Source: an uncultured Prochlorococcus sp. (GTDB lineage: Bacteria; Cyanobacteriota; Cyanobacteriia; PCC-6307; Cyanobiaceae). Taken from it: a stretch of DNA of 48,547 nucleotides. The notes beneath the pieces are model-generated. The model worked only from the letters and a program-made list of their open reading frames with translations, was not told where the DNA came from and ran no database searches. Both the position numbers and the translations under genes were made by a program. The stretch lies in NCBI GenBank assembly GCA_902606505.1, contig CACLGU010000005.1, forward strand, positions 1-48,547, read 5' to 3'. Shown in pieces: positions 1-48,547 of the stretch (position 1 is the stretch's first letter; each line of letters starts with the position of its first letter).

Positions 1-2
1 AT

Positions 3-1028
3 TTGGCTGAATTTCTGATAGATAAAGGTTATGAGGTTCATGGAATAAAAAGGAGGTCAAGTAGCTTAAATACATCGAGAATAGATCACTTATATAAGGA
101 TCCACATGATAATGATCTTAATTTAATTTTGCATTATGGGGATATGACTGATAGCACTAACTTAATTAATATTATTCAAACTATACAACCGAATGAGATT
201 TATAACTTGGCTGCACAGAGCCACGTCGCAGTTAGTTTTGAAAGTCCTGAATACACTGCAAATTGTGATGCTTTGGGACCTTTAAGAATTCTTGAAGCTG
301 TTAGAATATTGGGTTTAAAGGGAAAAACTAAGATTTATCAGGCTAGTACATCTGAACTTTTTGGTAAGGTTCAAGAAAAACCTCAAAAAGAAACAACCCC
401 ATTTTATCCAAGAAGTCCTTACGGAGTTGCAAAACTTTATGCATATTGGATTACTATCAATTATCGAGAATCCTATGGATTGTTTGCTTGCAATGGTATT
501 CTTTTTAACCATGAAAGCCCTAGAAGGGGAGAAACCTTTGTTACTAGAAAAATTACCAGAGGGCTATCAAGAATTAAATCTGGATTAGAAAATTGTCTCT
601 ACTTAGGGAATTTAGATTCATTAAGAGATTGGGGCCATGCTAGGGATTATGTTGAAATGCAATGGCTTATGCTCCAGCAAGAAGAACCTCGTGATTATGT
701 TATTTCTACTGGAAGACAGGAAACTATTAGAGAGTTTGTGGAAATTACGGCTAAAAAGTTAGGTTGGACAAATAATTCCAATAATTCGATTATTTGGTCT
801 GGGGAGGGAGTAAATGAAGTTGGAAGAAGAGCAGATACAAATGATATAGTCGTAAGAGTTGATCCTAGATACTTTAGACCAAATGAAGTTGATAGTCTTT
901 TGGGGGATTCATCGAATGCAAAAGATTTACTTGGTTGGGAACCTAAAACAACTCTTGAAGATCTTATAGATGAAATGATAAAGAACGATATGAATGAATG
1001 TAAAAAGGAAATTGCATTAAAAATTTAA
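3..1028 (+). CDS. gmd: GDP-mannose 4,6-dehydratase, 5'-truncated by window edge
   Basis: Translation reads [31 protein letters not shown], matching the Gmd N-terminal region without its GxxGxxG start. The TTG at 3 is internal, so the gene starts before the window. [20 protein letters not shown] active-site region present. Confidence 0.95.
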
Positions 1029-1054
1029 TATTTAAAATCTTAGGGAGTTTTTTA

Positions 1055-2050
1055 ATGATTAAGTTGAATAAGCTTATTGATGCTGAAGATAAGATTTTTG
1101 TTGCAGGTCATAATGGGATGGTTGGGAAAGCAATATGTAGGAGTCTGATCAAGAGAGGCTATCAAAACATAATTACTTCTACAAGAAGCAAGTTAGATCT
1201 GACAAATGCTACAGATGTTGATGATTTTATAAACGAAAATAGACCTAAAATTGTAGTACTTGCAGCAGCAAAAGTTGGAGGGATATACGCAAATAATAAA
1301 TATCCCGGAGAATTTATTTTAAATAATTTATTGATTCAGACAAATGTAATAAATAGTTCATGGAAATTTAATGTTGATAGATTTTTATTTTTGGGAAGTA
1401 GTTGTATTTATCCTAAACTCTCCAAACAGCCCATCAAAGAGGAATATCTTTTGAATGGAGAGTTGGAAAAAACTAATGAATATTATGCTACAGCTAAAAT
1501 TGCAGGATTAAAGCTATGTGAGGGACTAAATAAACAATATGGATTTGATTCAATAAGTTTAATGCCAACAAATTTGTATGGTATAGGCGATAATTATAAT
1601 TTAGAAACAAGTCATGTTTTACCAGCACTTGTAAGAAAATTTAGTGAAGCCAAAAAATATGATCATGATAGTGTTGTTTGCTGGGGAGACGGTTCTCCAT
1701 TAAGAGAGTTTCTTCATTGCGATGATCTTGGAGATGCATGTGTTTTTGTTTTGGAAAATATAAATACCCATGTTTTGAACAAAGTTAATCATTCTAATGA
1801 CAATTTTTTGAGTCACCTAAATATTGGAACTGGAATTGATATATCTATAAAAGATTTAGCTGAATTGATTGCTTTTGAGGTGGGATACAATGGGAAAATT
1901 ATATGGGATTCAAACAAACCTAATGGAACGCATCAAAAAAAATTGGATGTTAGTTTAATTAATAAGCTAGGTTGGGAATATAAAATACCACTAAAGTTAG
2001 GTTTGAAATCAACTATTAAAGAGTTTCAGGATATTGATTTAGGACTATAA
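1055..2050 (+). CDS. fcl: GDP-L-fucose synthase (NAD-dependent epimerase/reductase)
   Basis: FVAGHNGMVGKAICRSL Rossmann motif, YATAKIAGLKLCE catalytic YxxxK, directly downstream of gmd. Confidence 0.94.
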   Translation: MIKLNKLIDAEDKIFVAGHNGMVGKAICRSLIKRGYQNIITSTRSKLDLTNATDVDDFINENRPKIVVLAAAKVGGIYANNKYPGEFILNNLLIQTNVINSSWKFNVDRFLFLGSSCIYPKLSKQPIKEEYLLNGELEKTNEYYATAKIAGLKLCEGLNKQYGFDSISLMPTNLYGIGDNYNLETSHVLPALVRKFSEAKKYDHDSVVCWGDGSPLREFLHCDDLGDACVFVLENINTHVLNKVNHSNDNFLSHLNIGTGIDISIKDLAELIAFEVGYNGKIIWDSNKPNGTHQKKLDVSLINKLGWEYKIPLKLGLKSTIKEFQDIDLGL

Positions 2051-2102
2051 CAATTAATTAAAATAGATTTTTTCAATAACCTGTTTTTTGAATAGAATTA
2101 AA

Positions 2103-2176
<74 letters not shown>

Positions 2177-2363
2177 AAACAGTAGAAGAAAAAGTCTTCA
2201 TAGGATGTTTATCTTCATTAAATAAATTCTGAATAAATTTACCTTATGATTTTACTAATGGATAGTTCCAAATACAATATCTATTTTTTAAATTTAACTT
2301 TTAAAGTATTCACAATCAATTAACAATCTTCAATTTATTTTCTTAAATGTTCAATTAATTTTT

Positions 2364-3830
2364 TCAAGTTTTATTAGATCTTCCATACATATCGTCAAAT
2401 CTCACAATGTCATCTTCCCCTAAATAGTCACCACTTTGGACTTCAATTAATATCAAATGAGATTCTCCGGGATTCGATAATCTATGTTTTGAACCTAATG
2501 GGATGTATGTACTTTCGTTCTTTTTTAAAAATGAAGCATTTCCATCAATTTCAACTTTTGCTAATCCATCAACAACTATCCAGTGTTCGGATCTTTTGTA
2601 ATGCTTTTGAAGTGAAATACTTGCTTTTGGTTTAATTTCTAATCTTTTTACCTGCCATGAGTTGCCCTCCTCAATACAAGTAAAACTTCCCCAAGGACGA
2701 AAACTCTTTTTATTTTTTTTACCTTCTACAAAGTCGCTTTTGTTTAATAATTGAACAGTTTTTTTTATTTTTTGTGAGGAGTCCTTATTCGCTACTAATA
2801 TTGCGTCACTTGTTTCCACTACAATAATATCGTTCAAATCGATTCCAACAATAAGTCTTCCCTCACTTCTTAAATAGCAATTTTTTGAATCTTGAACAAT
2901 GACCTTCCCTTTTAAAGAATTTCCCTCCTTATTTTTTTTAGAATTTTTCCAAACGGATTTCCAACTTCCTATATCATCCCAACCACAATTAAGTCTTAGG
3001 ACAGTTCCTAAACTTGTTTTCTCCATCAAAGCAATGTCAATTGATTTATTTGGACATTTTTTAAAATCTTCTGCATTTATCCTTATAAAATCAAGATCTT
3101 TAACTCCTTTTTTGAGTGAATTATTGCAAGTATTTATGATCTCGGGTTCAAACTTTTCTAACTCACTAATAAATGTTGAAGCTTTGAAAAGGAAAATCCC
3201 ACTGTTCCAAGAAAAATGTTTGTTATTAATAAACTTTTTTGCAAGTTCTAAACTTGGCTTTTCTACGAAACTCTTAATTTTACTATGTGGATTTTTAATA
3301 GATAATTTTTCATAAGATTCTATATACCCATAACCAGTTTCCGCATTATTAGGTACAATTCCAAATGTTACCAAACGATCTTTAACAGCTTCAGTTATTC
3401 CCTGATTTATTGTTTGTTGAAAAGCTTTTGGGTCTTCTATTTTATGATCAGATGAAAGAACGAGTAATAACGGATCATCATAATTAGAAAGTGCTCTAAG
3501 AGCTGCCAAAGTAATTGCAGGCGCTGTACTTCTCCCAAAAGGTTCAAGAAGGATCGAATCGGGAATAATATTTATTTGTCTCATCTGCTCTGCTACTACA
3601 AATCTCTGCTCTTCATTTGAAATTATTATTGGATCTTTTAAAATGTTAATTCCTTTTAATCTTAGATAAGTATTTTGTATAAGAGAAAGACTATTCCTTT
3701 CATCAAGATTTAAATATTGTTTTGGATAACTTTTTCTAGATAGAGGCCAAAGTCTCGATCCACTTCCTCCTGAAAGAATTATTGGGATTAAATCTTTTCT
3801 TGGAATTGAGATTTCATTTAAGTTATTCAA
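2364..3830 (-). CDS. manC: Mannose-1-phosphate guanylyltransferase / mannose-6-phosphate isomerase (type II)
   Basis: IPIILSGGSGSRLWPLSRKSYPKQ nucleotidyltransferase signature plus C-terminal cupin (RPWGSFTCIEEG...ISLQKHYKRSEHWIVVDG). Confidence 0.93.
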   Translation of the reverse strand: MNNLNEISIPRKDLIPIILSGGSGSRLWPLSRKSYPKQYLNLDERNSLSLIQNTYLRLKGINILKDPIIISNEEQRFVVAEQMRQINIIPDSILLEPFGRSTAPAITLAALRALSNYDDPLLLVLSSDHKIEDPKAFQQTINQGITEAVKDRLVTFGIVPNNAETGYGYIESYEKLSIKNPHSKIKSFVEKPSLELAKKFINNKHFSWNSGIFLFKASTFISELEKFEPEIINTCNNSLKKGVKDLDFIRINAEDFKKCPNKSIDIALMEKTSLGTVLRLNCGWDDIGSWKSVWKNSKKNKEGNSLKGKVIVQDSKNCYLRSEGRLIVGIDLNDIIVVETSDAILVANKDSSQKIKKTVQLLNKSDFVEGKKNKKSFRPWGSFTCIEEGNSWQVKRLEIKPKASISLQKHYKRSEHWIVVDGLAKVEIDGNASFLKKNESTYIPLGSKHRLSNPGESHLILIEVQSGDYLGEDDIVRFDDMYGRSNKT

Positions 3831-4005
3831 AATATTATATTTTTTATTGGTTTTAATTTTCTATTAATAACCAAAAAAATATATTTTGTAAATATTGGTT
3901 AAATCTAATAGAATATAATGTTATTTCTAATATAGAAATTTAATAGAAATGATTTTTTTACCGAGAATTCGGTTTATTACATTAAAATTTTTCCAAAATA
4001 AATAA

Positions 4006-4650
4006 GTGCCTAAGAAAGTATCAGAAATCGAAAAAAAAAGAATGATTGAAAGTTTTATTAATGGAATTTCAATTGATGAATTATCAAAAAAATATAATCT
4101 CACTAGGATGACAATATCGCGCTATTTGAAAAAAGGTATTGATACCAAAAATTTTCAATCACTAGTAAATAAAAATAATACTAAAAATAAGATTCATTCA
4201 AATGCGAAAGATAATTTAAAAAATGAATACTCAATAAATAATATTGAGGATACACAGAAAGATTCTGAATCTCAATTTCTAAATTCATCTTTTATAGAAA
4301 TCGCTCCCTTAGACTTAGATATTGAAAATGAGCCCCAAAAAGAAGTTGCTTCAGTTTCAATTCTAGATTTTGAATTTCCAAAAACTGTTTACATGATTGT
4401 AGATAATAAAATTGAATTACAAACAAAAATTTTACGTGATTATCCTGATTGGCAATTTCTTTCTAACAAGGATTTAAGTAGAACAATTATAGAAGTTTTT
4501 TTTGATATAAAGATCGCGAAAAGAAATTGTAGTAAGGAACAAAAAGTAATTAAAGTTCCTAATACAGATGTATTCAGGATTGTGGCTCCTATTTTAGTTT
4601 CTAGAGGAATTTCAAGGATAATTTGCCCTGAAACATTAATCTCCCTCTAA
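4006..4650 (+). CDS. Helix-turn-helix domain protein (N-terminal HTH, Asn/Lys-rich linker, uncharacterised C-terminal domain)
   Basis: GTG start; KKRMIESFINGISIDELSKKYNLTRMTISRYLKKG is a clear HTH. Confidence 0.75.
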   Translation: MPKKVSEIEKKRMIESFINGISIDELSKKYNLTRMTISRYLKKGIDTKNFQSLVNKNNTKNKIHSNAKDNLKNEYSINNIEDTQKDSESQFLNSSFIEIAPLDLDIENEPQKEVASVSILDFEFPKTVYMIVDNKIELQTKILRDYPDWQFLSNKDLSRTIIEVFFDIKIAKRNCSKEQKVIKVPNTDVFRIVAPILVSRGISRIICPETLISL

Positions 4651-4880
4651 GAAGAGAATTCTTTTTTATTGATTAAATTAATTGATATAAGATTGCCAGA
4701 TATAGAACCAAAGATAAAACTTACTCCTACAATAAATCCTAAAGGTAAATGCACTGTTTCATCAATTATTAAATTAACTTTAGATTTAGTTGTACTATTT
4801 TGAATACCAACAAACAACATCAAAAATAAACTTGAATTGAATATTATTTGAGTAATAATTCTTTTGAAATTAGGAGACAT
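4647..4880 (-). CDS. Small membrane protein, LapA/DUF1049-like
   Basis: Two hydrophobic segments; HLPLGFIVGVSFIFGSISGNLI resembles LapA-type 'PLG..L.G...G' pattern. Confidence 0.55.
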   Translation of the reverse strand: MSPNFKRIITQIIFNSSLFLMLFVGIQNSTTKSKVNLIIDETVHLPLGFIVGVSFIFGSISGNLISINLINKKEFSS

Positions 4881-4908
4881 ATTTTTTTTAAGTTTTTGTA
4901 TTCAGATT

Positions 4909-5772
4909 TTAAAATAAATTATAAATCATTCCTTTGTTTAAGTTTTTCTTTTTTGCTAGATATTTTGAGGCTGCTGAAAGACTTAAACCTGCATCAATTA
5001 ATTCATTGAGTTCTTGTTTTAGTTCAATCTTACTGAATTCGAAATCATTTTTTTTCTCCATACCTTTTATAACGATAGATATTTCACCAATTATTTCCTT
5101 ATCTACAATCAGATCCAACATCCTATCTAAATTTGTACCAATATGTTCTTCATATTTTTTTGTTAATTCCCTAAAAATTTGAATTTCTCTTTCTCCTCCA
5201 CAATATTCTTTTAATTCTTTTAAAAGTTTCTTTATACGATGTGGAGACTCATATAAAACAACGGTTCTTTCACTTTTACTAATTTCAAGAAGAATTTTTT
5301 GTCTTTCTTTAGCTTTTTTGGGTAGGAAACCCTCAAAAGTAAATCGAGATGATGCCATACCACTGGATACCAATGCAGTTAATGCTGCACATGGTCCTGG
5401 GATACATATTACATTCAATCCACTGAATTTAGCAGAAGTTACGAGATCTTCACCTGGATCGCAAATACTTGGTAATCCTGCATCACTTACTATTGCAATA
5501 GATTTGCCTGATTTAAGATAATCTATTATTTTTGGGATTTTTTTGAACGAATTATCTTTGTTAAAACTTATAAGATGATTTTTTATTTGATATCTGCTCA
5601 TCAATTTTTTCGTTTGCCGAGTATCCTCACAAGCAACTAAAGAAACATTTTTTAGAATATTTAATGCTCTTTGGGAAATATCATTTAAATTCCCAATTGG
5701 AGTTCCTACCATATATAAGATACCGTTTTCCGGTTCCTCGCCTCTATGGGATAATAAGGAATCATTATTCAT
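4909..5772 (-). CDS. rsmI: 16S rRNA (cytidine(1402)-2'-O)-methyltransferase
   Basis: LYMVGTPIGNLNDISQRALNILKNVSLVACEDTRQTKKL and SDAGLPSICDPGEDLV motifs. Confidence 0.95.
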   Translation of the reverse strand: MNNDSLLSHRGEEPENGILYMVGTPIGNLNDISQRALNILKNVSLVACEDTRQTKKLMSRYQIKNHLISFNKDNSFKKIPKIIDYLKSGKSIAIVSDAGLPSICDPGEDLVTSAKFSGLNVICIPGPCAALTALVSSGMASSRFTFEGFLPKKAKERQKILLEISKSERTVVLYESPHRIKKLLKELKEYCGGEREIQIFRELTKKYEEHIGTNLDRMLDLIVDKEIIGEISIVIKGMEKKNDFEFSKIELKQELNELIDAGLSLSAASKYLAKKKNLNKGMIYNLF

Positions 5773-5775
5773 TGA

Positions 5776-6678
5776 ATGACTAAGTTACCTTCTGGAGTAG
5801 ATATTAATAATCTTATCGATGATATGAGAATTTTCAGCTGGCAAGCAGCAGATATTTTGCTTTATTACTCAAAATTGTTAAAAAATTCAGATTATAAACA
5901 AAATATACTCACAAACAATAATGAAGACGATCCTGTTACTTTGGCTGATTTAAAAGTTAATGAAATAATTATTAAAGGAATAAATGAAAAATATAAAAAT
6001 ATTAACTGGGATATTTTGAGCGAAGAGAATGTCAAAAATTCTTCAAAAATTTTTGATAGTAAGACTGATTGGATCTGGGTTCTTGATCCTCTTGATGGAA
6101 CTAAGGATTTTATTCAAGGAACAGGCAACTATGCTATGCATTTAGCTTTGAATTACAAACAAAAACCATATATAGGGTTTGTTCTTATTCCAGATATAAA
6201 TCAATTGTGGATTACAGATGGAAAGAAAACATGGTGTGAAACAAGAGATGGATCAAAATATGAACCAACTCTTTTAAAAAATAGAAAACTTCAGAAAATG
6301 ACTTTAGTTACAAGTAAAAATCATGGTAATGAAATTTTGAAAAATTTAATTCAGAAAATTAATTTTTACAAAGTACAAATAATGGGTAGCATTGGATGCA
6401 AAATAGCATCAATAGTTAATGGAGACAGTGATATTTATATTTGTATTAGTTTGCCTGGTAAAAGCTCACCAAAAGATTGGGATTTTGCTGCTCCAGAGTC
6501 GATTCTTAAAGCAGCTGGTGGAGAAATTACAAATTTAGATAATCAAGAATTAACCTATGGGAAAAATAGTTTCGAGCAAGGAGGAATTATTGTCGCCACA
6601 AATGATAAGGAGACTCACGGAAGTATTTGCCTCGAAATAAAAAGAATTATAAAGAGGAATGGAATTTATCCTCTTTAG
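5776..6678 (+). CDS. cysQ: 3'(2'),5'-bisphosphate nucleotidase / inositol monophosphatase family
   Basis: WVLDPLDGTKDFIQG metal-binding motif; WDFAAPESILKAAGGE C-terminal motif. Confidence 0.9.
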   Translation: MTKLPSGVDINNLIDDMRIFSWQAADILLYYSKLLKNSDYKQNILTNNNEDDPVTLADLKVNEIIIKGINEKYKNINWDILSEENVKNSSKIFDSKTDWIWVLDPLDGTKDFIQGTGNYAMHLALNYKQKPYIGFVLIPDINQLWITDGKKTWCETRDGSKYEPTLLKNRKLQKMTLVTSKNHGNEILKNLIQKINFYKVQIMGSIGCKIASIVNGDSDIYICISLPGKSSPKDWDFAAPESILKAAGGEITNLDNQELTYGKNSFEQGGIIVATNDKETHGSICLEIKRIIKRNGIYPL

Positions 6679-6681
6679 TTT

Positions 6682-8847
6682 TTAATTAAGCGGTGCAACT
6701 GGAGTAGGCGTTGGTTCGGGATAAGACATTCCATTATTCTGCGCTACACCTCTCAAAGTAAGATTAATTCTTCCCCTACTATCAATCTCTCTAACTCGAA
6801 CGGTTACTTCATCACCTTGTCTCACGACATCTTCGACTCTCTCAACCCTTGCTTCAGATAATTGAGAAATGTGAACCATACCTTCTTTACCGGGTAATAT
6901 TTCTACGAAAGCGCCTATAGGAATTATTCTTGTTACGACACCTGAGAAAATCTCACCCTCATGAACTTTTCGTGTTAAACCCTCAATAATCTTTTGTGCT
7001 TCTTCTGCAGCAGCCCCATCATGAGAAGCAATTGTTACAATTCCTCCATCTTCTATATCTATTTTTGTATTGGTTCTTTCAGTAATCCCTTTAATAGTTC
7101 TGCCTCCAGGACCAATAACAGTTCCAATTAATTCTGGATCTATTCTAAAACTTAGTAACCTTGGCGCATGTGGAGAAAGTGAATCTTGAGGCTTGTCGAT
7201 TGCTTCTTGCATTTTTTCCAGAATATGTAATCTGGCTGGACGAGCTTTTTTTATAGCATCAGAAATAATTGAGACAGGGAGCCCTGTAATCTTCATATCC
7301 ATTTGTAACGCAGTTATGCCCTTATCGGTACCAGCAACTTTAAAGTCCATATCGCCAAGAAAATCCTCAATACCCTGAATATCTGTAAGTATTCGAATTT
7401 CTTTACCTTCTTTGATTAAACCCATTGCAGTACCACTTACAGGGGCTTTTAAAGGAACCCCCGCATCTAATAATGAGAGAGTGCTTCCACAAACGGAGCC
7501 CATTGAAGTGGAACCATTAGAACTTAAAACTTCACTCACGACTCTTAAAACGTATGGAAATGTCTCTTTGCCAGGTAGAACAGGAATTATTGCCCTTTCT
7601 GCAAGTGCTCCATGACCAATTTCTCGCCTCCCAGGAGTTCTCATAGGCCTAGTTTCACCAACCGAATAAGGTGGAAAGTTGTAGTGATGCAAATATGTTT
7701 TTTCAGTACTTGGATTTAAATCATCCATCTCTTGCGCATCGCTTGGTGTTCCAAGTGTTGCAGTAGATAAGACTTGAGTTAGACCTCTTTGAAAGAGTGC
7801 AGAGCCATGAACTCTTTTTGGAAGAATGCCAGCTGAGGCTGTTATCTTTCTAACTTCGTCAAGATCTCTTCCATCAACTCTTTTACCATCATTAATGATT
7901 TGGGATCTCATTAATTTTTTTGTTAGTTTTTTAAAGTCAGAATGAATTAATTTTTCATTTTCTGAGGTTAAAACTTTTACTTGATTGTCGTCTTTAAGAG
8001 AATCTATTTTGCTTTGAGTTTCAGTTTTAATTTTTTCGAGTTCAAGATCTCTTTCATCTTTGGACTGATCAAATTTCTTTAAAGCCAACTCAATACTTTT
8101 TGTGCAATTTTTCTCTAAATAAGAAGACAATGTTTTATCTTCTTCTGGGTCCGATGGCTTAACCTGTTTTATACCTAAATCTTTTAGTAAATCTTCTTGA
8201 GATTTAATTAGTTCAGTTACTGCCTCATAACCAAAATCTATAGCTTCGATAGTATCTTGCTCTGATAATTGGTTGGCACCTGCCTCAATCATGACAATAC
8301 CGTCAGGTGATCCTGCAACAACAATATCTAAATCTCCTTTCTCTATCTCTCTATAGCTTGGATTTAAGATAAAATCATCCCCTATTAGCCCTACTCTAAC
8401 TGCAGCCATAGGCCCATAAAATGGTATCTCGCCAAGCAAAGTTGCTATTGAAGCCCCAGTAACAGCTAAAACATCTGCTGGAACCCTTTCATCTAGAGAA
8501 AGGCAAGAAGCAACTATTTGTATCTCGTCTCGCATCCATGAGGGGAAAAGTGGCCTCATTGGCCTGTCAATCAATCTTGAAATTAAAGTCGCTCTTTCTG
8601 GAGGGCGTCCCTCTCTTCTCATGAAACCACCTGGAATCCGCCCGGCAGCATAAAGTTTTTCCTCATAGTCGCATATTAGAGGTAGAAAATCTGAAGTTTC
8701 TTTTTTTGTTGTTTTTGTTGCTGTAACTAATAACGAGGTGTCACCACACTCAATCATTACTGATCCATTTGCTTGAGGAGCATATAGCCCTGTAGTTAGT
8801 CGTATCTCTCGTCCGTCAAACGTGATCGACTTATTTTGTCCTTCCAC
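6682..8847 (-). CDS. pnp: Polyribonucleotide nucleotidyltransferase
   Basis: Full-length PNPase with two RNase PH domains, KH ([13 protein letters not shown]) and S1 domain ([33 protein letters not shown]). Confidence 0.98.
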
Positions 8848-9018
8848 TTTTTAAATTATAAATCTATACATAATTTATTCTTACATTTTATAGGGACATA
8901 TTGAGTAAATTATTTAGATAAGCTATAAAATTTCTTAAAAATGTGCCTAAAAAGAAGATTAACTTATTTAATTATCATTTTTTAAAAGGAAATATAATAA
9001 TTAAATTAGAAATTTAAA

Positions 9019-9321
9019 CTACCAACTTGATTTAACCACCCCAGGCAGTTCACCATTATGAGCTCTTTGCCTTAACTGATTCCTGCAAAGACCAAAGTCT
9101 CTATAAACTCCTCTAGGTTTACCTGTTGCCCAACATCTGTTTCTGACTCTATTTGGAGCAGAGTTTCTAGGCAGAGCTTGAATCTTTCTATGTATTTCTA
9201 ATCTTTCCATTGGATCTTTTGCTGCATTGAATTCATTTAATAATGATTTCCTTTTTGCAGCATATTTCTTGACAAGTTTTTTGCGCTTAACCTCTCTCGC
9301 AATCATGGACTTTTTGGCCAT
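9019..9321 (-). CDS. rpsN: 30S ribosomal protein S14
   Basis: [24 protein letters not shown]...[41 protein letters not shown]. Confidence 0.98.
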
Positions 9322-9388
9322 CTAAAAAATTTTTTAAAAAACTACTATATATATAGTAACAGCTTGTCAAACAATTTTTAAAATTTAT

Positions 9389-10468
9389 TCATTGGTTTAA
9401 AAATCTTTGTACGATTAAAAGTTGGCTAGTATCTCTAATAATGAGCAACACACTTAGTCCAACTAAAAGAAAAAAACTGGATTGAGTGACAACCATTTGT
9501 ACCTTGACTGGAACAGGTTTTCCCCTAAACCCTTCAATTAAAGTGAATACAAGTTGTCCGCCATCTAATAGAGGTAAAGGTAATGAATTAAGTACTGCTA
9601 AATTAATAGAAATTAAAGCCGCAAACAATAATATCCCTGTTCCACCTTGCTGTGATAGTTGGGCTCCGATTTCAACAATTTTGACCGGCCCACTTAATTG
9701 TTGAGCTGTTGAAGAAAAATTTGTTATTAAACCTTTATAACCTTTAATTGTTTTTACCAAAAGTGATGAAAACTCATTGTTAGTATATTCAAAAAGTTCG
9801 AAAACGTTTTTTGTCTTTTTAGTTTCTTTTCTTATATTAGGCTGTAATTGAGCCCCTATAGTTCCTTTCCCATCAACATTCTTAGGTATTAAAGTTATAT
9901 CTTTAAAAATTCCATCTCTCTCAATTTTTATTGAGATTGGTTTCTCTGATGAATTTTGAATTTCTTTTACTAAAGTGGAAACGGCTTGATCACCAACTCC
10001 TAAAGTACTGGTTTCGATTTCTAATATTTTATCCCCTGGTTCTAAACCAGCGAGAGAGGCAGCCTTCTCAGGTTGAGTAGCCAAAACCAAAATGCCTGGT
10101 TCTGGATCAAATGGAATACCAACAGTAGTTACATTTATAATCAAGATTGAGTAAGCAAGTATCAAGTTGGCAAATACTCCAGCGGAAATTACAATAACCC
10201 TTTGAATTATTGGCCTATTTTTTAAAAGATTTGGATCTTTAGGGTCAATATTATTTAGTTCTTCATCAGGGAAGGATACAAAGCCTCCAAGAGGAAAGGC
10301 TCTGAATGAATAAGTGATGTCTCTAAATTTTTTTTGAATAATTGAGGGACCAAAGCCAATTGAAAATCCATCAACATAAATACCTTGTAAAATTGCCGCA
10401 AGAAAATGCCCCATCTCATGAAAAAATATGAGGAATCCAAGTACTGTTATTGAGGTTAAAACATTCAT
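9389..10468 (-). CDS. rseP: RIP metalloprotease (site-2 protease family)
   Basis: FFHEMGHFLAA (HExxH), PDZ domain, LNSLPLPLLDGGQ (LDG) motif. Confidence 0.92.
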   Translation of the reverse strand: MNVLTSITVLGFLIFFHEMGHFLAAILQGIYVDGFSIGFGPSIIQKKFRDITYSFRAFPLGGFVSFPDEELNNIDPKDPNLLKNRPIIQRVIVISAGVFANLILAYSILIINVTTVGIPFDPEPGILVLATQPEKAASLAGLEPGDKILEIETSTLGVGDQAVSTLVKEIQNSSEKPISIKIERDGIFKDITLIPKNVDGKGTIGAQLQPNIRKETKKTKNVFELFEYTNNEFSSLLVKTIKGYKGLITNFSSTAQQLSGPVKIVEIGAQLSQQGGTGILLFAALISINLAVLNSLPLPLLDGGQLVFTLIEGFRGKPVPVKVQMVVTQSSFFLLVGLSVLLIIRDTSQLLIVQRFLNQ

Positions 10469-10477
10469 TTTTTTATA

Positions 10478-11755
10478 TTAAGCAGTTTTTAAAAAATTTG
10501 ATCCAAAGTATGGAATCAGAGCATCTGGAATCTTAACGCTGCCATCTGTTTGTTGGCCATTCTCAAGAAGCGCTGCCATTGTTCTTCCAATAGCAAGACC
10601 ACTACCATTTAAGGTATGTAAATAGGTATTTTTATTATCAATTTTTGATCTTATTGATGATCTACGTGCTTGAAAGTCAAGGCAATTACTGCAACTTGAA
10701 ATTTCTCTATAACATTTACTACTGGGAAGCCAAACTTCAAGGTCAAAAGTTCTACTAGAAGAAAAGCCTAAGTCTCCAGTACAAATATCTACTAATCTGT
10801 AGGGTAAGTTGAGCTTTTTTAAAATGCTTTCTGCATCATAAGTAATCTTTTTATGAGCTTCTAAAGATTTACTTGGATCACAAAACCAATAGAGTTCAAC
10901 CTTATTAAATTGATGAAGTCTTATTAAACCTTTAGTGTCCCTTCCATAACTTCCAGCTTCTCTCCTAAAGCATGGACTATATGCAACATACTTAATAGGT
11001 AACTGCTTGGGATCAATAAGCTCGTTTCTATGAAGAGCAGTTAGTGGAACTTCAGCTGTTGGAGAAAGCCATAAATCGTCATTGGAACACTTGAAACTTT
11101 CATTTGAAAATTTAGGTAATTGACCTGATCCGGTAAGACTTTCTGAATTTACTAAAGCTGGCGGCATTAACTCCAAGTAACCATTTTGAGTATGCATATC
11201 AAGCATAAAATTAATTAATGCCCGCTCTAATTTGGCACCATTGCCTATTAATGTGATAAAACGACTTTTTGATATTTTTGTTGATTTTACAGAGTCAAAA
11301 ATATTAAGACTTTCTCCTATTTCCCAATGTGATTTTATATTCTCTTTAATTAAAGGATCCCCCCAAGTTTTTATTTGTAAATTACCACTTTCATCTTTAC
11401 CAATAGGTGCGTCTTTGCTAGGGAAATTTGGCAAATTATAAATCTTATCATCTACTTCTTTGTCTAATATTCTTTGTTTATCTTCGAGTTCAGAAATTTT
11501 AATTCTGTATTCGTTTCCCTTTCTCTTTAAATTGTTTAATTCTTGTGAATTATTATTTTGGGATTTTCCAATAACTTGACCGATTAATTTGCTTAATTTT
11601 TTACTCTCAGATTGGAGACTAGATATTTCTATGTCAATTTCTTTTTTCTTAACAGTTAATTCGTGTATATGAGATATATTGTAAAGTTTTCCTCTTAAGG
11701 ATAAATTCTCTTCAACAGATGTTGGGTTTTCTCTTATTAATTTTTGATCTAACAC
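10478..11755 (-). CDS. serS: Seryl-tRNA synthetase
   Basis: Coiled-coil tRNA-binding arm plus class II core ([41 protein letters not shown]). Confidence 0.97.
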
Positions 11756-11876
11756 TCTTTTTTTTTATTACATTAATTAAGATAGATAATATCAAATCAT
11801 TATTTGGGTTTTTTGATTAAAAATTAACTAAATTAATGATTCCTAACTTATGGAATACTTTACAAATAAATTTTAT

Positions 11877-13343
11877 TCACGAGGCAAAGCGGGCCCGTCC
11901 TGTAGATGACCATTCTTTTAGGAAATCAATTTGCTCCTTTGCAGTTCTTGATAAAGGAACTAATTCAGATACTGCTTTTATTAAATCTTTCTCCATAAGC
12001 TCTCTATTTTCAGAAAATGAAATATGCATTCCCTCTATTACTGCTTGTTCAAGTTCTGCCCCTGAGAATCCATTTGTTCTATCGATGATAGTAGATAGAG
12101 GAAAACTGTAACTTGGTCTTCTTTTTTTTAGGTGCAAGTCCAGAATACTAAATCTTTCTTCTGAATTTGGTAAATCAAGAAAAAATATCTCATCAAACCT
12201 ACCTTTCCTTAATAATTCAGCAGGAAGCTTATCTATAGCATTAGCGGTAGCAATGACAAATACGGCGGATTCTTTTTCAGCCATCCAAGTTAGCAAACTT
12301 GCCAAAACCCTCTGACTTGTTCCTCCATCGCTTCTAGCATCGCCACCAAAGCCCTTGTCTATTTCATCGATCCACAGGATACACGGAGACATGGCCTCAG
12401 CTCTTGAAATTGTTTCTCTAGTTCTTGCTTCGCTTGAACCAACGAGGCTAGAAAACAGTCTCCCAACATCTAACCTGAGTAGCGGCATTGACCAACTTTT
12501 TGAAATTGATTTTGCAGTAAGCGATTTCCCTGTTCCTTGCGCTCCAACAAGTAATACCCCTTTGGGAATGGGTAATCCATAATCTCTAGCTTCTTTAGAA
12601 AAGGCTCTATATCTTTGATTAAGCCAAACTTTTAAAACATTTAAACCACCAATATCATCTTGACCTGATTTAGCTTCGAAAAATTCTAAAATCTCACTTC
12701 TTGCGATAACTTGTTTTTTCTCTTCAAGAATATCTTTAATATCTTCTTTACTTATTTTTCCCCTTTGAGCAAGAGCCTTTGCCGTGACTTGTTTGACTTT
12801 TATTTCAGTAAGTCCACTTGAAGCAATAGAAAGTAGGTTTAAGTCTTGTTCCTCAAGATTTGAATTAGTATTAATAGCAATTTTTTTTATTAGATTTTTC
12901 AATTCTTTTTGATCAGGTAAAGGTAAGTTTTCAATTGTCATTAATTCATCCAGCTCTTCTGATGATGGAAATAGATGAGAACTAATGATCAAATTATTAC
13001 TAGTTTCCTTAAGCGCTGAAGACAATTGTTTAATAGTTCTATTAATAGATGGATCATCATAAAATTTATGAAAATCTTTTACTAGTAAAACTGTTGACAA
13101 TGCAGAACTTTGTTCCTTAAGCCAATTAAGGACTCCTAAAGGATTATTAGAAAATTTACCATCTTCATTTAGTAATCCTTTTATACCGCTAACACAATCC
13201 CAGCGAACGAATCTTTTTATATTTAATCTTTCACAAGATACATTAATTAATTTTTCCAATCTTTCTTCTTCTTTAGTCCTTACCCAAATTAATGAGGTTC
13301 TTGATTTTATGAGTAATTCTAAATTTCTACACCAAGAATTCAT
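11877..13343 (-). CDS. AAA ATPase, Ycf46-like
   Basis: Walker A GAQGTGKSLTAKSI, Walker B ILWIDEIDKGF, second region of homology; N-terminal LLIKSRTSLIWVRTKEEERLE typical of Ycf46 family. Confidence 0.85.
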   Translation of the reverse strand: MNSWCRNLELLIKSRTSLIWVRTKEEERLEKLINVSCERLNIKRFVRWDCVSGIKGLLNEDGKFSNNPLGVLNWLKEQSSALSTVLLVKDFHKFYDDPSINRTIKQLSSALKETSNNLIISSHLFPSSEELDELMTIENLPLPDQKELKNLIKKIAINTNSNLEEQDLNLLSIASSGLTEIKVKQVTAKALAQRGKISKEDIKDILEEKKQVIARSEILEFFEAKSGQDDIGGLNVLKVWLNQRYRAFSKEARDYGLPIPKGVLLVGAQGTGKSLTAKSISKSWSMPLLRLDVGRLFSSLVGSSEARTRETISRAEAMSPCILWIDEIDKGFGGDARSDGGTSQRVLASLLTWMAEKESAVFVIATANAIDKLPAELLRKGRFDEIFFLDLPNSEERFSILDLHLKKRRPSYSFPLSTIIDRTNGFSGAELEQAVIEGMHISFSENRELMEKDLIKAVSELVPLSRTAKEQIDFLKEWSSTGRARFAS

Positions 13344-13359
13344 TATTTGAGATTAAAAA

Positions 13360-14502
13360 TTATTTTTTACTGTTGGGTTCAAAAGGTAATCTTTTATCTG
13401 AAATAGTTGAAGCAGAGGTTGTTATTACTTCATTTTTGGCTAATAATTGTTGATCCAGAATTTTCTGTAGATTCTCAGGAAGAGCCTCTTTATTAAGCAG
13501 AAAAGTCTGAAATGCTTGGAATATATTAGCAACAACCATATATAGTAAAACTCCTGCAGGTAATGGGAAAAACAGAAACATTCCAGTAATCATTACTGGT
13601 GTAATTTTGTTTGCCGTTGATTGCTGTGGATTCGCAGGCATCCCCTGACTAGATAAAACTTGAGAGAGAAGTAGGGTTAATCCAAAGGCACCTACTAATG
13701 CAGCAATATCCCAATTAATAACCCCATCCACATAAAAACCAACTTGGCCAAGAGCTTTAATAAATAAAAAACCACTTTTGGCAGCTAGACCAGGGATTTT
13801 TGCTTCGATTGTTGCATCCCCCGGTTTAATTGCTGTAACTATACCGTCTTGGGATACTTTAAGATTTTCGGATCCTTTAGAAACCTTCCAAGTCGGGAGA
13901 AATTTTGATCCATTGTCGTATTTAGATAAAACTTCCGAATAGCTATTACCATTTGTTGTTTGTAAATTTATTTTTACGGATTCTTCTGTTCCTAACTTTG
14001 TTCCATTAGGGATAGTTGCTATTACAGGAAAATGAGATTTTTCTGTGATGAATATAGAGTGTCTTGGGGATTTATAAGGTTTTGGATCAATTGCTGCTAC
14101 TTGATCCTGTGGAACTACCTTGAGGTTTATATTGTAGGGAACATCAGCAAATGGAGATCCTCTTAGGGTTGCAAACAATGCAAATAGAACAGGCATTTGT
14201 ACAATCAAGGGAAGGCAACCTGCGAGGGGACTGCCAAACTCATTCATTAATTTCCCAAGTTCTTCTTGCTGTTTCTTTGGATCACTTGAAAATTTAGATT
14301 TAATTTCTGCTTGCCTTTTTTGCATTACGGGTTGAGCAATTTTCATTCTTCTTGCACTTCTAATGGAACCGGCGCTGAGAGGGAAAAGTGCAATTCTAAT
14401 TACGACTGTCAATGCAACAATCGCTAATCCATAACTGGGTACTAAACCGTAGAAAAAATCAAGAATCGGGATAAGTAATTTTTCAGAAATGAACCCTATC
14501 AC
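13360..14502 (-). CDS. yidC: Membrane protein insertase YidC/Oxa1
   Basis: [20 protein letters not shown]...[15 protein letters not shown]...[29 protein letters not shown]; located next to rnpA/rpmH. Confidence 0.95.
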
Positions 14503-14574
14503 GATATTAAAAAGAGAGTAATTTTATTAGACATTTTATTTTACAGGAAAAAAAGGTTTTTGTAATTAATTTAT

Positions 14575-14988
14575 TTAGGATTTAGTAGCAAATCCTTCAA
14601 CTTCTTTTAAATTTGGGATTTGTGATCTTTTATTTATATTTTCTTCGATAAATTTTTGCTTTTCTCTAAATAAGGGTAATGATTTCATTTCAACCTTTGA
14701 TCCATCATTTAGGATAAGAACCATATCACCGTATGATCCGAATCCCCTTGGAATAGATCTAATTTCTTCAATATTACTTAATGAGACTTGTGTTTTGTTT
14801 TTACCAAACCAACCTCCATCTATTGAAATTCTTTTGTTTGTAATTTTATATCTCAACCACAATGCTCTAACTATTGCAGCAAAGGTAAATGGTAATCCCA
14901 GAATAGTTATGCCTGCAAGAAGATTTATAATTAAATCACTTTTTGCGGGCCCACCTTCATAAAAGACTTCTTCATTCATGTTAATCAT
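14575..14988 (-). CDS. PH (bacterial pleckstrin-homology-like) domain membrane protein
   Basis: Two TM segments then RYKITNKRISIDGGWFGKNKTQVSLSNIEEIRSIPRGFGSYGDMVLILNDGS; overlaps rnpA start of next gene by 4 nt. Confidence 0.75.
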   Translation of the reverse strand: MINMNEEVFYEGGPAKSDLIINLLAGITILGLPFTFAAIVRALWLRYKITNKRISIDGGWFGKNKTQVSLSNIEEIRSIPRGFGSYGDMVLILNDGSKVEMKSLPLFREKQKFIEENINKRSQIPNLKEVEGFATKS

Positions 14989-15371
14989 TTGATTAGACGA
15001 GATTTGAACATTAAGTTTTGAAATTCCTCCAAAAGTCTACCTTTATCATTGCAGAAATCTCCAAATTTAAGGTTAACAAGTAACCAATATGGTTTGTGGT
15101 TATTAATTTTTTGAATGTTTGTTAATAACCACTCTTGCAGGATTCTTCTTAATTTATTTCTTTCTACAGCTTTTTTTGAAACTTTCTTACTAATAGAAAT
15201 TGCAACCCTAAATTTATTTGAGGTATTTTTAAGTTTATGGGTTAAGAGAATATTCGGATTTGATCTTGCAACTTTAAATGTCATTAATTTTCCATGATAT
15301 GTTATGGAATTTTTATGAATGTAATTAAAGGTCCTATGACCTTTTAAACGCATATCCTTAGGTAAGGCCAT
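14985..15371 (-). CDS. rnpA: Ribonuclease P protein component
   Basis: ALPKDMRLKGHRTF...RVAISISKKVSKKAVERNKLRRILQEW; adjacent to rpmH. Confidence 0.93.
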   Translation of the reverse strand: MALPKDMRLKGHRTFNYIHKNSITYHGKLMTFKVARSNPNILLTHKLKNTSNKFRVAISISKKVSKKAVERNKLRRILQEWLLTNIQKINNHKPYWLLVNLKFGDFCNDKGRLLEEFQNLMFKSRLIK

Positions 15372-15383
15372 TTAAAAATGAAG

Positions 15384-15521
15384 TTATACAGCTATTCTCT
15401 CTCTACCTTTTTGTCTTCTGCTTTTAATAACTCTTCTACCTGTATGAGAACGCATTCTTACTCTAAAACCAGATACACGTTTTCTTTTCCTTGAAGTTCC
15501 GCCAAAAGTTCTTTTAGTCAT
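15384..15521 (-). CDS. rpmH: 50S ribosomal protein L34
   Basis: Read directly (not in ORF track): [45 protein letters not shown]. Confidence 0.96.
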
Positions 15522-15551
15522 TTGTTTAATTGTCCTTATTTAATTTATCAT

Positions 15552-16130
15552 TTAATCGATCACTATAGTCCAGCTTCCTAAATAACTTGTAAATGATTCT
15601 CCTTTAGGTTGCCCATATGAATGAAATTGGTATAAACCGTTTTTTTTGGGATTAAAGACTTTTAAGACAATTGCATAACTGTCTTTATTAGAAGGAATTG
15701 GGCTATAGGGATAAATATCTAATGAACGTAGGCCTGATTCATCAGTATTAATTTCTATATCAGCTGGAATGTCCTCTAAACATTTTGTTCTACTCTCAAA
15801 ACCGCCTATTCTTACTTTGCAAAAACTAAGTTTTTCTCTTTTTAAATTGGATTTAAAGGTTTTGGGGATTGCCAGATTAATTTTTAAAATATCAGTACTT
15901 CTATCAGATGGCCTGAGGAAAAAATAAATTGTATTTCTAAATCTTTTTTTATTTTCTTTTTGAAACCACTTTAATCTTCTAAAACGAGAATCTTGATCCC
16001 ACTGAAATTCCAATCCAGCTTTAGCTTCTTGGATGTAATTAAAAAAAGGAGTAGAGACTAAAATTGTGGGGATAAGAAAAAATCTTAAAATTTTAAGATT
16101 CAAATTAAGTTTTTTTGCGATTTTAAACAT
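15552..16130 (-). CDS. Secreted/periplasmic protein, DUF2808-like
   Basis: Signal-like N-terminus; PKTFKSNLKREKLSFCKVRIGGFESRTKCLEDIPADIEIN and NPKKNGLYQFHSYGQPKGE resemble cyanobacterial DUF2808 proteins. Confidence 0.65.
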   Translation of the reverse strand: MFKIAKKLNLNLKILRFFLIPTILVSTPFFNYIQEAKAGLEFQWDQDSRFRRLKWFQKENKKRFRNTIYFFLRPSDRSTDILKINLAIPKTFKSNLKREKLSFCKVRIGGFESRTKCLEDIPADIEINTDESGLRSLDIYPYSPIPSNKDSYAIVLKVFNPKKNGLYQFHSYGQPKGESFTSYLGSWTIVID

Positions 16131-16198
16131 TAAGTGAATGGAATAAAAAGGTTTAGTTCGTGCTATTCAATTTTAAGCAGAAAATCATCTCACTAAGG

Positions 16199-16570
16199 TT
16201 AACATCTATCTGTCCTTAATTTTGCAGCGCCATTTAAATAAGGGTGCTTTATTGCATAATTGGGTGGCAATAAAACTTGAGCCATTATTCTTATACAAAA
16301 ATCAACATCATTAGATACATGCATTTGTTGGCAGTCTATGAAGGCTACTGAATCAAGTCCATTAAATTTCCTTGCAATTGAAGCGGGAAAACATGCATTT
16401 AAATCTTTTGTCGCTGTGAATGTAATGGATAATATGTTCGCCTTAATCAGATCGTTGCGTGAAATTAATTCATCAATTAATTCCACCACGGCAATTTCTA
16501 TTTCCCTGACAGAATTCCCAGAGGCTGTTGTGGCGCCACGAATAAATGTAATTTTATAATTATCATTCAT
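16199..16570 (-). CDS. aroH: Chorismate mutase, AroH type
   Basis: FIRGATTASGNSVREIEIAVVELIDELISRNDL...SITFTATKDLNACFPASIAR. Confidence 0.93.
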   Translation of the reverse strand: MNDNYKITFIRGATTASGNSVREIEIAVVELIDELISRNDLIKANILSITFTATKDLNACFPASIARKFNGLDSVAFIDCQQMHVSNDVDFCIRIMAQVLLPPNYAIKHPYLNGAAKLRTDRC

Positions 16571-16587
16571 TTTTCATATATCTCGAT

Positions 16588-17397
16588 TTAAGGCTTGTAT
16601 AACCAAAGTACTTTATTAGATGAGTCAAACTCAAAAAAGATACTATTGATAATTTTCTCAATCATTTTACTTCCAGGGATTAGTCCAAGTATTTTTTTCT
16701 TTTTCTTACCAAATGTTAGGGGTTGAATTTTAGGGTCAATATTAACCATCTTTGCAGCTAGTTCCCGTGCAACAAATTCATCCCCAACCTCATCAACTAG
16801 TCCTAATTCTTTCGCTTGTGTACCAGTAAAAATCCTCCCATCGGCAAATTTCCTTACTTCTTCAACAGGTAAATTTCTCCCATCAGCAACAGCTTCAGTA
16901 AATTGTTTGTAGCTTTCATCAATTAGGCCTTGAAGCAATCTCCTCCCATCCTCACTTAAAGGCTTATCAGGAGAAAGTATATCTTTAAATACCCCGCTTT
17001 TAACGGTTTCAAATTTAATACCAATTTTATCTAATAATTCAGATAAATTATTTCCTCTTATAATCACACCAATAGAACCTGTAATTGTTCCTGGATTCGC
17101 AACTATTTTGTCAGATGCAACACCAATGTAAACTCCTCCAGATGCTGAGATGTTCCCAAAGCTAGCAATGACTTTACATCCTTTATCTTTTAGTCTTTTA
17201 ATAGCAGAATATATTTCTTGGCTATCTCCGACAGTCCCCCCTGGTGAATCAATTCTCACGATTAAAGCAGGAAATTCTCTATCCTCAATTTGTTTAAGAG
17301 CTTTAAGGACAGAAACTCTTGTTGAACTTGTAATGGGCTCATCTATTACTATACGAGCCATTCTTTTTTTTGACTTTCGTCTAAAAGGCCAAATCAT
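16588..17397 (-). CDS. sppA: Signal peptide peptidase SppA (protease IV-like)
   Basis: LIVRIDSPGGTVGDSQEIYSAI; ASFGNISASGGVYIGVASDKIVANPGTITGSIGVI catalytic Ser region. Confidence 0.93.
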   Translation of the reverse strand: MIWPFRRKSKKRMARIVIDEPITSSTRVSVLKALKQIEDREFPALIVRIDSPGGTVGDSQEIYSAIKRLKDKGCKVIASFGNISASGGVYIGVASDKIVANPGTITGSIGVIIRGNNLSELLDKIGIKFETVKSGVFKDILSPDKPLSEDGRRLLQGLIDESYKQFTEAVADGRNLPVEEVRKFADGRIFTGTQAKELGLVDEVGDEFVARELAAKMVNIDPKIQPLTFGKKKKKILGLIPGSKMIEKIINSIFFEFDSSNKVLWLYKP

Positions 17398-17449
17398 TCT
17401 TTTAAGGTAAAAACATAAAACTACTTTAAAAAGATTATCAGCAGAACTA

Positions 17450-18391
17450 ATGAATTCAATCCTAAATTGGTTTTTAATGATTCTCCCTTTTGCACTTTGG
17501 GGTACTTCAATGGCGGCTATGACCCCCTTAGTATCTAATGCTGGTCCGGAGTTTGTAGCTTCTTTAAGATTACTTCCAGCAGGGATTCTTGTTCTAATTA
17601 CAACATATTTGTTAAAAAGAGATTTAAAAATTTATAAATGTGATTTGAAGTGGTTTTTGGTCTTTACAATTGTCGATGCTACTTTTTTTCAGTTGTTTTT
17701 AACTTATGGTATTGAAAAGACTGGAGCAGGTTTAGGCTCTGTCTTAATTGATTCTCAACCGCTTTTGGTAGCTATTTTAGCGAGAGCAATTTTTGGAAAT
17801 TTAATTAATCCAATAGGTTGGTTAGGACTACTTTTCGGATTGGGAGGAATAGTATTTTTAGGAGTTCCACAAGAATTTTTAGGTAATTGGTGGTTGATGT
17901 CTGACAAGTCTATAAATGATGTTCCTTTTAATTTTGGCGAGCTCTGGATGCTTGCAGCTTCTTTAGCTATGGCATTAGGAACAATTTTAATTAGATTCAC
18001 TTGTACTAAAAGTGATCCAATTGCAGTTACAGGTTGGCATATGGTCTTAGGAGGTTTGCCCCTAATTATTAAGCACTGCTTACAATCAAGTTTCAAAATA
18101 ATTCCAGATTGGTCACTATTTGATTGGGGACTTATGTCATTTGCAAGTATTTTTGGAGGGGCAATAGCGTATGGTTTGTTTTTCTATTTTGCTAATAATA
18201 AAGAGATAACTGGATTTAGTACTCTTGCATTTTTAACTCCTGTATTTGCTCTTCTTAGTGGAGGTGTTTGGTTAGATGAAAGGCTCACTATTGTTCAGTG
18301 GATTGGAGTAGTGTTTGTTCTTATCTCGGTATTTCTTGTTAGCCAGCGAAAGAGTTTATGGGAAAATAAATTTTCTGACACTACTATTTAA
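17450..18391 (+). CDS. EamA/DMT-family transporter
   Basis: Ten hydrophobic segments with duplicated EamA domains; LLPAGILVLITTYLLKRD; WLDERLTIVQWIGVVFVLISVFL. Confidence 0.88.
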   Translation: MNSILNWFLMILPFALWGTSMAAMTPLVSNAGPEFVASLRLLPAGILVLITTYLLKRDLKIYKCDLKWFLVFTIVDATFFQLFLTYGIEKTGAGLGSVLIDSQPLLVAILARAIFGNLINPIGWLGLLFGLGGIVFLGVPQEFLGNWWLMSDKSINDVPFNFGELWMLAASLAMALGTILIRFTCTKSDPIAVTGWHMVLGGLPLIIKHCLQSSFKIIPDWSLFDWGLMSFASIFGGAIAYGLFFYFANNKEITGFSTLAFLTPVFALLSGGVWLDERLTIVQWIGVVFVLISVFLVSQRKSLWENKFSDTTI

Positions 18392-18419
18392 TTAGTATCT
18401 TTTTGTAAAAAGTCTAATA

Positions 18420-19496
18420 ATGCGAATAGTTTTGATTAGTACTCCTATAGGATTCTTGGGGAGTGGCAAAGGTGGTGGAGTTGAATTAACTTTAAATTCT
18501 CTAGTGACAGGATTAATTTCTTTAGGTCACTCTGTTGAGGTTATTGCTCCAAAAAATTCTAAGTTACATGAATGTAATGTAAATGCGAAATTACATTTTG
18601 TGGAAGGTGAAGATCAAATTAGTTGGCAACATCAAGATTTCAATTCTCACGTAAGCATTCCAGACAATTCATTATTAGCGGGAATGCTTGAAAAGGGCTT
18701 AGATATTGCTAAACATGCAGATGTATTGTTAAACATGTCCTATGATTGGCTGCCAATTTGGATGACTCTTAATTTAGAGATACCGATTGCTCATATTATT
18801 AGTATGGGTTCTGAAAGTTCAGTAATTAGTAATTTAATCTCTAAGGTATATGCTAGATATCCAAATAATTTTGCTTTTCATTCGAAAATGCAAGCTAATG
18901 ATTATTCATTTATAAAAGAACCAATAATTATTGGGAACGGGTTTAATTTAGATAACTATATTTTTCAAGATTCATTTAAAGGACCTTTGGCATGGGTTGG
19001 AAGAGTCGCTCCGGAGAAAGGTTTGGAGGATGCAGTTTATGTAGCAAATCAACTTGGCGAAAAATTAAAAGTTTGGGGATTTATAGAAGATGAGATGTAT
19101 GCGTCAAAAATAGAAAAATCATACCCTCTAGGAGCTATAGATTGGATGGGGTTTTTATCAACCGATGAATTACAAAAAGGACTTGGCAAATGCAGGGGGT
19201 TGCTAAATACTCCGAAATGGAATGAGGCATATGGTAACGTTATTGTTGAAGCTTTAGCTTGTGGAGTGCCAGTTATAGCTTATAAAAGGGGAGGACCTAG
19301 TGAGATTATTCAGCATGGTAAAACTGGCTATCTTGCTAAACCTGATGATAAAAAAAATCTGCTTTCCTATGTAGAAATTATTGAAAAAATAAAGCGTAAG
19401 AATTGTAGAGAATGGGTAGAAAAAAATGCTTCCACAGATATATTTGCTAAAAAGGTTGTAAACTGGCTAGATAAGTTAATAAACGAATTTAACTAG
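18420..19496 (+). CDS. Glycosyltransferase family 4-like (GT-B)
   Basis: GKGGGVELTLNSLVTGLISLGHSVEVIAP N-terminus and EAYGNVIVEALACGVPVIAYKRGGPSEII donor-binding motif. Confidence 0.9.
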   Translation: MRIVLISTPIGFLGSGKGGGVELTLNSLVTGLISLGHSVEVIAPKNSKLHECNVNAKLHFVEGEDQISWQHQDFNSHVSIPDNSLLAGMLEKGLDIAKHADVLLNMSYDWLPIWMTLNLEIPIAHIISMGSESSVISNLISKVYARYPNNFAFHSKMQANDYSFIKEPIIIGNGFNLDNYIFQDSFKGPLAWVGRVAPEKGLEDAVYVANQLGEKLKVWGFIEDEMYASKIEKSYPLGAIDWMGFLSTDELQKGLGKCRGLLNTPKWNEAYGNVIVEALACGVPVIAYKRGGPSEIIQHGKTGYLAKPDDKKNLLSYVEIIEKIKRKNCREWVEKNASTDIFAKKVVNWLDKLINEFN

Positions 19497-19510
19497 GATA
19501 AATTCATTTA

Positions 19511-21316
19511 ATGATTCTTGTTAACACAAAAAAAAGGCTTATAACCTTATTAATAGCTTTATTTTGTGGGATCATTATATTTTTCTTAGGTTTAGGCACT
19601 ACAGGATTGGTGGATGAAACTCCCCCTTTATTTGCCGCTGCAGCAAGGGCAATGAGTGAATCTGGTGATTGGTTAACTCCAAAAGTCAATGGAATATTCC
19701 GTTTTGATAAGCCTCCACTCATATATTGGCTAATGGGTTTTTTTTACTCATTACCGAAAAACGAGATTTGGGATAGTTTCGGTACACTCTCAGCAAGACT
19801 TCCTTCAGCTTTGGGGTCATTATTTTTAATGTTGATGATTGGAGATACTTTGTTTTGTTGGCCTCAAAAAGGTGATAGGCAATTTCTCACTCCAATAGTT
19901 GCATCATTAGGCTTTGCTTTGTCTCCATTGATAATTATCTGGAGTAGAACTGCCGTGAGTGATGCCCTTTTAACTGGAACCTTGGGGATTAGCCTGCTTT
20001 TATTTTGGAGAAGAATGGCAAGTGAAGGTAATGATCAATGCATTTCAGCTTGGCTATTTTTAGGATTAGCAATTTTAACTAAAGGACCTGTTGCATTTGT
20101 TTTGGCATTTTTAACTATTACATCTTTCTTGTTAAGTCAGAATAATTGGAAAATGTTGCTCAGTAAGATAAATCCCAAGAAAGGTTTTTTAATAACAATA
20201 CTAATAAGTGTTCCATGGTACATTTTAGAACTCATAAAAGAGGGAAAGCCTTTTTGGGATAATTTTTTTGGTTACCATAATTTTCAAAGATATACCTCAG
20301 TTGTAAACAATCATGCAGAACCATTCTGGTTTTTTCTTTACATAATGATATTGGCTTCATTACCATTCACCCCTTTTTTATATCACGGGATATACAAGGC
20401 CTTTAAGGATTTTTTTAAAAGTTCAAAAGAAAGTTGCGATATCACTGACACCCTTTACACCTATTCTCTATGTTGGTTAATTTCTGTTTTAATTTTCTTT
20501 AGTCTTTCTGCTACAAAACTACCAAGCTATTGGCTACCAGCAATTCCAGCGGCGGCATTACTAACAACTAATAGCTTTATAAGCCTAAAAAATACAAAGA
20601 AAAGTTATTTATATATCTGGATTTTTAATATTTTAATTTTGTTTGGCTTCTCAGCAGCATTCTTTTTCTCTAATAATTGGTTGAGTTCAATTAATGATCC
20701 CGAAATGCCTAATCTTGGATCCGAACTTTTAAGCTCTGGGATTATTTTCAAAGCTAAATTGTTCTTCTCTTCATTTACCCTTCTTGCAATAGTCTTATTT
20801 TCTTTAAAATCAAGAAATATCCTTGTTTATCTCCAAATTGTACTTTTAATTGGACAAGCTTATTTGATGTCGCCAATTAGAAAATTAGCAGATACTTCAA
20901 GGCAATTACCTTTAAGGAATATCTCAAAATTAATTTTAGATATTCGCGAGGGTAGGGAAACTTTAGCAATGATTGGGATAAGAAAACCTTCATTACATTA
21001 TTATTCGAGACAAATAGTTTTTTATGAACCAAACACTGAAGAGGGATTAATTAATCTTTCAGAAAGGCTAAATTCTGATAGGAGAGAGAATTATGAAGAT
21101 CAACCCGATTATGAATACAAATCTCTATTGGTCGTGATAGATGAATACTCTACCCGCCGACAGCAATGGTCAAAAATTAATCATGAAAAATTGGGAAAAT
21201 TTGGGATTTATAATTTATGGCGAATTCAAAAAAGTGATTTAAGTGATTATTCGAGATTTTTAGTTAAAAGTGGTTTTGAATCTGACTGGGAAAATAGAAA
21301 AGTTGAAAAATTTTAA
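19511..21316 (+). CDS. ArnT/PMT-like membrane glycosyltransferase
   Basis: DETPPLFAAAARAMSESGDWLTPKVNGIFRFDKPPLIYWL is the PMT/ArnT signature; many TM segments. Confidence 0.9.
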   Translation: MILVNTKKRLITLLIALFCGIIIFFLGLGTTGLVDETPPLFAAAARAMSESGDWLTPKVNGIFRFDKPPLIYWLMGFFYSLPKNEIWDSFGTLSARLPSALGSLFLMLMIGDTLFCWPQKGDRQFLTPIVASLGFALSPLIIIWSRTAVSDALLTGTLGISLLLFWRRMASEGNDQCISAWLFLGLAILTKGPVAFVLAFLTITSFLLSQNNWKMLLSKINPKKGFLITILISVPWYILELIKEGKPFWDNFFGYHNFQRYTSVVNNHAEPFWFFLYIMILASLPFTPFLYHGIYKAFKDFFKSSKESCDITDTLYTYSLCWLISVLIFFSLSATKLPSYWLPAIPAAALLTTNSFISLKNTKKSYLYIWIFNILILFGFSAAFFFSNNWLSSINDPEMPNLGSELLSSGIIFKAKLFFSSFTLLAIVLFSLKSRNILVYLQIVLLIGQAYLMSPIRKLADTSRQLPLRNISKLILDIREGRETLAMIGIRKPSLHYYSRQIVFYEPNTEEGLINLSERLNSDRRENYEDQPDYEYKSLLVVIDEYSTRRQQWSKINHEKLGKFGIYNLWRIQKSDLSDYSRFLVKSGFESDWENRKVEKF

Positions 21317-21570
21317 CAAAGTCTTTTTTTAAGAAGAGCATTTTTTAAATCTTCAATGCTGCACTTGCTTGGGATTTCAATCTTATTTAAATCTTCCAAT
21401 AATTCGAGATCGATTACAGAATCTTCGGCTAAAAAACTAAAAACTTCATTAATGCTTATACCCATATCTTGAGCCATCTCTGAGATAAGTCTTAAAGTAT
21501 CCCTCCTCACAGAAATCCTTAGATCTAATGGGATATATTCATTTTCAGGGTTTGCTGACTTCATACCCAA
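21313..21570 (-). CDS. CopG/ribbon-helix-helix-like small protein
   Basis: EYIPLDLRISVRRDTLRLISEMAQDMGISINEVFSFLAEDSV. Confidence 0.6.
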   Translation of the reverse strand: MGMKSANPENEYIPLDLRISVRRDTLRLISEMAQDMGISINEVFSFLAEDSVIDLELLEDLNKIEIPSKCSIEDLKNALLKKRLC

Positions 21571-21647
21571 ATCTTAAGACATTATTTAGTTATCAGGATA
21601 TAATCTTTACAATAATCATTAATTATGTATTTTAAAGTGACTTGCAA

Positions 21648-22442
21648 TTAATTTGTTTGAATAAAAAAATTTATAAATATTTTTAATAGAGGAATTGTAA
21701 TTGTTGAAATTAAGGTTGTAGTAAAAAGAATCTTTGAAGCTATTTTTTGTTTCACACCATAAGCCTCTGCCATTAATATTGTGGATATTGCCGTTGGGGT
21801 TGCTGCCTGAAGAATTATTGCAGATGATTGATAGAAGTTGAAATTTAAGAATTTACATACTAAAAAAATAATAAAGGGAAGAATAAATAACTTTAATAAA
21901 ATTGAAAATTTAATTTCTGCATTTAAATCCAAAATCTTCTCATTTTGATTTGTGATTATTCCAAGTCTTGTTCCCACAATTATTATTGCCAAAGCAATAA
22001 CTATTCTTGCAGGAATCCAAAGATAATTGCCTAAAATATCATCTATTTGAAAAAGATATGCAAGAAGTACACCAATAATGCCTCTTGATGCAGGACTATT
22101 TATTAATGCATTTAATAGACCTTTGATGTTTGGGATGTTATTAATGTTGGATTTTTCTTGAAGATAAAAAGGTCCAAATATCCAAGCGAAAAGTGTTGTT
22201 CCCAAATCAAATCCAATAGTGAAATTTATAGTCGTTGAAGGAAGAATAGCTAGCGCAATTGGTATTCCAAGAAATGAAGTATTACCTATTAGGCCTGCTA
22301 GCTGCAATGTGTAATTTGGAAGCCTCTTCTTAAATATTGGAATTATATTTATTAAAGTCATTAAAAATCCAATTGCAGCGAATGCTAAAAATGCACTTTT
22401 AATTAGGTTTATATCTATTCCTTCCTTTAATAGGAGACCCAT
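21648..22442 (-). CDS. AEC-family (auxin efflux carrier-like) permease; real N-terminus probably extends upstream to about 22592
   Basis: LPNYTLQLAGLIGNTSFLGIPIALAI...ATPTAISTILMAEAYGVKQKIASKILFTTTLISTITIP. In-frame upstream codons read INKYLINTIYSLFINIIPFLIFGFLLGKKNPKISKYIARPLIRFGIPLSV before the first ATG. Confidence 0.85.
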   Translation of the reverse strand: MGLLLKEGIDINLIKSAFLAFAAIGFLMTLINIIPIFKKRLPNYTLQLAGLIGNTSFLGIPIALAILPSTTINFTIGFDLGTTLFAWIFGPFYLQEKSNINNIPNIKGLLNALINSPASRGIIGVLLAYLFQIDDILGNYLWIPARIVIALAIIIVGTRLGIITNQNEKILDLNAEIKFSILLKLFILPFIIFLVCKFLNFNFYQSSAIILQAATPTAISTILMAEAYGVKQKIASKILFTTTLISTITIPLLKIFINFFIQTN

Positions 22443-22645
22443 TACACTTAATGGAATTCCAAATCTTATTAGAGGTCTTGCAATATATTTTGAAATCTTT
22501 GGATTCTTTTTCCCCAGAAGAAAACCAAAGATTAAAAAAGGGATAATATTTATAAAAAGAGAGTAGATGGTATTAATTAGATATTTATTTATGCAATATT
22601 AACTCGCCGTAGCTCATTAAAAGGTTTTTCTAGTTCAATAAGAAT

Positions 22646-22870
22646 TTAAATTATTTTCCAGATTGCTTTGTCAGGAATTAGAGGAGATTTATCTAAATTT
22701 TCTGGTTCTTTAGTCAAAACTCTCCATGTAGGAACCCGACAAGTTACGTAAGCAGGACTTTCTATTAAAACTCCTGGGTTCTCATCAAAAGTACATGTAA
22801 AACCTTCTTTCCAATATCCACCATTGTTAAGGCTTCCTTTAAACCAAACCCAGCATTTTGAAGTTTTCAA
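22646..22870 (-). CDS. Hypothetical protein (74 aa)
   Basis: ORF with typical codon use, Cys/Trp-rich: CWVWFKGSLNNGGYWKEGFTCTFDENPGVLIESPAYVTCRVPTWRV. Confidence 0.55.
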   Translation of the reverse strand: MKTSKCWVWFKGSLNNGGYWKEGFTCTFDENPGVLIESPAYVTCRVPTWRVLTKEPENLDKSPLIPDKAIWKII

Positions 22871-22953
22871 GATAAGTAAATTTTTGTTATATGTTAATCA
22901 AGATTAAAGTAATAAATCTAAAGTTTATTAATTTTAAAAAAAATTTACTCATT

Positions 22954-23211
22954 TTAGTTTTTTGAAAAATATATTTTAGAAATTAATATCAATAAATTTA
23001 AGATCAAGGTAATTAAATTTGCTATCAATATTGGCGTAGAGGAAATTTTATAACCGTAAATAATCCAAGACAAAACACCGATAATAAACATTATTATTGT
23101 TGTCAAAGAAACATCATCTGCCTTTTTTGTTTTTAAAGTTTTAATCAATTGAGGTAGAAATGCTGCTGTTGTTAAAATCGCTGCAAAATATCCAAATATA
23201 TCTACATTCAT
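22954..23211 (-). CDS. SemiSWEET-type sugar transporter (MtN3/PQ-loop)
   Basis: FGYFAAILTTAAFLPQLIKTLKTKKADDVSLTTIIMFIIGVLSWIIYGY: 3-TM PQ-loop protein, 85 aa. Confidence 0.88.
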   Translation of the reverse strand: MNVDIFGYFAAILTTAAFLPQLIKTLKTKKADDVSLTTIIMFIIGVLSWIIYGYKISSTPILIANLITLILNLLILISKIYFSKN

Positions 23212-23227
23212 AAAAATATTTTAAAAA

Positions 23228-23962
23228 CTATTCTTTAATTAAATCACTCAAAAATCCCAAGGGATCCCTCATGTTTGATGCATATCCAAGCACATCATTT
23301 GAAAAAAATTTATAAATAACTTGATTTTGATCATTTAATAAAAAGGAAGCTCCTCTTTGAGGAAGGTATTCTTCATTAAGAATATAATCATTCCAATTTT
23401 GAATTATTTCATTCATATTATTTAATCTAAATGTTGCTAATTCAAATGGTCTCAAATACCCATCCCCGAAAACCTTTTTAAAAGAATTACCTGAAAAATT
23501 AAAAAATTTTAAAACATCAATTTTGTCAAATTCTGAATAAATTTGATTTGCTTTTCGGTCACCGGTATAACCTCTAATAACTTCTTTAATTGTTTTAAAA
23601 GAATTTATCCCCGATAACATCAAAAGCATATTGATCCACCCTCCTAAACCAATATCTAATCCTCTTGAGATTTTTAGATTATTATGGATTTGGTTATCAG
23701 AAACAACTATTAAATTTTCTTTGTGAAATCCAGTAAATTTACAGAATTTATCTTTCCCCTTTTGGTTTCCAATAGCAACTGCAAAAATATCTAAATTTTT
23801 ATCTTGATTTTTATCGATAAAACTTTTCAAATTTATTGCATATTCAAAGCTATCAAAATCTCCCAATAAACCAAATAAAACAATTAACTTGAATTTTCTA
23901 TTCCCACTAAAGTTGAATTCTTTAATAAGATTTTTTAAATCATTTTGAAATTTTTCAGTCAC
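23228..23962 (-). CDS. Peroxiredoxin-like (AhpC/TSA-related) protein
   Basis: Thioredoxin-like fold pattern KLIVLFGLLGDFDSFEYAINLKSF...IFAVAIGNQKGKDKFCKFTGF...RGASFLLNDQNQVIYKFFSNDVLGYASNMRDPLGFL. Confidence 0.6.
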   Translation of the reverse strand: MTEKFQNDLKNLIKEFNFSGNRKFKLIVLFGLLGDFDSFEYAINLKSFIDKNQDKNLDIFAVAIGNQKGKDKFCKFTGFHKENLIVVSDNQIHNNLKISRGLDIGLGGWINMLLMLSGINSFKTIKEVIRGYTGDRKANQIYSEFDKIDVLKFFNFSGNSFKKVFGDGYLRPFELATFRLNNMNEIIQNWNDYILNEEYLPQRGASFLLNDQNQVIYKFFSNDVLGYASNMRDPLGFLSDLIKE

Positions 23963-24102
23963 GATGGTTTGAATTTTTTATAAATTATTCTCAAAAAAAT
24001 TTTCTTACCTTAATTAGTATAAAATTTTACATGAAAAAGTTTTTAAAGAAATTGATTTAACGTTTTTAGATTTTATTATCTTAATGTAAACATTTTGAAG
24101 TT

Positions 24103-24627
24103 ATGACTGTAGGAATTTATTACGCAACTACAACTGGAAAAACTGAAGACGTAGCTGATCGTCTTCACAACTTTATCACTTCAGCAGAAGCACCTAAAGA
24201 TGTATCTGATGTGGATGATCTTTCAGAATTTGAAGGTCTTGACGGAATTATCTGTGGGATACCTACATGGAATACTGGTGCCGATGAAGAAAGATCTGGA
24301 ACTGCATGGGATTCAATCTTAGAGGATATTGGTGAACTAAGTTTATCAGGTAAAAAAGTTGCAATTTTTGGTTTAGGAGATTCTTCTACATATACAGAAA
24401 ACTATTGTGACGCAATGGAAGAACTTCATAGCTACTTCACTAAAGCAGGCGCCGAAATGGTTGGTTATGTAGATAAATCTTCTTATACATTTGATGAGTC
24501 TAAAAGTGTTATAGGAGAAAGCTTTTGTGGATTACCTCTTGATGAGGATAGTGAATCTGATTTGACCGATTCGCGCCTTGAAACATGGGCATCTCAGCTT
24601 AAGGGTGAAATCCCATCATTGGCGTAA
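24103..24627 (+). CDS. isiB: Flavodoxin (long chain)
   Basis: VGIYYATTTGKTEDVADRL FMN loop; GIPTWNTGADEERSGTAWDSIL; VAIFGLGDSSTYTENYCDAMEEL. Confidence 0.96.
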   Translation: MTVGIYYATTTGKTEDVADRLHNFITSAEAPKDVSDVDDLSEFEGLDGIICGIPTWNTGADEERSGTAWDSILEDIGELSLSGKKVAIFGLGDSSTYTENYCDAMEELHSYFTKAGAEMVGYVDKSSYTFDESKSVIGESFCGLPLDEDSESDLTDSRLETWASQLKGEIPSLA

Positions 24628-24770
24628 GCTATCTTAGATATTACTCCCCTTGTTTGTAACATTTGTTCTTTCAAAATATGTTTTTTTTACATAAGTAATT
24701 AAATCTGTAAAGAACATGTAAAAACAATACTGATAAGCAATATGCTCAATTTGCTGTTTACTTAAATCAA

Positions 24771-25829
24771 GTGTTACAAACTTACGGAAAATCTGATGTC
24801 ACCTATGACTGGTACGCAGGGAATTCTGGTGTTGTTGGCCGTTCAGGTAAATTCATAGCTGCTCATGCTGCTCATGCAGGCCTAATGATGTTCTGGGCAG
24901 GAGCTTTTGGATTATTTGAATTGGCTCGTTACGACGCCAGTATTCCAATGGGTGCACAGAAAGCAATTGTTTTGCCTCACCTAGCGGGTATTGGAATTGG
25001 TGGCGTTGAAAATGGTGTTATTACAGAACCATATGGAATTGTTGTAATTTGCACATTACATCTAATTTTCTCAGCAGTATTGGGTGCTGGGGGATTATTA
25101 CATTCCAATAAATTTGCAGGTGATCTTGGAGACTACCCAGAAAATAGTAAGCCACAAAAATTTGATTTCGAATGGGATGACCCAAATAAATTAACTTTTA
25201 TCCTTGGTCATCATCTAATCTTTCTTGGGCTTGGAGCAATTATGTTCGTTGAATGGGCTCGTATTCATGGAATTTACGATCCAGCGATAGGATCTACAAG
25301 ACAGGTTATTTACAATTTAGATATTGCCGCTATCTGGAATCATCAATTTGATTTTTTAAAAATAGATAGTCTAGAAGATGTTATGGGAGGCCATGCTTTC
25401 CTAGCTTTCCTAGAAATAATTGGCGGTGTTTTCCATATTTGTACTAAACAATTTGGAGAATATACAGAATTTAAAGGAAAAGGATTACTTGGAGCTGAGG
25501 CAATCTTGTCATACTCAGTTGTTGGTGTTTCTTATATGGCTTTTGTCGCCGCTTTTTGGTGTGCTTCAAATACGACCATATATCCAGTTGATCTATATGG
25601 AGAACCCTTAAAGCTTCAATTTGAATTTGCCCCTTATTTTACTGATACAGTAGATTTAGGTTCAGGAGCGTATAGCTCAAGAGCTTGGCTTGCTAATACT
25701 CATTTTTATTTGGGTTTCTTTTTCTTACAAGGTCATCTTTGGCACGCACTAAGAGCAATGGGATTTGACTTTAAAAAGATTGGTCAAGCTTTTGACAATA
25801 TTGAAAATACAAAAATTACTCAAAACTAG
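24771..25829 (+). CDS. pcb: Chlorophyll a/b-binding light-harvesting protein (Pcb/IsiA family)
   Basis: GTG start; QTYGKSDVTYDWYAGNSGVVGRSGKFIAAHAAHAGLMMFWAGAFGLFELARYD; six-TM CP43-like; directly downstream of isiB. Confidence 0.93.
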   Translation: MLQTYGKSDVTYDWYAGNSGVVGRSGKFIAAHAAHAGLMMFWAGAFGLFELARYDASIPMGAQKAIVLPHLAGIGIGGVENGVITEPYGIVVICTLHLIFSAVLGAGGLLHSNKFAGDLGDYPENSKPQKFDFEWDDPNKLTFILGHHLIFLGLGAIMFVEWARIHGIYDPAIGSTRQVIYNLDIAAIWNHQFDFLKIDSLEDVMGGHAFLAFLEIIGGVFHICTKQFGEYTEFKGKGLLGAEAILSYSVVGVSYMAFVAAFWCASNTTIYPVDLYGEPLKLQFEFAPYFTDTVDLGSGAYSSRAWLANTHFYLGFFFLQGHLWHALRAMGFDFKKIGQAFDNIENTKITQN

Positions 25830-25842
25830 TTTAATCTAATAA

Positions 25843-25876
25843 AAAACCTCTCCTCTAAAAGGGAGGTTTTTTTTTG
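25843..25876 (+). terminator. Rho-independent terminator after pcb
   Basis: AACCTCTC...GGGAGGTT stem followed by TTTTTTTT. Confidence 0.85.
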
Positions 25877-25904
25877 TAGAATTATTTCCAGTATTCAAAA
25901 AATA

Positions 25905-26558
25905 ATGGATAATCCACAAGAAATTAATTGTAAGGAGATTTTCAAAAAGGCTTATGAAAATCGTTACACCTGGAAGAATGATTTTCATGGTTACCAAGGT
26001 AAATGTATTTTCTTGACTAAGAATAATATTTATAAAGGTGACTTCGTATTAGGTAAAGACTTTAAACCAAATATTCAAAAAATTGAAGATGAGAAAGTTG
26101 TTAAAAGCATTTCTTCTCAGTTATTTGAGGTAAGTATACATAGGGTAAAGAGAAACTTTGAATCAGTGCACTCAGAAAATAATTTTAATTTACTTAAAAA
26201 TTCTGAAAGTGGGATTGAAATGAGTGTTTCAGGTAAGAATCAAGGAGATAAATATAGAGTTAAAAATAACTGTATTAATATGGTCTACAGAAAAATTCAT
26301 GGAATTATAATTGAAATTTTTGTTGAAGAATTCATAGATACTGGATCAGGTTCCCTTAGTAAAAAATACAGTAGTCAACAAATTGATCCGGGTACACTTG
26401 AGACAAATTCTCAAAAATTGGAATACGAGGATGAATTTCTAAATATGGGTAAAGACGATTATTGGATATTAAATTCGAGGACAATAAAATACTTAAACCA
26501 AAATCAAGAAGAAGAAACACAAAAGTTTGTTTTCGATGATCTATGTTTATTAAATTAG
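25905..26558 (+). CDS. DUF3386-like cyanobacterial protein
   Basis: KEIFKKAYENRYTWKNDFHGYQGKCIF...YKGDFVLGKDF...WILNSRTIKYL pattern. Confidence 0.65.
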   Translation: MDNPQEINCKEIFKKAYENRYTWKNDFHGYQGKCIFLTKNNIYKGDFVLGKDFKPNIQKIEDEKVVKSISSQLFEVSIHRVKRNFESVHSENNFNLLKNSESGIEMSVSGKNQGDKYRVKNNCINMVYRKIHGIIIEIFVEEFIDTGSGSLSKKYSSQQIDPGTLETNSQKLEYEDEFLNMGKDDYWILNSRTIKYLNQNQEEETQKFVFDDLCLLN

Positions 26559-26562
26559 GTTT

Positions 26563-26808
26563 TTATTCAACTAGTCTAAAACCTTTATCAAGTAGTTTTT
26601 GGTATAAGAGTCTTGCTCTAAAAGCTAGAATTTGTTCTTCATTTTCATTACTAATTACATGAAAATAATTATTATCTAATTTATTTTTGCTAAAGCATAC
26701 ATTTGCTTCTCCTAATCTTAATGTCCAGTTCTCTTCTTTGGCTAAATGTTGATTAGGTCCAAGATCCCAAGGACATTTTTCAGGATATTTTTCTCTTTTA
26801 GAACCCAT
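26563..26808 (-). CDS. Hypothetical protein (81 aa)
   Basis: ORF MGSKREKYPEKCPWDLGPNQHLAKEENWTLRLGEANVCFSKNKLDNNYFHVISNENEEQILAFRARLLYQKLLDKGFRLVE; coding-like. Confidence 0.65.
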   Translation of the reverse strand: MGSKREKYPEKCPWDLGPNQHLAKEENWTLRLGEANVCFSKNKLDNNYFHVISNENEEQILAFRARLLYQKLLDKGFRLVE

Positions 26809-26915
26809 ATGATTAATTTTAACTACCCAATATTAGTAAAAAATTAAAACTATGGCTATTAAAAATAGTTGTTAACTTTTATACAGTTGTTGCTTAATTC
26901 AATGCAATTAAAAAT

Positions 26916-27554
26916 TTACTCTTTGGTCGCGATTAAACAATAAAATGGGTCTTTATTTAAAAAATTAAAAATATTAGGTGATTGTTCACTGAACTCCTTG
27001 ATAATTTTTGGCTCATTAAATCCGTTTGAGATTAAGACTTTTCTTACGTATTTGACCCTCTGTTCTTCAGTAGATGAAGTCCATATGTTGGGAGCTTTAT
27101 GCCAAAATGCTCTGTTTGAAAAAGCAATAATAAACTTGCCCTGTCTACTTAATATTCTTGCAATTTCTTTGGTTAAATTCTCTGGATATTGTAAATATTG
27201 CCATGCGGCCACCATTAAGCAATAATCAACGCTTTCTTTATCTAGCGGAATTTGTTGATTTAAATTAAAATTTTGTATCCAATAAGAATCAAAAATTTTG
27301 TTTTTTTCAAGTTCTTGCTTGTTTAAACCATGTCCTATAACTTTTTTATATTTTTTCCTTTTAGGTAAATAACTATCCCAACTGGACATTAAATCAAGGA
27401 CAATTGAATAACTATCAATTTCTCTTTCATACAAATCTGATAGATTTCGCCTAAAGTTCGCATCTAGATGATAAACAAATTTTGGATCTGAATAAAACTC
27501 TTCATCATTACTCTCATCAAGCTTTTTCCTTTGATAATTATTTAAAACTTCCAA
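26916..27554 (-). CDS. SAM-dependent methyltransferase (type 11-like)
   Basis: SIVLDLMSSWDSYLP, VIGHGLN, LDKESVDYCLMVAAWQYLQYPENLTKEIARILSRQGKFIIAFSNR. Confidence 0.8.
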   Translation of the reverse strand: MEVLNNYQRKKLDESNDEEFYSDPKFVYHLDANFRRNLSDLYEREIDSYSIVLDLMSSWDSYLPKRKKYKKVIGHGLNKQELEKNKIFDSYWIQNFNLNQQIPLDKESVDYCLMVAAWQYLQYPENLTKEIARILSRQGKFIIAFSNRAFWHKAPNIWTSSTEEQRVKYVRKVLISNGFNEPKIIKEFSEQSPNIFNFLNKDPFYCLIATKE

Positions 27555-27704
27555 AACAGCTAATTTAGAAACTATTAAGCAAATCTAGTAAATAGAAATT
27601 CTAATTGCGTATTAGGAATTTATTTCCATTTAATAAATTAAAAATTCTCAAAAAAACTAGACATCTATTCAAAAAAAGTTAAATTACTAATTAATGATTT
27701 AATA

Positions 27705-27878
27705 ATGATGATTGAGTTCAAGAGGAGCAAAAAAAACAGGTCTAAAAATGCTCTTTTCAATCCCTATAAAAACGGAATAAGTTCATACGATATGGCATAT
27801 CTTTCATCAAAAAGAAATTTAAAAAATAAAACTGTTTATCAAGAAAATAATTCTAAGAAAGATTATCTTGCGGCATAG
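27705..27878 (+). CDS. Small basic hypothetical protein (57 aa)
   Basis: Read directly: MMIEFKRSKKNRSKNALFNPYKNGISSYDMAYLSSKRNLKNKTVYQENNSKKDYLAA*; ends 2 nt before the next CDS. Confidence 0.5.
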   Translation: MMIEFKRSKKNRSKNALFNPYKNGISSYDMAYLSSKRNLKNKTVYQENNSKKDYLAA

Positions 27879-27880
27879 AA

Positions 27881-28213
27881 ATGCCTTATATTAATCTTTC
27901 GACTTCAGCAAAAGTAAATGATAAAGATAAATTACTCGAAGAAATTTCAATTCTGATTTCATCTTTAACTAAAAAATCAAGAAGATTTGTTATGGCTAAA
28001 ATTGATGATAATTGCCAAATATATTTTGATGATATGACCCCTTCTTGCTTTTTGGAAATCAAGTCAATAGGTTCTCTAAATCCTTCAGAAATGGCAAAAC
28101 CAATATCGGATTTTGTATGTGAGAAAATGGGAATCCCAATAGATAGGATTTATATTTCTTTTCAGGATGTACCCGCATCATTGTGGGCTTGGAATGGTAA
28201 AACATTTGGTTAA
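27881..28213 (+). CDS. MIF/phenylpyruvate tautomerase family protein
   Basis: MPYINLSTSAKVNDKDKLLEEISILISSLTKKSRRFVMAKIDDN, Pro-1, RIYISFQDVPASLWAWNGKTFG. Confidence 0.9.
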   Translation: MPYINLSTSAKVNDKDKLLEEISILISSLTKKSRRFVMAKIDDNCQIYFDDMTPSCFLEIKSIGSLNPSEMAKPISDFVCEKMGIPIDRIYISFQDVPASLWAWNGKTFG

Positions 28214-28230
28214 GAATTTTTTTAAATAGA

Positions 28231-28617
28231 ATGGAAATTACAAAATTAGTTGATTTAAATAATCTTAGAACTGCACCTCAATTAAGTGATAGTCAAGTCA
28301 AAAAACTTTTGGAGGAATTAGAAGCAAATATTCTTAAAACTGATTGGTTAACAATAGGAATAATGGCACCTTGCGATAATAGGGCTATTGAATCATTACA
28401 ATCAATTTCTAAGAAATATGCATCAATTAAATTTGGAAATTTAGATTCACTTCATGCTGATGGATGTGTTTTTTTAAAAGCTAATCAAAAAACAGGTAAT
28501 GTTTTTGTGAGATCTGAAAATGGTCTTGGAGAAGGGATTTTAATAACATGTCAGTATGACGAAGATGCCAAACCATCTGATACTTTTGGACCATTGCCAT
28601 TGGATTTCTTTGAATAA
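28231..28617 (+). CDS. DUF1824 family protein
   Basis: LKTDWLTIGIMAPCDNRAIESLQSISKKY...LDSLHADGCVFLKANQKTGNVFVRSENGLGEGILITCQYDE. Confidence 0.75.
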   Translation: MEITKLVDLNNLRTAPQLSDSQVKKLLEELEANILKTDWLTIGIMAPCDNRAIESLQSISKKYASIKFGNLDSLHADGCVFLKANQKTGNVFVRSENGLGEGILITCQYDEDAKPSDTFGPLPLDFFE

Positions 28618-28774
28618 TAAATTTCTAATTTATTTCTTATGAAGAATCTAATTTAATTACAATTTTTTATTGAATGATATTTTTGAGAACTTGGATTTCA
28701 AAATATTTTTTGCCTCAAAGCTTTGTTATTATAAATACTGGGATTGATCTAAATTTTTCCAATATTTTAATTAA

Positions 28775-29647
28775 ATGTTTTTTCAGGATATAATTCAAAA
28801 TTTAAATAATTTTTGGTCAAAAGAAGGTTGTTTAATTATGCAGCCATATGATACCGAAAAGGGTGCTGGAACCATGAATCCGCATACTTTTTTAAGGGCA
28901 ATTGGACCAGAGCCGTGGAGTGTAGCATATGCAGAGCCATGTAGAAGGCCTACAGATGGACGTTTTGGCGATAATCCAAATAGGGCGCAACATTACTTTC
29001 AATATCAAGTAATAATTAAACCTTCGCCGGAAGGAATCCAGGAAAAATATTTGACATCTCTAGAATCTCTTGGAATAAATCCTAGAAATCATGACATAAG
29101 ATTTGTGGAAGATAATTGGGAGTCGCCAACACTTGGAGCTTGGGGTGTAGGTTGGGAAGTTTGGTTGGACGGAATGGAAGTAACTCAATTCACTTATTTC
29201 CAACAATGCGGGGGTATAGATTGTAATCCGATCCCAATTGAAATCACTTACGGACTAGAGAGGATTGCAATGTTTTTGCAGAATAAGGAAAGTATTTGGG
29301 ACTTAAATTGGAACAAGAATTTGAGATATAGCGATATTTGGCTTCAATTTGAAAAAAGTCAATGTTCTTATAATTTTACTGAATCTAGTGCTGACAATCT
29401 CAGGAAATTATTTGAAATTTACCAAGCTGAGGCAAATAATTTAATCCAAAAGAAATTAACTTATCCTGCCCTTGATTTTGTTCTGAAATGTAGTCATACA
29501 TTTAATCTTCTAGATGCTAGAGGAGTGATCTCAGTTACAGATCGTGCTCAATATATTGAAAAGATTCGAAAATTAGCAAGAGAAGTTGCATCATCTTGGG
29601 TAGAAGAAAGAGAATTCCTTAACTTTCCATTGCTGCAGAAACAATAA
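28775..29647 (+). CDS. glyQ: Glycyl-tRNA synthetase alpha subunit
   Basis: [62 protein letters not shown]. Confidence 0.98.
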
Positions 29648-29765
29648 ATCTATATAAGAAAAAAAAATATCGTATAAAAAGTTACACCACTTAGAAACTT
29701 ATATTTCTTTCCTTTTTGGTTACGGTCGATACAGTGTAAGTACCCAAATTCTTTGGGTTACTTTA

Positions 29766-29773
29766 GTGTGAGG
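29766..29773 (+). promoter_or_regulatory. Candidate sRNA (Yfr1) pairing site overlapping the porin Shine-Dalgarno
   Basis: GTGTGAGG is perfectly complementary to CCUCACAC, part of the conserved unpaired Yfr1 motif ACUCCUCACAC as recalled from literature. Confidence 0.5.
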
Positions 29774-29777
29774 TAAA

Positions 29778-31052
29778 ATGAAACTCTTCCAACAAATGTT
29801 GGTTGCAGGAGCATCCTTGAGCTTATTAGCTCCAGTTGCTGCGAATGCTTCCGACGTAGTCAATCTAGAAGAAATGAATAGCTACTCACGTAGCAAAACA
29901 AAATCTTCAAGACTTGATAGTAAAACATTCATTAACGAAGTTAGTGAAGATATTGCGAAACTTAAGAGCCGTGTAGATGGCCTTGAGGTTAAACAAAATG
30001 AATTTGAAGCCGGCGGTTTCTCAGATACAACTACATTAGATGGTAAAGCTGTTTTTGCTTTAATGGCAACTGACCATTCTAAGGTTAAGGCAGATGGTAC
30101 TGACGCATTAGCATCTGCTTATCAATACACAATGAATCTCAACTCCAGTTTTACGGGTGATGATAATCTTTACGTAAGACTAAGAGCAGGTAACGGTACT
30201 GGTAATTTTACTACTAAGACATTTGGAACATACTTGAGTATGGGTACTGGGTATTCAGATCAACTTAGGGTGGACAAAATCTGGTATACATTCCCAGTTG
30301 GGGAAAGTAATACAGTTTGGGTAGGACCAAAAATTGAAAACTACTATATGCATGCAACTACCCCTTCCATCTATAAGCCAGTAACTAAACAATTTACTCT
30401 TGGTGGTAATGGTGATGCTTATGGTGCAAGTACCGACTCAGGCTTTGGTTGGGCATATAAAGCTGATAATGGTTTTGCTGTAAGTTCTAACGTTGTTTCT
30501 AAGCAGAATGGAACAACGAATGGTTTATTTACTAACCAATCTAAACAATCATGGGCTACTCAGGCAGGTTACACGACTGATCAATGGTCTGTTTCTGCGA
30601 TTGTTAATCAGAAATACAATGGTTGGACAGATGGTTACTACGAATCACTAGGACATACACCTTCTACAGGCGTAGGTAATTTCACTGCAATGGGTTTAAG
30701 AGGATGGTGGAGACCAACTGAGACTGGAACAGCAATGCCTTCAATTTCTCTTGGATATGATACTACTGACCATGATGGAGCGCCAGCGGCATCTAACAAC
30801 TCAACAGCATGGTTTGCTGGATTATCTTGGCAGGATATGTTTCAAGCCGATGACAGAATCGGTGTAGCCTTTGGACAGCCTACAACAAATGAAGATGAAA
30901 CCGTTGATCCATTTGCTTACGAAGCATATTATGAATTTAAAGCTAATGATTCTGTTACTATTACACCTACCATATTTGGTGGAAGTGATAGAAATGGAAC
31001 AACTGGTGATGATATATTCGGTGCAGTTCTACAAACAACCTTCAAGTTCTAA
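29778..31052 (+). CDS. Outer membrane porin (Som/OprB-like)
   Basis: Signal peptide MKLFQQMLVAGASLSLLAPVAANA, short coiled coil (EVSEDIAKLKSRVDGLEVKQNEFEAGGFSDTTTLDGKAVFAL), beta-rich barrel ending in F. Confidence 0.85.
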   Translation: MKLFQQMLVAGASLSLLAPVAANASDVVNLEEMNSYSRSKTKSSRLDSKTFINEVSEDIAKLKSRVDGLEVKQNEFEAGGFSDTTTLDGKAVFALMATDHSKVKADGTDALASAYQYTMNLNSSFTGDDNLYVRLRAGNGTGNFTTKTFGTYLSMGTGYSDQLRVDKIWYTFPVGESNTVWVGPKIENYYMHATTPSIYKPVTKQFTLGGNGDAYGASTDSGFGWAYKADNGFAVSSNVVSKQNGTTNGLFTNQSKQSWATQAGYTTDQWSVSAIVNQKYNGWTDGYYESLGHTPSTGVGNFTAMGLRGWWRPTETGTAMPSISLGYDTTDHDGAPAASNNSTAWFAGLSWQDMFQADDRIGVAFGQPTTNEDETVDPFAYEAYYEFKANDSVTITPTIFGGSDRNGTTGDDIFGAVLQTTFKF

Positions 31053-31069
31053 TTTAATTTAGACAAAAT

Positions 31070-31106
31070 AAAAACGCCCAATAGGGCGTTTTTATTTGTT
31101 TTTTTT
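31070..31106 (+). terminator. Bidirectional rho-independent terminator
   Basis: AAAAACGCCC-AATA-GGGCGTTTTTATTTGTTTTTTT between convergent genes. Confidence 0.9.
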
Positions 31107-31111
31107 AGTAT

Positions 31112-31351
31112 TTACCAGCAGTTTTCACCCTCTCCAATAGGGATACAAGCACTGGATTTTGCAGCCTCATCAGCAATTTTTTGAGCGTTGGCATCTAATA
31201 TGAAATCTGCATCTAAAGGCATATCAGTATTCCATTCTTTTAATCCACCTAAATCATTTTCACCTGATTTAACTGAACTACTATCCGCCGTTGAAATAGC
31301 TAATGCACTTGTGGCAGCGATAAAAATTGCAATTGAACTCTTTTTAGGCAT
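31112..31351 (-). CDS. Small secreted hypothetical protein (79 aa)
   Basis: MPKKSSIAIFIAATSALAISTA signal-like; C-terminus SSACIPIGEGENCW. Confidence 0.6.
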   Translation of the reverse strand: MPKKSSIAIFIAATSALAISTADSSSVKSGENDLGGLKEWNTDMPLDADFILDANAQKIADEAAKSSACIPIGEGENCW

Positions 31352-31424
31352 TCGATGAATAAGTTTTTTTATATTTTAATCAATTTCAAATTAATATTCT
31401 TTTTGTTGTATAAAATGATTCTTT

Positions 31425-32093
31425 TTAATCCCCGATAACTCTTAAGAGATTTGAATAAGATTTAAAAATAAGATCAAGTTCGTCAGATCGGCCATACTTT
31501 GCCAATAAACTTTTTGCTCCTGCGTCTAAATCAAATAAATATTCCCTTTTTTCAGTTGATTTAACATAACTTTCTATCCAACCTACGCATACTAATCTTT
31601 CACCATTATTTACTTCATTTACTGCATGCAAGTAAGAACTTGGATATAAAATTATCTCTCCAGGATTCAATTTAAATTTCTCTTCTGAATTCATTGTTTC
31701 AATAATTAATTCTCCACCTTTATAAAAATCTTTATTCGTCAATGAAATAGTAAAAGATAAATCTGACCTACCAGAAGACATATATGGATTGTCGATATGT
31801 CTTCCGTAATGCATTTTATTTGATGATTTTGTAAACATTATTCCATGTATTCTTTTTGGTAATGAAAAGCTTTTTATTAATTTGCTGGAAAGGATCTTTT
31901 TGTTAATTAATTGAGCGTTTTTTTTTGATATTTCAGTATTTCTATTTAGTTGCAAATTATTTTTTACTATTGAGGCGTGACTTCCAGCAGTTTTTTTGCC
32001 ATCTTCCCAATCTTTTTGACTACATTTATCTAACTCTTTTTTTATTAAATTTATTTCTTCAGTGTTTAGTAACTGATGGATTAAATAATTCAT
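31425..32093 (-). CDS. piuC: Fe(II)/2-oxoglutarate-dependent dioxygenase, PiuC/PKHD-type
   Basis: MHYGRHIDNPYM (HxD), GELIIETMNSEEKFKLNPGEIILYPSSYLHAVNEVNNGERLVCVGWIES. Confidence 0.9.
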   Translation of the reverse strand: MNYLIHQLLNTEEINLIKKELDKCSQKDWEDGKKTAGSHASIVKNNLQLNRNTEISKKNAQLINKKILSSKLIKSFSLPKRIHGIMFTKSSNKMHYGRHIDNPYMSSGRSDLSFTISLTNKDFYKGGELIIETMNSEEKFKLNPGEIILYPSSYLHAVNEVNNGERLVCVGWIESYVKSTEKREYLFDLDAGAKSLLAKYGRSDELDLIFKSYSNLLRVIGD

Positions 32094-32195
32094 ATGAAAT
32101 ATAAAAAATGATACAACTCGATGTATAGAAGTTCGCTTTTAAAGTTTGAAATGTTTTTGTAGGTATAAAGTAACCATAGATACTAATTAGAAAAA

Positions 32196-33218
32196 GTGCA
32201 AAAACTTAAAAAAATAATTTTTTCAGTATTTACATGTACATTTTTGCTAAACGTTAACCTACCTGCTAATTCAACACAAAAAGAAGTTAAAGTTTATTCA
32301 GGTAGGCATTACAACACAGATAGAGGTATTTATAAAAAGTTTGCAGAAGAAACAGGAATTAAAGTTAGGCTTATAGAGGCAGCAGGAATTTCTTTAATCG
32401 AAAGAATGAAACGAGAAGGGAAGAATTCTCAAGCAGATTTAATATTGTTAGTAGATGCCGCAAGAATTACTAATGCAGCCAAAGCTGGATTATTACAATC
32501 AATAGAATCTTTTAATTTAGAAAATGATGTTCCTTTTGGTTTAAAAGATCCAGATAAGGAATGGTATGCATTAACAAGAAGAGTCAGGGTAATGATAGCC
32601 AATCCAAAAGTCGTTGATGTTAGTAAGATAAAAGATTACACTGATTTGGCTGATCCTTCTTTGAAAGGGAAAGTATGTTTAAGAAATAGAAAAAGTCCAT
32701 ACAATCAATCTTTAGTTGCCAATCAAATAATTAACAAAGGTGAATCAGAAACTAAAGCTTGGCTAAGCGGAATGATTTCAAACGTTTCAAAACCTTTTTT
32801 CCCAGGGGATATTGCAATAATTAGAGCAGTTTCAAAGAAAAAATGTGGAGTAGGAATTGTTAATCATTATTATGTCGCAAGAATGTTGGCAGGTGTTAAT
32901 GGAAGAAGAGATGCTTTATATGCGAAAAAAACAAAAGTCCTTACACCTAATCCAGCTCATGTAAATATTAGTGCTGGGGGTGTTGCAAAATTTGCAACAA
33001 ATAAAAATGAAGCTATTCAGTTACTTGAATTCTTAGCATCTCCGGAAGGAAGTAAAGGTTTAGCGGCTCCAACTTTCGAACATCCTTTGAAGGAGGTTAA
33101 TCAGAATGAAATAGTTAAGAACTTTGGAGATTTTACATCTGATAGTGTCACTGTAGAAGACCTTGGAGAAAAAAATTCATTAGCTATTAAATTGATGAAA
33201 GATGCAGGGTGGAATTAA
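32196..33218 (+). CDS. futA: Ferric iron ABC transporter substrate-binding protein (FutA/IdiA/AfuA-like)
   Basis: KEVKVYSGRHYNTDRGIYKKFAEETGIKVRLIEA; conserved Tyr region GIVNHYYVARM. Confidence 0.93.
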   Translation: MQKLKKIIFSVFTCTFLLNVNLPANSTQKEVKVYSGRHYNTDRGIYKKFAEETGIKVRLIEAAGISLIERMKREGKNSQADLILLVDAARITNAAKAGLLQSIESFNLENDVPFGLKDPDKEWYALTRRVRVMIANPKVVDVSKIKDYTDLADPSLKGKVCLRNRKSPYNQSLVANQIINKGESETKAWLSGMISNVSKPFFPGDIAIIRAVSKKKCGVGIVNHYYVARMLAGVNGRRDALYAKKTKVLTPNPAHVNISAGGVAKFATNKNEAIQLLEFLASPEGSKGLAAPTFEHPLKEVNQNEIVKNFGDFTSDSVTVEDLGEKNSLAIKLMKDAGWN

Positions 33219-33281
33219 AAAATTAAGATAATTATATAGTTCATAATTTTCTCTTTATTCTGTGCATACTTATAAAAAGGC

Positions 33282-33366
33282 GGAGAGGTGGCTGAGTGGT
33301 CGAAAGCGAACGACTCGAAATCGTTTAATAGGGAACTATTCGTGGGTTCGAATCCCACCCTCTCCG
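33282..33366 (+). tRNA. tRNA-Ser (anticodon CGA)
   Basis: GGAGAGG...AACGACTCGAAATCGTT (loop CTCGAAA), long variable arm, GTGGGTTCGAATCCCAC, CCTCTCC-G. Confidence 0.97.
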
Positions 33367-33585
33367 TAAAATATTTTTTAGCCGAAAATTTTAACTTAGG
33401 CATTAGTTATAGACTTGAAGATTTTCCAGAAACTTGGTCTTAACTTTTCAATTTCTTATTTTGTGTTGTGGGAATTGTGGGATTATTGACTATGAGTTGG
33501 TTTACTCTTCCCTATCTTTCCCATATCAGCACATAGGGTCTGAACTCAACTTCTAGAACCTCCAGATTATTTTTAGTTTCTAATA

Positions 33586-33606
33586 CTATCTGAAATGTTC
33601 AGATAG
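33586..33606. repeat. Perfect inverted repeat (9-bp stem, 3-nt loop)
   Basis: CTATCTGAA-ATG-TTCAGATAG in the non-coding gap after tRNA-Ser. Confidence 0.8.
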
Positions 33607-33632
33607 TTTCACAATCTATGCAAAAAGCAGTA

Positions 33633-33830
33633 TTATTGAGAGTTTTTTCTATTTTCTACTGGATCATATTTATCTAAACCTCTTATTTTTCTCCATCTTG
33701 AATACATATATCCAAGATAGATACCTTGCATAAAGTTTGTTACTCCATGACCTAGGAAATTTTTTGAGAATTTAACATTAAATTTTCCACTTTCTAATAA
33801 TTCTTTCTGCCAGTTTATTTTTTCTTTCAT
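33633..33830 (-). CDS. Small hypothetical protein, member of tandem pair
   Basis: WQKELLESGKFNVKFSKNFLGHGVTNFMQGIYLGYMYSRWRKIRG; start overlaps stop of upstream paralog-like gene (ATGA). Confidence 0.6.
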   Translation of the reverse strand: MKEKINWQKELLESGKFNVKFSKNFLGHGVTNFMQGIYLGYMYSRWRKIRGLDKYDPVENRKNSQ

Positions 33831-34012
33831 TGCTGTTGGTATTCCTCCTGTATTTTCTTCAGTCTTTCGTATTCAACATGTAGAACGCCTAGACGCCATG
33901 CATCTTTTAATCCTTTTACACCTCCCATTAGAAGTTTTGCATCTAAAAGAGAATGTGACTTCATGTTTAAGAAATCTTTTTGCCAAGAATTTTCATCCCA
34001 ATTAGTGCTCAT
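33827..34012 (-). CDS. Small hypothetical protein, member of tandem pair
   Basis: WQKDFLNMKSHSLLDAKLLMGGVKGLKDAWRLGVLHVEYERLKKIQE; similar layout to the 33633-33830 product. Confidence 0.6.
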   Translation of the reverse strand: MSTNWDENSWQKDFLNMKSHSLLDAKLLMGGVKGLKDAWRLGVLHVEYERLKKIQEEYQQQ

Positions 34013-34348
34013 AATTTCCCTATATACTTTTTGAACTCGTCAAAAGGGATTTTAATCATTAGCCTTTGAATAAGAAATTGTATTTTTTACCTTATAAGTT
34101 TAACTTTTTAATAAAAATTATTAATAAAATTTTAAAATAAGATGACATTTGTTTGCCCTCTTCGAGTCTTATGCATCTCGTTGTCTACAAAGTCGGAGAA
34201 GTGATTTTGACTACTGAATTATTTCTACATCTATTGAATGAGAAAAGATAGTCGCAACAGCCACTAAGCACTAATATTCGGGTATTAATACTCTATTAAT
34301 TTCAATTGAATAGGGGGATAATTAAGGAGTAGAGATATAGGAGATTTT

Positions 34349-34507
34349 ATGAGACTCGCCACTCCATTCACTGCCCTTAGAAATGCAACTTCAGATATTT
34401 GGAGAATGCATGATTTTAATTATCAACTACCTAATGATCCTAGACAAGACTATTGGGAAAAAGAATGCATAGACCACCCAACAAGTTCTCATTGCAAATT
34501 TTACTAA
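34349..34507 (+). CDS. 52-aa peptide with CP12-like C-terminal C-x3-P-x4-C-x2-Y motif
   Basis: Read directly: MRLATPFTALRNATSDIWRMHDFNYQLPNDPRQDYWEKECIDHPTSSHCKFY*; AGGAG 6 nt upstream of ATG; terminator downstream. Confidence 0.75.
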   Translation: MRLATPFTALRNATSDIWRMHDFNYQLPNDPRQDYWEKECIDHPTSSHCKFY

Positions 34508-34532
34508 AGACAATATAAATTAAGATATTAAT

Positions 34533-34558
34533 AAAGACCCTTGTCAGGGTCTTTTCTT
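34533..34558 (+). terminator. Rho-independent terminator
   Basis: AAAGACCCT-TGTC-AGGGTCTTTT. Confidence 0.9.
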
Positions 34559-34596
34559 CTATTTAAGAAGATATTTTTTTAATTTAAAACTAAAAA

Positions 34597-35199
34597 ATGC
34601 CTTTTGGAAAATCAATATCAAAATATGATTGGCAGTTTGTTGTAACTGGATTTTTTTTAATCTCAGTTTTTATTTTTACAGATTTAATTGGAGTTATTGA
34701 TAAAGAATATTTTTACTTTGTACCAGGATTAATTAGTGATCAACCTTATAGGATTTTTACATCAATACTAACTCATGCAGATTTACATCATTTATTAAGT
34801 AATCTCGGTGGAATAATTATCACAAGATATTTTTTGATGAGAATTGGAATTAAAAGCAGATTTTTTTATCTAAATTTTATTTTTATTTGTTCTTTTTTAA
34901 ATTTCTTAATTATCTGGGTTTACGAAAAGGTCTTATCGTTTTTTAATATTTATCCGAATTATGCCGCTTTAGGATTTAGTGGAATAATTTATGCTTTATT
35001 TGGATTCTTACTATTAACTTCTTTTTACGGCAAAAAATATTTTTTAGGTAAAGAAATTGGTTTTAAGTCCAATTATGAAGTTCAAAAAATGTCAGAGACA
35101 ATGTGTCTCATAGGTTTGATTTTCTCTTTTTTCCCAGGAGTAAGTTTAATAGGTCATTTAAGTGGATTTATTGCAGGGTGTTTTTTATTCTTTATCTAA
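34597..35199 (+). CDS. Rhomboid-family intramembrane serine protease
   Basis: HADLHHLLSN (H-x4-H-x3-N), GFSGIIYALFGF (GxSG) and GHLSGFIAG (catalytic His). Confidence 0.85.
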   Translation: MPFGKSISKYDWQFVVTGFFLISVFIFTDLIGVIDKEYFYFVPGLISDQPYRIFTSILTHADLHHLLSNLGGIIITRYFLMRIGIKSRFFYLNFIFICSFLNFLIIWVYEKVLSFFNIYPNYAALGFSGIIYALFGFLLLTSFYGKKYFLGKEIGFKSNYEVQKMSETMCLIGLIFSFFPGVSLIGHLSGFIAGCFLFFI

Positions 35200-35264
35200 T
35201 TAAGATAAATTACTATTCAATCAAGTAAATATAGATATTCTCTGAGATATCAAACTTTTTTCTT

Positions 35265-35369
35265 TTACTCTTTACTTTTAAATAGATCAATTTTGATATC
35301 AAAAGTAACTACTATTCCAATACTTATAAGCAGTAATCCAATCGCAATTTGGGGTGAAGGTAATACCAT
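35265..35369 (-). CDS. Putative 34-aa single-TM protein
   Basis: Read directly: MVLPSPQIAIGLLLISIGIVVTFDIKIDLFKSKE*. Confidence 0.4.
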   Translation of the reverse strand: MVLPSPQIAIGLLLISIGIVVTFDIKIDLFKSKE

Positions 35370-35566
35370 ATAAGTCTTATTTTCAACCACCCTATCAAAT
35401 CTTTACCAGTAACTATGAAAGATTGAGTTTAATATAAAATACTTGAAGTATTTGATCATTCCCTAGAGACTTATATTTTTGAAAAACTTAGTTTTATATT
35501 AAATTTTTATATTACATTGTTGAGTATAATTTTAATAATAGATTTGTGAAGCTAGGAAGTTTTCAT

Positions 35567-37261
35567 ATGAAGTTGATGTTTTATATATTTTTATTTAGTC
35601 AATTATTAAATTTTCTTGGAGTGTTTGCAGAAAAACTAAAAGAAGGTTCGTCTATAAAAAATCCTGTTAATTGGGAAAAGGTGGAGGAAAATAAATCTAA
35701 ACCGTTGAAAAATATTATTTGGAAATCTTATAAAGGGGATGCAAATTATTTTAAAAAGGAAAACAAAGAAGGTTTCTCAAAAAATGAATTTTCGGAGACA
35801 AAATCTGCCGTGATGGATCCTTCAATTTGGCGAAATCGAACGTTGCGTTTTTCCTTTGAGGAAATTGATATGCCAGATGCCGGCGAATTCATGGGTTTAT
35901 ATAGTATAGGGGCTTACGATCAACTCAACTCTTGGCTTTACGGCGGTATAACTCTTTACGGTGCAGCGACCGGACGTCGTGGGGGGTTCTTTACTGGTGG
36001 TTACACCTTAGGAGTGGAACATAAGTTTACCGATAACTGGATTCTCGACTTAGGAGGCTACGTGGGCGCTGGGGGCGGCGGTGAAGCGGCGCAAGGAGGA
36101 GGATTAATGCTAAGGCCACATATCGGTCTCAAGTACGATCTTAAATGGAGCTCGCTGGGGCTCAATTATTCTTATGTAGACTTCCCAAATGGAGATATTT
36201 CAAGCGATGCAATAGCTCTTTCACTGGATATTCCTTTTACTTCACCGATATTAAATTGGGAAAATGATGGATTGACTCAGGTTGATTACTTCGGAGCTGG
36301 CTTGAGCAATGTGACTCGCCATCGATCGCACTTAGCCGCTCGCGTTCGTGCCTATTATCCGTCCAGCGACAGCAAAACAACATCCCGTGGTTCGTTTGCT
36401 GATTCATTTGGGCTGGTCGGTGTAGATTATTCTTATTTTCTTGATGAAAACTGGTTCGCCACATTTGAGACAGCCGGTGCTTTTTCAGGTGGCATTGGCG
36501 GGTATGCCGAACTCTTGGGTGGGATAGGCTATCGCTTACCACTAACCAGAGAAGGTCGTCTAGCTCTGCTCCCTGCCCTAACCATTGGCGGTGCCGGTGG
36601 CGGAGCGGTCGATACCGGCGGAGGATTTGTTGCCCGAGCAAATCTAGGGTTGGAATACAGACTCTCTCCTAATCTAAATATAATTATGGACGGCGGCTAT
36701 CTTACAGCCCCAGATGGTAATTTTGATACTTCATATGTCGGCTTCAATTTGGCATATGTAATGAAAACTTTTGCTCAGGATCAAAAAGGGGCACCCTTAA
36801 CGGAAACAAACTTTATCCAAACTAATAAATGGCGTTTTCGCCCGGCGCACCAATGGTATTTTGATGCGCAACGTAAGAACAGCTCTTCTCGCGATATGCA
36901 ACTTTTGGGAGGTAAGATTGACTGGTTTGTAGGCGATTGGTGGTATCTTACCGGACAAGGATTAAGTGCTTATGCAGGAGGAGCGGGCGGATATTCAGAG
37001 GGACACTGGGGATTAGGCATTCTTGGCCCAAGCTGGAATAATTGGCAAATCTATGGCGAAATGCTTATAGGTGCTGGAGGGGGAGGAGGCGTCGATAGTG
37101 GTAGCGCCTTACTATATAAACCAAGTATCGGGTTAGAGTACAAACTAAATGACGACTTCAGCCTTCAAACTGGTATAGGAAAAGTGATTTCTAAAGAAGG
37201 GAATCTTGATGCCAATACCTTGGATGTAAGTCTGGTTTGGCGTTTTGGGACCCCAAAATAA
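35567..37261 (+). CDS. Outer-membrane-type beta-barrel-like protein with three internal repeats, compositionally atypical
   Basis: ATG at 35567 preceded by AGGAAG SD (ORF track starts at upstream GTG 35546); signal peptide MKLMFYIFLFSQLLNFLGVFAE; alternating Gly/aromatic beta-strand pattern, C-terminal VSLVWRF. Confidence 0.75.
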   Translation: MKLMFYIFLFSQLLNFLGVFAEKLKEGSSIKNPVNWEKVEENKSKPLKNIIWKSYKGDANYFKKENKEGFSKNEFSETKSAVMDPSIWRNRTLRFSFEEIDMPDAGEFMGLYSIGAYDQLNSWLYGGITLYGAATGRRGGFFTGGYTLGVEHKFTDNWILDLGGYVGAGGGGEAAQGGGLMLRPHIGLKYDLKWSSLGLNYSYVDFPNGDISSDAIALSLDIPFTSPILNWENDGLTQVDYFGAGLSNVTRHRSHLAARVRAYYPSSDSKTTSRGSFADSFGLVGVDYSYFLDENWFATFETAGAFSGGIGGYAELLGGIGYRLPLTREGRLALLPALTIGGAGGGAVDTGGGFVARANLGLEYRLSPNLNIIMDGGYLTAPDGNFDTSYVGFNLAYVMKTFAQDQKGAPLTETNFIQTNKWRFRPAHQWYFDAQRKNSSSRDMQLLGGKIDWFVGDWWYLTGQGLSAYAGGAGGYSEGHWGLGILGPSWNNWQIYGEMLIGAGGGGGVDSGSALLYKPSIGLEYKLNDDFSLQTGIGKVISKEGNLDANTLDVSLVWRFGTPK

Positions 37262-37394
37262 AGCTCTCAACCTTTGAGTTGGTCTGGAAATAAAGTTGGA
37301 ATGTTAGTGTAAAGGTAATTATGAAAAACTTCTTCAAGAAAAAAATTTGGAATTGGAATCAAATTAAATTTTTCAAATGAAGGAAATAATAAGT

Positions 37395-37646
37395 TCATTC
37401 CTCCCAAAATGGGTCTGTAGTCAGATTAACTTTTAATAGACTTTTTTTATTATTTTTAATATCACTTATACAAGCTCTTACCGTTTTACCATTAACATCT
37501 ATCTCACAGGCACCACAACTTCCTGTGAGGCAACCAGTAGGGATTTCTAAACCTGCTTTTTCAGCAGACGAAAACCAGTTATCTCCCTCTGAAACAAATG
37601 TTTCTTTATTGTTTGGCCATGTTACTTTAATATTTGTTTCTTTCAA
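37395..37646 (-). CDS. 2Fe-2S ferredoxin
   Basis: PTGCLTGSCGACEIDVNGKTVRAC: plant-type 2Fe-2S cysteine motif. Confidence 0.9.
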   Translation of the reverse strand: MKETNIKVTWPNNKETFVSEGDNWFSSAEKAGLEIPTGCLTGSCGACEIDVNGKTVRACISDIKNNKKSLLKVNLTTDPFWEE

Positions 37647-39172
37647 CTTAAAAATGATTTGAGTTTTAAATGTTTGTGGAATTCATTCGCAAGTTTGTCA
37701 ATAATGGATTCTCTCTTCTCTTTATAAGATATTGATTTTTTATTTAATGTTGGTAAATTTTTACTCTTTCTTATTAAATTAATATATTGGTCTCTCCAAC
37801 TGTCATTTTCGAAGATCCCATGAATGTAAGTTCCTGCAACAGACCCGCCTTTATTATTTTCTTTGTACCAACCAAGATCTAAATCTTTGAAAATAGGTTT
37901 TACCTGTAATGAATTTTGAATATCATCCAATTCAGTTTGACCATTATGAATTTCAAAGCCATTAATTTCTGATTGGCATGGCCATATAGATTCGGAGTTA
38001 ATTTGACGTGTTAATTTTTTTTCAAAGAAAGTCGTTTTTAATGGTAGTAATCCAATCCCTTTAATTTTTTGTTCAGAATAGTTTTTTGAACCCTCTTTAA
38101 AATAAGGATCTTCTAGTGTTGTTCCTAACATTTGTAAACCTCCACATATTCCAATAATATTGCCTTTGTTATTTGAATATTCCCTTATATCATTTGATAA
38201 GCCAGAATTTTCAAGAAATATTTGATCTTTAATCGTTTGTTTACTACCCGGCAGAATAAGAAAGTCATACTTACTCAGTTTCTGTGACTCTCTAATCCAT
38301 TCAATTAATATTGTTTCTTCATTTTCTAATGGATCAAAATCCGAGAAGTTACTTATAGATGGTAATTTTATAATCCCAACTTTGATCTCAGGATTTGTGA
38401 AAGTGATTTTTTTTTCTAATAAATCTAAAGAATCCTCTGGAGGAAATGAATCGTTTAACCATGGAATAATTCCAATAACAGGGATTTGAGTTTTATTCTC
38501 TATCCATTTTTTCCCTTCTTCAAATAATGAAAGGTCTCCTCTGAATCTATTTATAATAATCCCCTTAATAAGTTTCTTTTCTTCAGGCTTCATTAATTCA
38601 AGAGTACCAATTATTTGTGCAAATACGCCTCCCCTCTCAATATCAGTAACCAAGATGCAATTTGCATTTAAATATTTTGCAACTCTTAAATTAGTAAGGT
38701 CTCTATGAATTAAGTTCATTTCTACAGGACTGCCAGCACCTTCGATAATTAATCGACAACTCGGATTTTGTTGATAAATAGACTTTAAGCTTTTTTTAAT
38801 TATTCCCCAGCCTGGAACAAACCAATCTTTATAGTAATTTTTTGCTGTTGTGGTTCCTATGCTTTTGCCAAGGTGAATCACCTCGCTTGTTGAATTTCCT
38901 TGTGGTTTTAATAAAATGGGATTCATCTCTGAAGAAGGTGTAATACCGCATGCAAAAGCTTGAAGTGCTTGTGAATATGCCATCTCTCCTCCTTCCCAAT
39001 CAACCCATGCGTTGTTACTCATATTTTGACCTTTGAAAGGGATTGGTTCCTCTCCTAAATTTTTAAGAATCCTGCAAATAGCTGTAACTGTTAATGATTT
39101 TCCTGCTCCACTTGAAGTACCTAAGACCATTATTGGTTTCTTTATTGGTTGAAAATTTTCTTCCAATTCCAT
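37643..39172 (-). CDS. cobQ: Cobyric acid synthase
   Basis: MVLGTSSGAGKSLTVTAICRIL...PFKGQNMSNNAWV; GATase domain GNIIGICGGLQMLG. Confidence 0.96.
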   Translation of the reverse strand: MELEENFQPIKKPIMVLGTSSGAGKSLTVTAICRILKNLGEEPIPFKGQNMSNNAWVDWEGGEMAYSQALQAFACGITPSSEMNPILLKPQGNSTSEVIHLGKSIGTTTAKNYYKDWFVPGWGIIKKSLKSIYQQNPSCRLIIEGAGSPVEMNLIHRDLTNLRVAKYLNANCILVTDIERGGVFAQIIGTLELMKPEEKKLIKGIIINRFRGDLSLFEEGKKWIENKTQIPVIGIIPWLNDSFPPEDSLDLLEKKITFTNPEIKVGIIKLPSISNFSDFDPLENEETILIEWIRESQKLSKYDFLILPGSKQTIKDQIFLENSGLSNDIREYSNNKGNIIGICGGLQMLGTTLEDPYFKEGSKNYSEQKIKGIGLLPLKTTFFEKKLTRQINSESIWPCQSEINGFEIHNGQTELDDIQNSLQVKPIFKDLDLGWYKENNKGGSVAGTYIHGIFENDSWRDQYINLIRKSKNLPTLNKKSISYKEKRESIIDKLANEFHKHLKLKSFLS

Positions 39173-39238
39173 AAGTAAATTAAATATAGTTTGAAATTTA
39201 TTAATTAGAAAATTGAATTATAATTTGGTAAAAAATTT

Positions 39239-39850
39239 GTGTTAATTCTAGCTTCTGCCTCTCAATCTAGAAAGCAATTACTTGAAAATTGTCAAATTCA
39301 ATTTGTTCAAATCGCGAGTAACTTTGATGAAACTTCAATAAAAGATAAGAACATATTTAATTTGGCTTTGAAATTATCTTTTCAAAAGGCAAATAGTTTA
39401 TCTGAAAATATTCAAAACATATCGTTTCCTGAAGAATTGAATTCTGGTCCTTTGGAAATACTTGGGTGCGATTCAATTTTTGAATTCAAAGGAGAAGCTT
39501 ATGGAAAACCATCTAATGAAGAGGAGGCATTTATTAGATGGAAAAAAATGTCTGGAGAATTTGGATTACTACATACTGGTCATACTCTAATAATAGGGTA
39601 TTTTGATTCAACTTCCAAAATTTTTAAAAGAGCTGAAATAATTAAAAAAACAGTAAGTTCAAGAGTTTATTTTTCTAAGTTGGAAGATTGGGAAATCAAG
39701 AGTTATGTAGTTACAAATGAACCTTTATATTGCGCCGGAGGATTTGCTTTGGAAGGTATAGGCGGCAAATATATAGAAAAAATTGAGGGTTGTTTCAGTA
39801 ATGTAATGGGTTTAAGTTTGCCATGGCTTAGAAAAAATTTACCAAAATAA
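39239..39850 (+). CDS. maf: Maf-like nucleotide pyrophosphatase
   Basis: [71 protein letters not shown]. Confidence 0.94.
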
Positions 39851-39860
39851 AAAAAATTAA

Positions 39861-39895
39861 AAAAAAACCCTATCAAATTGATAGGGCTTTTTTAT
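39861..39895. terminator. Bidirectional rho-independent terminator between maf and psbC
   Basis: AAAAAAAAACCCTATC-AAATT-GATAGGGCTTTTTTATT. Confidence 0.9.
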
Positions 39896-39907
39896 TTGAA
39901 ATAGAAA

Positions 39908-41290
39908 TTAATCTAAATCAGGCATTTCTAAAGCTGGCTCACTCTTTCTGTCGATTCCTTTTTCGAAACCAGCAGCGGCTGCTCTAGCACGTCCAGCATG
40001 CCAAAGATGACCGATGAAAGTAAACCATCCTAAGAAGAATTGAGCTGCAGCTAACCATTGCCTTAAGTTAACAAAGTTAACAGCATTAGGCTCTGTAATG
40101 ATTCCACCAACAGAGTTGATAGAAGCGTTAGGAGCATGAGTCATATATTCAGCAGCTCTTCTTACTTGCCAAGGCTGAATATCATTTTGGATTTTCTCAA
40201 GGCTTAATCCGTTAGGACCTCTTAAAGGCTCTAACCATGGGCCTCTGAAGTCCCAAAATCTCATTGTTTCGCCACCAAATATAATTTCACCAGTAGGAGA
40301 TCTCATGAGATACTTACCTAAACCTGTTGGTCCCATTGTTGAACCTACGTTAGCTCCAATTCTTTGGTCTCTCACAAGGAAAGTAAAGCTTTGGGCCTGT
40401 GAAGCTTCAGCATTTGTTGGGCCATAAAACTCTGAAGGGTAAGCAGTATTGTTAAACCAGATGAATGTTGAAGCGATAAAACTTGCTACACAAATTCCAC
40501 CAAGGGCATAACTAAGTAATCCTTCACCATTCCAAATGAATGCTCTTCTTGCCCATCCAAAAGGTTTGGTAAAGATATGGAATATACCTCCAATGATTGC
40601 AGTTATACCAACATAGACATGTCCACCAACAATATCTTCAATGGAGTTAACACCGATTATTGAACCAGCTCCTCCCCATGGAGATCTAAATAGATAACCA
40701 AGAATAACTCTTGGATCCAAAGTTGGATTAACAAGTCTAACTTCACCACCTCCAGGTGCCCATGTGTCATATGCACCGCCAATAAAACACCAGTTAACTG
40801 ACCATGCTAATGCACCTACACCCAAGACAATCAAATGATATCCAAGAATATTTGTCATTTGATTTTTATCTCTCCAGTCAGTGGAGAAAAATGGAAAATC
40901 CTCCTCGAGTTTTTCTGGACCTGCTAAAGAGTGGTAGATACCACCAAAACCAAGAACAGCAGAAGCTATCAAGTGAACCACGCCTGCCTGGAAGAAAGGC
41001 ATGATATCGGTAACTTCACCACCAGGACCTATCCCGTAACCAAACATTGCAACGTGTGGCATACAGATTAAACCTTGCTCCCACATTGGTTTATCAAAAG
41101 TAAAATGATTAACCTCAAAGAGCATCATTGCTCCCGCCCAAAAGACTATTAGTCCAGAGTGAGCAATGTGAGCTCCTAATAAACGTCCAGATAAATTGAT
41201 TAATCTAGCGTTGCCTACATACCAGGCATAACCAGTTTCCTCAATACTTTGGTTTGGAGCTCTTAGTAAATTATTAAAGGGCGTTTCCAC
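39908..41290 (-). CDS. psbC: Photosystem II CP43 protein
   Basis: [57 protein letters not shown] start at 41290 with AGGAGG 9 nt upstream inside psbD is preferred over the ORF-track ATG at 41317. Confidence 0.96.
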
Positions 41291-42350
41291 GTGGAAGAAC
41301 CTCCTCAGGGAATACAAAGTTTTCGTGTGGTTGATCCACAGAAGACATCCATGCTCGCATACCTTCGTTCAAAAGTATATTTTTTGTATAGAAAGTTTCA
41401 AATTCTGGATCTTCTGCTGCACGGATCTCTTGGCTTACGAAATCATAAGCTCTTAAGTTAAGTGCTAAGCCGACAATACCAATTGAAGATGTCCACATAC
41501 CCATAACAGGTACAAACAGCATCAAGAAATGTAAGAAACGCTTGTTTGAGAAAGCAATACCGAAGATTTGACTCCAGAATCTATTCGCTGTAATCATTGA
41601 ATAAGTTTCTTCTTCTTGGGTTGGATCGAAAGCTCTAAATGTTGAACTTTGAACCTTACCATCTGTATAAATACTTGTATCTTCATACAAAGTGTTTTGC
41701 ACTGTAGCTCCATGAATAGCGCAAAGTAGAGCACCACCAAGAATTCCAGCAACTCCCATCATGTGAAATGGATTTAAAGTGATATTGTGAAAACCTTGAA
41801 TGAACAGGATATAACGGAAGATTGCTGCTACACCGAATGAAGGTGCGAAGAACCAACTGTGCTGTCCTAAAGGATAAATAAGGAAAATACTTGTAAATAC
41901 TGCAATTACTGCTGAAAAAGCTAATGCGTTGTATGGTCTAATTCCAACAAGACCTGCAATTTCAAACTGACGAAGCATAAAACCAATTAGGCCAAATACT
42001 CCATGTAATGCAACGAAGTTCCAAAGTCCACCAAGTTGTAGCCATCTTACGAAACTACCTTGGGCTTCGGGACCCCATAAAAATAGAAGACTGTGTCCCA
42101 TGGCATCACCAGGGGTACTTACAGCTGCTGTTAAAAAGTTACAACCTTCAAGGTATGAGCTTGCAACTCCGTGTGTGTACCAAGAGGTAACAAATGTTGT
42201 TCCGACAAACCAACCACCTATAGCAAGATATGCACAAGGAAGTAAGAGAAGTCCGGACCAACCAATAAATACAAAGCGGTCGCGCTTCAACCAATCATCG
42301 AGGATATCAAACCATCCTCTTTGTGGGGCGCTACCAACTGCGATCGTCAT
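41274..42350 (-). CDS. psbD: Photosystem II D2 protein
   Basis: [43 protein letters not shown]...[19 protein letters not shown]. Confidence 0.98.
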
Positions 42351-42532
42351 GAGAAATCGTTTTTAGCTTCGGGATACGCAGTGACTGTAACAAAGATTGA
42401 GAGTAATGTGGGGAAATATTTGTATATCTGAAATGCCTTGTAAAGCTTTCCTGACTTTTTTATTAAAAATTAGGTAAGAATACTCCCTTAGTTTGTTAAA
42501 TTATCTGAATTAGGCTCAAAAAAAGGATAAAA

Positions 42533-43090
42533 ATGAATTCAGACCTCACGTCTTTCGATAAAATCGAACAAAAAATTGGCGGATCAAGAAAAGTTTCAAA
42601 TTATATTATTGGAGGCATGCTAACGATAGGAGGCATTGGTTTTCTTTTGGCTTCAATATCAAGTTACACAGGAAGAGATTTATTACCTTTAGGAAATCCC
42701 TCAACGCTTTTGTTTATCCCTCAAGGAATAATAATGGGAGCTTACGGAGTAATAGCAAACTTATTAAATTTTTACTTGTGGTATTTGGTTTATATTAACT
42801 TTGGTTCAGGAAGTAATTATTTTGATAAATCATCAAAATCTGTAGAAATAAAAAGAAAAGGTCTTTTCAAAGATATAGAAGTTAAATTAGATTTCGATGA
42901 AATTAAATCGGTTAAGTTGGATATAAGCGAGGGATTTAATCCTAGAAGAAGAATTGCTTTAGTATTGAAAGGTAGAAAAAAACCTCTCCCTTTAAGTGGA
43001 GCAGGTGAACTTAAACCACTGCTTCAAGTTGAAGAAGAAGGGGCTCGTCTGGCTAAATTTTTGGATGTTAACTTGGAGGGCTTAAAATAA
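42533..43090 (+). CDS. ycf4: Photosystem I assembly protein Ycf4
   Basis: GSRKVSNYIIGGMLTIGGIGFLLASISSYTGRDLLPLGNPSTLLFIPQGIIMGAYG. Confidence 0.94.
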   Translation: MNSDLTSFDKIEQKIGGSRKVSNYIIGGMLTIGGIGFLLASISSYTGRDLLPLGNPSTLLFIPQGIIMGAYGVIANLLNFYLWYLVYINFGSGSNYFDKSSKSVEIKRKGLFKDIEVKLDFDEIKSVKLDISEGFNPRRRIALVLKGRKKPLPLSGAGELKPLLQVEEEGARLAKFLDVNLEGLK

Positions 43091-43131
43091 AAAAAAAATA
43101 TTTTTTAAAAACATTATCTTTTATACAGGTT

Positions 43132-43743
43132 TTGTTTTTGCTACAAGCTTGTAGTTATAAAAATAAGATTGATTCAAATTATTACTGCCAAAAATTTAAA
43201 TTTAGTTGTATTAAAAGTGATAAAGTTATTTATTTTAAAACTACAAAAGGTGATTTTGAAGTTAAATTATTTGGGAAAGATAAGCCATTAACAGTATCAA
43301 ACTTTCTGGAAAATATAGAAAATAATATTTATGTAAATCAAAAATTTTATAAAATAATTAATTTTCCCCAAATAAGTTTTATATACGGAGGTGTTAATCC
43401 TAAAAATAAATTCTATATAGATGGAAATGAAACCTTAAAAAAGACAAGTCCTTCAATACCTTTAGAAATAAAATTCAAAGATGAAATTAAACCAAGATAT
43501 AACTATCAAATAAAAAATCCTAGTGAAATTGAAAATTTAGTTAATACTTTTGAGGCTGGTTCAATCGCTATGGTTAAGAGAAGTAATAAAAAGTCTTCCT
43601 CTACTGAATTTTTTTTTGTTACAGGTAGGATTCCAGAACTAGATGGAAGATATTCAATTTTTGGAAAGATAATTAAAGGATTAGAGGTACTCAAAAAAAT
43701 AAAGAAAGAAGATTATATTGAGGAAGTCCAGATATCTAATTAA
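43132..43743 (+). CDS. Cyclophilin-type peptidyl-prolyl isomerase, probable lipoprotein; start may be upstream (ATA at 43087)
   Basis: [64 protein letters not shown]; lipobox LLQAC. Confidence 0.85.
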
Positions 43744-44264
43744 ATTTCCAGAGAATATTTGTTTATTTTCAACATTTCTGTATTTACTCCTGAAGAGCGT
43801 TTAAGAGCAACCTTACCAGTCCTCGCTATTTCAAGTATGCCATATGGCTCGAGTAATTTCTCTAAAGCAACTAACTTTCCAGGATCTCCAACTACCTCAA
43901 GAGTTAAGGCCATATCTGAAACATCAACAACTTTTGCACGGAAAATCTGTACTATATCAAGGATATTACTCCTAGTATCTTCTTTCGATGAAACTTTTAG
44001 TAACATCAATTCCCTCTCAACAGCTGCGAGATTAGTAAAATCTACAACTCCCAGAACATTAAATAACTTATTAAGCTGCTTAGTCATTTGTTGAAGAGTT
44101 TCATCATCGCCTTCTACTACCATTGTTAACCTTGAAATCCCTTTGGATTCTGCCGGTCCTACCGCAAGGCTATCTATGTTGAACCCCCTTCTAGCAAAGA
44201 GACCTGAGATTCTACTCAAGGCTCCAGATTCGTCTTCTACAAGAACTGATAATGTATGTTTCAT
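43740..44264 (-). CDS. ilvH: Acetolactate synthase small subunit
   Basis: [53 protein letters not shown]. Confidence 0.97.
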
Positions 44265-44267
44265 ATT

Positions 44268-45230
44268 TTAAATGATTTTTAAATCCCTAATCCATTCATA
44301 AGAGATTGTATTAAATAATGATGGATCTTCATCATGTATACAATGCCCTGAATTGGATACTATTTTTAATTTTACCCATCTATGGAAATTTGCAATCTTT
44401 TTACCAACAAACAAAGGTATGAAATTATCTTTTTCTCCCCAAATTAATAAAAAAGGAACTTTTTTTGAGGCGCTAAGTTTTCTCAAAAGGTAAGAAGCTT
44501 GAAATTTTTCATCTCTTGAGGACATTCCAATACACATCGCTCTTAATGATCTAGCTGAAGTTCTTCTTAAAACTGGTTTTGTCACCAAATCTATTAGTTC
44601 GCCGTCGATATTATCTTTTTTGAAATAGGCAGAATTTAATCCCAGTTTTATAACCCCTAATTTTGTTATTAAAAATAAAATAATTTCTAAAGGGAAAAAT
44701 ATAAAAAATATTGTTATGAATCTATCTTGAAATCTCTTTAATGGTGATTTTTTTGTTTTTGACGTTTTATTTACTTGGATTTGATCTGGCAGAGGCGATG
44801 CAATAACTGTTGCAATCTGATCATCTAATGAAACAGCACATGTTAAAGCCACCAATGATCCGAGAGAATTGCCAATAAGAATTACTTTCCCAGAGTTCTT
44901 TGGTCTTATTACCTGAGTAATAAAATCTTTCACTTGATTACACCAAATCTTATTATTTAACTTTCCAATTTGTCTTATCCCTGGTTGATCTGAATCTCCA
45001 AATCCTATTAAATCTAAAGAATATGAGGCAAAATTCCTTTTCGCGAAATATTCTATATTTTTCCTCCAATGTTTTCGACTGGCGCCAAATCCGTGAAGGA
45101 AGATAATTGGAATTTCATTATCTTCGCCAGAAACACTCCAACAAACTTTAAAACCATTCCAGTTCCAGTAATTAGGAAGATTAATATTTTCTTCTTTAAA
45201 ATTATTATTCATATATTCAAAAATTTTCAA
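44268..45230 (-). CDS. Alpha/beta hydrolase
   Basis: PIIFLHGFGASRKHWRKNIEYF; VILIGNSLGSLVAL (GNSLG nucleophile elbow); NSGHCIHDEDP. Confidence 0.9.
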   Translation of the reverse strand: MKIFEYMNNNFKEENINLPNYWNWNGFKVCWSVSGEDNEIPIIFLHGFGASRKHWRKNIEYFAKRNFASYSLDLIGFGDSDQPGIRQIGKLNNKIWCNQVKDFITQVIRPKNSGKVILIGNSLGSLVALTCAVSLDDQIATVIASPLPDQIQVNKTSKTKKSPLKRFQDRFITIFFIFFPLEIILFLITKLGVIKLGLNSAYFKKDNIDGELIDLVTKPVLRRTSARSLRAMCIGMSSRDEKFQASYLLRKLSASKKVPFLLIWGEKDNFIPLFVGKKIANFHRWVKLKIVSNSGHCIHDEDPSLFNTISYEWIRDLKII

Positions 45231-45305
45231 GATATTTGCATTATCTACTTTTTTAACAAATAAATGTATATTGAATGTAAATTATAGTAATCATTGAATT
45301 TTACT

Positions 45306-45404
45306 ATGGCAAAAGAAATTTTTAGTATCGCGGCAGTTTTTTGGATACTCATACCAATAGGATTGGTTGGTGGAGCATTATTATTAAAGTTTCAGGGAGA
45401 TTAA
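45306..45404 (+). CDS. petM: Cytochrome b6/f complex subunit PetM
   Basis: Read directly (below ORF-track cut-off): [32 protein letters not shown]. Confidence 0.93.
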
Positions 45405-45462
45405 TTCTCACGAACACATTACAAATTGAGTTATTGTCTACAAGATAAATAAATCTTAAAAT

Positions 45463-46425
45463 ATGAAGATTCTTTTAGTAGGAGCAACAGGGACACTCGG
45501 GAGGCAAATAGCTAAGCAAGCTATAGAAGATGGACATGAAGTTAGATGTTTTGTAAGAAACCCAAGAAAAGCATCTTTTCTTCAAGAGTGGGGTTGTGAA
45601 CTTACTAAAGGTAATTTATTAAATCCTTCTGATATCGAATATGCATTGCAAGATATTGAAGTAGTTATTGATGCGGCGACTAGCAGGCCAGATGATCCTA
45701 AAAGTATTTATGAAATAGATTGGGATGGAAAACTTAATTTATTTAATGCTTGTGAATCTTTAAATGTAAAAAGGGTAATATTCCTTTCAATTCTTTTAAC
45801 TGAAAAGTTTAGAAATGTTCCTTTAATGGATGTTAAATTTTGCACTGAAAAACTTCTTGAGAAATCAAATTTGGACTATACAATTTTCAAATGTGCAGCT
45901 TTTATGCAAGGGGTTATTGGTCAATTCGCTATCCCAATCTTGGATAGTCAAGCAGTATGGATGAGTGGGACTCCAACTAAAATTGCATATATGAATACTC
46001 AAGATATGGCCAAAGTTGTTGTAGCAGCAGTAAATAATCCAAAAACTTACAGAACATCATTGCCATTAGTTGGTCCCAAAGCATGGAATTCAAACGAGGT
46101 AATATCTTTATGTGAAAAATTTAGTGAAAAAAAGGCGAAAATTTTTAGAGTTTCTCCCTTCCTTATTAGCATCACTCAAAAAGTAGTTTCTTTTTTTCAA
46201 GATTCTTTAAATGTTGCTGAAAGATTGGCTTTTGCTGAAGTAACTAGTAGTGGTGAATCATTAGATGCTGACATGAGCAAAACTTACGAAATATTGGAAC
46301 TTAAAAAAGAAGATATGACCTCGTTAGAGAGTTATTTAAAGGAGTACTACCAACAAATACTTAAAAGATTAAGGGAAATGGAAGCAGATCTAAATATTGA
46401 AGAAAAAAAGAGATTACCTTTTTAA
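45463..46425 (+). CDS. ycf39: NmrA-like / Ycf39-type atypical SDR (PSII assembly factor)
   Basis: MKILLVGATGTLGRQIAKQAIEDGHEVRCFVRNPRKASFLQEWGCELTKGNL. Confidence 0.9.
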   Translation: MKILLVGATGTLGRQIAKQAIEDGHEVRCFVRNPRKASFLQEWGCELTKGNLLNPSDIEYALQDIEVVIDAATSRPDDPKSIYEIDWDGKLNLFNACESLNVKRVIFLSILLTEKFRNVPLMDVKFCTEKLLEKSNLDYTIFKCAAFMQGVIGQFAIPILDSQAVWMSGTPTKIAYMNTQDMAKVVVAAVNNPKTYRTSLPLVGPKAWNSNEVISLCEKFSEKKAKIFRVSPFLISITQKVVSFFQDSLNVAERLAFAEVTSSGESLDADMSKTYEILELKKEDMTSLESYLKEYYQQILKRLREMEADLNIEEKKRLPF

Positions 46426-46479
46426 TATTGCAATTCTCGTCTTATATAGTATATTTGTACTATGTAAATATTTTTGGTT

Positions 46480-46692
46480 ATGTCAGTTTCTAAATCTAAA
46501 AATCTTGAACGAAAACTAGATAATTTTGCAAAAGAAGCAAAAAATGAATTGAATAATGTTTGCGGATCTACATTATGGGAAAGCCTTGGGTTTGTTTTTT
46601 TTGATCAATTAGAAGATTCTGAAAAAATTGCGAAAGCAAATTTTTACTATGGCCAACTTCAAATAATAAATGAAATTAAATTTTCAATTTGA
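46480..46692 (+). CDS. Hypothetical protein (~70 aa)
   Basis: ATG at 46480 preferred over TTG at 46474; MSVSKSKNLERKLDNFAKEAKNELNNVCGSTLWESLGFVFFDQLEDSEKIAKANFYYGQLQIINEIKFSI. Confidence 0.6.
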   Translation: MSVSKSKNLERKLDNFAKEAKNELNNVCGSTLWESLGFVFFDQLEDSEKIAKANFYYGQLQIINEIKFSI

Positions 46693-46784
46693 ATTGCATT
46701 TAGTATTTTTACTGATGTAATTTTTCTTAAATCAATTTTGGCCAATCTTTTTCTGATAATATAAACCTAGTAAAAGATTAATTA

Positions 46785-47051
46785 ATGATTGAAACTTCAG
46801 GTGTCATAGAAAAAGAGCAGGGGAATGGATTTTATTTGGTTACCTTAGAACAGCCTGAAGGTCATCAATGTTTATGTAGAGCTGCAGGTAAATTGACTAA
46901 ATTTAGAATTAAATTATTAGCTGGAGACAAAGTGTTAGTTGAGATAAGTCCTTATGATCTTTCTAGAGGGAGGATAACTTATAGAGAAAGAAATGCAGGT
47001 AATGCTAGACCTACTACTAATAAAAATAATCCTAAGAGAAATAATAAATAA
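46785..47051 (+). CDS. infA: Translation initiation factor IF-1-like (S1 domain)
   Basis: MIETSGVIEKEQGNGFYLVTLEQPEGHQCLCRAAGKLTKFRIKLLAGDKVLVEISPYDLSRGRITYRER. Confidence 0.9.
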   Translation: MIETSGVIEKEQGNGFYLVTLEQPEGHQCLCRAAGKLTKFRIKLLAGDKVLVEISPYDLSRGRITYRERNAGNARPTTNKNNPKRNNK

Positions 47052-47060
47052 AAAGTTACT

Positions 47061-48437
47061 TTAGATAATATTTTCTATCGCTTCTTTAAACTCACTTCTT
47101 TGTTTAACACCTTGCCATTGTTTTTTTAATAATTTTTCTTTAAAAAGTTGAACTGTTGGTGTGCCGTTAATACCAGCTTGTTTTGCAATATCTTGATCTT
47201 TATCAATATCTATTTCAACTCCAAGAACTGCACCATCAAGTTCTTTTATTACTCTTTTTAACTGAGGTTTTAAAACATGACATGGACCGCAGCTTGGGGA
47301 ACTAAAAATTACTAAGATAGGTTTTTTACTCTCGTGATAAAGTTTTCTTAATGCATAACTGCCTTTTTGCCATTCAGAATTTGAATCGAAAGTATCTTCA
47401 TTAACTTCTTCTTCATTAAAATCTGATGAATTAAGCTTTTTTTCTGGTTCTGGGGTCTCTCTGACTATAGTTTTTGCTAAGTTTTTCTCGGCTAGCCATC
47501 TTTCAGTAGCTAATGCTGCCATGCATCCAGTTCCTGCAGCGGTAACTCCTTGTCTCCATTCAGAATCAACAACATCACCTGCAGCGAAGATGCCTTCAAT
47601 AGATGTTTCTGGCCTCCCTGATTTGCAAGCAATATAGCCTTTATTATCTAAATCAATTTTGTTGCCCAAGAATTTCGTATTAGGTGTGTGCCCTATCGCG
47701 TAAAAAAGACCTTTTATATTGATTTCCCCTTTACCCTCTTGAGAGTGAATAGTTTCTATTCTCTCAAGCCATTCAGTACCATCCGCTTTATCAACTTTTG
47801 TGTTCCAATGAATATCTATCTTTGGATTAGCTTTTACTCTATCAACCATTGCTGCGCTAGCCCTTAATTTTTCTGATCGAACAATCAAATGCACTTTGCT
47901 TCCATACTTTGTGAGATATGCTGCTTCTTCACATGCAGAGTCGCCCCCTCCAATAACAGCTAATTCTTCATCTCTAAATTGTGGGGTGGCTCCATCACAT
48001 ATTGCACAAGCACTTATTCCTTTACTCCAGAATTTATCTTCATTAATTACGCCTAATCTATTTGCACTAGCTCCAGTTGCAATGATAATTGAGTTAGATT
48101 TTATAGTTCCTTCTAAAGTTTTTAATTCAAAGGGATGTGAATCTGTATTAATTGAGACTACATCACTTTCGTATAAATTAGTGCCCCATCTTTCTGCTTG
48201 AGCCTTCATTAGATCCATCAATTCAGGACCCAGCACTCCATCTGGGAAACCTGGATAATTTTCAACAAATGTTGTAGTCATTAATTGCCCACCAGGAATT
48301 CCACCAGAATTAAATCCTGTTACAAGTAATGGTTGAAGATTTGCTCGTGCGGCATATATTGCAGCGGTGTAACCTGCAGGTCCCGAACCTATAATTACGA
48401 CATTTTCTACGTTTGAAATCTTCTCTTTATTTTCCAT
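47061..48437 (-). CDS. trxB: NADPH-thioredoxin reductase with C-terminal thioredoxin domain (NTRC type)
   Basis: TrxB core with CAICDG redox motif plus fused thioredoxin domain (ILVIFSSPSCGPCHVLKPQLKRV). Confidence 0.95.
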   Translation of the reverse strand: MENKEKISNVENVVIIGSGPAGYTAAIYAARANLQPLLVTGFNSGGIPGGQLMTTTFVENYPGFPDGVLGPELMDLMKAQAERWGTNLYESDVVSINTDSHPFELKTLEGTIKSNSIIIATGASANRLGVINEDKFWSKGISACAICDGATPQFRDEELAVIGGGDSACEEAAYLTKYGSKVHLIVRSEKLRASAAMVDRVKANPKIDIHWNTKVDKADGTEWLERIETIHSQEGKGEINIKGLFYAIGHTPNTKFLGNKIDLDNKGYIACKSGRPETSIEGIFAAGDVVDSEWRQGVTAAGTGCMAALATERWLAEKNLAKTIVRETPEPEKKLNSSDFNEEEVNEDTFDSNSEWQKGSYALRKLYHESKKPILVIFSSPSCGPCHVLKPQLKRVIKELDGAVLGVEIDIDKDQDIAKQAGINGTPTVQLFKEKLLKKQWQGVKQRSEFKEAIENII

Positions 48438-48547
48438 TTATTTGCTAATTTCACTATTAATAATAATAAACTAACCTGAATAATGTAGGGCGGATTTCAC
48501 TCGATAGATTTATTACTCAATCGTTGACTTTTTGGTCTAATAACTTT

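Follow-up and report, generated by a model that had tools for sequence, protein, structure and literature searches.

A predicted three-barrel outer-membrane protein behind the leader of an unrelated resident protein at the futA–cobQ locus of Prochlorococcus

Between futA and cobQ in a Prochlorococcus genome we found a gene whose product probably comprises three tandem 8-stranded barrels behind a leader with tryptophan (Trp) motifs, and which probably arose when a foreign body replaced the body of a resident protein, here called T2, at this locus. The window is the whole stretch of 48,547 nucleotides that we analysed (contig CACLGU010000005.1), and the gene is its forward-strand frame 35567–37261, encoding 564 amino acids (aa). 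The source genome amounts to 1.25 Mb in 69 contigs and is ~76% complete; the nearest named relative with the gene is Prochlorococcus AG-347-K16, with 95% identity over the protein, and Prochlorococcus MIT 9302 has the gene as well. Read directly from the sequences are the repeats, the sharing of the leader, a break in composition, the alternation of occupants at one locus, their mutual exclusion, transfer between genera and a scar of T2 in one relative. An initial annotation of the window had pointed to the repeats; the derivation of the N-terminal segment from another resident protein and the compositionally foreign, mobile body go beyond it.

The three segments that the initial annotation quoted as internal repeats lie in the translation of this frame, and the repeats are real. 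The local alignment score (BLOSUM62) exceeded the best of 1000 shuffles for every pair: 81 against 67 for barrels 1 and 2 (B1 and B2; z 6.6), 112 against 70 for B1 and B3 (z 10.3), and 159 against 66 for B2 and B3 (z 21.3). Profile–profile comparison gave E-values of 2e-5, 4e-7 and 9e-11, respectively, so that all pairs are significant and repeats 2 and 3 are the closest. The actual units are longer than the quoted segments. All on the forward strand, a leader (35567–35827; residues 1–21 signal-peptide-like, then ~66 residues with two Trp motifs) is followed by B1 (residues 88–224, 35828–36238), which opens with the W-x-x-R start of the body and has eight predicted strands in a low-confidence full-length model. 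B2 (residues 254–399, 36326–36763) has eight strands according to AlphaFold2 modelling of residues 250–400 and Foldseek, and B3 (residues 421–560, 36827–37246) is the sole barrel retained in natural one-barrel versions. The linkers between B1 and B2 (36239–36325) and between B2 and B3 (36764–36826) are less conserved, at 0.76 and 0.80. The number and order of the three repeats are kept in nearly all relatives.

The whole protein has no sequence match in Pfam (tried to E 10), NCBIfam, PHROGs or the PDB, in agreement with the earlier view that it belongs to no named family. The same searches recovered no recognisable porin, autotransporter or TonB-dependent receptor family; a confident full-length match to a porin or autotransporter, which the initial annotation had named as evidence against its reading, was not obtained. 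Pfam likewise returned no YjbH/GfcD family at E up to 10. The closest approach is to the OMP_b-brl family (PF13505), which B3 matches at 22.5 bits (E 1.5e-4) and B2 at 14 bits, both under the curated cut-off of 28.7, with no match for B1. Similarity to PF13505 is seen in 16 of 39 repeats of homologues, the best at E 7.5e-5. Using the 39-row alignment in which the repeats of 13 homologues were stacked, AlphaFold2 predicted repeat 2 alone as an eight-stranded structure (pLDDT 85, pTM 0.78), and Foldseek matched this model to de novo barrels and to Ail, OmpA, NspA, OmpX and the OprF barrel at a query TM of about 0.55–0.72. As a prediction, the single repeat thus has the 8-stranded OmpA/OmpX-like fold, which gives substance to the earlier description of the protein as beta-barrel-like. 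The description as secreted holds as far as the signal-peptide-like N-terminus goes; together with the barrel prediction, this start leads to a predicted outer-membrane location. Foldseek against viral proteins returned merely generic small barrels at about 6–16% identity. A reading as a PagL-like lipid A deacylase was dropped, there being no Pfam match.

Among the arrangements that the initial annotation had considered, three small barrels are now favoured over one large barrel. We favour, as a prediction, the reading in which each repeat forms one complete 8-stranded outer-membrane barrel, giving three separate barrels in tandem, because a closed 8-strand unit is predicted for the single repeat and because genes with only the leader and B3 occur naturally, as intact 231-aa frames in different surroundings in two genomes (G004 and G764). 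Each of the three repeats is long enough for a barrel. AlphaFold, which the initial annotation had proposed together with Foldseek as a check, gave a full-length model whose strands fall into three sets of seven or eight; its low confidence (pLDDT 52, pTM 0.43) makes it too weak for the arrangement, so the case for separate barrels is built on the model of one repeat and on the natural short forms. A single large barrel of about 24 strands, of porin or TonB-receptor size, in which the three-fold repeat reflects internal duplication, is unlikely: the full-length model does contain about 24 strands and the Foldseek E-values favour big barrels, but those matches have a TM of about 0.2 and an rmsd of 14–22, and we judged them meaningless. 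The closed unit, the one-barrel genes and the spacing of the units by linkers of 20–30 less conserved residues also speak against it.

Outer-membrane proteins with several barrels are already known, for example YjbH/GfcD (Solan et al. 2021 PNAS, cited in PMC8592465). The present protein resembles them in having more than one predicted barrel per polypeptide; however, GfcD is described as having a globular domain flanked by two large barrels, of 12 and 13 strands, and here there are three 8-stranded ones. In our reading, three 8-stranded barrels behind a captured leader would be a new form among multi-barrel proteins of the kind cited in PMC8592465. With the OmpA, OmpX, Ail and NspA barrels (PF13505) it shares the predicted fold of the single repeat and weak profile similarity, but it differs from that type in its three tandem copies, short Gly-rich loops and long Trp-motif leader, and it carries no OmpA-like peptidoglycan domain.

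Judged by sequence comparison, the N-terminal ~87 residues belong to the resident and otherwise unrelated outer-membrane protein T2, and the gene is a chimera. From residue 1 to about 75, the leader is 48–70% identical to the starts of proteins with unrelated bodies, and it shares about 50–70% identity with the leaders of T2 genes at the same locus. Two Trp motifs, NWEKV (W36) and IIWKSY (W52), stand in the window leader; nearly all T2 leaders examined have two to five, mostly of the form [IVL]xW[EKQ], the ones without a listed motif (L138 and L156) being frames that start at a contig end. Across the genus the futA-(rhomboid)-cobQ-psbCD locus is alternatively occupied by T2 of ~600–620 aa or by a 322-aa form consisting of the leader and the last part, or last barrel, only. 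From its length and this shortened form, T2 itself probably comprises two barrels. It belongs to no Pfam or NCBIfam family. Of the 59 genera sampled in the cyanobacterial family, 20 gave matches to it; the window's own genome gives a leader match only. The two proteins thus have in common the locus, the leader and the occurrence of a form with a single last barrel. Their bodies, in contrast, show no homology (hhalign probability 0.7%, E 0.086), the leader alone being in common, and T2 is widespread and natively AT-rich in the genus.

The 477-aa three-barrel body has a foreign-looking composition, suggestive of a GC-richer origin. In the window gene the GC content is 0.472 in the body and 0.276 in the leader, and the same break recurs in 18 relatives (body GC 0.46–0.50 with GC3 0.35–0.45; leader GC 0.24–0.31), against 0.27–0.31 for T2 bodies in the genus. 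GC at fourfold sites is 0.41 in the body, compared with 0.14 in psbC/psbD and 0.19 in other genes, and arginine in the body is encoded by CGN instead of AGA. In a second genus (genomes G286 and G323) the body reaches a GC of 0.52–0.54 on contigs of 0.38. No donor genome was found among 340 class-wide and 300 family genomes, and no relative of the protein in phage, plasmid or viral collections.

The two body types exclude each other. Among 220 genomes of the genus, 35 carry all or part of the three-barrel body and 54 the T2 body or its last-barrel form, most others having neither; none carries both, where 8.6 would be expected (hypergeometric 2e-5, with classes assigned by reading match tables). 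Restricting the comparison to genomes at least 90% complete leaves 18 with the three-barrel body and 19 with T2, again without overlap (expected 4.6, p 0.002); both tests treat the genomes as independent although they are related and in part incomplete, so that the p-values may be too small or too large.

Traces of the displaced gene appear downstream of the body. In one relative (L040), about 150 bases soon after the three-barrel stop match the T2 3' end (nhmmer E 2.4e-10) and contain stops and frameshifts. In the window, 37327–37375 on the forward strand may be what is left, in decayed form, of the displaced T2 gene's 3' end. The match is much weaker (nhmmer E 0.065 when the window and about 50 loci were searched); none of 300 dinucleotide shuffles reaches its alignment score, and several other copies of the cobQ locus fail to exceed theirs. 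In the genome G781, the T2 gene at the cobQ locus is broken, and the three-barrel gene lies on another contig.

The body moves as a unit. It measures 475–478 aa in 27 copies (477 in all but two) with a constant W-x-x-R start, behind leaders of variable length. Besides the cobQ locus, its sites include the vicinity of apt and porin genes, a position downstream of lexA, and others. In the body tree the cobQ location was gained or lost at least two times; on the simplest reading there were two arrivals at this locus, one of them that of L040, whose body clusters with an apt-locus copy (support 99/98). Transfer also crossed genera, since between the window and G323 the body is far closer (83% identity, dS 0.48) than cobQ (57% identity, dS saturated). 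The copies in the other genus (L103 7536–9284 and L104 6472–8160, in genomes G286 and G323) have different signal-peptide leaders without Trp motifs; one of these leaders, MKRLLLAPLLLGLIPSVNA, is in the style of other small secreted proteins in these loci. The dN/dS of the body is 0.10–0.20, indicating purifying selection.

Other accounts of the gene's origin fare poorly against these observations. It is very unlikely that the body owes its high GC to translational selection acting on a native gene with high expression. Gly/Ala-rich proteins do push up GC at the first and second codon positions, but the excess extends to fourfold sites when compared with psbC/psbD, likely highly expressed neighbours, and the body uses GGG, GCG, CCG and CGN codons that psbC/psbD avoid; the leader to which the body is joined is AT-rich, and in the second genus the body has an even higher GC. 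Divergence of T2 and the three-barrel protein in place, as alleles of one gene without any replacement of the body, would account for the same locus, the common leader and the prediction of both as outer-membrane barrels. It is nevertheless highly improbable and largely refuted by the lack of profile similarity between the bodies; the composition break at the leader–body boundary, the T2 remnant in L040 and the presence of the body at several loci and behind a different leader in another genus weigh against it too. An artefact of assembly or binning might be suspected because several of the genomes were assembled from single cells or metagenomes, and its probability is negligible: the independent recurrence of the identical junction in dozens of assemblies, including the complete or near-complete G042, G060, G215, G234 and G381, refutes it, and the body is under purifying selection.

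Under the preferred reading, the 477-aa three-barrel body would have replaced most of the two-barrel body of resident T2 at futA–cobQ, in frame with the resident leader, and remnants of the old T2 3' end would have stayed behind. The protein would be exported by Sec and inserted by BAM as one 8-stranded barrel per repeat, placing the leader, termini and linkers in the periplasm, an orientation that draws on established knowledge of outer-membrane barrels as well as on our own deduction. The sharing of the leader by T2 and three-barrel proteins suggests a common periplasmic partner; the leader may serve both body types as a docking or biogenesis handle, and the three-barrel body probably takes over the role of T2 in the envelope. 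Shortened forms of both types keep the last barrel, as they should if the BAM signal resides in the C-terminal strand. We regard as tentative, with somewhat less than even confidence, a broader modular scheme in which the Trp leader is a general docking or biogenesis handle behind which unrelated single-, double- and triple-barrel bodies, including foreign ones, are exchanged in frame, with one type per cell.

The swap could instead be surface variation driven by escape from phages or grazers, with one barrel able to stand in for another as receptor or decoy. This explanation would fit the alternation of occupants at one locus, the horizontal mobility of the body and the variable stretch beside a tRNA gene, and surface genes of flexible genome regions are widely tied to phage recognition (PMC3782348). 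We consider it rather unlikely: conservation in the extracellular loops of the proposed orientation (0.905) equals that of the strands (0.907), compared with 0.848 in periplasmic turns, 0.76–0.80 in linkers and 0.63 in the mature leader, and dN/dS is low. Short Gly-rich loops as conserved as the strands suggest a fixed ligand or constant partner, or a structural role, and not such escape.

The proteins that marine picocyanobacteria export are for the most part uncharacterised, and many are restricted to particular lineages (PMC4949707). The locus illustrates concretely one way in which such diversity comes about, in which an outer-membrane protein body is wholly replaced behind a conserved leader, across genera; some members of Prochlorococcus, an abundant ocean microbe, probably swap entire surface-protein bodies while the leader stays constant. 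The locus further contributes a predicted architecture of three 8-stranded barrels and naturally occurring one-barrel derivatives; with these, whether a barrel folds independently and what the last barrel does can be tested directly.

Several minor observations concern the loci. A tRNA-Ser (cga) gene at 33281–33367 on the forward strand, where the variable stretch separating futA from the chimera begins, is a possible integration point. The ftsH-OTC-lexA region is a second alternating locus, with three-barrel genes in L158, L159, L043 and L045 and T2 genes in L166, L167, L169, L172 and L173. Its three-barrel genes have a leader with as many as three WEK repeats of its own; an identity of this leader with the T2 leader of G012 at the same locus was rejected, as the sequences differ and share only the style of Trp motifs. 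Near apt-locus copies lie tandem porin paralogues (L101 12963–15461, L163 7442–11761) with about 26–33% identity to the window porin. In the window's own genome (G000), contig C29 contains a C-terminal fragment of B3 (L056 2089–2229) with about 80% identity and three stop codons, which we read as the remnant of a second copy. A rearranged, broken copy is seen in G774 (L163 4043–5635), where the cobQ-type leader (leader A) and a B3 fragment lie on opposite strands. Upstream of cobQ, genomes with neither barrel protein (L061–L069) often have a predicted membrane protein of ~180 aa (MNKKDLNFKSVIFKIFFTYLG...).
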